Shown: positions 1-64,000 of the stretch, one piece after another
Layout: each line of letters opens with the position of its first letter
Numbering within the stretch: position 1 is the first letter of the stretch
Source: Burkholderiales bacterium
GTDB lineage: Bacteria > Pseudomonadota > Gammaproteobacteria > Burkholderiales > Methylophilaceae
Assembly (NCBI GenBank): GCA_030831475.1
Contig: JAURKY010000008.1
Coordinates: forward strand, 1-64,000
Reading direction: 5' to 3'
DNA: 64,000 bases
The notes under the pieces: model-generated
Seen by the model: the letters and a program-made list of their open reading frames with translations, nothing else
Databases searched by the model: none
Told to the model about the DNA's origin: nothing
Made by a program: the position numbers and the translations under genes

Positions 1-30
1 ATAATAAGTAATGTTAAAATATCCATCCTT

Positions 31-120
31 GCCCGGGTGGTGAAATTGGTAGACACAAGGGACTTAAAATCCCTCGGCCCTTATACGGCCGTGCCGGTTC
101 GATTCCGGCCCCGGGCACCA
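31..120 (+). tRNA. tRNA-Leu(TAA)
   Basis: gcccggg...cccgggcacca acceptor stem, anticodon arm aggga-cttaaaa-tccct, long variable arm, GGTTCGATTCC T-arm. Confidence 0.97.
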
Positions 121-153
121 CAATTTAATCATTAGACATAGAGTATTTTAAGA

Positions 154-285
154 ATGCAAAATGACGATTTACATGAGATCAAAAGTTTACTTAAGGATAT
201 TCACAAAACGTTAAAATTGGTCTTCATACTTATCGGTTTTTTTGCACTTTTATATTTCGGTCTATTAATGAGCTTAATTAAATAA
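154..285 (+). CDS. 43-aa small single-TM protein
   Basis: ATG ORF MQNDDLHEIKSLLKDIHKTLKLVFILIGFFALLYFGLLMSLIK, amphipathic N-terminus followed by a hydrophobic helix; below the ORF-track cutoff. Confidence 0.5.
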   Translation: MQNDDLHEIKSLLKDIHKTLKLVFILIGFFALLYFGLLMSLIK

Positions 286-288
286 AAT

Positions 289-1224
289 TTGCAAACGTTA
301 ACACTTGCCATAGATGAGCTTGATCAATTAATTCCAATTCAGGAAAAATTATCTAGCAGAAAAATTAATTCTTATACAGGGACCTTTGAGCAAAATGTGT
401 GTGAGAATTTTGCAATTAAAAAAAATCCTGATTATCCTGTCGCAGCAATTTTGGCAGAAGAATATATAGAAAACGACAATCATTTTTTTTTGGCAACACC
501 ATGTTTTTTTTCCTTGCAACGAGATTATTACCGTTTTGAGAAAAGCTTTGTTCATGAACTTGATGAAGCTGACTTAACATGGTTATGCCATCATTTAAAT
601 CATTTTTTTTCAAATAATGATATTAAATTTATACAAAAAAACAATAGTTTACTATTAAAAACTAGCGTAAAAACTAAGGTACAAACTTTTTTTCCAGAGG
701 AATTAAATACGGTTGAGGCAAGAGATTTTTTACCTTTTGGAGAAGATTCAATGTATTGGCATACATTGATCAATGAAATTCAAATGTGGTTATTTAGTTG
801 TGAATTAAATCAAAAACGTAAAGAAAAAAATCTTTTACCCATCAATACTATTTGGTTCTCAGGCGGCGGATCGTTTCCCAAAGATATTCAGTTAAATGAT
901 TCCTTAATGTGTGTCACAAACGCATCGTTAGTCGATTGCATTTATAAATTAAAACAAAATAAAAATTTAGTTTTGTTTAATAAAAGTACATCTCTATCAA
1001 ATTTTTCAAACATTAATTTTTATTTTGATTTTAGAGGTGAATTAATAAATAAACATGATGCATTTAATAGTTTTGTAAAATATTTTAATAGCAATAAATT
1101 TAATAAGCATGATTTGCTAGTTATCTTTAAAAATATTATTTTTGATTGCCGACCAGACCGTTTATCTGGAATAAAATTTTGGAAAAAAAATAAATCGATC
1201 TATGAGCTCTTCCATTATCACTAA
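289..1224 (+). CDS. conserved protein of the COG4255-like phosphoglycerate-mutase-related family often found upstream of recJ
   Basis: 311-aa ORF; NTIWFSGGG motif and position before recJ; TTG start. Confidence 0.6.
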   Translation: MQTLTLAIDELDQLIPIQEKLSSRKINSYTGTFEQNVCENFAIKKNPDYPVAAILAEEYIENDNHFFLATPCFFSLQRDYYRFEKSFVHELDEADLTWLCHHLNHFFSNNDIKFIQKNNSLLLKTSVKTKVQTFFPEELNTVEARDFLPFGEDSMYWHTLINEIQMWLFSCELNQKRKEKNLLPINTIWFSGGGSFPKDIQLNDSLMCVTNASLVDCIYKLKQNKNLVLFNKSTSLSNFSNINFYFDFRGELINKHDAFNSFVKYFNSNKFNKHDLLVIFKNIIFDCRPDRLSGIKFWKKNKSIYELFHYH

Positions 1225-2899
1225 GATGAGAAAAAAAAATAAAGCGATTGAGTCATCGCTGATTGAAAGTGGTATCAATAAAAATTTGGCCTCTATTTTG
1301 AGCGCACGTGATATTCGCTCTGTGAACGATTTAAATTATGAGTTAAATAAACTATTACCCTTTCAAGATTTACACTCTATTGAATTAGCTGCTGATTTTT
1401 TATTAGATTTTGTCATCAATAAGAAAAAAATATTAATCATTGGTGATTACGATGCGGATGGTGCAACGGCATCTGCTTGTGCTGTTAGGGGTTTGAGGGC
1501 ATTTGGAGCTAACGTCGATTTTTTAGTTCCTAATAGGTTTGAATATGGTTATGGATTAACTCCAGAAATTGTAGATTTAGCACTTACTAAAAGTCCCGAA
1601 TTAATTATTACGGTAGACAATGGAATTGCGAGTTACGAAGGTGTAAAAAAGGCGAGAGACTATGGCATCCAGGTTATTGTGACCGACCATCACTTACCTG
1701 GAGAATTTCTCCCAGATGCCAATTTTATTATTAATCCTAATCAATCTGATTGTAATTTCAAAAGTAAACATTTATGTGGCGTTGGGGTCATTTTTTATCT
1801 TTTAATGGCTTTAAAGTCTAAGGCGAAAGCACAAAAAATTTTCGATGAAAATAATGAGCCAAAATTATCACAACTGCTAGACCTTGTTTGTTTGGGTACA
1901 ATAGCCGATTTAGTAAAACTTGATTTTAACAATCGATTGCTGGTTGAGTTTGGTATGCAGATCATTCGGAGCGGGAAGGGTAATCACGGCATACGTGCAA
2001 TTGCCCATCTGAGCAATCGTGAATTACATAAATTAAAAACTTCTGACTTGTCATTTGCGGTTGCTCCTAAATTAAATGCTGCAGGACGTCTGGAGGATAT
2101 GACCTTGGGCATTCGATGTTTGTTGGCTGAATCTTTTGAGGAGGCTTTAGGGTTGGCACGTCAGTTAATTAATTTAAATGACAAAAGAAGAGAGATTGAG
2201 CGAGAGATGAAGGAGGATGCCCTTCAAATGACCTTAGAGGTTCCTTTGCAAGATAGCTTCTCTATATCTTTATTTAATGAAAAATGGCACCAAGGCGTGA
2301 TTGGTATTTTGGCTTCAAGAATTAAAGAGCAGTATCATCGCCCGACATTTATTTTTGCAAAAGATGATTCGGGTAGGCTCAAAGGATCGGGTCGATCAAT
2401 AGCAAACCTTCATTTAAGAGATGCGCTTGATTTGGTTTCAAAAAAACATAAAGACCTTCTTATAGCCTTTGGTGGTCATGCAATGGCGGCGGGTGTAACC
2501 ATTGAGGCTCATAATTTTAGTAAGTTTGAAAAAGCATTTGAAAGCGTGGCGCATATGCTTTTAACCCCAAATGATTTAAATCAAGAACTTGAAATAGATG
2601 AGTCACTTCTCAATCAGATTTCCATTGATGACATTGATTTGATTAACAAGCAAATTTGGGGACAAGGTTTTACTCAACCTATTTTTAAAAACTCTTTTGA
2701 GCTTTTGCATCAAAAGGTCATAGCTAATAAACATTTAAAGTGTTTTTTAAAACTTGGTGAAAGGGATTTTGAAGCGATATATTTTAATCATGACACACTC
2801 CTTCCTGATAAAATAGAGGCGGTGTATGGCGTTGATGTGAACGAGTTTCATGGTCAAAGAAACATCCAATTAACGATAAGGCAACTAATTAATGAATGA
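1202..2899 (+). CDS. recJ: single-stranded-DNA-specific exonuclease RecJ
   Basis: DHH motifs (GDYDADGATA, VTDHH), GGHAMAAG motif. Confidence 0.97.
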   Translation: MSSSIITKMRKKNKAIESSLIESGINKNLASILSARDIRSVNDLNYELNKLLPFQDLHSIELAADFLLDFVINKKKILIIGDYDADGATASACAVRGLRAFGANVDFLVPNRFEYGYGLTPEIVDLALTKSPELIITVDNGIASYEGVKKARDYGIQVIVTDHHLPGEFLPDANFIINPNQSDCNFKSKHLCGVGVIFYLLMALKSKAKAQKIFDENNEPKLSQLLDLVCLGTIADLVKLDFNNRLLVEFGMQIIRSGKGNHGIRAIAHLSNRELHKLKTSDLSFAVAPKLNAAGRLEDMTLGIRCLLAESFEEALGLARQLINLNDKRREIEREMKEDALQMTLEVPLQDSFSISLFNEKWHQGVIGILASRIKEQYHRPTFIFAKDDSGRLKGSGRSIANLHLRDALDLVSKKHKDLLIAFGGHAMAAGVTIEAHNFSKFEKAFESVAHMLLTPNDLNQELEIDESLLNQISIDDIDLINKQIWGQGFTQPIFKNSFELLHQKVIANKHLKCFLKLGERDFEAIYFNHDTLLPDKIEAVYGVDVNEFHGQRNIQLTIRQLINE

Positions 2900-3656
2900 C
2901 AATAATAAGATTGTGATTGGCAATCTTAAAATGTATGGCTCGCGAGCATCTAATCAAGAACACCTTGGTCTTTTAAAAAAAGATTTAAATAATCTTAAAA
3001 AGACTCACGTAGGCCTTTGCTTTCCTTACCCTTATTTATTTCAGGCTCAATCAGTTCTTGAAGGAACTCAGCTTGGATGGGGCAGCCAGAATGTTGCAAA
3101 GTCTGATAATGGTCCGTTCACCGGCGAGGTGAGTGCATCTATGTTGCAAGACTTTGGTTGTAAATACGTGATTGTGGGTCACTCAGAGAGAAGTACAGCT
3201 TACTGTGAATCGAATGAAAATATTGCGACGAAGTTTAAGGGAGTTGTCGACCATGGCATGACACCTGTGCTATGTGTTGGTGAAACATTGATCGAGAGAG
3301 AGGCGGGCATCATGGAGCGCGTGGTCTCTGGCCAGCTAGAGACCATCATCAATAATTATGGACCTCAATTATTTAAAAACACGGTGATCGCCTATGAGCC
3401 CATCTGGGCAATCGGATCCGATTTGGCTGCATCACCAGAGCAAGCAAATGCTATGTGTACATTCATTCGAGAGTTTATTGAAGGTGCAAATAATGCAAAG
3501 ATTGAGGGGTTAAAAATTATCTACGGCGGAAGCGTAAACTCTGAAAATGCGTTACAATTATTCGTTTTGGAAACGGTGGATGGCGGTTTGGTTGGACGTG
3601 GCTCGTTAAAGCCTGAAGAGTTCATAAAAATTTGCAAAATTGCTGACCAAATATAA
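2892..3656 (+). CDS. tpiA: triosephosphate isomerase
   Basis: VGHSERS, AYEPIWAIG, YGGSV motifs. Confidence 0.98.
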   Translation: MNDNNKIVIGNLKMYGSRASNQEHLGLLKKDLNNLKKTHVGLCFPYPYLFQAQSVLEGTQLGWGSQNVAKSDNGPFTGEVSASMLQDFGCKYVIVGHSERSTAYCESNENIATKFKGVVDHGMTPVLCVGETLIEREAGIMERVVSGQLETIINNYGPQLFKNTVIAYEPIWAIGSDLAASPEQANAMCTFIREFIEGANNAKIEGLKIIYGGSVNSENALQLFVLETVDGGLVGRGSLKPEEFIKICKIADQI

Positions 3657-3674
3657 CGTTTATTTAGAGGAAAT

Positions 3675-4016
3675 ATGGAAGGTTTAATAGTTATTATTCA
3701 TGTTTTAGCCAGCCTTGGAGTGATCGGCTTGGTGCTTATTCAACATGGTAAAGGAGCCGATGCAGGCGCTGCATTTGGTGGAGGAAACACAGGAAGTATG
3801 TTTAGTGTTCCAGGATCTGCAAATTTTTTAAGTCGCGCAACTTCAATCTGTGTGACCATATTCTTTTGTACTAGTATTACGCTGGCAGTGATTGCCAGCA
3901 ATAAACATGGGGCGTCAGCCTTTGCTGATCTACCTCAAGAAACTGAATCCATTGAAACTATCGACACGAACGCGGAGTCAGATAACTCAGTGGGTGCCAG
4001 TGACATTCCTGACTAG
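3675..4016 (+). CDS. secG: preprotein translocase subunit SecG
   Basis: LIQHGKGADAGAAFGGG motif; tpiA-secG-tRNA-Leu-nuo order. Confidence 0.96.
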   Translation: MEGLIVIIHVLASLGVIGLVLIQHGKGADAGAAFGGGNTGSMFSVPGSANFLSRATSICVTIFFCTSITLAVIASNKHGASAFADLPQETESIETIDTNAESDNSVGASDIPD

Positions 4017-4034
4017 TATAGCTATTTTTATTTT

Positions 4035-4119
4035 GCCGTCGTGGTGGAATTGGTAGACACGCTATCTTGAGGGGGTAGTGACGAAAGTCGTGCGAGTTCG
4101 AGTCTCGCCGACGGCACCA
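4035..4119 (+). tRNA. tRNA-Leu(GAG)
   Basis: gccgtcg...cgacggcacca acceptor; anticodon arm ctatc-ttgaggg-ggtag. Confidence 0.97.
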
Positions 4120-4151
4120 ATTATAGAATTAGATTTTACGAAGGAACATCT

Positions 4152-4508
4152 GTGCTGGAAAATTATTTTCCAATTTTATTATTTATTTTTGTGGGTTTAG
4201 CAATAGGTCTAGGACCCATCATACTCGGCACCCTTGTCAGTCCAAACAAACCAAACCAGGCAAAAAACTCTCCTTTTGAATGTGGCTTTGAAGCTTTTGA
4301 AGATGCGCGAATGAAATTTGATGTGCGTTATTACCTGGTTGCAATTTTATTTATTATTTTTGATCTTGAGATTACCTTCCTTTTTCCTTGGGCTGTTGTT
4401 ATTGACCAGATAGGCATGTTTGGCTTTATCGCCATGGTTATCTTTTTGGCCATCTTGGTGGTAGGTTTTATCTATGAGTGGAAAAAAGGGGCATTGGATT
4501 GGGAGTAG
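4152..4508 (+). CDS. nuoA: NADH-quinone oxidoreductase subunit A
   Basis: [31 protein letters not shown] motif. Confidence 0.98.
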
Positions 4509-4511
4509 AAT

Positions 4512-4988
4512 TTGGGTATTGAGGGTATTTTAGAAAAAGGCTATGTCACAACTAATTTAGACACCTTAATCAACTACACCAGAACGGGTTCATTATGGCC
4601 GATGACATTTGGCTTGGCCTGTTGTGCCGTTGAGATGATGCATGCGGGCGCATCGCGCTACGACCTTGATCGCTTTGGTATTGTTTTTAGACCAAGCCCA
4701 AGACAGTCTGATGTCATGATTGTTGCAGGAACACTTGTGAATAAGATGGCACCTGCTTTAAGGAAGGTCTACGATCAAATGCCAGATCCAAAATGGGTTA
4801 TCTCGATGGGCTCTTGCGCTAATGGTGGTGGATATTATCACTACTCATATTCTGTTGTGAGAGGCTGTGATCGAATTATCCCTGTTGATGTTTATGTACC
4901 GGGTTGCCCACCCACTGCTGAGGCTTTGATGTATGGAATCATGCAGCTGCAAAAGAAAATAAAAAAAACAAACACCATTGCAAGATGA
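4512..4988 (+). CDS. nuoB: NADH-quinone oxidoreductase subunit B
   Basis: [34 protein letters not shown] motifs. Confidence 0.98.
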
Positions 4989-5581
4989 GCGATTTAACAA
5001 AAAACTTACTCTCAAAACTTAAGAAATCCTTTGGAAAGAAAATCATACGAAGTAAATATCACTTGGGTGAAATTACCATAGTGATTGATCCAACCAATTT
5101 GCATGACATTTTAAAATCACTTCGGGACCAAAAAGAATTTCATTTTAAGCAGTTAATTGATTTATGCAGCATCGATTATATCGATTACCCCGCAGAGCAA
5201 GTTGATCAACGACGATTTGCCGTTGTCTACCATCTTTTATCTATAGCTAACAACCAAAGACTTCGTGTTAAAAGCTTTATTAAAGACAATGATTTCCCAA
5301 CCATTCAAACCGTAATTGATTTGTGGCCAAATGCTGACTGGTATGAGCGTGAAGCATTTGATCTATTTGGTGTGATGTTTATAGATCATCCCGACCTTAG
5401 AAGAATTTTGACAGATTATGGATTTATTGGCCACCCCTTCCGCAAAGACTTTCCCATGATTGGGAATGTTGAGATGCGTTATGACCCAAGTCAAAAAAGG
5501 GTGATCTACGAGCCAGTATCCATCGATCAACGAAACAATGTGCCTAGGGTTATTCGTGATGAGGGGATTCATCGTGGCTGA
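4985..5581 (+). CDS. nuoC: NADH-quinone oxidoreductase subunit C
   Basis: [29 protein letters not shown] motif. Confidence 0.98.
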
Positions 5582-6827
5582 AATAAAAAACTACACAATG
5601 AATTTTGGCCCACAGCATCCTGCAGCGCATGGGGTTCTTAGACTTGTCTTAGAAATGGACGGTGAGGTTGTAAGACGAGCTGATCCACATATTGGTCTTT
5701 TGCATCGTGCCACAGAGAAGCTTGCTGAAAATAGGACATATTTGCAGACGATTCCCTATATGGATCGACTTGATTATGTATCCATGATGATGAACGAGCA
5801 TGCTTATGTTATGGCAATCGAAAAATTTTTAGACATTAAGGTCCCAATACGCGCACAGTACATTCGAGTCATGTTTGATGAAATCACACGCATCTTGAAT
5901 CACCTTTTATGGCTAGGTGCCCATGCATTAGATGTTGGCGCCATGACTGTATTTCTTTATGCCTTCAGAGAGCGTGAGGATTTATTTGATTGTTATGAAG
6001 CTGTGTCAGGTGCCAGAATGCATGCAGCATATTATCGTCCCGGTGGCGTTTATCGAGACCTGCCTGAGACGATGCCAAAGTACGAAAAGACAAAAAATCG
6101 ATCCCTCAAGGAAGTTGAAAAGTTAAATCAGAACCGTCAAGGCTCTTTGCTTGATTTTATTGAAGATTTCACAAACCGTTTCCCAGTCTATGTCGACGAA
6201 TATGAAACACTCCTAACTGATAACCGGATATGGAAACAAAGAACGGTAGGTATCGGTGTGGTTGAGCCAAATCGTGCCATTGCATTGGGTATGACAGGGC
6301 CAATGTTAAGAGGCTCAGGGATTGCATGGGACTTAAGAAAAAAACAACCTTACGAGGTATATGATCAACTTGATTTTGATATTCCTGTCGGCAAGGAAGG
6401 TGATTGTTATGATCGTTACTTGGTTCGTATTGAGGAGATGCGAGAGTCAAATAAAATTATTAAACAATGCATTCGCTGGTTAAGAGAAAATCCAGGGGCT
6501 GTTATATCCAAAGATAATAAAGTTGCTCCTCCAAAACGTGAAGATATGAAAGAGGACATGGAGGCCATGATTCATCATTTTAAATTATTCACAGAGGGCT
6601 TCCATTTACCTGAGGGTGAGGCATATGCCGCCGTGGAACACCCCAAAGGCGAGTTTGGTATATACATCGTTTCAGATGGTGCAAACAAGCCTTATCGTTT
6701 AAAAATTCGTGCCCCAGGCTTCGCTCATCTTGCATCTTTAAATGAGATGACTCAGGGCCATATGCTGTCTGACTTGGTTGCAATCATTGGGACACAAGAT
6801 ATCGTTTTTGGGGAGATTGATCGATGA
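5574..6827 (+). CDS. nuoD: NADH-quinone oxidoreductase subunit D
   Basis: [21 protein letters not shown] start at 5574 preferred over the ORF-track start at 5538, which extends into nuoC. Confidence 0.95.
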
Positions 6828-7303
6828 GTCAGTTATCAGCATCGGTGATGAAAAAAATTGATCTTGAGCTTGAAAAATACCCCTTAGATCAAAAACGATC
6901 AGCAGTGATGGCAGCGCTTCAATTTGTTCAAGCGGAAAAAGGGTGGCTGTCCGATGACAGTATTTCGCTTGTGGCTAACTATTTAGATTTACCTGAAATT
7001 GCAGTGATGGAGGTGGCCACCTTTTATAACATGTATGATTTAAAGCCCGTTGGTAAATACAAAATTTCCATCTGCACCAATATCTCATGTGCGTTAAGAG
7101 GTGTTGATGAAATGGTGAATCACATCCAAAAGTCTTTAAATATTAAATTTAATCAGGTGTCAGACAATGGACGTTTTTGCTTAAAGGAAAGTGAGTGCAT
7201 GGGTAATTGCGATGCTGCCCCGATGATCACGATCAACAATGAAAAGATGTATGAAAAATTAACACCCGAGAGTTTTGATCGTTTGATCAAGGAGCTTAAG
7301 TAA
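6824..7303 (+). CDS. nuoE: NADH-quinone oxidoreductase subunit E
   Basis: 2Fe-2S thioredoxin-like family; [29 protein letters not shown]. Confidence 0.98.
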
Positions 7304-7304
7304 C

Positions 7305-8624
7305 ATGCCTGATGAAATTTTAGCTCCCGAGCAAATTCAAAAAAAAGTTTTTCCCTTATGCCTTAGGACGAAAGATTTAAAAAATCCTGCAAGCCTTGCA
7401 ACTTATTTAAGTATTGGAGGTTATCAGGCAATTACAAAAATCTTAAAAGAACAAATTTCTCCTCAACAATTGATTGACGAAATTAAGCTCTCTGGTTTAA
7501 GGGGTAGGGGAGGCGCTGGCTTTCCAACAGGCCTTAAATGGTCATTTATGCCTAAAGACATTAAAGGTGACAAGTATATTGTATGCAACTCTGACGAGGG
7601 TGAGCCTGGAACCTTTAAGGATCGCGACATCATCCGTTACAATCCACATCAAATCATTGAGGGCATGCTAATTGGTGCCTACATCATGGGTGCCAACAGA
7701 GGCTATAACTATATTCATGGCGAGATCTGGCAAGAATATTTATCCTTTCATGAGGCCACTCGTGAGGCCAGAAAGGCAGGATATTTAGGAAATAAAATTC
7801 TTAAATCCGATTTTAATTTTGACCTACACGCCGTTCATGGTTATGGAGCATACATTTGTGGAGAGGAAACGGCACTTATTGAATCCATTGAGGGTAAAAA
7901 AGGGCAGCCAAGATTTAAACCTCCCTTTCCAGCAACGCATGGTATTTATGGAAGACCCACCAATGTTAATAACACAGAGACTTATGCTTCAATCCCATGG
8001 ATTATTAACCATGGTGGCCAAGCGTTTAGTGACCTTGGTGTCGCCAATGCAGGGGGAACTAAAATATTTTCTGTCTCAGGGCACGTGAATAAACCAGGAA
8101 ATTATGAAATTGAAATGGGTATGCCTTTCTCGGAATTATTGGAATTAGCAGGAGGTGTATGGAAGGGCAGAGAGCTTAAAGCGGTGATACCTGGCGGCCC
8201 ATCTACTGCACTTGTCCCTGCTGAATCGATTATGCAAGCAACAATGGATTATGATGGGCTGGCTAAGATCGGAAGTAGTTTGGGTGCAGGCTCTCTGATC
8301 GTTATGGATCAAACCACGTGTATGGTGCAAACCTTAAAAAGGTTATCCTACTTTTTTTATGAGGAATCTTGTGGTCAATGCACTCCTTGCCGAGAGGGAA
8401 CTGGCTGGGTTTATCGAGTGATTAAACGTATCGTAGATGGTCAGGGACGAAGTGAAGATTTGGCGCTCTTAAAAGATGTCAGTAACAAGATTTCGGGTAG
8501 AACCATTTGTGCGCTGGGTGATGCAGCCGCTGTTCCCGTGCTAAGTTTTATTAAACACTTTGAGAATGAATTTCAATACTTTATTCAACATAAAAAATCA
8601 ATGATGGGACAACAGAATGCCTAA
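7305..8624 (+). CDS. nuoF: NADH-quinone oxidoreductase subunit F
   Basis: [31 protein letters not shown] motifs. Confidence 0.98.
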
Positions 8625-10938
8625 AATTAAAATTGATGGAAAATCTGTTGAAGTTGAATCCAAAAAAACAATTATTCAGGTAGCTGATGAGTTGGGCATT
8701 GATATCCCACGCTTTTGCTATCATGAGAAATTATCTGTTGCCGCTAATTGTCGAATGTGTCTCGTGCAGGTAAAAAATATTGGGAAACCCCTTCCAGCAT
8801 GCGCTACTCAGGTTATGGATGGCATGGAAATATCAACCAAGTCTAAATTCACCAAGGATGCTCAACAAAGTGTCATGGAATTTCTTCTCATCAACCACCC
8901 ACTCGATTGCCCTATCTGTGACCAAGGAGGCGAGTGCGATTTACAAGATACCGCGGTTGCATACGGGGCAAGTCAAACACGATACACTGAAGAAAAGCGT
9001 GTGGTCATTAATAAAAATATTGGCCCTCTTATATCAACCGATCTAACCAGATGCATTCAATGCACACGCTGTGTTAGGTTTTTAAAAGAGGTAGGGGGTA
9101 TGCAGGAGCTTGGACTGATAGGCCGTGGCGAGCATGCAGAAATATCCGCCTATGTTGACAAAGCGGTGGAATCAGAATTATCTGGAAACATTATTGATTT
9201 ATGCCCTGTGGGAGCGCTTACATCGAAACCCTTTAGGTACACTGCAAGAACATGGGAGCTTGATCGAAGACCAACCATCTCTCTGCACGACAGCCTGGGA
9301 TCAAATCTTGAGATGCATGTTAAAAATGATACTGTGATGCGCTCACTTCCAAGACAAAATGAATCCATTAATGAGTGCTGGATTTCTGACAGAGATCGAT
9401 TTGCATATCAGGGCCTTGAGCATGACGATCGACTTTTAGAGCCTATGATTAAGAAGGGTAAACAGTGGATTACGGTTGACTGGCAAGAGGCGTTAGAATT
9501 TTCAGCAAAGAAAATTAAAGAGTCGCTAAAAAAAGATGGTAATCATAGCCTTGGATTACTCTATTCAGCTCAAACCTCTATGGAGGAGGCGTATCTTCTT
9601 AATGATTTAGCTGATCAATTAGGCACACCTTATGTTGATTATCGCTTAGGCCAAAATAATTTTGACACCAAGGGTATGTGGTTAGGTTGCGAGCCTGATG
9701 AAATTGATGAGCTTGATCAGGCGATTATCATTGGCTCAACACTAAGATTGGAACAACCTTTGTTAACCCAACGTTTTAGACGTATGGTCAACCATGGCGG
9801 GGAATTAACCCTCATTAATGCATTAGATTTTGACCCCCTCATTAACCTTAGAGAAAAAATCATTTGTGCTCCAAGTGATTATCAAAAAATACTCTTAAAT
9901 ATTATTAGATCGATTTATGAGCTCGATAAGAAAAAAATTAGTCACCCTGACATAGTTAAACTGATTAAGAAGATCCCAGCTGACAAAAACAATACACGTT
10001 GGGTAAAAAAACTTTTAACTACTAATAAGCGTTGCGGAATCTTCATTGGTCAAAATGCGCTTGAATCATACTACGCAAATAATATCGTATTCCTGGCTAA
10101 TTACCTTGCCGAAATCACTGGCAGCTTTGTAGGGTCGTTAATGAACTACCCTAATGGCGTAGGTTTGGATTTTGCCTATAACAAGAGAGAGTTTCTGGAT
10201 ATCTCAATGATGTCACAAAGAGATTTTTCAAGCTTCTTATGCTTTAACATGGAACCGGACATTGATATTAAAACAAACCTTCCTTTGCATGCAAAAATAA
10301 ATCAGTCAAAATTTAAATTAGCGATTACACCCTACATGAGCGACTCATTTAAGGATTTTGACTGTGTTCTGCCCATGTCTGTTTACTCTGAATCTTCAGG
10401 CACCTTTATTAATATTGCTCGACATGTTCAATCTGTGAAGGCGGTTAAAAAATCAAAAGGAAATTCAAGACCAGGTTGGAAAATATTAAGGGTACTAGGC
10501 AATTATTTAGGCCTTGAGGATTTTAATTATGAATCCTCAGAGGATGTCCTAACTAAAATCATTCATCCAAAAAAACGTCTTATCTTTCCAAAGCTGACAA
10601 CCAAAAAACTTGAGGCAAAATTTACTCAAACCCCAAAAGATATAGAGTGGCTTAAACTTACAAGACCTGAAGATAGCGATATGATCGTAAGGCGTGCTCA
10701 ATCATTACATGCAAGAGATCACCGTATTGATGATGTTATTCGAGCCCATCCAACAACCCAAGCAAAGCTAAAACAAAAATTTTATGAGGTTCAACAAAAG
10801 GGTAGCAAGACAAAATTATCTATCATTCCCGATGACAAGGTTGCCCCTAATACCCTTTGTTTTTATGAGGGATTAAATAGTAAAAAAGAAAAAAAAGTAA
10901 CCACTCAAGATAAAACAAAAGCGAGGGCATATGACTGA
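8617..10938 (+). CDS. nuoG: NADH-quinone oxidoreductase subunit G
   Basis: 2Fe-2S and 4Fe-4S motifs [31 protein letters not shown]. Confidence 0.97.
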
Positions 10939-11941
10939 GGGTTGGTTTAATATTTTTACAGAAGCGCTTTGGATTTTGTTAAAAATCGCCGCAATTGTCT
11001 TACCTTTATTTTTATCCGTTGCCTACCTGACATACTTCGAGAGAAAAGTTATTGGCTTTATGCAGTCTAGAATTGGCCCTAATCGCGTAGGTTATTTTGG
11101 CTTGTTACAACCGATTGCTGATGCATTCAAGTTAATGTTTAAGGAAATTATTACGCCCACTGAATCAAGCCGATTATTATTTTTTATTGCTCCTATCTTA
11201 ACCATCGCACCTGCATTTGCCGCATGGGCTGTGATTCCATTTAATGCAGAATTAGTTCTAGCTGACATTAATGCAGGTTTGCTTTATGTGCTTGCCATGA
11301 CATCAGTTGCCGTTTATGGCGTAATCATTGCAGGTTGGGCCTCCAATTCAAAGTATGCCTTTCTAGGTAGCTTAAGATCTGCGGCACAAATTGTTTCTTA
11401 CGAGATTGCCATGGGCTTTACATTGGTTGGTGTCTTAATGTGTGCCAATAGCCTAAATTTAGGCAACATTGTTGCCGGGCAACAAGGAGGAATGGGGCAA
11501 TGGTATGTATGGCCTTTATTTCCTCTCTTTATCATTTATTTTATAAGTGCAGTGGCTGAGACTAATCGAGCGCCCTTTGATGTCGCTGAAGGAGAGTCAG
11601 AAATTGTGGCTGGTTTTCATGTTGAGTATTCGGGTATGGCATTTGCAGTTTTCTTTCTTGCAGAGTATGCCAACATGATTTTGGTTTCTATGCTTGCAGC
11701 ACTGATGTTTTTAGGTGGCTGGTTATCGCCAGTAACTTTTTTGCCTGATAGTATTTTATGGCTCTTTGCTAAGGTTGCTTTTCTGTTATTTTTCTTTTTA
11801 TGGTTCAGAGCGACCTTTCCCCGCTATCGCTATGATCAAATCATGCGATTAGGTTGGAAGGTATTTATTCCTCTAACCTTGGTATGGATTTTATTTGTGG
11901 GTTTGATGATGCAAACCCCCTACAAGGATATGTTTCATTAA
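10931..11941 (+). CDS. nuoH: NADH-quinone oxidoreductase subunit H
   Basis: [34 protein letters not shown] motifs. Confidence 0.98.
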
Positions 11942-12438
11942 TGAGTTTTAAGCAAAAGTTGATTTCTTTTTTTAAGGGTTTATCTCTTTATGAATTGATA
12001 ATTGGGTTAGGATTAACTGGACGTTATTTTTTCGCCCGAAAAATCACCATTCAATACCCTGAAGAACAGACCCCCCAGTCCCCTAGGTTTAGAGGCTTGC
12101 ACGCATTAAGAAGGTACCCAAACGGGGAGGAACGTTGCATTGCCTGTAAGCTCTGTGAAGCGGTATGCCCAGCCATGGCGATCACCATTGAGTCAGAGCT
12201 AAGGGAGGATAATACGCGCAGAACAACCCGCTATGATATTGATCTTACAAAATGTATTTTTTGTGGTTTTTGTGAGGAATCTTGTCCGGTTGATTCAATT
12301 GTTGAAACGAGAATACTGGACTACCATGGCGAAGAGCGTGGCGACCTTTTGTATACCAAGGAAATGCTTCTTGAGGTGGGCGATAAGTATGAAAAAATGA
12401 TTGCCGCAGATCGAGCGAAGGAGTCTAAGTACCGCTAA
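11941..12438 (+). CDS. nuoI: NADH-quinone oxidoreductase subunit I
   Basis: [12 protein letters not shown] and [12 protein letters not shown] ferredoxin motifs; ATG at 11941 overlaps the nuoH stop. Confidence 0.97.
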
Positions 12439-13034
12439 TGGATATCATCTTTTATTTATTCGCTTCCATTTTAATCCTCTCCTCACTCAAGGTGATTACC
12501 TCACGAAATCCTGTTTATTCAGCCTTATTTCTAGTGCTCTCATTCTTTAGTGCGGGTGCGATATGGCTACTTCTCGAGGCGGAATTTCTGGCAATTGCCC
12601 TGGTGCTCGTCTATGTTGGCGCAGTCATGGTTTTGTTTCTATTTGTTGTCATGATGCTGGATATTGATTTGAAAAAATTAAAAGAAGGCTTCTGGGATTA
12701 CATGCCAGTTGCTGGTTTAGTGGCATTAATTATGTTTGTTGAAATGATCATGGTGCTTAACCAGGACTTCTTTAAAACGATGCAAGCGACACCTAACCAT
12801 TCCGTAAGCAATACGGAAGCACTTGGCCAGGTGCTTTACACAGATTACGTACTTCCATTTGAGGTTGCAGCTATCATTTTGTTGGTTGCGATTATTGCAG
12901 CTATCTTACTCACCCTAAGGGGCACTAAAACTCATAAGGGTATTGATCCGGCCGACCAAATTAAAGTAAGGCGTGATGATCGGGTTCGTATGGTGAAAAT
13001 GAAATCTGAGACGTCGATCAAGAGGTCTCGATGA
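12438..13034 (+). CDS. nuoJ: NADH-quinone oxidoreductase subunit J
   Basis: membrane protein with [28 protein letters not shown] motif; operon position. Confidence 0.97.
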
Positions 13035-13336
13035 TCGGACTTAATCATTACCTTGTCCTTGGCAGCCTCCTTTTTTTAATTGGTGTGGTTGGAATTTTTC
13101 TTAATCGAAAAAATATCATTACCTTGCTCATGGCGATTGAGCTCATGTTACTTGCCGTTAATATTAATTTCATTGCATTTAGCCATTTCCTAGGAGACCT
13201 TGCTGGGCAAGTTTTTGTATTTTTTATACTGACTGTTGCCGCAGCTGAATCGGCCATCGGTTTGGCCATCATCATTGTGGTCTTTCGAAATAATCAGTCA
13301 ATCAATGTTGACGAGCTCAATAGGTTAAAGGGCTAG
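13031..13336 (+). CDS. nuoK: NADH-quinone oxidoreductase subunit K
   Basis: [30 protein letters not shown] motifs. Confidence 0.98.
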
Positions 13337-13339
13337 TCT

Positions 13340-15319
13340 ATGCAGATGATCCATATTTTTTCAGCAGCACCCTTTGCACCTTTATTGGCATCAATATTTG
13401 TGGGGCTATTTGGTAAATATTTTGGCAAGGGCTTTTCTCACACAACGACTATCTTGGGTGTTGGCGTTGCCTTTATTGTTGCCTGTTACACCTTATATTT
13501 AACTATTTCAGGTTATACAGCTAATTTGGTTTTATACGAGTGGCTCAGGTCAGGCAGTTATACCTTTGAGGTTGGATTTATGATTGATAACCTCACGGCC
13601 TTGATGATGGTGGTAGTTACATTCGTATCGCTAATGGTGCATATATATACCGTTGGCTATATGAAGGATGATCCTGGATACAGCCGCTTTTTTAGTTACA
13701 TATCTTTATTTACCTTCGCCATGCTCATGCTGGTGATGAGTAATAACTTTCTACAGCTTTTTTTTGGATGGGAGGGTGTTGGTTTGGTGTCTTACCTCCT
13801 CATTGGTTTTTGGTATAAAAAGCCAACCGCCATTCACGCTAACTTGAAAGCATTCTTGGTTAACAGAGTGGGTGATATTGGCCTTGCTTTGGGGATCGCC
13901 CTTATTCTTTTTTGGTTTGGATCGCTAGACTATGATCTGATCTTTAACCGTGCTGCGTCCCTAGGTGGGGAACATATGATGTTTGGGGGCACGTCAGTTT
14001 CGATCTTTTCAGTGATCTGCATTTTATTATTTATTGGCGCCATGGGTAAATCAGCACAAATTCCCTTACACGTATGGTTACCTGACTCCATGGAGGGTCC
14101 CACTCCTATCTCAGCACTTATTCATGCTGCCACGATGGTGACCGCCGGCATATTTATGGTTGCTCGTTTATCACCCTTGTATGAGCTATCAGATACAGCC
14201 CTGTCATTTATAACCATCATCGGCGCAATTACCGCCTTATCTATGGGTTTAATGGGCATTATTCAAAATGATATCAAACGCGTGATTGCCTACTCAACAC
14301 TATCCCAGCTAGGCTACATGACTGTGGCATTAGGTGTTTCAGCCTACTCGGTGGCTATATTTCATCTGATGACCCATGCCTTTTTCAAGGCCTTACTCTT
14401 TCTGGCTGCAGGCTCGGTCATCATCGGCATGCATCATGATCAAGATATCCGAAACATGGGAAATCTGAAGAAGTACATGCCTGTCACCTGGATCACCTTC
14501 TTGATTGGTTCGGTTGCCCTTATAGGTACACCATTCTTCTCAGGTTTTTATTCCAAAGAAATCATCATTGAGGCGGCAAAATTTAGTTCAATCTATGGAT
14601 CATCTGTGGCTTATTGGATGCTATTAATCGGCGTTTTTTGTACCGCACTCTATTCCTCAAGACTTTATTTTCTTGTATTTCATGGCCAGGAAAAATGGCG
14701 CTTAAGTAATACCGTCAAACATGGGCATGGTTTAAATAAGTCTCAATATCCCCATGAAAGTCAGAGTTTAATCACGACACCTCTTGTATTGCTAGCCATT
14801 CCTTCAGTGGTGATTGGCTTTATAACTATCGAGCCACTTTTGTTTGGTGATTTTTTTAATCGTGCGATTGTTATTAATCACGATCTTCACCAAAACTTAG
14901 GAGAGATCCAGCATCATTTTTCAGGTGCGTTCGCAATGGGCTTGCATGGTTTTTTAACACTACCTTTTGCCCTCATGATTTTAGGCCTCATCGTAGGTTG
15001 GTGGATGACCTCTAAGGCGACTACGAAAAAAACACCCAACAAATTTATCAGCAGCCTTAAAGGAATTCTTGAGCAAGGTTACGGTTTTGATAGGTTTTAT
15101 GAGCATTTTTTAGCTAAGGGCATAAGACAATCTGGTGAATACCTTTGGAGTCGTATCGATGTGAATTTTATCGATCGGATTATGGTTAATGGAACGGCCC
15201 ACCTTGTTGGTCGAGCCTCGAAAATATTAAAAGGTCTGCAATCTGGTTACATTTATCACTATGCCTTCATTATGATCATTGGGCTCTTTTTAATTATGAC
15301 CTTCTTTATTAAGTTATAA
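13340..15319 (+). CDS. nuoL: NADH-quinone oxidoreductase subunit L
   Basis: GWEGVGLVSYLLIGFW, WLPDSMEGPTPISALIHAATMVTAG motifs. Confidence 0.98.
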   Translation: MQMIHIFSAAPFAPLLASIFVGLFGKYFGKGFSHTTTILGVGVAFIVACYTLYLTISGYTANLVLYEWLRSGSYTFEVGFMIDNLTALMMVVVTFVSLMVHIYTVGYMKDDPGYSRFFSYISLFTFAMLMLVMSNNFLQLFFGWEGVGLVSYLLIGFWYKKPTAIHANLKAFLVNRVGDIGLALGIALILFWFGSLDYDLIFNRAASLGGEHMMFGGTSVSIFSVICILLFIGAMGKSAQIPLHVWLPDSMEGPTPISALIHAATMVTAGIFMVARLSPLYELSDTALSFITIIGAITALSMGLMGIIQNDIKRVIAYSTLSQLGYMTVALGVSAYSVAIFHLMTHAFFKALLFLAAGSVIIGMHHDQDIRNMGNLKKYMPVTWITFLIGSVALIGTPFFSGFYSKEIIIEAAKFSSIYGSSVAYWMLLIGVFCTALYSSRLYFLVFHGQEKWRLSNTVKHGHGLNKSQYPHESQSLITTPLVLLAIPSVVIGFITIEPLLFGDFFNRAIVINHDLHQNLGEIQHHFSGAFAMGLHGFLTLPFALMILGLIVGWWMTSKATTKKTPNKFISSLKGILEQGYGFDRFYEHFLAKGIRQSGEYLWSRIDVNFIDRIMVNGTAHLVGRASKILKGLQSGYIYHYAFIMIIGLFLIMTFFIKL

Positions 15320-16801
15320 ATGCAAAATTATTTATTATCAATTTCAATCTGGACACCCATTGTATTGGGGCTTGTTTTACTCTGCTCAAATCAAACTAGT
15401 CAGCGTTTTAGTAGATATTTTGCACTTTCGGCAGGCTTGATCTCCTTTGGGGTTACTTGGCCTATTGCCATGAGGTTTGATTTACAAAGCCAGCTTTTTC
15501 AGTTTCAAGAATTCTTTCACTGGATCTTGCCTTACCGTATAAATTATCATTTAGGGGTCGATGGCTTTTCAGTCCCACTCATACTGTTGACCTCATTCAT
15601 GACCCTGTTGGTGATTTTTTCAACACAAAAAAGTGACATTAAAAATCTTCCTCACTACCATGCCGCGTTTTTGATCATGTCCGGCCTCATGATTGGCGTT
15701 TTTTGTGCGCTCGACGCCATACTCTATTATATTTTTTGGGAGGCTATGTTGATTCCGATGTTTTTAATTATCGGTATCTGGGGTGGACCTAACCGCATCT
15801 ACGCGACCATTAAGTTTTTTCTATACACGGTTCTAGGCTCACTATTGATGTTGGTAGCTTTCATCTACCTTTACCTGAATACGGGAAGTTTTTCTATTTT
15901 TGATTTTTATCAATTACCCATTGCACTTCCAGCGCAAATTTTAATATTTCTCTCTTTCTTTATGGCGTTCGCCGTAAAGATTCCAATGTGGCCTGTCCAT
16001 ACATGGCTGCCTGATGCCCACGTTGAGGCGCCTACCGCAGGCTCTGTAATTTTAGCGGCTATCATGTTGAAACTAGGAGGTTACAGCTTTCTTCGTTTTG
16101 CGATGCCGATTGCACCTGATGCGACATGGCTTTTAAAACCTATTATCATTGCTCTGTCATTGATAGCGATTGTATACATAGCCCTGATTGCGCTTGTCCA
16201 GAAAGACATGAAAAAACTAATCGCCTACTCATCCATTTCACACATGGGCTTTGTAACATTGGGTATTTTTATGCTATCGCCATTGGCTGTCGAGGGTGGT
16301 TACATGCAAATGATCTCTCATGGATTTATATCCGCAGCACTGTTTTTCTGTGTTGGTATCATTTATGATCAAACCCATACGCGACAGATTGATCAGTACG
16401 GTGGTGTAATTAATTCAATGCCATTTTTTGCAGCCTTTGCTGTATTTTTTGCAATGGCCAACTCCGGTCTCCCTGGAACATCAGGTTTCGTGGGAGAGTT
16501 TATGGTAATTATGGGAGCCATGAAAGAGGGTTTTTGGATTGCCTTTATAGCTGCCTTAACTTTACTTTTTGGCGCTGCTTATTCTTTATGGATGGTCAAG
16601 AGGGTATTCTATGGAACACCTTTAAATAAGACCATGGAGTCACTCAAGGATATCGATTCCATACAATGGTTGACGTTAGGATCGCTTGCGATTTTAATCC
16701 TTGTGGTAGGTTTATTTCCATCCATAATTACAGATTTTACGAATGTGACGGTCGATAGTTTTATCCATCTTATGAATCGATCTAAATTGCCTATATTATG
16801 A
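15320..16801 (+). CDS. nuoM: NADH-quinone oxidoreductase subunit M
   Basis: FWEAMLIPMFLIIG, WLPDAHVEAPTAGSVILA motifs. Confidence 0.98.
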   Translation: MQNYLLSISIWTPIVLGLVLLCSNQTSQRFSRYFALSAGLISFGVTWPIAMRFDLQSQLFQFQEFFHWILPYRINYHLGVDGFSVPLILLTSFMTLLVIFSTQKSDIKNLPHYHAAFLIMSGLMIGVFCALDAILYYIFWEAMLIPMFLIIGIWGGPNRIYATIKFFLYTVLGSLLMLVAFIYLYLNTGSFSIFDFYQLPIALPAQILIFLSFFMAFAVKIPMWPVHTWLPDAHVEAPTAGSVILAAIMLKLGGYSFLRFAMPIAPDATWLLKPIIIALSLIAIVYIALIALVQKDMKKLIAYSSISHMGFVTLGIFMLSPLAVEGGYMQMISHGFISAALFFCVGIIYDQTHTRQIDQYGGVINSMPFFAAFAVFFAMANSGLPGTSGFVGEFMVIMGAMKEGFWIAFIAALTLLFGAAYSLWMVKRVFYGTPLNKTMESLKDIDSIQWLTLGSLAILILVVGLFPSIITDFTNVTVDSFIHLMNRSKLPIL

Positions 16802-18243
16802 TGAACCTTGCAATTAACATAAATGCTTTGATACCTGAAATCATTATTGCCACGTCAGCGATGCTGGTGCTGCTCTTAGGTTTATTTGTTAAAGACAAAA
16901 ACAACCACCTTATCTACGGTGTCTCGCAGATCACATTACTTTTAGCAGCAATGTTAGTGGCTCATTCAGGCTTTGGTCCAACTTATCGAGTTTTCAATGA
17001 CATGCATATCATTGACCCTGCCGGAAATTTCTTAAAACTTTTAAGTTTTATCGCAACCTCGTTTGTTTTTTTATATTCCAGGTCTTACTTAAGAAAAAAA
17101 CAACTCTTAAATGGCGAATACTTTTCCCTGACTCTTTTCGCTTTACTGGGGATTATGCTCATGATTTCAGGGGCTAACCTCCTGATGATTTACTTAGGGC
17201 TAGAGCTCTTGTCCTTGAGCCTTTATGCACTCATCGCGTTGAATCGAGATAACCTTGATGCAACTGAGGCTGCCATGAAATATTTTGTCTTAGGTGCCTT
17301 AGCTTCAGGTTTGATGCTCTATGGAATGTCGATGATTTATGGTTTAACAGGTTCTTTGGATTTACAGGTGATTGCAACTCATTTAGCCGAGATGAATCTT
17401 GACCCATCGATCATGGCTTTTGGGCTTGTGTTCATTGTGGTTGGTATTGCCTTTAAATTTGGCGCCGTTCCTTTTCAGATGTGGGTCCCAGACATCTACC
17501 ATGGTGCAGCGCTACCAATGACCATGATGATAAGCTCTATGCCTAAATTTGCATCGGTGGCTTTGGCAGCGAGACTTCTTTTCCAAGGCCTCGAGCCTCT
17601 TGCCGTTGATTGGCAACAGATGTTGCTGATCATGGCAATCTTATCGATGATCTTAGGTAACATCACTGCCATTGCCCAGGATAACATCAAGCGCATGCTT
17701 GCCTATTCAACCATTTCGCATGTCGGATTCATGTTCTTTGGCATGATGAGCGGTACCATCAATGGGCTCTCATCAACCTTTTTCTACGTCGCCTGTTATG
17801 CCCTTATGACCTTGGCTGCATTTGGCGCCATTATTACCCTGTCGCAAAAAAATAAGGACTTTGATCAACTCAATGATTATAAGGGTCTGAGCCAACGTAA
17901 TCCGATGATGGCTTTAATGATTATGATCATCATGCTAAGTTTGGCCGGAATTCCCCCTACAATAGGTTTTTACGCAAAGTTCTCTGTACTTCAATCAGCC
18001 ATTGAGGTGGGCATGGTATGGCCAGCTGTGATTGCTGTTTTGATGGCACTCATTGGCATGTTTTATTATTTAAGAATTATTAAGTTAATGTATTTTGATA
18101 GCCCTTCATCTTTACAAAAAATTCACTTTTCTGGGGATCTATTATTTATCTTAGGGATCAATTCATTCAGTTTAATTTTGCTTGGATTGTCTCCAAAACT
18201 CTTAATGAGTCTTGCGGCCCTAGCTGTGGGATTAAGTTTTTAG
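16798..18243 (+). CDS. nuoN: NADH-quinone oxidoreductase subunit N
   Basis: GLELLSLSLYALIALNR, WVPDIYHGAALPMTMM motifs. Confidence 0.98.
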   Translation: MMNLAININALIPEIIIATSAMLVLLLGLFVKDKNNHLIYGVSQITLLLAAMLVAHSGFGPTYRVFNDMHIIDPAGNFLKLLSFIATSFVFLYSRSYLRKKQLLNGEYFSLTLFALLGIMLMISGANLLMIYLGLELLSLSLYALIALNRDNLDATEAAMKYFVLGALASGLMLYGMSMIYGLTGSLDLQVIATHLAEMNLDPSIMAFGLVFIVVGIAFKFGAVPFQMWVPDIYHGAALPMTMMISSMPKFASVALAARLLFQGLEPLAVDWQQMLLIMAILSMILGNITAIAQDNIKRMLAYSTISHVGFMFFGMMSGTINGLSSTFFYVACYALMTLAAFGAIITLSQKNKDFDQLNDYKGLSQRNPMMALMIMIIMLSLAGIPPTIGFYAKFSVLQSAIEVGMVWPAVIAVLMALIGMFYYLRIIKLMYFDSPSSLQKIHFSGDLLFILGINSFSLILLGLSPKLLMSLAALAVGLSF

Positions 18244-18244
18244 C

Positions 18245-18529
18245 ATGATCGAGTGGCTTATCATTTTACTTTCAATCGTTATTGCTAATCTGCCATGGTT
18301 GAGCAATAAGCTTTTTTTAGTTGTCGAAGTAGGTAATAAAAAATCGTTAGCCTGGGTTTTAACAGAGCTCATTTCTTTATACCTGGTCTGGGGGCTTGTT
18401 TTAATGTTTATCGAAAACCAAGTCGTAGGCAATATTCATAACCAAGACTGGGAATTTTATGTGGTAACCTTTTGCTTATTCATTATTTTTACCTTTCCAG
18501 GTTTTATCTATAAGGTTATTTGGAAATAA
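18245..18529 (+). CDS. DUF2818-like membrane protein following nuoN
   Basis: 94-aa membrane ORF in the position where betaproteobacterial nuo operons carry DUF2818. Confidence 0.7.
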   Translation: MIEWLIILLSIVIANLPWLSNKLFLVVEVGNKKSLAWVLTELISLYLVWGLVLMFIENQVVGNIHNQDWEFYVVTFCLFIIFTFPGFIYKVIWK

Positions 18530-19371
18530 AAAATAAAATTCTCATCATTGGTTTTGGTAAGTTAGGCCAAAAATTTGCTAGCCTTAGTGCGTCGGTATTT
18601 GATGTTCATGCCATTAAGCGTAACCCTCTCAAAAACCCACCCATTGGTGTTCAGGTCCACTACCAAAATATTTTTTCAGACGAATTCTTTTCATTGGTAA
18701 AAAATATTGATCCTCATTATGTTATCTATTCTGTCGCGGCTGATGATGCCAATGAGGATAGTTACCAAAAAGCCTACGTTGATGGTGTTGATCGAGCCAT
18801 GCAGGCGTTAACCGATTGTCGCAATGTAAAGCATTTCATCTTCATTTCAAGTACACGAGTTTATGGACAGGAGGTAGAAAAAATATTAACCGAAGAGGAT
18901 ATCGCTCAACCTGCTGACTTGAATGCCGAGAGACTTTTGAGAGGAGAAGCGTTGGTTGGTGAGGGTGTGATTCCAAGCTCTATCATCCGCCTATCAGGCA
19001 TTTACGGAGGCGACAGAAATTATTTAATTAGACTAGCCAAGGACCCAGACCTATGGCCTAAAGAAAACCGGTGGACTAACCGAATTCATGAGGATGATGT
19101 TGCAAAGTTTAACCAAGAATTAATTCAAAAAATAGATAAAAACCAGGGCGCAGATAATCTGATTTTATTAACCGATAACCATTCAACACCCCTGTTTGAT
19201 GTCCTCAACTGGATCAGGGCCGAGCTTGATCTAAAAGCGATTGACCTGCCGGCAGGACCTATTAAAGGCAAGCGGTTAAACTCTTTGAGTATTCAAAAAA
19301 ATCTATACCAATTAATTTTTCCCAGTTATAGGGAGGGATATGGCAAGATGTTAAGTGATTTAAATCAATAG
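18520..19371 (+). CDS. NAD-dependent epimerase/dehydratase (SDR)
   Basis: N-terminal KILIIGFGKLGQKFASL Rossmann motif; FISSTRVYGQ; RLSGIYG. Confidence 0.85.
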   Translation: MEIKNKILIIGFGKLGQKFASLSASVFDVHAIKRNPLKNPPIGVQVHYQNIFSDEFFSLVKNIDPHYVIYSVAADDANEDSYQKAYVDGVDRAMQALTDCRNVKHFIFISSTRVYGQEVEKILTEEDIAQPADLNAERLLRGEALVGEGVIPSSIIRLSGIYGGDRNYLIRLAKDPDLWPKENRWTNRIHEDDVAKFNQELIQKIDKNQGADNLILLTDNHSTPLFDVLNWIRAELDLKAIDLPAGPIKGKRLNSLSIQKNLYQLIFPSYREGYGKMLSDLNQ

Positions 19372-19435
19372 CTTGGATAAATGTTGATTGATAGATGGGC
19401 GTGGCTGTTATAAAATGCCGCGTTGGTAGAAATAT

Positions 19436-19512
19436 AGGCGCGTAGCTCAGCTGGTTAGAGCACCACCTTGACATGGTGGGGGTCGTTGGTTCGAGTCCAA
19501 TCGCGCCTACCA
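19436..19512 (+). tRNA. tRNA-Val(GAC)
   Basis: aggcgcg...cgcgcctacca acceptor; anticodon loop ttgacat; T-arm GGTTCGAGTCC. Confidence 0.97.
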
Positions 19513-19526
19513 ATCATAAATAAACT

Positions 19527-21434
19527 ATGCCAAAGATAACGTTACCTGATGGGTCCACTAGGTCTTTTGATAAAGATCTCACAATTGCCGATGTCGCATT
19601 GGATATTGGTGAAGGCTTAGCTCGTGCTGCACTTGCAGGTAAAGTTAATAATCAGCTTGTTGATTTAAGCTATACATTGACTCAGGATGCTGAGGTTTCA
19701 ATCATTACTGGAAAAAATCCAGAAGGCTTAGATATTTTAAGGCATTCCTCGGCTCACTTGTTGGCCCATGCAGTTAAAGAACTCTTTCCTGAAGCACAGG
19801 TGACCATTGGCCCGGTCATTGATAATGGCTTCTTCTATGACTTTTCTTACGCCAGGGCGTTTACACCTGAAGACCTCCAAAAGATAGAAAAAAGAATGAA
19901 TGAGATTGCCAAACAAAATTTACCTGTCTCTCGTGAGGTGATGTCAAGAGATGAGGCAGTTAAATTTTTTAAAAAACAAGGTGAGCACTATAAGTCAGAA
20001 ATTATTGAATCAATTCCGGCAGAAGAGGAGCTGACTATTTATAAGCAGGGTGAGTTTTCAGATTTATGTCGCGGCCCACACGTACCCTCAACCAATAAGT
20101 TAAAGGTCTTTAAGCTCATGAAAGTTGCAGGTGCCTATTGGAGGGGCGATGCAAAAAATGAGATGCTGCAACGAATTTATGGTACCGCATGGTCCTCCAA
20201 AGAAGAGCTAGATGCATACTTATTTCAGCTTGAGGAGGCCGAAAAAAGAGATCACCGCAAATTGGGTAAACAACTTGACCTATTCCACATGCAAGACAGC
20301 TCCCCGGGAATGGTATTCTGGCATCCAAAGGGCTGGTCGTTGTGGTTAGAGGTTGAAAACTATATGCGTCAAATGTTTAAGGATTATGGTTATCAGGAGA
20401 TTAAAACACCTACCGTGTTGGATAAAAGTCTATGGGAAAGCTCGGGGCATTGGGAAAACTACCACGAGAACATGTTTACTACATCCTCTGAGAACAGGGA
20501 TTATGCCGTTAAACCCATGAACTGTCCGGGCCACGTTCAAATCTTTAACAGTGATCTTCATAGCTACCGTGACCTGCCGTTACGTCTAGCCGAATTTGGT
20601 TCGTGCCACAGGAATGAGCCCTCAGGGGCACTGCACGGCCTCATGCGTGTCAGGGGGTTTACTCAAGACGATGCGCATATCTTTTGCACCGAGGATCAAA
20701 TTAAAGATGAGGTGGTTACATTTAACGAGATGCTCTTTAAGGCCTACTCTGACTTTGGCTTCAAGGATATCAGTGTCTTATTATCCACCCGTCCGGATAA
20801 GCGCGTTGGTTCAGATGAGATATGGGATAAAGCTGAACAATCACTAGAGGATGCACTCAAAGAAACAGGATTAGATTATGTTGTCCAGCCCGGGGAGGGC
20901 GCCTTTTACGGACCTAAAATTGAATATACGTTAAAGGATAGCCTAGGACGTATTTGGCAGTGTGGCACCATTCAGCTTGATTTTAATTTACCTACGAGGC
21001 TTGGGGCCGAATACGTGGCAGAGGACAATTCTCGTAAACCTCCCGTAATGTTGCATAGAGCTATTGTCGGCTCAATGGAACGATTTATCGGTATCCTCAT
21101 TGAGCACTATGCTGGATCCATGCCCCTATGGCTTGCTCCTATCCAGGTTGTATTCCTTAACATAGCCGATTCTCAGCGAGAGTACGTCGAAGAACTTGTT
21201 GATTTATTTACAAAAAAAGGCATTCGATGCACTTCGGACTTGAGAAATGAGAAGATTACCTATAAAATACGCGAACATAGCATTCAGCGAACTCCCTATC
21301 TAGTTGTTTTGGGTGATCGTGAGAGGGATGCTAGACAGGTTGCCGTGCGAACTCAAAAAGGCGAAGACCTCGGTGTGATGTCGATTGATGACTTTTTAAC
21401 TCATCTAAATAAAGACATACAAAACAGGTCTTAG
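19527..21434 (+). CDS. thrS: threonyl-tRNA synthetase
   Basis: TGS domain, [26 protein letters not shown] motifs. Confidence 0.98.
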
Positions 21435-21474
21435 GTCAAAAAGTTGCACGGTTTAGTTTTTTTATTGGGGGATT

Positions 21475-22074
21475 ATTACTATAGCTTTAGATAAAGATGT
21501 ACGAATCAACAGTGATATTACAGCACAAGAGATTCGTTTGGTTGGTGTTGATGGTGAAGCCATTGGTATTGTTGCACTATCTGAAGCCTTTGCTAAGGCA
21601 GATGAGCTTGATACTGACCTCGTAGAAATTGCCCCTAAAGCAAAACCACCCGTCTGCCGTTTAATGGATTACGGTAAGTTTAAATATGCGCAAAGCAAAA
21701 AAATGCATGAAGCGCGTATGAAGCAGAAACAGGTTCAGGTTAAAGAAGTTAAATTCAGACCTGGTACCGATGAAGGTGATTATCAAGTTAAATTGAGAAA
21801 CTTAATACGTTTCCTTACTGACGGTGATAAAACCAAAGTGACCTTGAGGTTCAGGGGTCGTGAAATTGCGCATCAAGAACTTGGTATGGCTCTGTTACAA
21901 AGAGTGGAAGCCGATCTTGAGGAGCATGGGGTTGTTGAACAGTACCCAAAAATGGAGGGACGTCAGATGGTGATGGTACTATCTCCAAGTAAGAAGGGTA
22001 AAAAAACAAAACCCAAGGAAACAGAGAGCGTTGAAGTAACTACGGAAGAAGAGACTTCTAACAACGACTCATAA
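21475..22074 (+). CDS. infC: translation initiation factor IF-3, non-AUG start
   Basis: IF3 family ([20 protein letters not shown]... [15 protein letters not shown]...); the homologous N-terminus lies upstream of the track start at 21538; candidate starts ATT 21472/21475 or ATA 21481 after a GGGGG run. Confidence 0.85.
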
Positions 22075-22131
22075 TTTAAGCGATAAGGCCAAAGGCATGC
22101 CGAAGCGTTTAGTTAAATAAAGGAGAAAAAA

Positions 22132-22329
22132 ATGCCCAAAATGAAAACCAAAAGCGGTGCAAAAAAACGCTTTAAATTCCTAGGAAGTGGCGCTATCAAG
22201 CGAACACATTCTCACCTACGTCACATTCTCACCAAGAAGACTACCAAACAAAAACGTAATCTTCGTGGCACTGAGATTATTTCATCAACTGATGTGAAAC
22301 GCGTACGTCAGATGATGCCGACCCAATAA
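22132..22329 (+). CDS. rpmI: 50S ribosomal protein L35
   Basis: [15 protein letters not shown]. Confidence 0.98.
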
Positions 22330-22342
22330 TAAGGAGAGAATT

Positions 22343-22705
22343 ATGCCTAGAGTAAAACGTGGCGTAACCGCCCGAGCAAAACACAAAAAAATCTTATCCG
22401 CTGCCAAAGGTTATCGTGGCCGCAGAAAAAATGTCTATCGTATAGCTAAACAGGCTGTCATGAAGGCAGCGGTCTACGCTTATCGTGATCGTAGACAAAG
22501 AAAAAGACAATTTAGAGTTCTCTGGATTGCACGAATTAATGCTGGCGCACGCGAGTGTGGTTTAACATACAGCCGCTTCATGAATGGCCTTAAAAAAGCT
22601 TCAGTTGAAGTTGATAGAAAGGTACTTGCTGACCTTGCTGTTTTTGATAAACCAGCATTTGAAAAATTTGTAGAAATTGCTAAGACAGGTCTTAGCGCAT
22701 CGTAA
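22343..22705 (+). CDS. rplT: 50S ribosomal protein L20
   Basis: [30 protein letters not shown]. Confidence 0.98.
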
Positions 22706-22709
22706 ATTA

Positions 22710-22737
22710 TTTTAAGGGCCATTTAAGGCCCTTAAAA
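22710..22737. repeat. perfect 11-bp inverted repeat in rplT-pheS spacer
   Basis: TTTTAAGGGCC-atttaa-GGCCCTTAAAA. Confidence 0.9.
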
Positions 22738-22746
22738 CCTCTTTAA

Positions 22747-23733
<987 letters not shown>

Positions 23734-23738
23734 CCAGC

Positions 23739-26102
23739 ATGCAAGTATCTAAAACATGGCTCCAAACATTTTTTAATCAATCGCTTGATCAGATCGATAT
23801 TGAGAATATCTTGACGATGGCAGGTTTAGAGGTTGACGAGGTGAAAAGTTTTGATAACCTATCCGACCTTGTTGTGGTGGCTGAGGTTGTATCTGTGGAG
23901 AAACACCCAGATGCCGACAGACTCAATGTCTGTCAAGTGAATGCCGGTCAATCTGAACACCTTCAGATAGTATGTGGAGCCCCTAATGTTCGGGCAGGGC
24001 TGAAGGTGCCTTGTGCGCTCGTGGGTGCAAAACTTGCAGATTTTGAGATTAAAAAAGCCAAGCTCAGGGGTGTTGATTCTCATGGCATGCTCTGTTCTGC
24101 CAAAGAAATTGGTTTATCCCAAGAGGCAGACGGCCTCCTTGAGCTCAATCAAGATACGATGGTTGGCACCACAATAAAACAAGCCTTATCGCTTGATGAT
24201 ACGGTCTACACGCTCTCTTTAACCCCCAACCGAGCGGATTGCTTGAGTATCTTGGGTGTTGCTCGCGAGGTAGCATCTCTGAGTAAAATCCCAATGAAAA
24301 CACAAAACCCTCCGGCGGTAACTTCTAAGGGTAAATGTGAGCAAAAGATTGAAATCACTGATCAGGCGAGTTGCCCCAGATACTGTGGAAGGCAGATCAG
24401 GGGGGTTAACAATAATCAAAAACTACCTGATTTTATTATCCAATCACTCGAGAGATCTGGCATAGGATTGATAAGCCCGATAGTGGATATTACTAATTAC
24501 GTCTTAATGGAACTAGGCCAACCTTTACATGCCTTTGATCAACACAAACTCCAGGGTCAAATACAAGTAAGGCGTGCAAATAAAAAAGAAAAAATCACAT
24601 TACTTAACGAGCAAGAGGTTGAGCTATCCGATAAGGATTTAGTTATCGCAGATGAAAAGGGCCCGATTGCCCTTGCCGGCATTATGGGAGGCTTGGATTC
24701 AGCCATAGACGAGAGCACAACCGATGTTTTCTTAGAAAGCGCATTCTTTAACCCTGAGGTGATTGCCGGACGAGCACGTTCCTTTGGTCTTAGCACAGAC
24801 TCCTCACACCGTTTCGAACGTGGTGTGGATTATGCAAACACAGCCCATGCGCTCGACCGAGCGACAGAATTGATTATTGAGTACTGTGGTGGCGTGGCAT
24901 CTGAATTAATCGATTTTCAATCCGATTTACCTACTAGAGATACCATTACACTCAATGCATCGAAGGTCAGCAAAGTGTTAGGTTTGAGTCTGGATGAAAA
25001 AATTATAGAGAATGCGATTAAGTCACTGCAAATGACATACAAACAAACTAAACCAGGTATGTTTGAGGTGACCCCACCAAGCTATCGCTTTGACCTAAAG
25101 ATAGAGGCCGACCTCATCGAAGAGGTTATCAGGCTCTATGGTTATGACAATATTGAGTCTATCCTGCCTGAACAAAAAGCAGAAATGCTGGAGGTACCTG
25201 ACAGGCAAATTGATATTAATGAGACAAAAAATAAAATGGCTAACCTTGGTTACACCGAGGTGGTTACCTACAGTTTTATCGATAAAGATCTAGAGCAACA
25301 ATTTCATGAAAACAAAAATTTGATTGAGCTTGATAATCCCATTGCGTCACAGATGAATGTCATGCGATCTAAGCTTTGGGCAAGCCATCTTGAGGTGTTA
25401 AATTACAACATCAATCGGGGACAAAGCCAGATCAGAATTTTTGAAATTGCACCCACGTATCATAAGCAAAATAATACTATTTTCGAGCAAACTATGGTGT
25501 CAGGTCTAGCCTATGGATCGTCTATGCCAGAGCAATGGAAATCCAAAAATGAAAAAAATAATTTCTTTAATATTAAAGGAGATATAGAAATTATTTCAAG
25601 TAACTTATTAGCTTATGAAATGCCTTCAAAAGGGGTTCCGGGCGCACTCCATCCTGGCCAAACAGCACTCATTACATTAAATGGAGAAGCAGTAGGTTGG
25701 TTAGGACATCTTCACCCCCAATGGCAGCAAAAATACGATTTAACAGAACCTACTTTTATCTTTGAATTTCGTTTAGATGCCCTACAAAATAGAAGCTTGA
25801 ACGATATTGAGTTACCAAGTAAGTTAATCCCTGTAAGACGTGACATTGCCGTCATTGTAGATCAAGGTGTGCCTGTACAGGATATGATTAGGGCTGTGAA
25901 TGGGGCTAAGATTGGTCGATTGATAGAATTTGTTCCATTTGATGTTTATCAAGGTCAAGGTATAGATAAAAATAAAAAAAGTATTGCATTTCTTATACTT
26001 ATGCAAGATACTTATAAAACACTTGAGGATAGTGATGTCACTAAAATCGTTGATCAGGTGCTTGAAATCTTGCAGAGTAAATTTAGTGCAACGTTACGTT
26101 AA
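23739..26102 (+). CDS. pheT: phenylalanyl-tRNA synthetase beta subunit
   Basis: tRNA-binding domain, TPNRADCLSILGVAREVA motif. Confidence 0.98.
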   Translation: MQVSKTWLQTFFNQSLDQIDIENILTMAGLEVDEVKSFDNLSDLVVVAEVVSVEKHPDADRLNVCQVNAGQSEHLQIVCGAPNVRAGLKVPCALVGAKLADFEIKKAKLRGVDSHGMLCSAKEIGLSQEADGLLELNQDTMVGTTIKQALSLDDTVYTLSLTPNRADCLSILGVAREVASLSKIPMKTQNPPAVTSKGKCEQKIEITDQASCPRYCGRQIRGVNNNQKLPDFIIQSLERSGIGLISPIVDITNYVLMELGQPLHAFDQHKLQGQIQVRRANKKEKITLLNEQEVELSDKDLVIADEKGPIALAGIMGGLDSAIDESTTDVFLESAFFNPEVIAGRARSFGLSTDSSHRFERGVDYANTAHALDRATELIIEYCGGVASELIDFQSDLPTRDTITLNASKVSKVLGLSLDEKIIENAIKSLQMTYKQTKPGMFEVTPPSYRFDLKIEADLIEEVIRLYGYDNIESILPEQKAEMLEVPDRQIDINETKNKMANLGYTEVVTYSFIDKDLEQQFHENKNLIELDNPIASQMNVMRSKLWASHLEVLNYNINRGQSQIRIFEIAPTYHKQNNTIFEQTMVSGLAYGSSMPEQWKSKNEKNNFFNIKGDIEIISSNLLAYEMPSKGVPGALHPGQTALITLNGEAVGWLGHLHPQWQQKYDLTEPTFIFEFRLDALQNRSLNDIELPSKLIPVRRDIAVIVDQGVPVQDMIRAVNGAKIGRLIEFVPFDVYQGQGIDKNKKSIAFLILMQDTYKTLEDSDVTKIVDQVLEILQSKFSATLR

Positions 26103-26123
26103 CTAGATTATGGAATTTTTAAG

Positions 26124-26426
26124 ATGACATTAACAAAAGCAGAATTAGCTGAAATTTTATTTGATGAGGTTGGCTTGAATAAGAGCGAAGCTAAGGAAAT
26201 GGTCGAAGCTTTTTTTGAAGAAATTAGATCTTCTCTGGAAAAAGGTGAAAGCGTTAAGCTTTCAGGTTTTGGTAACTTTGAACTAAGAACCAAATCTGAG
26301 AGACCAGGACGTAACCCTAAAACAGGCGAAGAAATTCCTATCAAAGCAAGACGAGTTGTCACTTTTCACTCAAGTCAAAAATTAAAAAACAGTGTAGAAG
26401 AGAAGACAACTGGAAACCAAACATAA
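26124..26426 (+). CDS. ihfA: integration host factor alpha subunit
   Basis: [38 protein letters not shown]. Confidence 0.97.
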
Positions 26427-26823
26427 AAAATCATTACCACCCATTCCTACGAAGCGGTATTTCGCCATTGGTGAAGTCAGCACGTTATGTGATTTAAAAC
26501 CACATGTCTTAAGGTATTGGGAACAAGAGTTTCCTCAGCTACAACCTTCTAAAAGACGCGGCAATCGACGTTATTATCAGCAAGCTGAAATCATGCTGAT
26601 TAGAAAAATTCGTGAACTTCTCTATTTCGAAGGATTTACCATACAAGGAGCTAAGGCTAAGTTAACAGATCGACAGTTTGTGAAAGACGCGACATCAGAA
26701 GAAGCTATCAAGAAGGCTCAGGCTGAATTACCGTTAGATGCCTCTCAACCAGGTGCCCCAAGCGGTGAAGATTTAAGTAATTTCAAAAACCAATTAAATG
26801 ACATTCTAAAGATTTTAAAGTAA
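26410..26823 (+). CDS. MerR-family transcriptional regulator, non-canonical start
   Basis: In-frame reading upstream of the track start gives [72 protein letters not shown] (MerR HTH). Stop TAG at 26395; no ATG/GTG/TTG before the domain; CTG at 26410 or ATT at 26443 are candidates. Confidence 0.8.
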
Positions 26824-26829
26824 TTGATT

Positions 26830-26906
26830 CGGGGCGTAGCGCAGCCTGGTAGCGTACTTGCATGGGGTGCAAGGGGTCGTGAGTTCGAATCTCACCGCTC
26901 CGACCA
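26830..26906 (+). tRNA. tRNA-Pro(GGG)
   Basis: cggggcg...cgctccgacca acceptor; anticodon arm cttgc-atggggt-gcaag. Confidence 0.95.
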
Positions 26907-26967
26907 ATTCTTAAAAAACTCATAATTCAATCAGTAAAGTAAATTAGTGCTTCAACCTTTCCCCCTA

Positions 26968-26995
26968 CTTGATTTTTTTAATCTCAACCCCATCT
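26968..26995 (+). promoter_or_regulatory. putative sigma-32 heat-shock promoter of clpB
   Basis: CTTGATT-13 nt-CCCCATCT matches the sigma-32 consensus architecture. Confidence 0.75.
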
Positions 26996-27027
26996 TAGAG
27001 TTATCTTAACTTTTTAGGTACGAATTG

Positions 27028-29610
27028 ATGAGGTTTGAAAAGCTAACCACAAAGTTTCAACAGACGTTTGCTGAGGCACAGTCAATTGCCAATGCACATG
27101 ATAATGCCGCCATTGAACCCTCACATCTTTTGTTGGCATTCTTACGTGATGAACATGGAGATAGCAAGGCTATTCTATCGTCTGCTGGAACGCAAACTGA
27201 TCAACTTGAACAATCATTGGTTTGGACCATCAATAATTTCACCAAGGTCGATACTAATAATGGTGAGATTGGTGTCTCAAGGGAGTTAAACTCAATCCTT
27301 AATATCACCGAAAAAAATGCATTAAAGCAGGGCGACAGCTTTATATCGCCCGAAATGTTTTTGCTTGCACTCGTCGATGATAAGGGTAATACAGGAAAGT
27401 TGCTCAGGGATGCTGGCTGTCAAAAAGAAAATTTACAAAAATCCATAGCATCTGTAAGGAAGAACTCTAAGGTAGATTCACAAAATGCTGACAGTCAACG
27501 CGAGGCCCTTAAAAAGTTTACACTCGACCTTACTGAACGAGCACGCCTAGGTAAGCTTGACCCTGTGATTGGCCGTGACGACGAAATTAGAAGAACCATT
27601 CAGGTTTTGCAAAGGCGTAGTAAAAATAATCCGGTCTTGATTGGAGAGCCTGGTGTTGGTAAAACAGCCATAGTTGAAGGTTTAGCTCAAAGAATCATTA
27701 ACGGTGAAGTACCTGAAACACTTAAAAATAAGGTGGTGTTGTCGCTTGATATGGCGGCTTTATTGGCTGGTGCTAAGTATCGAGGCGAATTTGAGGAGAG
27801 GCTTAAATCAGTGCTTAAAGAAATTGCAGCTGAAGAAGGGAGAGTTATCCTCTTTATAGATGAAATTCATACCATGGTTGGGGCTGGCAAGGCCGAAGGC
27901 GCGATGGACGCCGGAAACATGCTCAAGCCTGCACTTGCTAGGGGAGAGTTACATTGTGTTGGAGCTACAACCTTAAATGAGTATAGGCAGTATGTTGAAA
28001 AAGACGCGGCTCTTGAGAGGCGCTTCCAAAAAGTTTTAGTTGAGGAACCAAGCATTGAGGCAACCATCGCTATCTTAAGAGGGCTCCAGGAGAAATATGA
28101 AATTCATCACAATGTTGAAATCACTGATCCTGCCATTGTAGCTGCTGCTGAACTCTCTCAACGCTACATTACAGACCGTTTTTTACCAGATAAAGCCATC
28201 GACTTAATTGATGAGGCGGCCTCAAAAGTGAAAATGGAAATTGACTCAAAACCCGAATCATTGGACAAGATTGAGAGAAAACTTATTCAATTAAAGATTG
28301 AGAGAGAGGCTGTTAGAAAGGAAAAGGACGAGGCCTCAAAAAAAAGGTTATCTGCAATTGAAGAAGAAATAAGTAAAAATGAAAGAGAGTTTAATGACCT
28401 TGAGAGTGTATGGAGGTCAGAAAAAATCCTCTTGAGCGGCACTCATGATGTTAAAGAAAAAATAGAACAACTTAAATTTAAAATGGAGGAGGCCAAGCGG
28501 TCTGGTGATTGGCAAAAAGTATCCGAATTGCAGTATGGTGAGTTACCTGATTTAGAGTCTCAACTCAAACAGGCCACAAAGAATGAAAAAAATGCCCATG
28601 ATAAACCTAGGATGTTGATTACCGAGGTTGGTGCTGATGAAATTGCTGAAGTTGTCAGTCGTGCTACAGGGATACCTGTATCTAAGATGATGCAGGGCGA
28701 GCGAGATAAATTACTCAACATTGAAGAAAAGTTACATGAGCGCGTTGTAGGACAAAACGAGGCAGTTACCATCATTGCTGATGCCATTCGTAGGTCAAGA
28801 TCAGGACTCTCAGAACCTAATAAACCCTATGGATCCTTTTTATTCTTAGGTCCAACGGGTGTTGGAAAAACTGAGCTCTCAAAGGCTTTAGCAGAATTTT
28901 TATTTGATTCTGAAGATCACCTAATACGTATTGATATGAGTGAGTTTATGGAAAAACACTCAGTGGCAAGACTCATAGGAGCTCCCCCTGGTTATGTGGG
29001 TTATGACGAAGGTGGTTATCTCACCGAGGCTGTGAGGAGAAAACCTTACAGTGTAATTTTGCTCGATGAGGTAGAAAAAGCGCATCCGGATGTATTTAAC
29101 GTGATGTTGCAAGTCTTAGATGATGGTCGCTTAACCGATGGCCAGGGCCGCACCGTTGACTTTAAAAACACTGTCATCATCATGACCTCAAACCTTGCAT
29201 CACAGATGATTCAAGATAAAGCCAATGAGGATTATCAGGTATTAAAACTATCTGTGATGGGCGAAGTAAAAAATTATTTCAAGCCTGAATTTATTAACCG
29301 TATTGATGAGGTGGTTGTCTTTCATGCGCTTGAGGAGTCCAACATTGAGTTAATTGCTTCCATTCAACTTGAAAACCTGAAGAAAAGAATCACAGCCTTA
29401 GAGATGAGTTTAGAGTTTAGCAAGGAGGCGATCAAACAGATTGCCAACGCTGGCTTTGATAATGTCTATGGCGCCAGACCCTTAAAAAGGGCGATTCAGT
29501 CAGAAATTGAGAACCCTTTAGCGAAAAAAATTCTTGCCGGAGAATTTATGGCTTCGAATAGAATCAAAGTTGACTACGAAAAAAATAAATTTGTTTTTTC
29601 TAAGGCCTAA
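27028..29610 (+). CDS. clpB: ATP-dependent chaperone ClpB
   Basis: two AAA+ domains ([30 protein letters not shown]), ClpB middle domain. Confidence 0.98.
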
Positions 29611-29650
29611 GCCTTTATTAAATCTGCTATGCTTTCGTTAAGAGGACCTA

Positions 29651-30304
29651 ATGAAAGCAATAGTTTTTGATACCGAAACAACGGGTAAATTTGATCCAGT
29701 CCTAATCGAGGGTGCTTGGCTCGAAATTCCATCCATAAATCCTTTATCGACAGGACAATCTTTTTGCCAACGATATAATCCAGGAAAACTAATAGAGTTA
29801 GGCGCGCTTGCAACCCATCATATCTATGATGAGGAGCTAGAAGATTGCCCTCCAGCAAACACTTTCTCCCTTCCTGAGAGCGTTGAGTACATAATAGGTC
29901 ATAACATTGATTATGACTGGGGTGTCATTGGTAATCCAAACGTTAAACGTATATGCACCTTAGCCCTTGCAAGGCGAACCTGGCCTGAGCTCGACGCTTA
30001 TTCTCAAAGCGCTCTATTTTATTTTTTAGACCGACAAAATGCGCGGGATATTTTAAAAAATGCTCACTCAGCCGCAACGGATGTTGAGGTCTGCGCCAAG
30101 ATCCTTAGGGCTATATGTGAAAAGATTCAGGTTCATTCCTTTGAACAGTTATGGGAGAGAAGTGAGGTTGCCAGAATCCCAATAAAAATGCCTTTTGGAA
30201 AACATAAGGGTGAACTGATTAAGGACATACCTTCTGATTACCGTCGATGGTTAGTCGGTCAGACAGATCTTGACCCCTATCTAGTCAAAGCTCTCATGCA
30301 ATAA
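29651..30304 (+). CDS. 3'-5' exonuclease with C-terminal DUF3820-like domain
   Basis: FDTETTG exonuclease motif; MPFGKHKGELIKDIPSDYRRWL C-terminus. Confidence 0.8.
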   Translation: MKAIVFDTETTGKFDPVLIEGAWLEIPSINPLSTGQSFCQRYNPGKLIELGALATHHIYDEELEDCPPANTFSLPESVEYIIGHNIDYDWGVIGNPNVKRICTLALARRTWPELDAYSQSALFYFLDRQNARDILKNAHSAATDVEVCAKILRAICEKIQVHSFEQLWERSEVARIPIKMPFGKHKGELIKDIPSDYRRWLVGQTDLDPYLVKALMQ

Positions 30305-30306
30305 GG

Positions 30307-31263
30307 TTAAGGGGAGGGAATTGCTTGATTCGGTAATACAAACTTAATATCAAGAGACCTCAAAAAGATGTGCAGCCCAGCATCTTGAATCGGTATAAAG
30401 TTAACATCTTCAGATGACTCATTAAAGTGCGCATGCCATAAACCCGGCGGAGTTATGAAAGCTGAATTTGCCTGCCAATCAATACGGGTGGGGTTAACAA
30501 TCTTGCCCTCTTGATCAATCGTGTCACCGACTAATGTATAGCAACCCTTATTGCAATCCAAGATAAGATCGAGCGCTACGGATTGATGTCGATGGGGTAG
30601 TTGGCTGGATCCTTTGGGTAAAATGCCTAACATAGCCCATAAGGTGTGAGTCACGGTCTGCGTTTGATCAGAAGCTTCATTAATTAATATCACACTGATA
30701 CGGCTTCGATTTTTTGCTTCAGCCTCCTTTTGGACCCTGCTTAGTTCAAGTAAAGAATTTTCAGAGCTGTAGAGTGTTGGTTTAAATTTTGCATAGTTGG
30801 CTTTAGCGCCCAGGTACCTTAACAAAGGCTCATCATGGATGAGGTACATTGCCGTTTCTTCATGGGCGTGATGTGTAATATTTTTGCCCATGGGTAGCAC
30901 AACAAAATCACCCTGATGCCACGGGACGGTTAGATCATCATGTTGCGACCAGCCAGAACCTTTAATAATATAAATTAATTGTGAGGTCGCATTAAAATTA
31001 GCTGTGACATTTTCATTCTTTAAAATGCGAACAAAATTTGCACATAAACCTGGTGAGGTAGCAGGCCCATCACACTCAAGCTCTTGACTGATATCTAGGG
31101 GGTGAATTTTGCTGGGACCTGTTTCATGGATTTGACTTGAGAAATGTTTGAAGGGCACCTTTTTAATCTTTCCAGAGTAAAGAGGGTTTACGGCTTTAGT
31201 ATATTCCTCATAGTATCCATGACTTATTAATTGATCGATATCAATGTCATTTAGCTTATTCAT
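30307..31263 (-). CDS. bi-domain cupin protein
   Basis: two cupin-like halves (VPWHQGDFVVLP, LPHRHQSVALDLIL). Confidence 0.7.
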   Translation of the reverse strand: MNKLNDIDIDQLISHGYYEEYTKAVNPLYSGKIKKVPFKHFSSQIHETGPSKIHPLDISQELECDGPATSPGLCANFVRILKNENVTANFNATSQLIYIIKGSGWSQHDDLTVPWHQGDFVVLPMGKNITHHAHEETAMYLIHDEPLLRYLGAKANYAKFKPTLYSSENSLLELSRVQKEAEAKNRSRISVILINEASDQTQTVTHTLWAMLGILPKGSSQLPHRHQSVALDLILDCNKGCYTLVGDTIDQEGKIVNPTRIDWQANSAFITPPGLWHAHFNESSEDVNFIPIQDAGLHIFLRSLDIKFVLPNQAIPSP

Positions 31264-31304
31264 ATTTATAATTTAGCATGTTTTGAAAAATGTCATAATG
31301 ATTT

Positions 31305-32033
31305 ATGGAAAAAGTTCGAGTATCAAAAATTTTGTCAGAATTAGGTCTTTGCTCAAGGCGGGAGGCTGATCAGCACATTCAAAATGGACATGTTTTAGTT
31401 GATGGACAGGTTGTCAATGAGCTGGGTGCTAAAGCCTCACGCGATCAAAAAATTACACTCAATAAAGCAGGTTTACAAAAACAAACACAAAAATTAACCA
31501 TTTTATTAAATAAACCTGTTGGCTATATTTCTCATTATGATGATGAAAAAAAATATAAGCCTGCTTTAAGCCTGATTGATAAAGAAAATTTTTATGGAGA
31601 AAAAAATACGTTTCCAACGAAATTTAATTTAAAGGGCATGGCCCCCGCGGGTCGATTGGATATTGATTCAACAGGTCTTTTAATATTGACCCAGGATGGC
31701 GTGATTGCTAAAGAGATTATTGGTGAGCAAAGCCAGATAGAAAAAGAATATCTTGTGAGGGTTGAGGGTAGTCTCTCGGATGAAAATCTAAAGCTTCTCA
31801 ACCATGGCCTAAGTTTAGATGAAAAAAAATTAAAGCCTGCGAAAGTTTTTTGGCAAAATAAAGATCAACTCAGTTTTACTCTAACAGAGGGCCGTTACAG
31901 GCAAATTCGCAGGATGTGTGAGCTGGTTGGATTAAAAGTTGTCGCCTTAAAAAGGGTGCGTATTGGCAAGGTTCGCTTAAAAGATTTACCCTTAGGTCAA
32001 TGGCGCCTAAAATTAAACCATGAAAAATTTTAA
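31305..32033 (+). CDS. RsuA/RluF-family 23S rRNA pseudouridine synthase
   Basis: S4 domain; GRLDIDSTGLLILTQDG, EGRYRQIRRMCELVG. Confidence 0.9.
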   Translation: MEKVRVSKILSELGLCSRREADQHIQNGHVLVDGQVVNELGAKASRDQKITLNKAGLQKQTQKLTILLNKPVGYISHYDDEKKYKPALSLIDKENFYGEKNTFPTKFNLKGMAPAGRLDIDSTGLLILTQDGVIAKEIIGEQSQIEKEYLVRVEGSLSDENLKLLNHGLSLDEKKLKPAKVFWQNKDQLSFTLTEGRYRQIRRMCELVGLKVVALKRVRIGKVRLKDLPLGQWRLKLNHEKF

Positions 32034-32037
32034 ATAA

Positions 32038-33039
32038 TTACATTCCCCATCTTAATGCTGGCGTCAAAACAGGCGCATCCCAATGGTTTTTAATGTCATC
32101 ATCAAGTACACACAAGGTTAAGGATGCACCTGCCATATCCAGGGCGGTTGTATAGTTACCCACTAAGGAACGGGCGATTTTAATGTTATGGGTCTTTAAA
32201 TTTTTAGCAGCCACATCAAATAAAAGATAGAGTTCAGACAACGGTGTTCCAGCATAACCATTAACTAAAAGGAGTATTTCAGAGCTATTCGTTTTAACAT
32301 TCTTTTCCTTAAGGTCAGCTAGAATCACATCGATCATATCGTCAACCATTAAATTAGCCTTTTTGATTTTTTCACGTCGACGACCTGGCTCTCCATGAAT
32401 ACCAACCCCCACCTCAACTTCATCATCACCAATGTCAAAGGTGGGTTTTCCTGCTGCAGGCACCGTACAGCTTGTAAGGGCAATACCCATAGTGGATGAA
32501 GCGTTATTGACTCTTTGACCCAAGGATAAACACTGATCTAGATTAGCGCCTGTTTCAGCCAGACTACCAAGCACTTTTTCAATAATTACTGTACCTGCAA
32601 CACCTCGTTTGCCGGTTGTATAGCTCGAATTAATCACGGCAGCGTCATCATTAATGATAAGTGATTTATTTTCATACGAAGACATTTCAGCAGCCATCTC
32701 AAAATTCATAACATCCCCGGAGTAGTTTTTAACAATAAAAAGAACTCCCTTCTCAGGCTGGTAAGCCTCTAAGGCAGAAATCATTTGATCGGGTGTGGGT
32801 GAGGTAAATACATGTCCTGGGCATGCAATATCAAGCATTCCATGGCCGACAAAACCTGAGTGAAGAGGCTCGTGACCAGAACCACCACCTGAAATTAAGA
32901 CTACTTTTTTATTTGCGATATCCTTTCTTATCACATACATTGGATCAAGATTGACGCTGACTAAATTAGGATGGGCTTGAGCGAGACCACTTAAGCTCTC
33001 TAAAATAAAATCATCCACTTCATTGATAAATTTTTTCAT
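32038..33039 (-). CDS. dhaK: dihydroxyacetone kinase subunit DhaK
   Basis: LISGGGSGHEPLHSGFVGHGMLD; GVGIHGEPGRRR. Confidence 0.93.
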   Translation of the reverse strand: MKKFINEVDDFILESLSGLAQAHPNLVSVNLDPMYVIRKDIANKKVVLISGGGSGHEPLHSGFVGHGMLDIACPGHVFTSPTPDQMISALEAYQPEKGVLFIVKNYSGDVMNFEMAAEMSSYENKSLIINDDAAVINSSYTTGKRGVAGTVIIEKVLGSLAETGANLDQCLSLGQRVNNASSTMGIALTSCTVPAAGKPTFDIGDDEVEVGVGIHGEPGRRREKIKKANLMVDDMIDVILADLKEKNVKTNSSEILLLVNGYAGTPLSELYLLFDVAAKNLKTHNIKIARSLVGNYTTALDMAGASLTLCVLDDDIKNHWDAPVLTPALRWGM

Positions 33040-33040
33040 A

Positions 33041-33667
33041 TTATTTTTTAGCTTTTAAAATCTCCTGACACACTGCACTTATCATAACTTGGCAACTTTT
33101 AGCACCAGGATCAATATGGCCCAGAGCGCGATCACCCAAACCTGCAGATCTACCTTTGGTGGGTAATAAATCTTTTGTCGCGAGCATAGCTTCATTAGCT
33201 TTTCGATCAATTTGTGTGGCAACATCAAAAATATCACCATCAACTCGATTATTTAACAGTTCAGAGATAGGAATGAGCACATCTAGCATTGTCTTTTCAC
33301 CGAAATCCGATTTACCTCTTGTCATTATTGCCCGGACACCCGATGCAAAACCTTTCGTAAAACCGTCACGATCATCACCATCGTTTTCTAATGACTTAGA
33401 TAACTCAAGAAAAAAGGATGCGAATAGGGGGCCTGAAGCCCCACCAATGGTGGATAAAAGCTTCATCCCAATTTTCTTGAATACATCACTGGGAGGCATT
33501 AAATTGAAATCATTTGCCATGGAATTGATGGCAAGGCATCCTCTTTTCAAGTTTATATAATGGTCTCCATCGCCTATGGCGCGATCTAATGATTCAATAT
33601 CATTTTCATGCTCAATGATTGCTTGAGTAATACCCTTGATACATCGTTGAATAAATTCTGTCTTCAT
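33041..33667 (-). CDS. dhaL: dihydroxyacetone kinase subunit DhaL
   Basis: DRAIGDGDHYINLKRG; GGASGPLFASFF; GLGDRALGHIDPGAKS. Confidence 0.93.
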   Translation of the reverse strand: MKTEFIQRCIKGITQAIIEHENDIESLDRAIGDGDHYINLKRGCLAINSMANDFNLMPPSDVFKKIGMKLLSTIGGASGPLFASFFLELSKSLENDGDDRDGFTKGFASGVRAIMTRGKSDFGEKTMLDVLIPISELLNNRVDGDIFDVATQIDRKANEAMLATKDLLPTKGRSAGLGDRALGHIDPGAKSCQVMISAVCQEILKAKK

Positions 33668-33712
33668 AGGCTATGCGTTTTATAAACAAAAAATACGATA
33701 AACTTATTTTAA

Positions 33713-34225
33713 ATGCGAAATTTATTAATTCTTACAGCTTTATTTTGTTGCACACTTTTTTCCAAGGAGCACTCCTTTAAAGATTTTACCGAAGGAAACT
33801 ATTTTGCGCCAATTGATGAAAACTATCTGCAATTAAAAGCCTTGTGCCGTAAAAACTATGATGACAAGGATCGAAAAAAATATTATGAGGTACTTTTCTA
33901 TAGTCATGATAAGCATGTGTTTGATCTAAATAAGCATTTTATTGGTACCCAGCCTGGCCACAAGAATCTCAAGAAACCTTTTTACAGCTTTACCCTTTGG
34001 AATTGGTTTAATGCGGTTGCAGTTAAAACTAAAAGTAAAGAATTCATATCGAATACGGCACAGCTTGATAAAAGACGTAGTGAAATTATTCCAAGGGATT
34101 TAGTTAAGGATATTTTAGATGATGGGCAGTTTACTGTTTATTTTCATTACCTTATGGATAATTCTAAGAGTGTAGGTACCTTTAAAGTATCCAACCTAAA
34201 GCTTGTCAGAACTTGTTTTGAATAG
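33713..34225 (+). CDS. hypothetical secreted protein
   Basis: 170-aa ORF with N-terminal signal peptide (MRNLLILTALFCCTLFSKE). Confidence 0.6.
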   Translation: MRNLLILTALFCCTLFSKEHSFKDFTEGNYFAPIDENYLQLKALCRKNYDDKDRKKYYEVLFYSHDKHVFDLNKHFIGTQPGHKNLKKPFYSFTLWNWFNAVAVKTKSKEFISNTAQLDKRRSEIIPRDLVKDILDDGQFTVYFHYLMDNSKSVGTFKVSNLKLVRTCFE

Positions 34226-34228
34226 GTC

Positions 34229-34978
34229 ATGACTTTAGATTACTTTACCCTTAATGATTTGATTACAGCCTTATTTATTTTTTTAGGTGCCATCATTTAT
34301 TCGTCTGTGGGTCATGGGGGTGCCTCATCGTATATTGCCATTATGTCGTTTATGGGAACACCAACGCAAATCATCAAACCTATTGGTTTGAGTTTAAATA
34401 TTATTGTGTCATCCATTGCTAGTTATCGTTTTGTGAAGCATCGTTTTTTAAATCCATCGGTACTTCTACCTGTAGTTATTGGTTCAATTCCTGCTGCCTT
34501 TATTGGAGGTTTGATTGATCTTCCATCCGGACTTTTTAGAGTGTTATTGGGATTTGTGCTTTTACTTGCCGGCTTACAGCTCATATTTAATTTTTTTCAT
34601 CAAAGAGACGAGCTTCAAAAAGTTAATTTTATATTGGCCTTCTTTCTTGGCGGAGTGATCGGTTTGGTATCAGGCTTAACAGGAACTGGCGGAGGTATCT
34701 TTTTGTCTCCGCTGATTATTTTCTTAGGATGGACAACTATCAGAGAAGCATCTGGCACAGCCTCTATCTTTATTTTATGCAACTCTTTGGCCGGTTTAGC
34801 AGGAAATTTCTCAACGATCGGCCATTTACCTCCGAGTATTTTTCTCTATTCAATCGCTGTATTTATGGGCGTACTCATAGGCACTCATTTGGGAATCAAA
34901 CAACTTAACCCAAATGGTTTAAGGAAAGTCTTAGGCGTTGTGCTTATTATTGCTGCTTTGAAATTTATACTGACCTAA
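34229..34978 (+). CDS. TauE/SafE-family sulfite/anion exporter
   Basis: polytopic; SSVGHGGASSYIAIMSF, GLTGTGGGIFLSPLII. Confidence 0.88.
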   Translation: MTLDYFTLNDLITALFIFLGAIIYSSVGHGGASSYIAIMSFMGTPTQIIKPIGLSLNIIVSSIASYRFVKHRFLNPSVLLPVVIGSIPAAFIGGLIDLPSGLFRVLLGFVLLLAGLQLIFNFFHQRDELQKVNFILAFFLGGVIGLVSGLTGTGGGIFLSPLIIFLGWTTIREASGTASIFILCNSLAGLAGNFSTIGHLPPSIFLYSIAVFMGVLIGTHLGIKQLNPNGLRKVLGVVLIIAALKFILT

Positions 34979-34980
34979 CG

Positions 34981-35736
34981 TCAGATTTTAACCTCATGGG
35001 TAAATTCCTGACCTTTGGTATCTTTTGCAATAATATTGAGGTCACCGTTTGCGTTTGCAGGCAAATTAAATTTTAAGTAAGGGTCTTGACTGATCGTAAT
35101 CTTATTCTCTGCCTTAAAGATTAATTTATTATCAAGCGAATAATTCATTTCAGTGATGATCCACTCCGGAATAAAACCCTGAGAGACAAGATCTTTTTGT
35201 AAACCTGTAAAGTTGGGATGCTTAATCCGCGTTGTGAGATAATTATCTTTGCTTTTAGCTAATATTTTTCCGAGATCGCGAGTTAGCTCTGGGTCAAAAA
35301 CATCCATGTAACCACTGCAACCACCTGACGCTCTAATCGCTTGGGAGCTCATGTAAAGCTTTCCATTGGAATCTTCACCAATGATCCTCACAAATGAGTC
35401 TGTCTCCATCCTAATCCTTGTGGATAAATCTAGATTTTGGGTTTCCTTGCTTAGGTAATAAGTCGCCGCGTGTTGGCCCGGATTAGCATCGACGATTAAA
35501 TAGATCTTGGCCATCTCGATATCAACAGGAGAGGTAAGTTCGATTTTAACTGGTACTTGCGCCCCACTGGATGCTCTTTTTGGACCTGATAATTTGATGA
35601 AATCTGCCTCTAAGATTTCACGATCTTTAAACATTCTCTCTTTAATATATGGCCATAACTCAGGATTAGCATCTGCATGAACTAAGCCTGATAACAGTAT
35701 AGTAAAGGCTATAAGAAATATTTTTAATAATCTCAT
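34981..35736 (-). CDS. quinoprotein dehydrogenase-associated SoxYZ-like carrier
   Basis: signal peptide, fused SoxY-like (GGCSGYMDVFDPE) and SoxZ-like (RIKHPNFTGLQKD) regions. Confidence 0.8.
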   Translation of the reverse strand: MRLLKIFLIAFTILLSGLVHADANPELWPYIKERMFKDREILEADFIKLSGPKRASSGAQVPVKIELTSPVDIEMAKIYLIVDANPGQHAATYYLSKETQNLDLSTRIRMETDSFVRIIGEDSNGKLYMSSQAIRASGGCSGYMDVFDPELTRDLGKILAKSKDNYLTTRIKHPNFTGLQKDLVSQGFIPEWIITEMNYSLDNKLIFKAENKITISQDPYLKFNLPANANGDLNIIAKDTKGQEFTHEVKI

Positions 35737-35779
35737 ACTATTATTATAAACTTTAAAAGCTCAAATTTATCAATTAAAT

Positions 35780-36394
35780 ATGTATTTAAGACTACTACTA
35801 ATTTGCTTGATTCCATTTTTTTTTAATCATGCCCCGGCGAATGAAGCCATCTTAAAAAAAGTAAAGGATGGCGAGGCTTACGCATTGTATGAGTATGGTC
35901 AAAGGTTGTATTTTAAAGATCCATCCAAAGCTATTGATTTGATGATGCTTTCAGCCCTACAAAATAATGTTGAAGCCCTAAATTTTTTAATATCCCATGA
36001 TGGCATTGATGGTGACCTAAAGATCTTTTTGAAAGATAGAGCTTCAACCATAAGTTTTGATCAAAGTAATATTGATGATTTACAGAAATTAGGCTCAGAA
36101 GATGATTCGTTCGCGCAGTATCAACTATGGCTCTTATATATCAATGGAGAATTTATACCTAAACCTAAGGCCTATGTATGGTTAAAAAAAGCCTCAGGCA
36201 ATCAATATCCTGATGCTCTCTATAGTCTTGGCATACTTTATTATTATGGCTTTATCGTTCCCGAACAAAGAGGTAAAGCTTTAAAATTACTCCAAGAATC
36301 CACTGCACTTGGCTCTTCCAATGCACAATTTTTTCTTGATAATCTAGAAAAATTTAAATATTTAAATAAATCACTCATTGACATAAAGGGCTAA
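35780..36394 (+). CDS. exported Sel1/TPR-repeat protein
   Basis: signal peptide; Sel1-like repeats YALYEYGQRLYFKDPSKAIDLM, YPDALYSLGILYYYGFIVPEQRGKALKLLQESTALGSSNAQFFL. Confidence 0.75.
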   Translation: MYLRLLLICLIPFFFNHAPANEAILKKVKDGEAYALYEYGQRLYFKDPSKAIDLMMLSALQNNVEALNFLISHDGIDGDLKIFLKDRASTISFDQSNIDDLQKLGSEDDSFAQYQLWLLYINGEFIPKPKAYVWLKKASGNQYPDALYSLGILYYYGFIVPEQRGKALKLLQESTALGSSNAQFFLDNLEKFKYLNKSLIDIKG

Positions 36395-36484
36395 TCTTGT
36401 CATATTACATCTAGGAATGAGTATCATTTCGCTTTTAAGGCTTCTGCTTTTAAGGCTAGAAACATTATATTAGGGAGGAATTAA

Positions 36485-36760
36485 ATGAAGAAACTTTTAC
36501 TTACTGCCTTAGTTGGTGGTTTACTTATTGGATGCGTTGCACCTGAACCTGAACCAGAAAAAGAATTTCATCCAACAGATGCTTTATTAATTGGTGGTAA
36601 CGGTGGTTTTAATCCATCTGATGGCGGCGCCGATCTTGGTGACCTTGATGCTGCGGCTCCTGCTGATGCAGCTCCATTCCATCCAACTGATGCTTTATTA
36701 ATTGGTGGTAACGGAGGCTTTAACCCATCTGACGGTGGCGCTGATTTAGGCGACTATTAA
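36485..36760 (+). CDS. small repeat lipoprotein
   Basis: lipobox LLIGC; two copies of FHPTDALLIGGNGGFNPSDGGADLGD; good RBS (agggagga). Confidence 0.75.
   Translation: MKKLLLTALVGGLLIGCVAPEPEPEKEFHPTDALLIGGNGGFNPSDGGADLGDLDAAAPADAAPFHPTDALLIGGNGGFNPSDGGADLGDY
36566..36754 (+). repeat. internal 78-nt coding duplication (36566-36643 and 36677-36754)
   Basis: both copies translate to the identical 26-aa unit with synonymous differences, joined by LDAAAPADAAP. Confidence 0.95.
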
Positions 36761-36775
36761 GTCCCTCTTAATACG

Positions 36776-36813
36776 AACCCTAATAACTCAATTTGAGTTA
36801 TTAGGGTTTTTTG
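36776..36813 (+). terminator. rho-independent terminator after the lipoprotein gene
   Basis: AACCCTAATAACTCAA/TTGAGTTATTAGGGTT followed by TTTTTG. Confidence 0.9.
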
Positions 36814-37008
36814 TTATCAAAATCTGATCATTTTGATAATGATTTTCACTAGTCTATCTTCATGTTCATCTTCATGGCCTTGCACGGCTCTTACAATTAA
36901 TATTGTATTGTAAATCTCAAGTTGAACCTTTGTGATTCTAGGATTACATCTTCAACGATCTGGTTTATGTTTAATGACTTTTATTTAACATAAACAAGGA
37001 GAAATACT

Positions 37009-37080
37009 ATGTGGACACAACCTACTGCAACTGAAATGCGTTTTGGTTTTGAAGTAACAATGTACGTTTGCAATAAATAA
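37009..37080 (+). CDS. pqqA: PqqA-like PQQ precursor peptide, copy 1
   Basis: MWTQPTATEMRFGFEVTMYVCNK with conserved E15-x3-Y19; RBS aaggag; too short for the ORF track. Confidence 0.93.
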   Translation: MWTQPTATEMRFGFEVTMYVCNK

Positions 37081-37087
37081 TTTCTTA

Positions 37088-37183
37088 ATGAAATATAATT
37101 ATTGTAAAAATACAGAAATTACTGATTGGCTTTTTCACAGCTGGCAATGTACTTGCCCGATGTGTTCAGCCAAGTCTAATTAA
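37088..37183 (+). CDS. candidate 31-aa Cys-rich peptide between pqqA copies
   Basis: ATG ORF MKYNYCKNTEITDWLFHSWQCTCPMCSAKSN; weak RBS; overlaps a strong hairpin, so coding status is uncertain. Confidence 0.35.
   Translation: MKYNYCKNTEITDWLFHSWQCTCPMCSAKSN
37126..37173 (+). other. long imperfect RNA hairpin between pqqA copies
   Basis: TTGGCT-tttt-CACA-gct-GGCAA-tgtac-TTGCC-cga-TGTG-ttc-AGCCAA, three paired segments. Confidence 0.65.
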
Positions 37184-37208
37184 TAAACCTTTTTTTAGGA
37201 GAAACATT

Positions 37209-37280
37209 ATGTGGACTAAACCAGCTGCTACAGAAATGCGTTTTGGTTTCGAAGTAACCATGTACGTAATGAACAAGTAA
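37209..37280 (+). CDS. pqqA: PqqA-like PQQ precursor peptide, copy 2
   Basis: MWTKPAATEMRFGFEVTMYVMNK with conserved E15-x3-Y19; RBS aggaga. Confidence 0.94.
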   Translation: MWTKPAATEMRFGFEVTMYVMNK

Positions 37281-37298
37281 TTTTATTTGTTCTACTTA

Positions 37299-37327
37299 AA
37301 AGCCCGACTTGCTCGGGCTTTTTTTTG
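37299..37327 (+). terminator. rho-independent terminator after pqqA copy 2
   Basis: AGCCCGA-cttgc-TCGGGCT followed by TTTTTTT. Confidence 0.93.
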
Positions 37328-37340
37328 TTTATAATATTTT

Positions 37341-37733
37341 GTGCGTTTGATATTTTTATTCATATTTTTGCCTTTTTATCTTTTTGCAGAGGATAGCTGG
37401 ACCCTTATTCATAAAGACGATCAAAACAAATCCTCTTTTCATATAAAGCTCGGTGATTTTAAGAGGATTGATAATAAGGTAAGGCTTTGGGTTATGGAAA
37501 GTTATGACGAGCCACAGCCCCCAGAAAAATATGCTTACCATTCTCTTAAAAGCTTGGTACAGGCTGATTGCTCAAGCACTAAAATCCGTTTTATGGCTTA
37601 CTCAATCTACAAAAGCAATAACGCTTCGGGCACAGCTATCTATTCAAAAGGGCAATCATCTGAGTGGTTTGAAGCAAATCCCAACACAGTGAATCGAGCC
37701 TATTTAGATATTGCTTGTAAAGAATCTAATTAA
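37341..37733 (+). CDS. exported hypothetical protein (surface-adhesin-E-like)
   Basis: signal peptide; WTLIHKDD...RLWVMESYDEPQ...ADCSSTKIRF pattern; GTG start. Confidence 0.55.
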   Translation: MRLIFLFIFLPFYLFAEDSWTLIHKDDQNKSSFHIKLGDFKRIDNKVRLWVMESYDEPQPPEKYAYHSLKSLVQADCSSTKIRFMAYSIYKSNNASGTAIYSKGQSSEWFEANPNTVNRAYLDIACKESN

Positions 37734-38181
37734 CTTTAATCCTTATTTTTTTTGAAATGATGGGGGGCTCGTGGGGAATATGCATATGATCACCCAATAT
37801 TAATTGTAAGGTGTGTTCCCCTTTATCTAATTCGATCAATGCTTCTGTTTGCCCTTTCCCAAAATGTTTATGATGGTCATCGCTCGGGATAGGAAGATTT
37901 ATGTCTGGTAATTGGTCAAGATCAATGAGTAAATGATGATGCCCTGTATTTTTCATTTTTATACCAGCGGGCGCAACTCCCATACCGTTTAACCCAAAGA
38001 TCACTTTGACAGGGCTTGAGACTGTATCACCGTCTTGAGGTGAAATAATATAAAGCATGGCTTTATCTGGTGAACTTGATTTTTCAACAGCACTCAGTGG
38101 CATTAAAAAAAATACGCTCAGTAAAAAGCTAAGGATGTTAAAAAGGTAATTTTTTGTTTTCAATGTATTTTGATAAAACAT
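37726..38181 (-). CDS. DUF4399-like exported protein
   Basis: ISPQDGDTVSSPVKVIFGLNGMGVAPAG...GHHHLLIDLD...GEHTLQLILGDHMHIPH. Confidence 0.8.
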   Translation of the reverse strand: MFYQNTLKTKNYLFNILSFLLSVFFLMPLSAVEKSSSPDKAMLYIISPQDGDTVSSPVKVIFGLNGMGVAPAGIKMKNTGHHHLLIDLDQLPDINLPIPSDDHHKHFGKGQTEALIELDKGEHTLQLILGDHMHIPHEPPIISKKIRIKVN

Positions 38182-39523
38182 GTCTAAATTCCTCCTGGAT
38201 CGTTGATAGGCTCAAAGGATCATCCGCCTCAAACCTTAATACAATAACTGGTGTTGTATTAGATGCCCTCATTAATCCAAAACCAAAGTCATATTCAACC
38301 CTCAAACCATCTATTTTTATAATGTCATTTGATTTTGGGAACGTAGCCTCTTTTTGGAGCTGCTCAATGATTTTATGTTGCTCACCTTCATTGAGATTAA
38401 TATTAAGTTCAGGCGTACTTGCGCCCTTAGGCAAGGCTTCAAGTAATTCGGAAGGATTATCATGATGGCTCAATATCTCGAGTAATCTTGCTGCCGCATA
38501 AAGGGCATCATCAAAACCGTACCATCGATCATTAAAAAAAGTATGCCCACTCATTTCACCCGCTAAAGAAGCATCCATCTCTTTCATCTTAGCTTTAATA
38601 AGCGAATGTCCAGTTTTCCAAATAACGGGATTACCTCCTCGATCTTTAATCCAATCAAAGAGGTAGCGTGTTGATTTAACATCAAAAATAATTGATGAAC
38701 CAGGTTTTTCTTTTAAAACAGCCTCAGCAAAAAGCAAGAGCTGGCGATCTGGATAAATGATTTCACCTGAGCTAGTCACAACACCTAAACGATCCGCGTC
38801 GCCATCAAATGCCAGACCAAGCTCACACTTTTCTTTTTGAACGACATCAATAAGATCAGTTAAGTTTTTAGGATTAGATGGGTCGGGATGATGATTTGGA
38901 AAATGGCCATCCACTTCAAAATAAAGATTAGATGAATTTACTCCAAGACCCTCAAAGAGCTCTTTTGCACATACACCTGCTGCTCCATTACCGCAGTCGA
39001 CAGCAATTTTCATTGGCCTTTCTAAGGTAACATTATCTAATATAGCCTCTAAGTAATGAGCTTTAATATTTTCATTAAATTCTTTTCCTTGCCCAACAAA
39101 AAACTTTTTTTTCTGAATTCGTATTAAAAGATTTTGAATATCATTAGATGATAATGTTTTTTTGTTAATAACCGTTTTGAATCCATTGTAATTAGAAGGA
39201 TTATGACTCCCAGTAATCATCACACCTGTGTGGGTATTTAGCTTAAAGTTGCTGAAATAGAGCATGGGTGTGGCGACCACACCAATATTAATCACATCAG
39301 TGCCGGTGCTTAAGATGCCTGAGATAAGTGCTTGAGATAAGATAGGGCTAGATAACCGACCATCTCTGCCGACGCAAACAGTAGCTTGTTTTTGTTCTAC
39401 ACACTCACTACCAATAGATTGTCCAATGAGGCGGGCTGATTCCTCTGTAAGACTTTCATCAATAATGCCGCGTATATCATAGGCTCGAAAAATGGCAGGG
39501 TTAATCTCACTCATATTCCTCAA
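38138..39523 (-). CDS. phosphomannomutase/phosphoglucomutase
   Basis: FRAYDIRGI, TGSHNPSNYNGFK, FDGDADRLGVV, GEMSGHTFF. Confidence 0.96.
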   Translation of the reverse strand: MRNMSEINPAIFRAYDIRGIIDESLTEESARLIGQSIGSECVEQKQATVCVGRDGRLSSPILSQALISGILSTGTDVINIGVVATPMLYFSNFKLNTHTGVMITGSHNPSNYNGFKTVINKKTLSSNDIQNLLIRIQKKKFFVGQGKEFNENIKAHYLEAILDNVTLERPMKIAVDCGNGAAGVCAKELFEGLGVNSSNLYFEVDGHFPNHHPDPSNPKNLTDLIDVVQKEKCELGLAFDGDADRLGVVTSSGEIIYPDRQLLLFAEAVLKEKPGSSIIFDVKSTRYLFDWIKDRGGNPVIWKTGHSLIKAKMKEMDASLAGEMSGHTFFNDRWYGFDDALYAAARLLEILSHHDNPSELLEALPKGASTPELNINLNEGEQHKIIEQLQKEATFPKSNDIIKIDGLRVEYDFGFGLMRASNTTPVIVLRFEADDPLSLSTIQEEFRHVLSKYIENKKLPF

Positions 39524-39701
39524 TCCATGCCAATTGGATAGCTTCTAAAATTCTCTCCCCACATTTTTTGGGGTCATCACTAAAGCCTTCTAAATCGATA
39601 ACCCATTGATAAAGATCAGTAAAACGAATTGTTTTTGGATCAATGTCTGGTTTTAAGTCAAAAAGCATCTCTGCAATTAGCTGTGTATCTGTCCATTTCA
39701 T
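39507..39701 (-). CDS. iscX: IscX (Fe-S assembly adaptor)
   Basis: 64-aa MKWTDTQLIAEML...IRFTDLYQWVIDLEGFSDDPKKCGERILEAIQLAWIEEYE. Confidence 0.93.
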   Translation of the reverse strand: MKWTDTQLIAEMLFDLKPDIDPKTIRFTDLYQWVIDLEGFSDDPKKCGERILEAIQLAWIEEYE

Positions 39702-39799
39702 AATAATCGATTACTTTATTGAATTGATGAAACTCCCTTAGCTTTAGGGGCTCTCATGCTAAAATATAACATTAATTAACTTAATTATTTGATTCAAAA

Positions 39800-41047
39800 A
39801 TGTTTAACAAAGATTACCACATAAAAGATTCTGATCCAGAACTTTGGAGCCAAATTAACAACGAAGTAGACAGACAAGAAGCTCATATTGAGCTTATAGC
39901 CTCTGAAAATTATACAAGCCCAGCAGTGATGCAAGCACAAGGCTCTCAATTAACCAATAAATATGCCGAGGGTTATATTGCAAAGCGTTTCTATGGCGGC
40001 TGTGAATTTGTAGATCAAGTAGAGCAGTTAGCTATAGATCGATTAAAGAAGTTATATGGGGCTGAATATGTTAACGTTCAGCCACACTCTGGAAGCCAGG
40101 CTAATCAGGCTGTGTATTTTGCGATCCTAAAACCAGGTGACACTATCATGGGCATGAATCTTGGTCATGGCGGGCATTTAACGCATGGCTCCCCGGCAAA
40201 TTTATCTGGAAAGCTTTTTAATATTGTTCCTTATGGCCTTAATGACAATGAGGAAATTGATTACGATGCTATGGAAAAAATTGCCTTAGAGAGTAAACCA
40301 AAATTAATTATTGGTGGGGCGTCAGCTTATGCTCTAAGGTTTGATTGGCAAAGAATGAGTGAGATTGCTAAAAAGGTAGGAGCTTATTTCATGGTAGATA
40401 TGGCCCATTATTCGGGTTTAATTGCGGGCGGCATTTACCCGAATCCAGTTCCTTATGCTGATTTTGTAACCTCAACAACGCATAAATCACTTAGAGGCCC
40501 TCGAGGGGGATTTATTATTGCCAAGCCCGAGCATGAAAAAATAATCAATTCATTCGTATTCCCTGGCATTCAAGGTGGCCCTTTAATGCATGTGATTGCC
40601 GCAAAGGCGACTGCCTTCTTGGAAGCCTTGAAGCCTGAATTTAAAGTCTATCAACAACAGGTTGTTAAAAATGCGCAAGCCATGGTAAGCGCACTTCAAG
40701 AAAGAGGATATCGAATTATTTCTGGCAGAACAGAGTCACATGTTTTTCTGGTTGACCTTAGACCTAAAGGCTTAACTGGAAAAAGGGCAGATCAATTATT
40801 AGGCCAGGCTCATATCACTGTAAATAAGAATTCAATTCCTAATGACCCAGAAAGTCCATTTGTAACTTCTGGAATTAGATTAGGTACCCCTGCAATCACG
40901 ACCAGAGGTTTTAAAGAAAATGAGGCCAATCAGGTGGCAAATTTTATTGCTGATGTGCTGGATCATCCTGATGAAGAAAATGTTATTCAAGATGTTAAGG
41001 TAAAAGTAAATGAGCTCACGTCCAATTTTCCTGTCTACGAAAAATAA
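39800..41047 (+). CDS. glyA: serine hydroxymethyltransferase
   Basis: [35 protein letters not shown]. Confidence 0.98.
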
Positions 41048-41053
41048 TTCATT

Positions 41054-41500
41054 ATGAGGTGCCCTTTTTGTAAAGCAGAAGATACACAAGTCATTGATTC
41101 GAGGGTTAATGATCAAACGAACTCAATTCGTCGTAGGCGCAAATGCTCTAAATGTGAAAAACGCTTTACAACCTACGAACAAATTGAGTTAACCCTTCCA
41201 CAAATTATTAAGCAGGATGGCAAAAGGGAAGAATTTAATCGTGAAAAATTACTTCATTCACTGACTCGAGCACTTCATAAAAGACCAGTACCCATTGAAT
41301 TTATTGATCAAGCTGTAGAGAACATCATCAATAAGGTGCTTGCTTTTGGCGAAAGGGAGATTAATTCACGAGATCTTGGGGAAGCGGTAATGCATGAACT
41401 TAAGAAATTAGACAAAGTCGCCTATATTAGGTTTGCCTCTGTTTATAGAAGTTTTTCGGATGTTGAAGATTTTAATAATGCAATCAAAGATTTAGACTAA
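41054..41500 (+). CDS. nrdR: transcriptional repressor NrdR
   Basis: [17 protein letters not shown] zinc ribbon and ATP-cone. Confidence 0.98.
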
Positions 41501-41501
41501 G

Positions 41502-42593
41502 GTGAAACCCTTAGATCAAGATTATTTTTTTATGGCACAGGCCATTGCAATCGCAAAAAAAGGCCAGGGTAAGACTCATCCAAATCCCTGTGTTGGAGCT
41601 CTCGTAGTCCATAATGGCATGATTGTAGGTGAGGGTTTTCACGAGAAATCAGGATCGGCTCACGCGGAAGTTATTGCTCTAAACAATGCAGGCAATAAAA
41701 CTCAATCATCAACTTTATTTGTAACCCTAGAGCCATGTTCACATTATGGTAAAACTCCACCATGCATTAAAGCAATTATAGATGCTGGCGTGAGTCGTGT
41801 TGTGATTGGAATGACTGATCCAAATCCACTTGTTGATGGAAAAGGTTTAAAGGCCCTTAAAGATGCCGGTATTGAAACTTATGAAGGGTTGATGGAAGAT
41901 GAGTGCATTAAAATTAATGAAGGCTTTTTTTACCGTTTCAAAAAAGGAAGACCTTTTATACGATCTAAAATTGCATCATCATTGGATGGACATATAGCCA
42001 TAGAAAGCGGTGAGAGCAAGTGGATTACTTCAGATGCCTCTCGTCAAGATGTACAGTTTTGGCGCGCTAAAAGCTCTGCCATTCTCACTGGTGTAGGAAC
42101 AGTTAATGCTGATAATCCAAATCTGGGTGTGATTGATTGGAGCGATGATGATCAACCAAAAAGAATTATTTTGGACTCTCAGTTAAGAATCCATCCTAGA
42201 TCGCATCTGCTAAAGAAAAAAAATACTTATGTTTGTTATTGTGATGATCCAAATTCAAAACTAAATCTTTTGAAAAAATCCAATGCTCAATTTGTAAAAC
42301 TTGAAAAAAATAATCAACAAATTAGTTTTGACTCTTTGATTGAGTTCATGATGACATTAGAGCTAAATGATATTTTAGTTGAGGCTGGCGCCACTCTGAA
42401 TGGGTCTCTTCTTCAAGCTGGACTCATTGATGAGTTCGTTTTCTATGTTTCACCAACTCTTTTGGGTGGAAATGCGATGAACATATTTAACCTACCTGTA
42501 TTAAAAAAAATGGATGAAAAGATTAAACTTCGCTTTAATGACATTCGTCAATTTGATCAAGATATTCGTATTATTAGTCGTATAGATCAATAA
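41502..42593 (+). CDS. ribD: bifunctional riboflavin deaminase/reductase RibD
   Basis: HAEVIAL, EPCSHYGKTPPC; C-terminal reductase domain. Confidence 0.96.
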   Translation: MKPLDQDYFFMAQAIAIAKKGQGKTHPNPCVGALVVHNGMIVGEGFHEKSGSAHAEVIALNNAGNKTQSSTLFVTLEPCSHYGKTPPCIKAIIDAGVSRVVIGMTDPNPLVDGKGLKALKDAGIETYEGLMEDECIKINEGFFYRFKKGRPFIRSKIASSLDGHIAIESGESKWITSDASRQDVQFWRAKSSAILTGVGTVNADNPNLGVIDWSDDDQPKRIILDSQLRIHPRSHLLKKKNTYVCYCDDPNSKLNLLKKSNAQFVKLEKNNQQISFDSLIEFMMTLELNDILVEAGATLNGSLLQAGLIDEFVFYVSPTLLGGNAMNIFNLPVLKKMDEKIKLRFNDIRQFDQDIRIISRIDQ

Positions 42594-42594
42594 A

Positions 42595-43377
42595 ATGTGG
42601 ATTGATAGTCATTGTCATCTTGATTTTATTAGTATTAATGGCAGCCTAGAGACTATTATTCGTGAATGCGAGAGGCAAGAAGTTGATCATATTGTCGTTC
42701 CATCTGTTGACCCAAGTAATTTAGAATCGGTCATAGATTTGTCAAGGCAATTTAAGCATGTGAGTTTTGCTCTAGGTTATCATCCTATGTATATTGATAA
42801 ATTAAAGGAGGGTGATTTAGAAAATTTAGATAACTGGATTTCTGAAAATGAAGAAATTATTGCCCTCGGTGAAATTGGATTAGATTTTTTTGAGCGTAAA
42901 GACAACATCGATCAACAGGAAGATATTTTTGTACATCAATTAAAATTAGCACAAAAATATGATTTACCTGTAATTATGCATGTTCGAGGTGCTATTGATA
43001 GGATTTTAAAGAATTTAAGACGTTATTCTGTGCGAGGTGGAATTGCTCATGCTTTTAATGGAAGCATACAACAAGCCAGTCAATTTATTGAATTAGGATT
43101 TAAGTTGGGTTTTGGTGGGGCAATGACATACGATCGAGCTAAACATCTTCAAATGCTTGCAACTCAAATACCTCTTGATGCCATTGTGCTAGAAACAGAT
43201 GCCCCAGATATTGCTCCATCATGGCTTACAAAAGGAACAGCCAATACACCGTCTCAATTAGCTAAAATCGGTGCTTTTTTAGCTCAGCTTCGTAATATTC
43301 CTGCAGAGGAAATCGCCCGTATTACAAGCCAAAACTGCCTTAAGGTCTTACCTAAATTAAATAAGTTATACACATGA
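42595..43377 (+). CDS. TatD-family hydrolase
   Basis: WIDSHCHLD, ALGEIGLDF, LETDAPDIAP. Confidence 0.95.
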   Translation: MWIDSHCHLDFISINGSLETIIRECERQEVDHIVVPSVDPSNLESVIDLSRQFKHVSFALGYHPMYIDKLKEGDLENLDNWISENEEIIALGEIGLDFFERKDNIDQQEDIFVHQLKLAQKYDLPVIMHVRGAIDRILKNLRRYSVRGGIAHAFNGSIQQASQFIELGFKLGFGGAMTYDRAKHLQMLATQIPLDAIVLETDAPDIAPSWLTKGTANTPSQLAKIGAFLAQLRNIPAEEIARITSQNCLKVLPKLNKLYT

Positions 43378-43565
43378 ATTCATCTAATACTTTAACTTAG
43401 AGAAAAAAACTCTATATAATCAATCATATACAATAACTTATTGTTTTTAAATGATTTTTTTAAGGTTAATTTTTAAGCGGTGTAAAAAAAATCTTTAAAA
43501 ATCATAAGTTGCGAATTTATACATAAATAATGCACAAAGTTATCCACAGATTTTGTGGACTAACT
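43366..43565. promoter_or_regulatory. AT-rich spacer with DnaA-box-like motifs and a dyad
   Basis: TTATACACA (43366-43374), TTATCCACA (43540-43548), TAATGCACA (43528-43536), inverted TCCACA-gattt-TGTGGA. Confidence 0.5.
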
Positions 43566-43593
43566 TTTGAGATATGTCAGTTAGAATATACCA

Positions 43594-44649
43594 ATGAAAG
43601 TTAACAATATTAATTACAGAACAATAATAGGCTCAGAAAGTAAAAATTCAATCCAAATTATTGATCAAACCGAGCTTCCTCACAAATTTGTTTTAAAAGA
43701 AATTAAAACTTTAGATGATGTAATTCATTCTATTCAAAGAATGTGCGTCAGGGGAGCTCCTTTAATTGGTGTGACTGCAGCTTATGGTTTTGCAATAGCG
43801 CTTAAAGAGAATCAATGCGATGAGTTTATTACCAAAGTTAAGGAAAAGCTTATTAGTGCAAGGCCCACGGCGGTCAACCTTGCCTGGGCCATTGAGGCAA
43901 TAGCTGGGCATGTAAAAAGAGTTGCCCCAACAAAGCGATATGGAGAAGCTTGGAGTTATGCAGAAAAGCTGGCTGAGGAGGATATCCAAACAAATCAAAA
44001 AATTGGCCTTCATGGACTTGATTTGCTCAAATCTTTTAAAAAAGATAAGTTAAATATCCTTACTCATTGCAACGCAGGTTGGCTTGCAACTGTCGATTAT
44101 GGAACTGCGCTAAGTCCTATTTACCATGCTGCTGAATTTGAAATGGATATTCATGTTTGGGTAAGTGAAACACGCCCAAGAAATCAAGGGTCAAGTTTAA
44201 CGGCATGGGAATTAGAGCAGGCAGGTATCAAACATACGGTTATTACAGATAATGCTGCCGGTTATCTTATGCAAAAAGGGGAAGTAGATTGCGTGATTGT
44301 AGGTGCTGATCGAATTTCAGTAGATGGTCAAGTGGTCAATAAAATAGGTACCTATTTAAAAGCCGTAGTAGCTTATGAAAATAATATCCCCTTTTATGTT
44401 GCCGCACCCAAAAGTACGATTGATGCAAAATTTATTTGCGACAATCATCCTTTTGAAATTGAGTATCGTTGCGGAAGCGAGGTGAGTCTAATCACAGGCA
44501 AGTTGGCTGATGGATCTGTGTCAACAGTCACGCTGACCACCTCTCCCGTACTTAATCCAGCCTTTGATTTAACGCCCAGTAAATATATATCCAATATTAT
44601 CTGTGAGGATGGTATCTTTAATCCATCTTCATTAAAGGATTTATTATGA
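43594..44649 (+). CDS. mtnA: S-methyl-5-thioribose-1-phosphate isomerase
   Basis: RMCVRGAPLIGVTAAYG, HCNAGWLATVDYGTALSP, VGADRIS. Confidence 0.95.
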   Translation: MKVNNINYRTIIGSESKNSIQIIDQTELPHKFVLKEIKTLDDVIHSIQRMCVRGAPLIGVTAAYGFAIALKENQCDEFITKVKEKLISARPTAVNLAWAIEAIAGHVKRVAPTKRYGEAWSYAEKLAEEDIQTNQKIGLHGLDLLKSFKKDKLNILTHCNAGWLATVDYGTALSPIYHAAEFEMDIHVWVSETRPRNQGSSLTAWELEQAGIKHTVITDNAAGYLMQKGEVDCVIVGADRISVDGQVVNKIGTYLKAVVAYENNIPFYVAAPKSTIDAKFICDNHPFEIEYRCGSEVSLITGKLADGSVSTVTLTTSPVLNPAFDLTPSKYISNIICEDGIFNPSSLKDLL

Positions 44650-45296
44650 GTGATGAATTAAAAACTCATTTATGTGAAATAGCCATGAATTTAAATGAAA
44701 AAGGTTTAAATCATGGTGCTACCGGAAATGTAAGCGTTAGATCGGAAAATGGTTTTTATATTACTCCCAGCGGTTTGGTGAATAAAGATTTACATCCAGA
44801 TGTAATTGTTGAGCTAGATTTTGATGGAAATAAACTTAATCAGAAAAATAATTTTAACCCATCCAGTGAATGGCTTTTTCATAAAGATCTTTTAAAAACA
44901 AATTCAGCTATTAACGCTATCGTTCACACCCATTCACCGTATGCCACAGCCATGAGTTTAACTCAAACTAAACTTGATTCTTTTCATTATATGATTGCTG
45001 TTGCAGGCGGCCATGATATTCGTTTTGCCAAATATGCAATGTTTGGAACCCAAGAATTATCCAACAATATTTTAGAGGCGATGAAAGATCGTAAGGCATG
45101 CATAATCGCAAATCATGGCGTGGTTTGTACCGGGACTGATCTTAATGAAGCATCAGATATAGCCGAGGAGATTGAACACCTTTGCCAGATTTATATCTTA
45201 GCGAACCAGGTATCAAAACCCAACCTTTTATCAAGGGAAGATATGAATGAGGTAATCAACCGTTTTCATAACTACAGTCGATGGAGAAAAAAATAA
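44646..45296 (+). CDS. class II aldolase/adducin-family protein
   Basis: GATGNVSVR, ITPSG, VHTHSPYATAMS, IANHGVVCTG; overlaps the mtnA stop by 4 nt. Confidence 0.9.
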   Translation: MSDELKTHLCEIAMNLNEKGLNHGATGNVSVRSENGFYITPSGLVNKDLHPDVIVELDFDGNKLNQKNNFNPSSEWLFHKDLLKTNSAINAIVHTHSPYATAMSLTQTKLDSFHYMIAVAGGHDIRFAKYAMFGTQELSNNILEAMKDRKACIIANHGVVCTGTDLNEASDIAEEIEHLCQIYILANQVSKPNLLSREDMNEVINRFHNYSRWRKK

Positions 45297-45357
45297 TTTT
45301 AGATTGTGATCACCCATGCTTTGACGTAAAATTATATTCCGTCAGAAATCTTTTTAA

Positions 45358-46986
<1,629 letters not shown>

Positions 46987-46989
46987 GTT

Positions 46990-47820
46990 ATGAAATTATG
47001 TCATTTTAATGCTGGTCTTGATCAACCATTATTCTTAATTGCTGGTCCGTGCGTCATTGAATCTGAGCAAATGACAATTGATGTCGCAGGTCAATTAAAA
47101 GAAATCACTGATCAATTAAAAATCCCATTTATTTTCAAATCCTCTTTTGACAAAGCTAATCGAAGTTCAAATAAAACATTTCGTGGTTTCGGTATTGATG
47201 AAGGCTTAAGAATTTTAGCGGAAGTTAAAAAACAAATTGGCGTTCCCGTGTTGACTGATATTCATACAGAAGATCAGGTAAATGATGTGGCAGCAGTGGT
47301 TGATGTGATGCAAACCCCCGCTTTTTTATGCAGGCAAACTGATTTTATAGTTGCTGTTGCTAAATCAGGAAAACCGGTGAATATCAAAAAAGGACAGTTC
47401 CTTGCCCCACAAGATATGAAGCAGGTTGTACAGAAAGCAAAAGATGCTAATGGGGGTTTAGACAATATTATGGTTTGTGAGAGAGGTGTTTCTTTTGGAT
47501 ACAACACCCTTGTATCAGACATGAGAAGCCTTGCGATTATGCGCGATACGAATTGCCCGGTAGTTTTTGATGCTACCCATTCAGTTCAACAACCAGGTGG
47601 GCAGGGGGATCGAAGTGGAGGTCAAAGTGAATTTGTTCCTTTGCTTGCCAGAGCTGCTGTATCAGTAGGTATTTCAGGTATTTTTATGGAGACTCATCCA
47701 AATCCCAAAGAAGCTCTGTCTGATGGTCCTAATGCGGTTCCATTAGCTAACATGAAAGGCTTGCTTGAGATTCTTAAAGAACTAGACCATACGGTTAAAT
47801 CAAAGAAAAATATATTCTAG
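46990..47820 (+). CDS. kdsA: 2-dehydro-3-deoxyphosphooctonate aldolase
   Basis: [33 protein letters not shown]. Confidence 0.98.
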
Positions 47821-49121
<1,301 letters not shown>

Positions 49122-49122
<1 letters not shown>

Positions 49123-49406
49123 TGAGGCTACTCACTCTTCTATTTATCACCCTGATTATCTTAATACAGTATCCTTTATGGTTTGGAAGAGGAGGTTGGC
49201 TAAATGTGTTTGATTTACAAAAAAAATATCAAACGCAAAGAGCTGTAAACCTAGAACTTGAGCGAGAAAATGATGCCCTACGAGCCGAAGTCAATGATCT
49301 TAAAAGAGGAACCGATGCCATTGAGGAGCGAGCTCGTGATGAATTGGGTATGATTAAGAAGGGCGAAGTTTTTTTTGAGGTTATTACACCTAAAGAGACT
49401 AAATAA
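49122..49406 (+). CDS. ftsB: cell division protein FtsB
   Basis: small coiled-coil TM protein directly after eno; ARDELGMIKKGEVFF. Confidence 0.93.
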
Positions 49407-49476
49407 TTTTAAGGCCGCATGACAAATATGGCCTAGATCTTATATTTTTTTATATATTATTATTTGAAAGGTTTTA

Positions 49477-50868
49477 ATGTTTGAGGCGCTTGATTTAGCA
49501 AGATTTCAGTTTGCATTTGTTGTAAGCTTTCACATCATCTTTCCTGCATTTACAATTGGCCTTGCATCCTATCTAGCTGTGCTCGAGGGTTTATGGCTTT
49601 GGAAGAAAGAAGATCGTTACCTTGAGTTATTTAGGTACTGGTTGAAGATTTTTGCTGTCGCCTTTGGCATGGGTGTGGTATCGGGGATAGTGATGAGTTA
49701 TCAGTTTGGAACAAACTGGTCTGTCTTCTCAGACAAAACCGGACCGGTCCTAGGACCGTTGATGGGTTATGAGGTACTATCAGCATTCTTTCTTGAAGCA
49801 GGGTTCCTAGGGATCATGCTTTTTGGTCTTAACAGGGTGGGAAAACAACTACACTTTTTTGCAACCCTCATGGTAGCCTTTGGTACTTTTTTCTCAGCCT
49901 TTTGGATCCTATCAGTCAATAGTTGGATGCACACACCTGCAGGTTTTGATATTAATTCGGTTGGACAATTCGTACCCGTTAACTGGTTAGAAATTATTTT
50001 TAACCCATCCTTTCCTTACCGCCTTATCCACATGTTGATGGCGGCTTACCTGACTACTGCTTTTGTCGTTGTGGCTGTAGGGTCTTTTCATTTGGTTAGA
50101 AAGAAAAAGGATGCTAACAATGCACGAACCATGACCTCCATGGGGCTATGGATGATTGCGATTGTTGCGCCCTTGCAACTGATAGCAGGTGATATGCATG
50201 GACTCAATACACTTGAACATCAGCCTGCTAAAGTGGCTGCCATGGAAGGCCATTATGAAACAAAATCTGGGGCCCCACTTATTTTGTTTGGCTTTCCTGA
50301 TGATGAAAAAGAGCAGGTGAGTTATGAGTTATCTATCCCTAAATTAGGTAGCCTTATTTTGAAGCATGATCCTGATGGAGAGGTTAAAGGTCTTAAGGAA
50401 TGGCCTAAAGATGAGAGGCCGCCAGCTGAAATTATCTTTTACTCATTTAGGCTGATGGTGGGTATTGGTATGTTGATGATCTTAATTGGCATAGTGAGCC
50501 TTTGGCTTCGTTTTAAAAAAAGACTCTTCCATGCCTCATGGTTTCATCGGGCACTTATCTTTTCAGGTCCTTTGGGATTTATAGCCGTTATTGCAGGTTG
50601 GGTTACGACCGAGGTTGGAAGGCAGCCTTACACCGTCTACGGCCTCTTAACTACTGCACAATCGGTATCACCTATTGATACCTTGGCAGTAAGTTTATCG
50701 CTGTTAACCTTTATCGTCACCTATTTTGTGATTTTTGGGGCAGGTGTTATTTATCTCTTTAGGCAATTTCGTATTGATCCAGATTCTATTGAGCTATCCA
50801 ACGAAGAGGTTAAACAGGCTGGCTCAGTAAAAAATATCATCCACTTTGTTGAACGGGTGAGGAGTTAG
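49477..50868 (+). CDS. cydA: cytochrome bd-type (CIO-like) quinol oxidase subunit I
   Basis: FQFAFVVSFHIIFPAFTIGLASYLAVLEG, GWVTTEVGRQPYTVYG; short Q-loop. Confidence 0.95.
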   Translation: MFEALDLARFQFAFVVSFHIIFPAFTIGLASYLAVLEGLWLWKKEDRYLELFRYWLKIFAVAFGMGVVSGIVMSYQFGTNWSVFSDKTGPVLGPLMGYEVLSAFFLEAGFLGIMLFGLNRVGKQLHFFATLMVAFGTFFSAFWILSVNSWMHTPAGFDINSVGQFVPVNWLEIIFNPSFPYRLIHMLMAAYLTTAFVVVAVGSFHLVRKKKDANNARTMTSMGLWMIAIVAPLQLIAGDMHGLNTLEHQPAKVAAMEGHYETKSGAPLILFGFPDDEKEQVSYELSIPKLGSLILKHDPDGEVKGLKEWPKDERPPAEIIFYSFRLMVGIGMLMILIGIVSLWLRFKKRLFHASWFHRALIFSGPLGFIAVIAGWVTTEVGRQPYTVYGLLTTAQSVSPIDTLAVSLSLLTFIVTYFVIFGAGVIYLFRQFRIDPDSIELSNEEVKQAGSVKNIIHFVERVRS

Positions 50869-50871
50869 TGT

Positions 50872-51870
50872 ATGACTATTGAGCTTTTATGGGCCATTAT
50901 TTTAAGCATTGCTATCTTTGCCTACGTTGTCCTGGATGGTTTTGATTTAGGTTTGGGTATCATCTACCCCTTTTTAAAACAAAAAGCTGATCGTGATGTG
51001 GCTATGAATTCCGTAGCTCCTATTTGGGATGGTAATGAAACTTGGTTGATCTTAGGTGGCGGAGGTCTTTTTGCAGCCTTTCCTTTGGCTTACAGTATCA
51101 TCTTACCGGCGCTCTATGCACCGTTAACGGCAATGCTGATTGGTTTAATTTTGCGTGGTGTGGCCTTTGAGTTTCGTTGGAAAAATCATGCAGAAAATAA
51201 TATCTGGGATAAGGCATTTATTTTCGGATCTATCATGGCGACGTTTATGCAGGGAGTGACTTTGGGTGCCTTTTTGCAAGGTATTCATGTGATGGACCGA
51301 AGTTATGTTGGAGGATGGTGGGACTGGCTGACGCCTTTTAGCATCTTTGTTGGCTTTTCTCTCGTCATAGGTTATGGACTGTTAGGGTCAACATGGCTTA
51401 ATCTTAAAACAGAAGGCGAATTAAAAATTAGATCCATTAAGCTGTCCAGACGTTTTTTTGTTCTCACCTTAATCGCGATTGGGTTAGTTAGTTTATGGAC
51501 ACCTTTTTTAAATCATGAGTACTTTGATAAATGGTTTTCTTGGCCCTATCTTATCTATGTCCTGCCCGTCCCCTTGTTAGTTGCATCATGTTCGTTGGGC
51601 TTGTATCGATCTCTGAATAGGGGCGATGATTTGAAACCATTTTTATATACGATTGCGCTTTTTTTACTGTCATTCATCGGTCTTATTATTAGTATCTTCC
51701 CAGATATTGTGCCACCCTCCATTACTATATGGGAGGCTGCCTCACCTCAAAAAAGTTTGAATTTTCTTCTTGTAGGGGTCCTCATTTTTCTACCTGTTAT
51801 CTTTTTGTATACAGGCTATACGTACTGGATTTTTAGGGGTAAGGTGAAAGAAGGTGATCACTACCATTGA
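50872..51870 (+). CDS. cydB: cytochrome bd-type quinol oxidase subunit II
   Basis: YVVLDGFDLGLG, WDGNETWLILGGGGLFAAFP. Confidence 0.96.
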   Translation: MTIELLWAIILSIAIFAYVVLDGFDLGLGIIYPFLKQKADRDVAMNSVAPIWDGNETWLILGGGGLFAAFPLAYSIILPALYAPLTAMLIGLILRGVAFEFRWKNHAENNIWDKAFIFGSIMATFMQGVTLGAFLQGIHVMDRSYVGGWWDWLTPFSIFVGFSLVIGYGLLGSTWLNLKTEGELKIRSIKLSRRFFVLTLIAIGLVSLWTPFLNHEYFDKWFSWPYLIYVLPVPLLVASCSLGLYRSLNRGDDLKPFLYTIALFLLSFIGLIISIFPDIVPPSITIWEAASPQKSLNFLLVGVLIFLPVIFLYTGYTYWIFRGKVKEGDHYH

Positions 51871-51965
51871 TTAAAAAAATCATCTCTTTTATTTTAATTT
51901 GGACGTTATCGGTAGCAATCCTGTTTTTAGTTTCTATGCTGATCAGGTATGCAATTAGCGCTTAA
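51867..51965 (+). CDS. 32-aa single-TM cytochrome bd accessory protein (DUF2474-like candidate)
   Basis: TTG ORF overlapping the cydB stop: MIKKIISFILIWTLSVAILFLVSMLIRYAISA. Confidence 0.65.
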   Translation: MIKKIISFILIWTLSVAILFLVSMLIRYAISA

Positions 51966-52855
51966 AAGGATGGTTGCTTTAATTCGATACAATGGCCATC
52001 GATTGTAAGCCCCTTATCAGTATGATCTAAAAGTAGCTCAATAAGAAGATCGGTTTTGCCTTCATAAATTACCAAATCCACGATATGACCAATAGCTTGA
52101 CCATTCAAGTCGATGGGGTCTCCAATTGAAGAATTTAATTCTGCTTGAGCTTTTGCGATAAACATTCTTCTTTTTGGTTTACCAAGGTAGTGGGTTCGAG
52201 CCACAATTTCTTGACCAGTGTAACAACCTTTTTTAAAGTTGATGGCATCCATTAAGTCAAGGTTGAGGGATTGTGGAATGAAGGCCTCTTGGGTTGCAGG
52301 ATAGATGTTAGGGGAGCCACTTAAAATTTCCTCTTGCCTCCAGAGGTTAATATCTTGATTTACTAAAAGCTCTGGATTTTCATGGATGAATGCTTGGCAG
52401 GCATCTTTTAAGCCTACCAGCATGAAGCGACCAACACCTTGTAATTTGATCATGTGGCATTCATTTGAGTTAAGTACGTCAAGATGATTTTTAGGAAGGG
52501 CTTCGTTGTTAGAGTTCTTATTCTTATCAAGTAGACCATAAATTTGAATAGCCTCATCTTGCATAGTTAGTTTTACCTTGGATCGTAAGATATACATGGA
52601 AATTTTTTTATGAATACTTTCTGAAATAGATCTTGGAAGGATGAGCAGGTAGCTTTCATTGAATTTTATGATTATAAAAAAGCCGATGAGCCGTCCCTTT
52701 GGATTACAAAATCCACTGTAAATGGCATGCTGATTAGTGACCTGATGAATGTCGTTGGTTAATTGCCCTTGAAGAAAGGTAGCGGCATCTTCTCCTGAGG
52801 CCTCAAGGACGCCATAAGTTTGGTTTAAATTAAAACTTAAAAAATTAGTGAGCAT
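51962..52855 (-). CDS. ygfZ: folate-binding YgfZ family protein
   Basis: FLQGQLTNDI, KGCYTGQEIVARTHYLGKPKRRM. Confidence 0.93.
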   Translation of the reverse strand: MLTNFLSFNLNQTYGVLEASGEDAATFLQGQLTNDIHQVTNQHAIYSGFCNPKGRLIGFFIIIKFNESYLLILPRSISESIHKKISMYILRSKVKLTMQDEAIQIYGLLDKNKNSNNEALPKNHLDVLNSNECHMIKLQGVGRFMLVGLKDACQAFIHENPELLVNQDINLWRQEEILSGSPNIYPATQEAFIPQSLNLDLMDAINFKKGCYTGQEIVARTHYLGKPKRRMFIAKAQAELNSSIGDPIDLNGQAIGHIVDLVIYEGKTDLLIELLLDHTDKGLTIDGHCIELKQPSF

Positions 52856-53813
52856 CTTTTCTGAATCTTAAAAGATGAAGAACATTCTCAACCGATATGA
52901 AGCGAAGCGTAAAAAAGATGAGCGCTAATAGACTTAAAAAGTATCTCAGCTCATAGGCTGATTGATCCCGCCATGCCGCCTTTTGTTTTTCCATGGCGTC
53001 TAAAATGGTTTCAACGCTATCACCTTTGATGTAGTTGCCCTTGATTTCTTGAGCCAATAATTTTAAGTAGTCCTCATCTAGCTTGGATAGGTATCTATCA
53101 CTCACCCCTGATGCCACCTTATTGTCCCTGGTTCCAAGATTGGATTCTGAAATTTGAGCAATACCAGGCTGCAGAGCGAAGCTATCATTAGACCAATAAC
53201 CGATGAGCTGATTATTACTATCAAATTTTGGAATAGCTGTCCCTTCATCAGACCCTATACCAACAAAGAGCCAATCTTGCCCACCTTGGAATTGAGAAAG
53301 GTCTCGTGTGTTAAAGGTATGAAGCCTGGGAGCCTCCTCGCCGTCAGTAAAAAATACGACTTGAGCGGATTCAGGAAAACTTCTAATCAGCCTTGCAAGG
53401 GTAACCATCGATTCCCTTAACCTTGAATTACCTGACCATGTAGAGCGCCAATCAAGATGATCAATGGTGTTATTGATTGAGCTAAAATTATCACAAACCT
53501 CTATGGGTGTGTAGGTGGAGGCAACACTTACACCCGCAAACATACCAATGCTTACCTTTGTTTTGCAAGGTAACCGTTCAACCAGGCGCTGCAACGTTTT
53601 TTTAGAATATTCGATCCTTGATATTTTTTGAGCATCCAGGCTCATATCAGGGGTATTCATGCTCTGCGATATGTCAACAATAAAAATATAGTTATAAATA
53701 TTTTTTGTGATGGGCACTGATGGATTAATGATGGCAAGGAGAAGAAATAGTACAGCCAAGAAAAGCAAAATAAAATTAGAATCTTCTCTAAATTTTCTTA
53801 AAAAATTAATCAT
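52845..53813 (-). CDS. mxaL: MxaL-like VWA protein
   Basis: VWA domain FIVDISQSMNTPD; last gene of the mxaRSACKL-type cluster. Confidence 0.85.
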   Translation of the reverse strand: MINFLRKFREDSNFILLFLAVLFLLLAIINPSVPITKNIYNYIFIVDISQSMNTPDMSLDAQKISRIEYSKKTLQRLVERLPCKTKVSIGMFAGVSVASTYTPIEVCDNFSSINNTIDHLDWRSTWSGNSRLRESMVTLARLIRSFPESAQVVFFTDGEEAPRLHTFNTRDLSQFQGGQDWLFVGIGSDEGTAIPKFDSNNQLIGYWSNDSFALQPGIAQISESNLGTRDNKVASGVSDRYLSKLDEDYLKLLAQEIKGNYIKGDSVETILDAMEKQKAAWRDQSAYELRYFLSLLALIFFTLRFISVENVLHLLRFRKDAH

Positions 53814-54358
53814 GGAAGACCTACGGGGATGTTGCCCATGATAAGACCGGGTGAGTCAGATTCACCCACGCCGGGTGTGGGGTCAGGAGGCAACATGGAT
53901 AATAGGCGGTCAAGGTTATGCTTGGCATCCCAATGATACGGATTCGCTTTTAATGATTGCACATAGGCTTTCTTTGCTTGTCTGAACAAGTACTCGGCCT
54001 CATCCCTGACATTCATATTAGTTCCGTTGATAATTAAGCCTCGTTTGAAAAAGATATTACCTATGTTGTACTGGACGGATGAGCGCTGGTCGTCGTTCGC
54101 CTCCTCTAATAATTTATTAAATAGAATAGTTGATTCTTTAAACGTCCCCTTTTTTGCCAGCCAAAAAGCAACTGCAAATCTTGACTCAAAGCTCTGCTTG
54201 AAGGTTTCGGTCGATTCTCCTTGGCTAATATCAGCATTAAACTGATTGATACGGTAAAGTTTATAGCCTGTTGAGATGATGATAAAGCTCGTGATAATAA
54301 CAATAAGAATTGCAAAGTAGGTAATTTTTTTTACTGAAAAAAGATCTGTTAATTTCAT
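53810..54358 (-). CDS. mxaK: MxaK-like protein
   Basis: TM plus TPR-like 182-aa protein between two VWA proteins, matching mxaCKL order. Confidence 0.82.
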   Translation of the reverse strand: MKLTDLFSVKKITYFAILIVIITSFIIISTGYKLYRINQFNADISQGESTETFKQSFESRFAVAFWLAKKGTFKESTILFNKLLEEANDDQRSSVQYNIGNIFFKRGLIINGTNMNVRDEAEYLFRQAKKAYVQSLKANPYHWDAKHNLDRLLSMLPPDPTPGVGESDSPGLIMGNIPVGLP

Positions 54359-55329
54359 TTGTATGATTTTACCTCAAGAAATTTTAAACCAAGCAGAAGG
54401 GTGGCTAGGATGAGCGTAATGATTAAAAGCAAGGGCGAATAATTTTTACCTGGAATAAGTTCCATGTAGGTAATCGGTTTTTTTTCTTTTAAATTAATGT
54501 CTTGAATCGCTTGCTCAAGGGATTTAGGGTCATCTGCCTCATAGGCCTTGAATGGTGATCTAAAAGTTTTAAAGTACTGATAAAGCTCCACTTGGGGCGG
54601 AAGAGCCTCCTCATCACTGAATTCACGCTCCTCATCAAAGATGCTGATACCCCCAGGCTGTCTTAAAACAATCCAGTAAAGTCCAATTTGATAACGATCA
54701 AACCAATCTTTAATCTTTTGTTGCGTTGGTGCATCAATTCGACCTGCACCATCCGATAATAAAATAATGGCCCTTGATCCAGAGTCAGCAATTCCAGTAA
54801 AGAGGGCCGCACTGCTTGTTAATCCAGCACCAATATTTGTTTGAAATAGGGCATTACCTGCCGTTGCATTAACGGCAGCTTTAATGGCCTCTTTATTTTG
54901 TGTTAAGGGAAGAACATACATAGCCGAATTACTAAAGGTGATGACACCCACCATATCATTCGTTCGTGATTCAAAAAAATCAATAATCAGCCTACTTGCT
55001 GCGCCTGATTTTGTCTCACCCGCTTTTTGTTCACCACCAGAGAAGGGCTCATCCATCGAAGCACTTCGATCTAAAACAAGACCAATTTGAGCTCCCTCAC
55101 CAATTTTCTCAACCTCCTTTTGCTCTGATGTGGGTTGAGCTAGAATGAGGACGATTAGAAAAATAATGATTGAATTTAAAATTTTTAATAAGAATCCAAC
55201 GATTTGCGAGATGGAGTCATCGGGAATCATCTTGTTCCATGAGTATTGATTTTTATTGGTATAACTTAGAATAATTGGGGCTATCGCGAGAGGTATAAGC
55301 AATAAAAAAAAGGGGTAGATAAAGTGCAT
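54355..55329 (-). CDS. mxaC: MxaC-like VWA protein
   Basis: VWA MIDAS LVLDRSASMDEPFSGG; cluster order. Confidence 0.87.
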   Translation of the reverse strand: MHFIYPFFLLLIPLAIAPIILSYTNKNQYSWNKMIPDDSISQIVGFLLKILNSIIIFLIVLILAQPTSEQKEVEKIGEGAQIGLVLDRSASMDEPFSGGEQKAGETKSGAASRLIIDFFESRTNDMVGVITFSNSAMYVLPLTQNKEAIKAAVNATAGNALFQTNIGAGLTSSAALFTGIADSGSRAIILLSDGAGRIDAPTQQKIKDWFDRYQIGLYWIVLRQPGGISIFDEEREFSDEEALPPQVELYQYFKTFRSPFKAYEADDPKSLEQAIQDINLKEKKPITYMELIPGKNYSPLLLIITLILATLLLGLKFLEVKSYK

Positions 55330-56325
55330 TTACAGTCCTTTGATATCAACTTTATCTACAATTAACTTCCGCTCACTCATGCGACAGTGTAGTGCAAATT
55401 GAATTAACCACTGATAGGTCTTTTCAAGATCTTTTTTTGGATTCTTTTCAAAAAATATTGTGCGTGAAATTTGAAAGAATTGTGTAATCTCTTTTTTAAT
55501 ATTTTTAAATGTTCCGTTTTGTTGGTAGAGCATATGATCATTTTCAAGGAAAAAGGTTTGATCAAGCGTTTTGTCAAAAGCATGATGAAGCGCCTTTAGA
55601 AGATCTTCTAAATTATCGTCTGTTGGTTTTTTTCTCTTGAATTGTTGGTAAACACGATTGAAAAATTTATTTTGACGAGGTATCCATGAAAAACGACTGT
55701 AGATGTACACCAAGGTAAATAAAGCTACCAGCAAAAACATGAAAGCAATTTTAATTCTTTCATATTCAGATGTCGTATCCATGAGAAGTGGTCCACGATA
55801 ATCACTCATATCATTTTCAATTTTTACATCCCCAAAGATGGCAATGGGTGAGACTGCAACAGTTAACTCTGGAACTCTAAATTTAACAATCTTTTCAGGC
55901 TCTGCAGGGTTCATGAGTCGATAATAATCGGCTGTGATAAAGGCAGGTTTGGCTACAACGTTATTGGTAAAAATTTGGTATTGAAGGTTAATAGTGTAGC
56001 TGGTGACCTCCTCACTTTCTTTTTTTTCAAAGCTAGAGCGTCTAAGATCCATACCTAATAGCTGACCACGGTATCTTTTTTCATAGCCGACGATTGGTAG
56101 AGACTCTTCAATTAGCTCGTAAGGTTTTTTGATGGATAGATGTATTGTTCGGTTGATTAAATCCCCGACGGTATAACCTACCTTTTGCTGCGGTTCATCA
56201 ATGACTATTTCCACATAACCGTCATTAATGTCAGGATATTTTCTTGGGTCCTCAAAAGCAAACACGTTTAGGCTAAAGAAAAAAATTAGACAAAATAAAA
56301 CTAACTTACGCATGGAAGTACTCAT
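55330..56325 (-). CDS. mxaA: MxaA-like protein
   Basis: 331-aa exported membrane-anchored protein; cluster position. Confidence 0.82.
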   Translation of the reverse strand: MSTSMRKLVLFCLIFFFSLNVFAFEDPRKYPDINDGYVEIVIDEPQQKVGYTVGDLINRTIHLSIKKPYELIEESLPIVGYEKRYRGQLLGMDLRRSSFEKKESEEVTSYTINLQYQIFTNNVVAKPAFITADYYRLMNPAEPEKIVKFRVPELTVAVSPIAIFGDVKIENDMSDYRGPLLMDTTSEYERIKIAFMFLLVALFTLVYIYSRFSWIPRQNKFFNRVYQQFKRKKPTDDNLEDLLKALHHAFDKTLDQTFFLENDHMLYQQNGTFKNIKKEITQFFQISRTIFFEKNPKKDLEKTYQWLIQFALHCRMSERKLIVDKVDIKGL

Positions 56326-57166
56326 TAAAATATTGGGTCATGGCCATCGTGTTAAATGTGTCACCCACAAAAAATGGGGGTGAGTCATGTTTAAAAAAAA
56401 CTTTTTCTAACTCCTCTTTTCTTTGAGAAAAGTTATCTTTTATTTTACGAAGCATTTTCTTTCTTAAAAAGACCGTGGTGTCCTCTCCTGTTTCAGGGTC
56501 ATTGATATTGATAATTCCAAATTTTGGTAGGTTGTCATACTCGTTCTTGTCCCATAGGATGACAGGAATAATTCGATGTCGCTTAAGGTGACCTAGGGCA
56601 ATTTCAATATCCTCTGTAGGCATGTGAAAATCGGAGATCATAAATATCAGGGTCTTATCTTTTGGGATCACATGATGTAAATTTTTGATACCCAAATGAC
56701 TCGCTGAACGCGCATGATAGTGGCTCAACCTCTCAATTAATGCATCTGTTCGTTGGGGTCTATAGGATAGGGGTGCGACCCAATTTGAATCGATTCGGTC
56801 GTTAAATCCAATAAAGCCGATCGCATCACTTTTATTTAATACTGAGTTTGAGATGATGGCAGAAATCTCGGCAGCAAATTTAAACTTGCTTCGCGATTTC
56901 CCGTAATTCATACTTGCTGAAAGGTCCGTGGCAATAATCACGGGTGTCGCACTCCTTTGATTAAAGATACGGACATGAATTTGTTCCATAGGGTCTCGAA
57001 TGGTTTGGCGAATATCAATGCGCCTAGGATCAGGGTAGTCTAATAGATTTGCATGGCCTGCAAACTCTATACCCATGCCACGCTGATCACTCTTGTGCTG
57101 ACCGGGGTGGTAACCCCTAGATTTCCAGTTGATATGATAGTCAAAACTGTCGAGTATGGATTCCAT
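56306..57166 (-). CDS. mxaS: MxaS-like DUF58 protein
   Basis: DUF58 features (DYHINWKSRGYHPGQHKSDQRGMGIEFAGHANLLDYPDPRRIDIRQTI). Confidence 0.87.
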   Translation of the reverse strand: MESILDSFDYHINWKSRGYHPGQHKSDQRGMGIEFAGHANLLDYPDPRRIDIRQTIRDPMEQIHVRIFNQRSATPVIIATDLSASMNYGKSRSKFKFAAEISAIISNSVLNKSDAIGFIGFNDRIDSNWVAPLSYRPQRTDALIERLSHYHARSASHLGIKNLHHVIPKDKTLIFMISDFHMPTEDIEIALGHLKRHRIIPVILWDKNEYDNLPKFGIININDPETGEDTTVFLRKKMLRKIKDNFSQRKEELEKVFFKHDSPPFFVGDTFNTMAMTQYFNEYFHA

Positions 57167-58182
57167 TAAGGAGCGCTTACCTTGGTTAACATTTCATGCG
57201 TAAGTTCTCGAGCAATCTCAGTCCTTCTCAAATCATATACCGGATTAAATACCAGTCGATGCGCGATGGTCTCATGAAAGACTGCGTGAATATCTTCAGG
57301 AAGAACGGATGAGCGGTTATTTAGCCAGGCATTCACCCTTGCACACTTAATCATCATACTGATACCCCTTGGACTTGCTCCAGATATAATCAAGCGATTC
57401 ACATCAACACCACTGATTTTGATGTTATATACACCAGGGTGGCTCGAGGCTTTCCATAAATTAAGGGCATACGTTTCTAATTTCTTGGTAGCATCAATGT
57501 TATTCTGAATAGCCTCTGAGACATCATTCAGTTTGTTAAATTTTAATAAGTTTTCTTTAGCCTTTTCTATCAACTTATCAGCGTCATGGAAGCGCGTATC
57601 AAAAATTAGGTTGGTCATGATGGTATCATCTTGAGGAATACCAATCGGAATCTCCATCGTGAAGCGATCACGTGCAGCCGATGGGATTTCAAAGGTCTCT
57701 TCCTTTTCAACCTGATTTCGGTCAGCAAATACAACCAAATGTGGAAATTTAAATTCTTTGTTAAAAGCGGACAAAGTTTTTTCAGCCATGATCCTTAGCA
57801 TCAATGAGTGTACCTGAGGTCTGGCCCGGTTAATTTCATTGAAAAAGAAAATAGATAAATTTTCCCCGGACTTTAAGACAGGACCACTGTCAACATGTGG
57901 CTTACCATCCTCTCCTAAGTAGGTATGGTAGATCAGATCGTTAGGCATCAAGTCAATGGTGCCTTCAATACGTTCATAGCCACCCCCGATACATCGAGCA
58001 AACGCTTTTAGAATGGTGGTCTTACCTACACCCACATCACCTTCTAGGAGGACATGACCTCTCGCAAAGATGGATGTGGTGATTAAACGGATAACATGAT
58101 TTTGACCTACGATAACTTTGTTAACTTGATCCTCAAGTGCGAGTGCAAGTTTTCTCCATTCGGCCAGATTTTGGTCGCTCAT
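57166..58182 (-). CDS. mxaR: MoxR-family AAA ATPase
   Basis: LLEGDVGVGKTTILKAFA Walker A; FNEINRARPQVHSLML. Confidence 0.9.
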   Translation of the reverse strand: MSDQNLAEWRKLALALEDQVNKVIVGQNHVIRLITTSIFARGHVLLEGDVGVGKTTILKAFARCIGGGYERIEGTIDLMPNDLIYHTYLGEDGKPHVDSGPVLKSGENLSIFFFNEINRARPQVHSLMLRIMAEKTLSAFNKEFKFPHLVVFADRNQVEKEETFEIPSAARDRFTMEIPIGIPQDDTIMTNLIFDTRFHDADKLIEKAKENLLKFNKLNDVSEAIQNNIDATKKLETYALNLWKASSHPGVYNIKISGVDVNRLIISGASPRGISMMIKCARVNAWLNNRSSVLPEDIHAVFHETIAHRLVFNPVYDLRRTEIARELTHEMLTKVSAP

Positions 58183-58276
58183 TATGATATATTCCTAGTA
58201 AATTAATAGTTAAGACTAATTCAATGACTATAAATTAGAATTAAATTGACGTAAACATCATTTATAAATTCATTTT

Positions 58277-58792
58277 ATGACAAAACAATCAAGTTACACA
58301 AAAGAAGAGTTAATTTCCTGTGGCCGTGGCGAACTGTTTGGTGATGGTAATGCGCAATTACCCTTGCCGCCGATGCTCATGTTTGATCGAATTACCAGTA
58401 TCACGGAAGAGGGTGGGAAGTATGGCAATGGGCAAATGATCGCAGAACTCGATGTTGACAAAGACCTTTGGTTTTTTGGTTGTCATTTCGAGGGCGATCC
58501 TGTGATGCCTGGTTGCCTTGGCCTTGATGCCATGTGGCAGTTGCTGGGATTCTATCTTGCTTGGAAAGGTGGCATTGGCAGAGGACGTGCCTTGGGGAGT
58601 AATGAAGTGAAATTTACTGGCCAAGTGTTACCCACTGCTAAAAAAATCCAATACACAATTGATCTTAAAAGAGTCATTATGAGAAAATTAGTCATGGGAA
58701 TTGCTGACGCGATGATGGCGGTTGATGGCAGAACTATCTACCAAGCCTCTGATTTAAAGGTGGGTTTATTTACACGAACAGATAATTTTTAA
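58277..58792 (+). CDS. fabA: 3-hydroxydecanoyl-ACP dehydratase
   Basis: [25 protein letters not shown]. Confidence 0.97.
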
Positions 58793-58809
58793 AGAAGCGA
58801 GAATTTATT

Positions 58810-60039
58810 TTGAAGAGAGTAGTTGTTACTGGAATTGGCATAGTTTCAAGCTTGGGTAATAATGTCAGCGAGGTTGAGAAAAGTCTTTTTGAAGGTAAGT
58901 CAGGCATCACATTTCAACCCGAGTACGCTGAAAAAGGCCTTCGATGTCAGGTTGCCGGATCAGTCAATATCAATGTTGAGGAACTCATTGATCGTAAACT
59001 TCTTCGTTTCATGGCCAAGGGCCATGCCTACGCATGGATTGCACTTCAAGAAGCTATTAAGCATGCCCAACTGGATGAGGACCTAATTTCAAATCCTCGT
59101 ACAGGAATCATTGTGGGTGCGGGAGGCACCTCCACCGAGAGTATGTTGATGGGCACAGATACCCTAAAAGAAAAGGGTATCAGGCGCGTGGGTCCTTACA
59201 TGGTGACAAAAACCATGTCGTCTGGCGTGGTGGCGTGTCTTGCCACAGGCGCTAAAATTAAGGGCGTGAATTACAGTATTAGTTCAGCCTGCTCAACGAG
59301 CGCACACTGCATCGGAAATGCTTATGAGCTCATTCAGTTAGGTAAGCAAGATATTGTCTTTGCAGGGGGCGCTGAGGAAGAGCACTGGACGATGAGTTAT
59401 CTCTTTGATGCGATGGGAGCCATGTCATCAAAATTTAATGATCAGCCTGAAAAAGCCTCTAGAACTTTTGATGTTGATCGTGATGGTTTTGTCATTTCTG
59501 GAGGTGGCAGTATTTTGGTCCTTGAAGAGTATGAACACGCTAAAAATCGAGGAGCAAAAATTTATGCGGAGGTGGTTGGCTACGGGGCAACCTCTGATGG
59601 ATTTGATATGGTAGCACCCAGTGGAGAGGGAGCAGAGCGTTGCATGTTGATGGCGCTCAATGAGAGTAAGTTTGACCAAGTTGACTACGTTAATACCCAT
59701 GGTACCAGCACACCTGTGGGTGATGTTAAAGAACTTGAGGCGCTCAAGAATGTGTTTAGCTCTGGAAAGTTTGGGCCGATACCTAACATCGCATCCACCA
59801 AATCACTTTCTGGACATGCGTTAGGCGCTGCAGGCTCGAACGAGGCTGTCTACTCATTAATTATGATGGATAAAGGATTTATCGCACCATCGATTAATAT
59901 CGACCAGCTTGATCCTGCTGCCGAGGGATTACCGATTGTACAAACCAGAAAAGATGTTCAGATTGAAACTGCGATGTCGAATAGTTTTGGGTTCGGTGGC
60001 ACCAACGCAACCCTGATTTTTTCGACAAAAAATCTATAA
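58810..60039 (+). CDS. fabB: beta-ketoacyl-ACP synthase I
   Basis: [43 protein letters not shown]. Confidence 0.97.
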
Positions 60040-60396
60040 CTCTAAAATTACAATCATCACCACGTTTCTTTGCTCACTCATCAAGATATTAAACGTACGG
60101 CAAGCGGCATCAAAACGCATTTGTTCAACAGCAATCTGATTCTGAATAAAGTTTTTGTGTTGCGAGACATCAAGTTTAAAATTTGATTTAACCCCGATAA
60201 GTAAGATTTCAGGTTTGAGTTTTACAATCTTTTTAAAATGTATTTTTTCTAAATCATCTATATTTACAATCAAATCAATTTGATTTTGATACACAACAAT
60301 GTTTTGTTTAAAAGTTTGATTATTTACGGCAATGGAATTTTCATCATAGTGTGTGATGAGGTTTAACACATCTGAAGTAAATTGATGAAATTCCAT
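60034..60396 (-). CDS. Mth938-like/DUF498 protein
   Basis: 120-aa ORF with [14 protein letters not shown] pattern. Confidence 0.65.
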
Positions 60397-60487
60397 AGTT
60401 TTTTTAGTGTTTTAGATCCTTTGTGATTGGCTTAATTTTAATTGAAAGGTAAGATAATACATAATCTTTAACCGGTTTTTTAATATT

Positions 60488-61704
60488 TTGAAATCTGTCT
60501 TAAAATCCAAAAAATTAGATAACGTATGTTATGACATACGTGGCCCTGTCCTGTCTCATGCAAAGAGGATGGAGGAAGAAGGCCATAAAATCATTAAATT
60601 GAATATTGGTAATCCTGCAGCATTTGGTTTTGAAGCACCCGACGAGATCACACAGGATGTGATTAGAAATATGAATAAAGCTTCAGGTTACACAGAGAGC
60701 CATGGTTTTTTTGAGCCAAGAAAAGCCATCATGCACTACACCCAGCAAAAAAAATAAATAATGTGGATGTGGATGACATCATCATCGGCAATGGTGTATC
60801 CGAGCTAATTGTTATGGTCATGCAGGGTTTAATCAATAATGATGATGAGGTGATTATCCCTAAACCGGATTATCCCCTATGGACTGCGGCAGTCACACTG
60901 GCTGGCGGCAAGCCTGTTCACTATGTATGCGATGAGAGCTCAGATTGGTTTCCTGATCTAAAAGATATTGAGTCTAAGATTACACCCAAGACACGCGCAC
61001 TTGTTTTAATCAATCCAAATAACCCGACAGGGGCTCTTTATTCGAATGAATTATTAGAGGGTTTCATCGAAATTGCACGTAAACATAACTTGATTATTTT
61101 TGCTGATGAAATTTATGACAAGGTTATCTATGACGGCCAAAAGCATACCTCAATTGCATCGCTTGCTGATGATGTTTTGTTTGTTACCTTAAATGGTCTT
61201 TCAAAGAATTACAGGGCTTGCGGCTATCGTGCTGGCTGGCTCGTCGTTTCAGGCGCAAAAGATAAAGCTAAAGATTACCTTGAAGGCCTGAACATGCTAG
61301 CCTCAATGAGGTTATGCTCAAACGTTCCAGGTCAGCTGGCAATTCAGACTGCACTCGGAGGTTATCAGAGTATTGATGATTTAGTATCTCCTGAGGGAAG
61401 GTTATTTAGGCAAAGGGAGATAGCTTATGAGGAGCTTACAAAGATTCCTGGTGTCTCTTGTGTCAAGCCTAAGGCTGCCATGTATTTATTTGCTCACTTA
61501 GATCCTAAACAATTTAAGATTGATGACGATCAAAAATTTATTCTTGATCTTTTGGTTGAACAAAAAGTTTTAGTGGTCCAAGGTTCAGGCTTTAATTGGC
61601 ATGATAAAAATCATTTAAGGATAGTGTTTTTACCTGCTGAGGATGAATTAAAAGAAGCGATTTCAAGAATTGGACATTTTTTAGATCAAAGAAGAGGAAA
61701 TTAA
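60488..61704 (+). pseudogene. alaA: alanine aminotransferase AlaA, split by a frameshift at an A8 tract
   Basis: N-part 60488-60757 (KKLDNVCYDIRGPVLSHAKRMEEEGHKIIKLNIGNPAAFGF) and C-part from about 60763 (VDVDDIIIGNGVSELI...) are contiguous AlaA in different frames; one extra A restores ...QKKINNVDVDDI. Confidence 0.85.
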
Positions 61705-61711
61705 CTATCTT

Positions 61712-63016
61712 ATGAAGGTTGGTTTAATTGGTATTGGTACAGTAGGGGGAGGAACTTATAAAGTCCTCACCGAGAACGCAAAAGAGATTTTAAAGAAGAC
61801 GGGTATCTCCATTGATATTGCCCGTGTTGCCGATAAAAATTTAGCACTGGCTAAGAAGGTCGTGGGCGATGAAAATAAAATCACTGACGATGCTTTTGAT
61901 ATCGTTAACGATAAAGAGATAGATCTAGTTATTGAATTAATAGGCGGTACCGGAATTGCAAAAGAGCTTGTGGAGACTGCATTAGCTAATAAGAAACATG
62001 TAGTCACAGCGAATAAAGCACTCATTGCTATGCATGGTGAGGAGCTTGTTGAGCTGGCTGAAAAAAATAAAGTTATCTTGGCTTACGAGGCCTCCGTTGC
62101 TGGAGGTATTCCGATCATTAAGGCGATTCGCGAAGGATTGGCTGCAAATCAAATCGAGTGGATTGCTGGCATCATTAACGGCACCACCAACTACATCCTC
62201 TCAGAAATGAGAGAGAATAATTTGACTTTTGATGTTGCGCTCAAACAGGCACAAGAGCTTGGTTACGCAGAAGCTGATCCAACTTTCGATGTTGAGGGTG
62301 TAGATGCAGCTCATAAAGTCACCATCATGGCCTCCATTGCCTTTGGGATTCCTGTGAATTTTGAGGGCGCTTATGTTGAAGGTATCAGCCAATTACAACA
62401 AAAAGATATTGCTTACGCTGAAGAACTTGGCTACCGAATCAAGCTCTTGGCCATCACGAAAGCTCATAGCGATGCTGTTGAGATTAGAGTTCATCCAACA
62501 TTAATTCCTGAGAAACGATTAGTGGCTAATGTGAACGGACCCATGAATGCAGTTCTTGTTAAAGGCAATATGGTGGGACCTACGCTCTACTATGGTGCAG
62601 GTGCAGGTGCTGAACCCACGGCAAGTGCTGTTGTTGCTGATGTGATTGATATTGTGAGGCAATGTAAACATGGACATGGTGCCATGATTCCGACCCTTGG
62701 ATTTACAAAAGAAAATATCAAGAAAAAGAAGTTACTTACTATAGAGGAGGTTGAGTCTGAATTTTACTTGCGCCTTAGCATGAAGAATAAAACAGGACTG
62801 TTAGCTAACATTACAAATATCTTTGCTGATAAGGGTGTGTCAATAGATGCCATGGTCCACAAGGAGATTCAAGACAATAATTTAGACCCTGACATATTTC
62901 TGGTCACCTCAAAAGTTAAGGAGCAGACTATCAATGAAATTATTTCAAAAATAGAGTCTCTCCCGGAAAATAAAGATAAAATTATAAAAATTAGAATAGA
63001 AGAATTAAACAAGTAA
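61712..63016 (+). CDS. hom: homoserine dehydrogenase
   Basis: GLIGIGTVGGGTYKVL, VTANKALIA, GIINGTTNYILSEM, C-terminal ACT. Confidence 0.97.
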   Translation: MKVGLIGIGTVGGGTYKVLTENAKEILKKTGISIDIARVADKNLALAKKVVGDENKITDDAFDIVNDKEIDLVIELIGGTGIAKELVETALANKKHVVTANKALIAMHGEELVELAEKNKVILAYEASVAGGIPIIKAIREGLAANQIEWIAGIINGTTNYILSEMRENNLTFDVALKQAQELGYAEADPTFDVEGVDAAHKVTIMASIAFGIPVNFEGAYVEGISQLQQKDIAYAEELGYRIKLLAITKAHSDAVEIRVHPTLIPEKRLVANVNGPMNAVLVKGNMVGPTLYYGAGAGAEPTASAVVADVIDIVRQCKHGHGAMIPTLGFTKENIKKKKLLTIEEVESEFYLRLSMKNKTGLLANITNIFADKGVSIDAMVHKEIQDNNLDPDIFLVTSKVKEQTINEIISKIESLPENKDKIIKIRIEELNK

Positions 63017-64000
63017 TGAAATATATTTCCACACGTGGGAATTCTCCCGCACTCTCGTTTTCAGAAGTTTTACTTACAGGTCTGGCTCCCGATGGAGGCC
63101 TCTATCTTCCAGAGTCTTATCCTAAGGTAAGTGATGAGGAATTAACTGAGCTTAGAATGCTGAGTTATCCTGAGCTGGCATTTAATATCTTTAAGAGATT
63201 TGTTGATGATATTCCAGAGGCTGATCTAAAAAAGATCGTCGATAACACCTACAGGGCAGATGTCTATCGTTATGCACGAAAAAACCAAGACCCTCGTGAT
63301 ATCACACCGACGCTTAAGATCAATGAGAATCTCTATTTACTCTCGCTCTCCAATGGCCCAACGCTTGCATTTAAAGATATCGCCATGCAGTTTTTAGGCC
63401 ATATGTTTGAATACATATTGAAGAAAAATAATACTGAGTTAAATATCTTGGGTGCCACATCGGGTGATACAGGGTCGGCTGCCGAGTATGCGATGAGAGG
63501 TAAGCAAGGCATTAAAGTATTTATGCTATCGCCCTACAAAAAGATGAGTGCGTTTCAGACGGCACAAATGTTTAGCTTGCAGGATGAGAATATTTTTAAT
63601 ATCGCTGTTAAGGGAGTCTTTGATGACTGCCAAGATATCGTTAAAGCGGTCTCAAATGATCTTGATTTTAAGAAAAAAAATAAGATCGGTGCGGTTAATT
63701 CAATCAATTGGGGCCGTATATTAGCCCAAATCGTATATTACTTTAAAGGCTACCTTGATTTAACTAAAAATAATTCAGAAGTGATTGATGTGACCGTACC
63801 TACAGGTAACTTTGGCAATATCTGTGCAGGCCACATTGCAAGAATGATGGGACTTCCTATTCGCAGGTTGGTGGTTGCCACCAATGAAAATGATGTCTTG
63901 GACGAGTTCTTTAAGACCGGAAACTATGCGCCCAGACCCTCGGATAAAACCTTTCACACCTCCAGCCCGTCGATGGATATCTCTAAAGCATCTAACTTCG
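63016..64000 (+). CDS. thrC: threonine synthase (3' truncated by window edge)
   Basis: ATG overlaps hom stop; MKYISTRGNSPALSFSEVLLTGLAPDGGLYLPE, PTLAFKDIAMQFLG, TSGDTGSAAEYA. Confidence 0.96.
   Translation, partial: MKYISTRGNSPALSFSEVLLTGLAPDGGLYLPESYPKVSDEELTELRMLSYPELAFNIFKRFVDDIPEADLKKIVDNTYRADVYRYARKNQDPRDITPTLKINENLYLLSLSNGPTLAFKDIAMQFLGHMFEYILKKNNTELNILGATSGDTGSAAEYAMRGKQGIKVFMLSPYKKMSAFQTAQMFSLQDENIFNIAVKGVFDDCQDIVKAVSNDLDFKKKNKIGAVNSINWGRILAQIVYYFKGYLDLTKNNSEVIDVTVPTGNFGNICAGHIARMMGLPIRRLVVATNENDVLDEFFKTGNYAPRPSDKTFHTSSPSMDISKASNF

Follow-up and report, generated by a model that had tools for sequence, protein, structure and literature searches.

We found that two tandem pqqA genes in a 64,000-nucleotide stretch of contig JAURKY010000008.1 (contig C7 here; the whole stretch is referred to as the window), from a Burkholderiales bacterium of the family Methylophilaceae, are preceded by a structured leader, which covariation in related sequences shows to be a conserved three-way-junction RNA. 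The locus is likely to be a dedicated expression unit, in which this leader would act as a pqqA-specific cis-regulatory RNA that gates translation, most likely in response to a small-molecule signal, in host bacteria as well as in phages. The genome that contains the window amounts to 707 kb and is 59% complete. The features of the locus, all on the + strand of the window, are as follows.

36839 to 36876, +: promoter box (ATGATTTTCACTAGTCTATCTTCAT followed by TTCAT repeats), a probable activator site, conserved in the genus
36898 to 36903, +: probable -10 element TAATAT, with invariant T, A, and T columns (TANNNT) in the genus alignment
36906 to 37008, +: structured leader RNA with a three-way junction, from alignment, RNAalifold, and covariation; no Rfam match
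36910-36912 with 37005-37007 and 36915-36918 with 36999-37002, +: leader stem P1, joining the 5' end to the ribosome-binding site
36921-36926 with 36951-36956, +: leader stem P2a
36931-36937 with 36942-36948, +: leader stem P2b, which forms one stem with P2a, interrupted by an internal loop
36963-36971 with 36987-36995, +: leader stem P3, abutting the ribosome-binding site
36996 to 37001, +: ribosome-binding site AAGGAG of pqqA copy 1, inside the leader structure
37009 to 37080, +: pqqA copy 1, MWTQPTATEMRFGFEVTMYVCNK, TIGR02107 40.2 bits
37088 to 37183, +: small ORF, a Cys/Trp-rich microprotein gene, MKYNYCKNTEITDWLFHSWQCTCPMCSAKSN, conserved at the codon level
37197 to 37201, +: ribosome-binding site AGGAG of pqqA copy 2, read in the sequence and conserved in the genus
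37209 to 37280, +: pqqA copy 2, MWTKPAATEMRFGFEVTMYVMNK, TIGR02107 40.4 bits
37298 to 37322, +: terminator-like hairpin with a T run, conserved in the genus

The pqqA genes are real. An earlier note on this DNA had described them as two pqqA-like ORFs of 23 codons, each with the Glu15/Tyr19 pair and a ribosome-binding site, about 130 nucleotides apart and sharing a downstream terminator, and this description holds throughout: both ORFs lie where it placed them with the sequences it gave, and both match the NCBIfam PqqA profile TIGR02107 with about 40 bits each (cutoff, 20 bits) as well as Pfam PF08042. The two cross-linking residues, four positions apart, are present in both copies, AGGAG precedes each of them, the measured separation is 128 nucleotides, and the hairpin at 37298-37322 can serve as the common terminator. 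The tandem order is kept across the genus, with a start-to-start distance of ∼180 to 203 nucleotides; given that the same order and spacing recur, the tandem ORFs are not a product of chance. The suggestion that a Cys-containing tail (VCNK) marks different processing did not survive comparison, since pqqB-linked pqqA genes in other genera can end in VCNR/VCNK or in VMNK, and copy 1 itself ends in VMNK in two genomes of the genus. We thus discarded the Cys tail as a special processing signal, as tails vary without pattern between genera and copies.

None of pqqB, pqqC, pqqD, and pqqE is present among the window ORFs examined, as had been claimed, and a profile search of the genome placed the PqqE match (504 bits) outside the window, at C7:144311-145360. 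Intact pqqB-, pqqC-, and pqqD-like ORFs directly precede pqqE, with pqqB-C-D-E extending over C7:142318-145453, that is, on the same contig and 105 kb from the tandem pqqA genes. The earlier note had called the tandem pair an orphan locus and had proposed a search for pqqBCDE elsewhere in the genome. That search retrieved the genes, so the term "orphan" applies to the window only and not to the genome, which has a complete pqqBCDE on the same contig and a third, solitary pqqA elsewhere (C1:50190-50258); with pqqBCDE 105 kb away, an orphan precursor locus is ruled out. Genes for PQQ alcohol dehydrogenases are located on contigs C1 and C6. We did not find the pqqABCDE operon layout, as no pqqA lies beside pqqB either here or in the loci of the closest named relatives; most of the more distant Methylophilaceae loci have one pqqA ∼2.3 kb before pqqE. 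Three pqqA copies, a tandem pair and a single gene, are the rule in the genus, to which OM43-type isolates belong, and all 143 family genomes searched contain between 1 and 12 copies.

Dispersed multicopy pqqA has already been published for Methylophilaceae, including OM43-like members. The portion of PMC4109929 available to us describes several dispersed pqqA copies (3 to 12) and a single pqqBCDE for this family, thereby bearing out the earlier note's statement that methylotrophs can have multiple copies. Our genome resembles those described in that portion in having several pqqA genes, one pqqBCDE, and a chromosome-wide dispersal, but that portion makes no mention of a structured leader, a small ORF, or a promoter box, and, unlike in the family pattern given there, no pqqA was seen beside pqqB in the loci of the genus.

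The earlier reading of the locus was right about the pqqA genes and overlooked the leader RNA, the small ORF, and the shared promoter box. In the genus alignment of the tandem locus, the ∼100 nucleotides before pqqA copy 1 are conserved far better than their surroundings. Within the leader, the bases of the joining loops (CUCAA, YCU, UC, and GANNUG) are far better conserved than the stems, which change in a compensatory manner: P2a switches from GUUGAA/UUCAAU to GUUGGA/UCCAAU among hosts, and P2b is wholly rewritten in some host genomes. Over 22 distinct host leaders, 98.3% of cells are paired, and the covariation score is 0.187, compared to 0.090 after shuffling (reached in none of 500 shuffles) and at most 0.064 in controls with slid partners. 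When phage leaders were included, the score of the whole structure rose to 0.294 versus 0.130 for shuffled alignments (0 of 500), while the outer P1 pairs are broken in about one-third of this combined set. Folded alone in silico at 37°C, 21 of the 22 host leaders have a paired SD, the exception being L032, which prefers a fold with the SD free; the mean unpaired probability of the ribosome-binding site is 0.13 and rises to 0.32 upon shuffling of the upstream part. Since the SD-side pairs (CUC/GAG) are invariant, covariation speaks neither for nor against them, and the evidence for SD burial comes from folding energies only. None of the Rfam 15 covariance models came near its gathering score for the window leader or for those of four relatives. 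One candidate class, the TPP riboswitch, was dismissed: GAUCUGG resembles a thi box, yet TPP was absent from both Rfam scans.

We then asked where the leader occurs in bacteria. A 19-base leader core was found exactly once, with zero mismatches and always before tandem pqqA, in all 18 genomes of a genus set made up of this genome and 17 others at least 85% complete; elsewhere in the family it could be matched only by allowing two mismatches, at a frequency close to that of the reversed control. A covariance model (R1) detected the leader once per genome in 23 of 31 genus genomes, again always before tandem pqqA. The eight without it are incomplete (47 to 84%), and the tandem pair was not found in them, so that every genus genome in which the pair is assembled (23) has the leader. 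Covariance models did not detect it in the remaining genomes of the 187 searched for the family or among the other members of an order-wide sample of 300 genomes, and a scan of 369 genomes of the class with the leader pattern described below yielded no host beyond this genome. R1 and a second model, R2, include the first bases of pqqA. This bias is removed in a third model, R3, and in the pattern scan, both of which omit pqqA sequence; R3 returned the same 23 genomes, no other place, and only pqqA leaders. Within what was searched, the leader is linked exclusively to pqqA.

The same element occurs in viral sequences. A scan of viral contigs for the exact leader string gave no match, since the phage stems differ. 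We used a pattern built from the common loops, CTCAAGNNNNAYYT-(5-30)-TCTNNNNYGANNTG-(12-38)-AGGAG, which demands neither pqqA sequence nor complementarity; a slightly looser form of it matches the window once, versus 0.00 matches expected. In 2.9 million viral contigs the pattern occurs in at least 120 stretches, against about six expected by chance on a rough estimate. Among the viral matches listed, each of the 76 with full six-position P2a pairing has a PqqA ORF that begins (MWT..) only a few bases downstream of AGGAG, with a small number of these ORFs shortened by a contig end or an apparent frameshift; none of the five without P2a pairing has such an ORF. Of these matches, 72 elements are unique, and they form 24 different P2a helices. 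When unique elements of hosts and viruses are pooled (95), pairing in P2a reaches 99.5%, versus 80% (maximum, 83%) after shuffling, the former value being somewhat favored by prefiltering of this set for at least five of six P2a pairs; the unfiltered count of 76 and 5 is the cleaner one. Compensatory changes in the viral elements affect P1 (GUA/UAC to GUG/CAC) and also P2a. A P3 of at least 6 bp is present in 57 of the 72 unique viral elements among the matches listed and absent from 15. In L303, L365, L418, L455, L476, and L478, P3 seems to be replaced by a stem on the pqqA start codon (ACAUAAU/AUUAUGU), an apparent second expression platform.

A degenerate PqqA pattern likewise occurs in at least 120 stretches of IMG/VR, and in a number of these contigs R1 detected the leader ahead of pqqA. 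Several of the leader contigs examined encode T4-like DNA polymerase, clamp loader, UvsX, baseplate, or virion proteins. On two contigs with a pqqA leader, other known RNAs were noted: a ROSE-type RNA thermometer above the Rfam gathering score (L286, 1445-1510) and, on a methylophage contig, a tmRNA (beta-type/permuted model) near the leader (L471, 3764-4143).

When annotated phages were searched for distant matches to the locus, ten records were retrieved, nine of them OM43-type. A pqqA gene of 23 to 24 amino acids is present in P19250A, Venkman, MEP301, MEP401, MEP402, the Melnitz isolates, and an environmental podovirus, and it is not annotated as pqqA in any record examined; the loci L238 to L244 come from the named phages and ctXG6705. 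In P19250A, MEP301, and Melnitz, a stretch resembling the host promoter box (TAATGATTTTAC) lies upstream of pqqA. The isolated OM43 phages examined with R3 have pqqA and lack the leader; the R2 matches in MEP401 and MEP402 (33 to 34 bits) were caused by the pqqA start and disappeared with R3. PQQ is not mentioned in the phage papers that were text-searched, apart from PMC9004378, which names it only as a medium vitamin. A viral PqqA was published earlier for VP_266, a methylotroph virus from Lake Baikal (PMC7678222). The parts of that paper available to us share with our data the phage-borne pqqA as an auxiliary metabolic gene; they concern one viral population and describe no leader RNA, whereas we found unannotated pqqA in ten phage records and at least 120 viral stretches, many of them with the leader.

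Turning to the sequences around the leader, the promoter box also lies 80 to 100 nucleotides before the third pqqA, and its core, TTACTTAG, stands at a fixed distance before 19 of the 56 pqqA genes from other genera, compared to 0.3 in shuffles. This recurrence suggests that the dispersed pqqA copies probably share a regulator. In one relative, the box was also seen before a cytochrome c-like gene (L194, 1501-1525; G019:C2), and the regulon may thus include electron transfer partners of methanol dehydrogenase. The conserved TANNNT stands at the right distance to suggest that transcription begins around 36910, where the 5' strand of P1 lies. The small ORF between the pqqA copies encodes 31 amino acids here and between 24 and 32 overall, with the core IT-x-W-x-F-H-x-W-x-C-x-C-P-x-C-S-A-K and invariant W, H, W, C, C, P, and C, and is degenerate in three genomes. 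In other genera, its relatives are found between two pqqA genes or next to one (L220, L222, L223, L224, and L225), although one genus has several genomes in which the ∼0.9 kb around such a relative showed no pqqA. It has no Pfam or PDB relative, and one guess at its role is a metal- or thiol-sensing leader peptide for pqqA copy 2.

PQQ is the cofactor of the methanol dehydrogenases of OM43 marine methylotrophs, and PqqA is consumed, one peptide per PQQ. A consumable peptide is a natural control point, and its dose has to be set independently of PqqBCDE, which would explain the extra dispersed copies with their own control. In the mechanism that we propose, the locus would be a dedicated PQQ precursor unit of box and promoter, ∼100-nucleotide leader, pqqA, Cys-rich small ORF, second pqqA, and terminator. 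The folded leader would keep translation low by pairing the ribosome-binding site, and a signal, most likely a small molecule, would refold it and let translation rise. T4-like methylotroph phages have the same leader before their own pqqA. With PqqA as the consumable part, pqqA would be the only gene that a phage has to bring in to raise methanol oxidation. The joining loops are conserved, the covarying stems change fast, the ribosome-binding site is predicted to be buried, and the link to a cofactor precursor gene is exclusive; together, these features suggest that the leader is probably a riboswitch, and what was found is a structured candidate aptamer supported by covariation, in a 5' leader that always precedes a gene of the same pathway (pqqA). 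The single gene context names the controlled gene and cannot identify the ligand, for which PQQ is our first guess. More tentatively, and with less than even probability, the leader could be a riboswitch of a class outside Rfam whose ligand is PQQ, an intermediate, or a partner (for instance, a lanthanide) and which exerts feedback on the precursor supply in OM43 bacteria and T4-like phages.

Other kinds of RNA control have to be weighed against this proposal. The SD paired in silico and the AU-rich fold would also suit an RNA thermometer, in which warming, and no ligand, would melt the leader and free the hidden ribosome-binding site, and one leader-bearing phage contig does have a ROSE thermometer elsewhere. 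However, melting alone does not need joining loops far better conserved than the stems, and no Rfam thermometer family matches the leader, which makes a thermometer improbable. Conserved single-stranded loops suit any partner, and PQQ enzymes could feed back on their own substrate, so we assign a small but real chance to a host protein or sRNA that, bound to the junction loops, controls translation or decay of pqqA; against it stands the retention of the element across many phage contigs with strongly altered stems, all of which must then track one host protein, and no candidate partner was identified. A structure whose only task is to shield an abundant short mRNA from decay, without sensing, would fit with P1 lying probably at the very 5' end and with the need for more of this small peptide than of its enzymes, but it requires neither conserved joining loops nor pairing of the ribosome-binding site, and we regard it as unlikely.

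Explanations that dispense with the RNA fare worse. The promoter box just upstream might suggest that the conserved region is a DNA element only, a promoter or operator; P2a and P2b, however, change in a compensatory manner well beyond both the shuffled and the slid controls, which leaves this with a negligible probability. Ordinary pqqA redundancy, and nothing more, is in keeping with the multicopy pqqA published for the family, as far as the available portion of PMC4109929 goes, and with its universal presence in the family genomes searched. It leaves the leader, the small ORF, and the phage copies unexplained, and the covariation contradicts it as a complete account; we hold it to be very unlikely.

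The cis-regulatory RNA that we favor has likenesses among known systems. Translational riboswitches that hide the ribosome-binding site share with it the three-way junction, conserved joining loops, variable covarying stems, an SD in the paired state, and a cofactor pathway gene downstream, while the leader described here is a candidate with a putative expression platform and a single gene context. In another methylotroph, Methylophaga strain GP59, a structured leader also precedes pqqA, where it is annotated as a c-di-GMP riboswitch (PMC12530212); that leader belongs to a known Rfam class, whereas ours matches no Rfam family. The OM43 phage Melnitz has a glutamine riboswitch at ssrA (PMC9004378), which is likewise a structured regulatory RNA from a phage that infects streamlined marine methylotrophs but belongs to a different, known class; for OM43 hosts, the same paper reports only a cobalamin riboswitch. 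Our literature searches for pqqA together with an RNA motif and phage found nothing, and those for a riboswitch with pqqA or PQQ found nothing beyond the cases cited. As an unclassified RNA tied only to pqqA in hosts and phages, the leader makes control of PqqA supply testable with a 100-nucleotide transcript, and it bears on why OM43 methylotrophs keep several pqqA genes apart from pqqBCDE. Phages and hosts would, moreover, have one RNA regulator of an auxiliary metabolic gene in common, and that gene has so far been largely unannotated in OM43 phages.

Two neighbors of the unit were noted as well. A gene for a surface-adhesin protein E-like product (PF16747; window 37341-37733) lies directly downstream, with a similar frame in relatives. 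Upstream, a small lipoprotein-like ORF of 91 amino acids (window 36485-36760), which has no Pfam match, contains two copies of HPTDALLIGGNGGFNPSDGGADLGD, and a similar sequence is also found directly upstream of pqqA in relatives.
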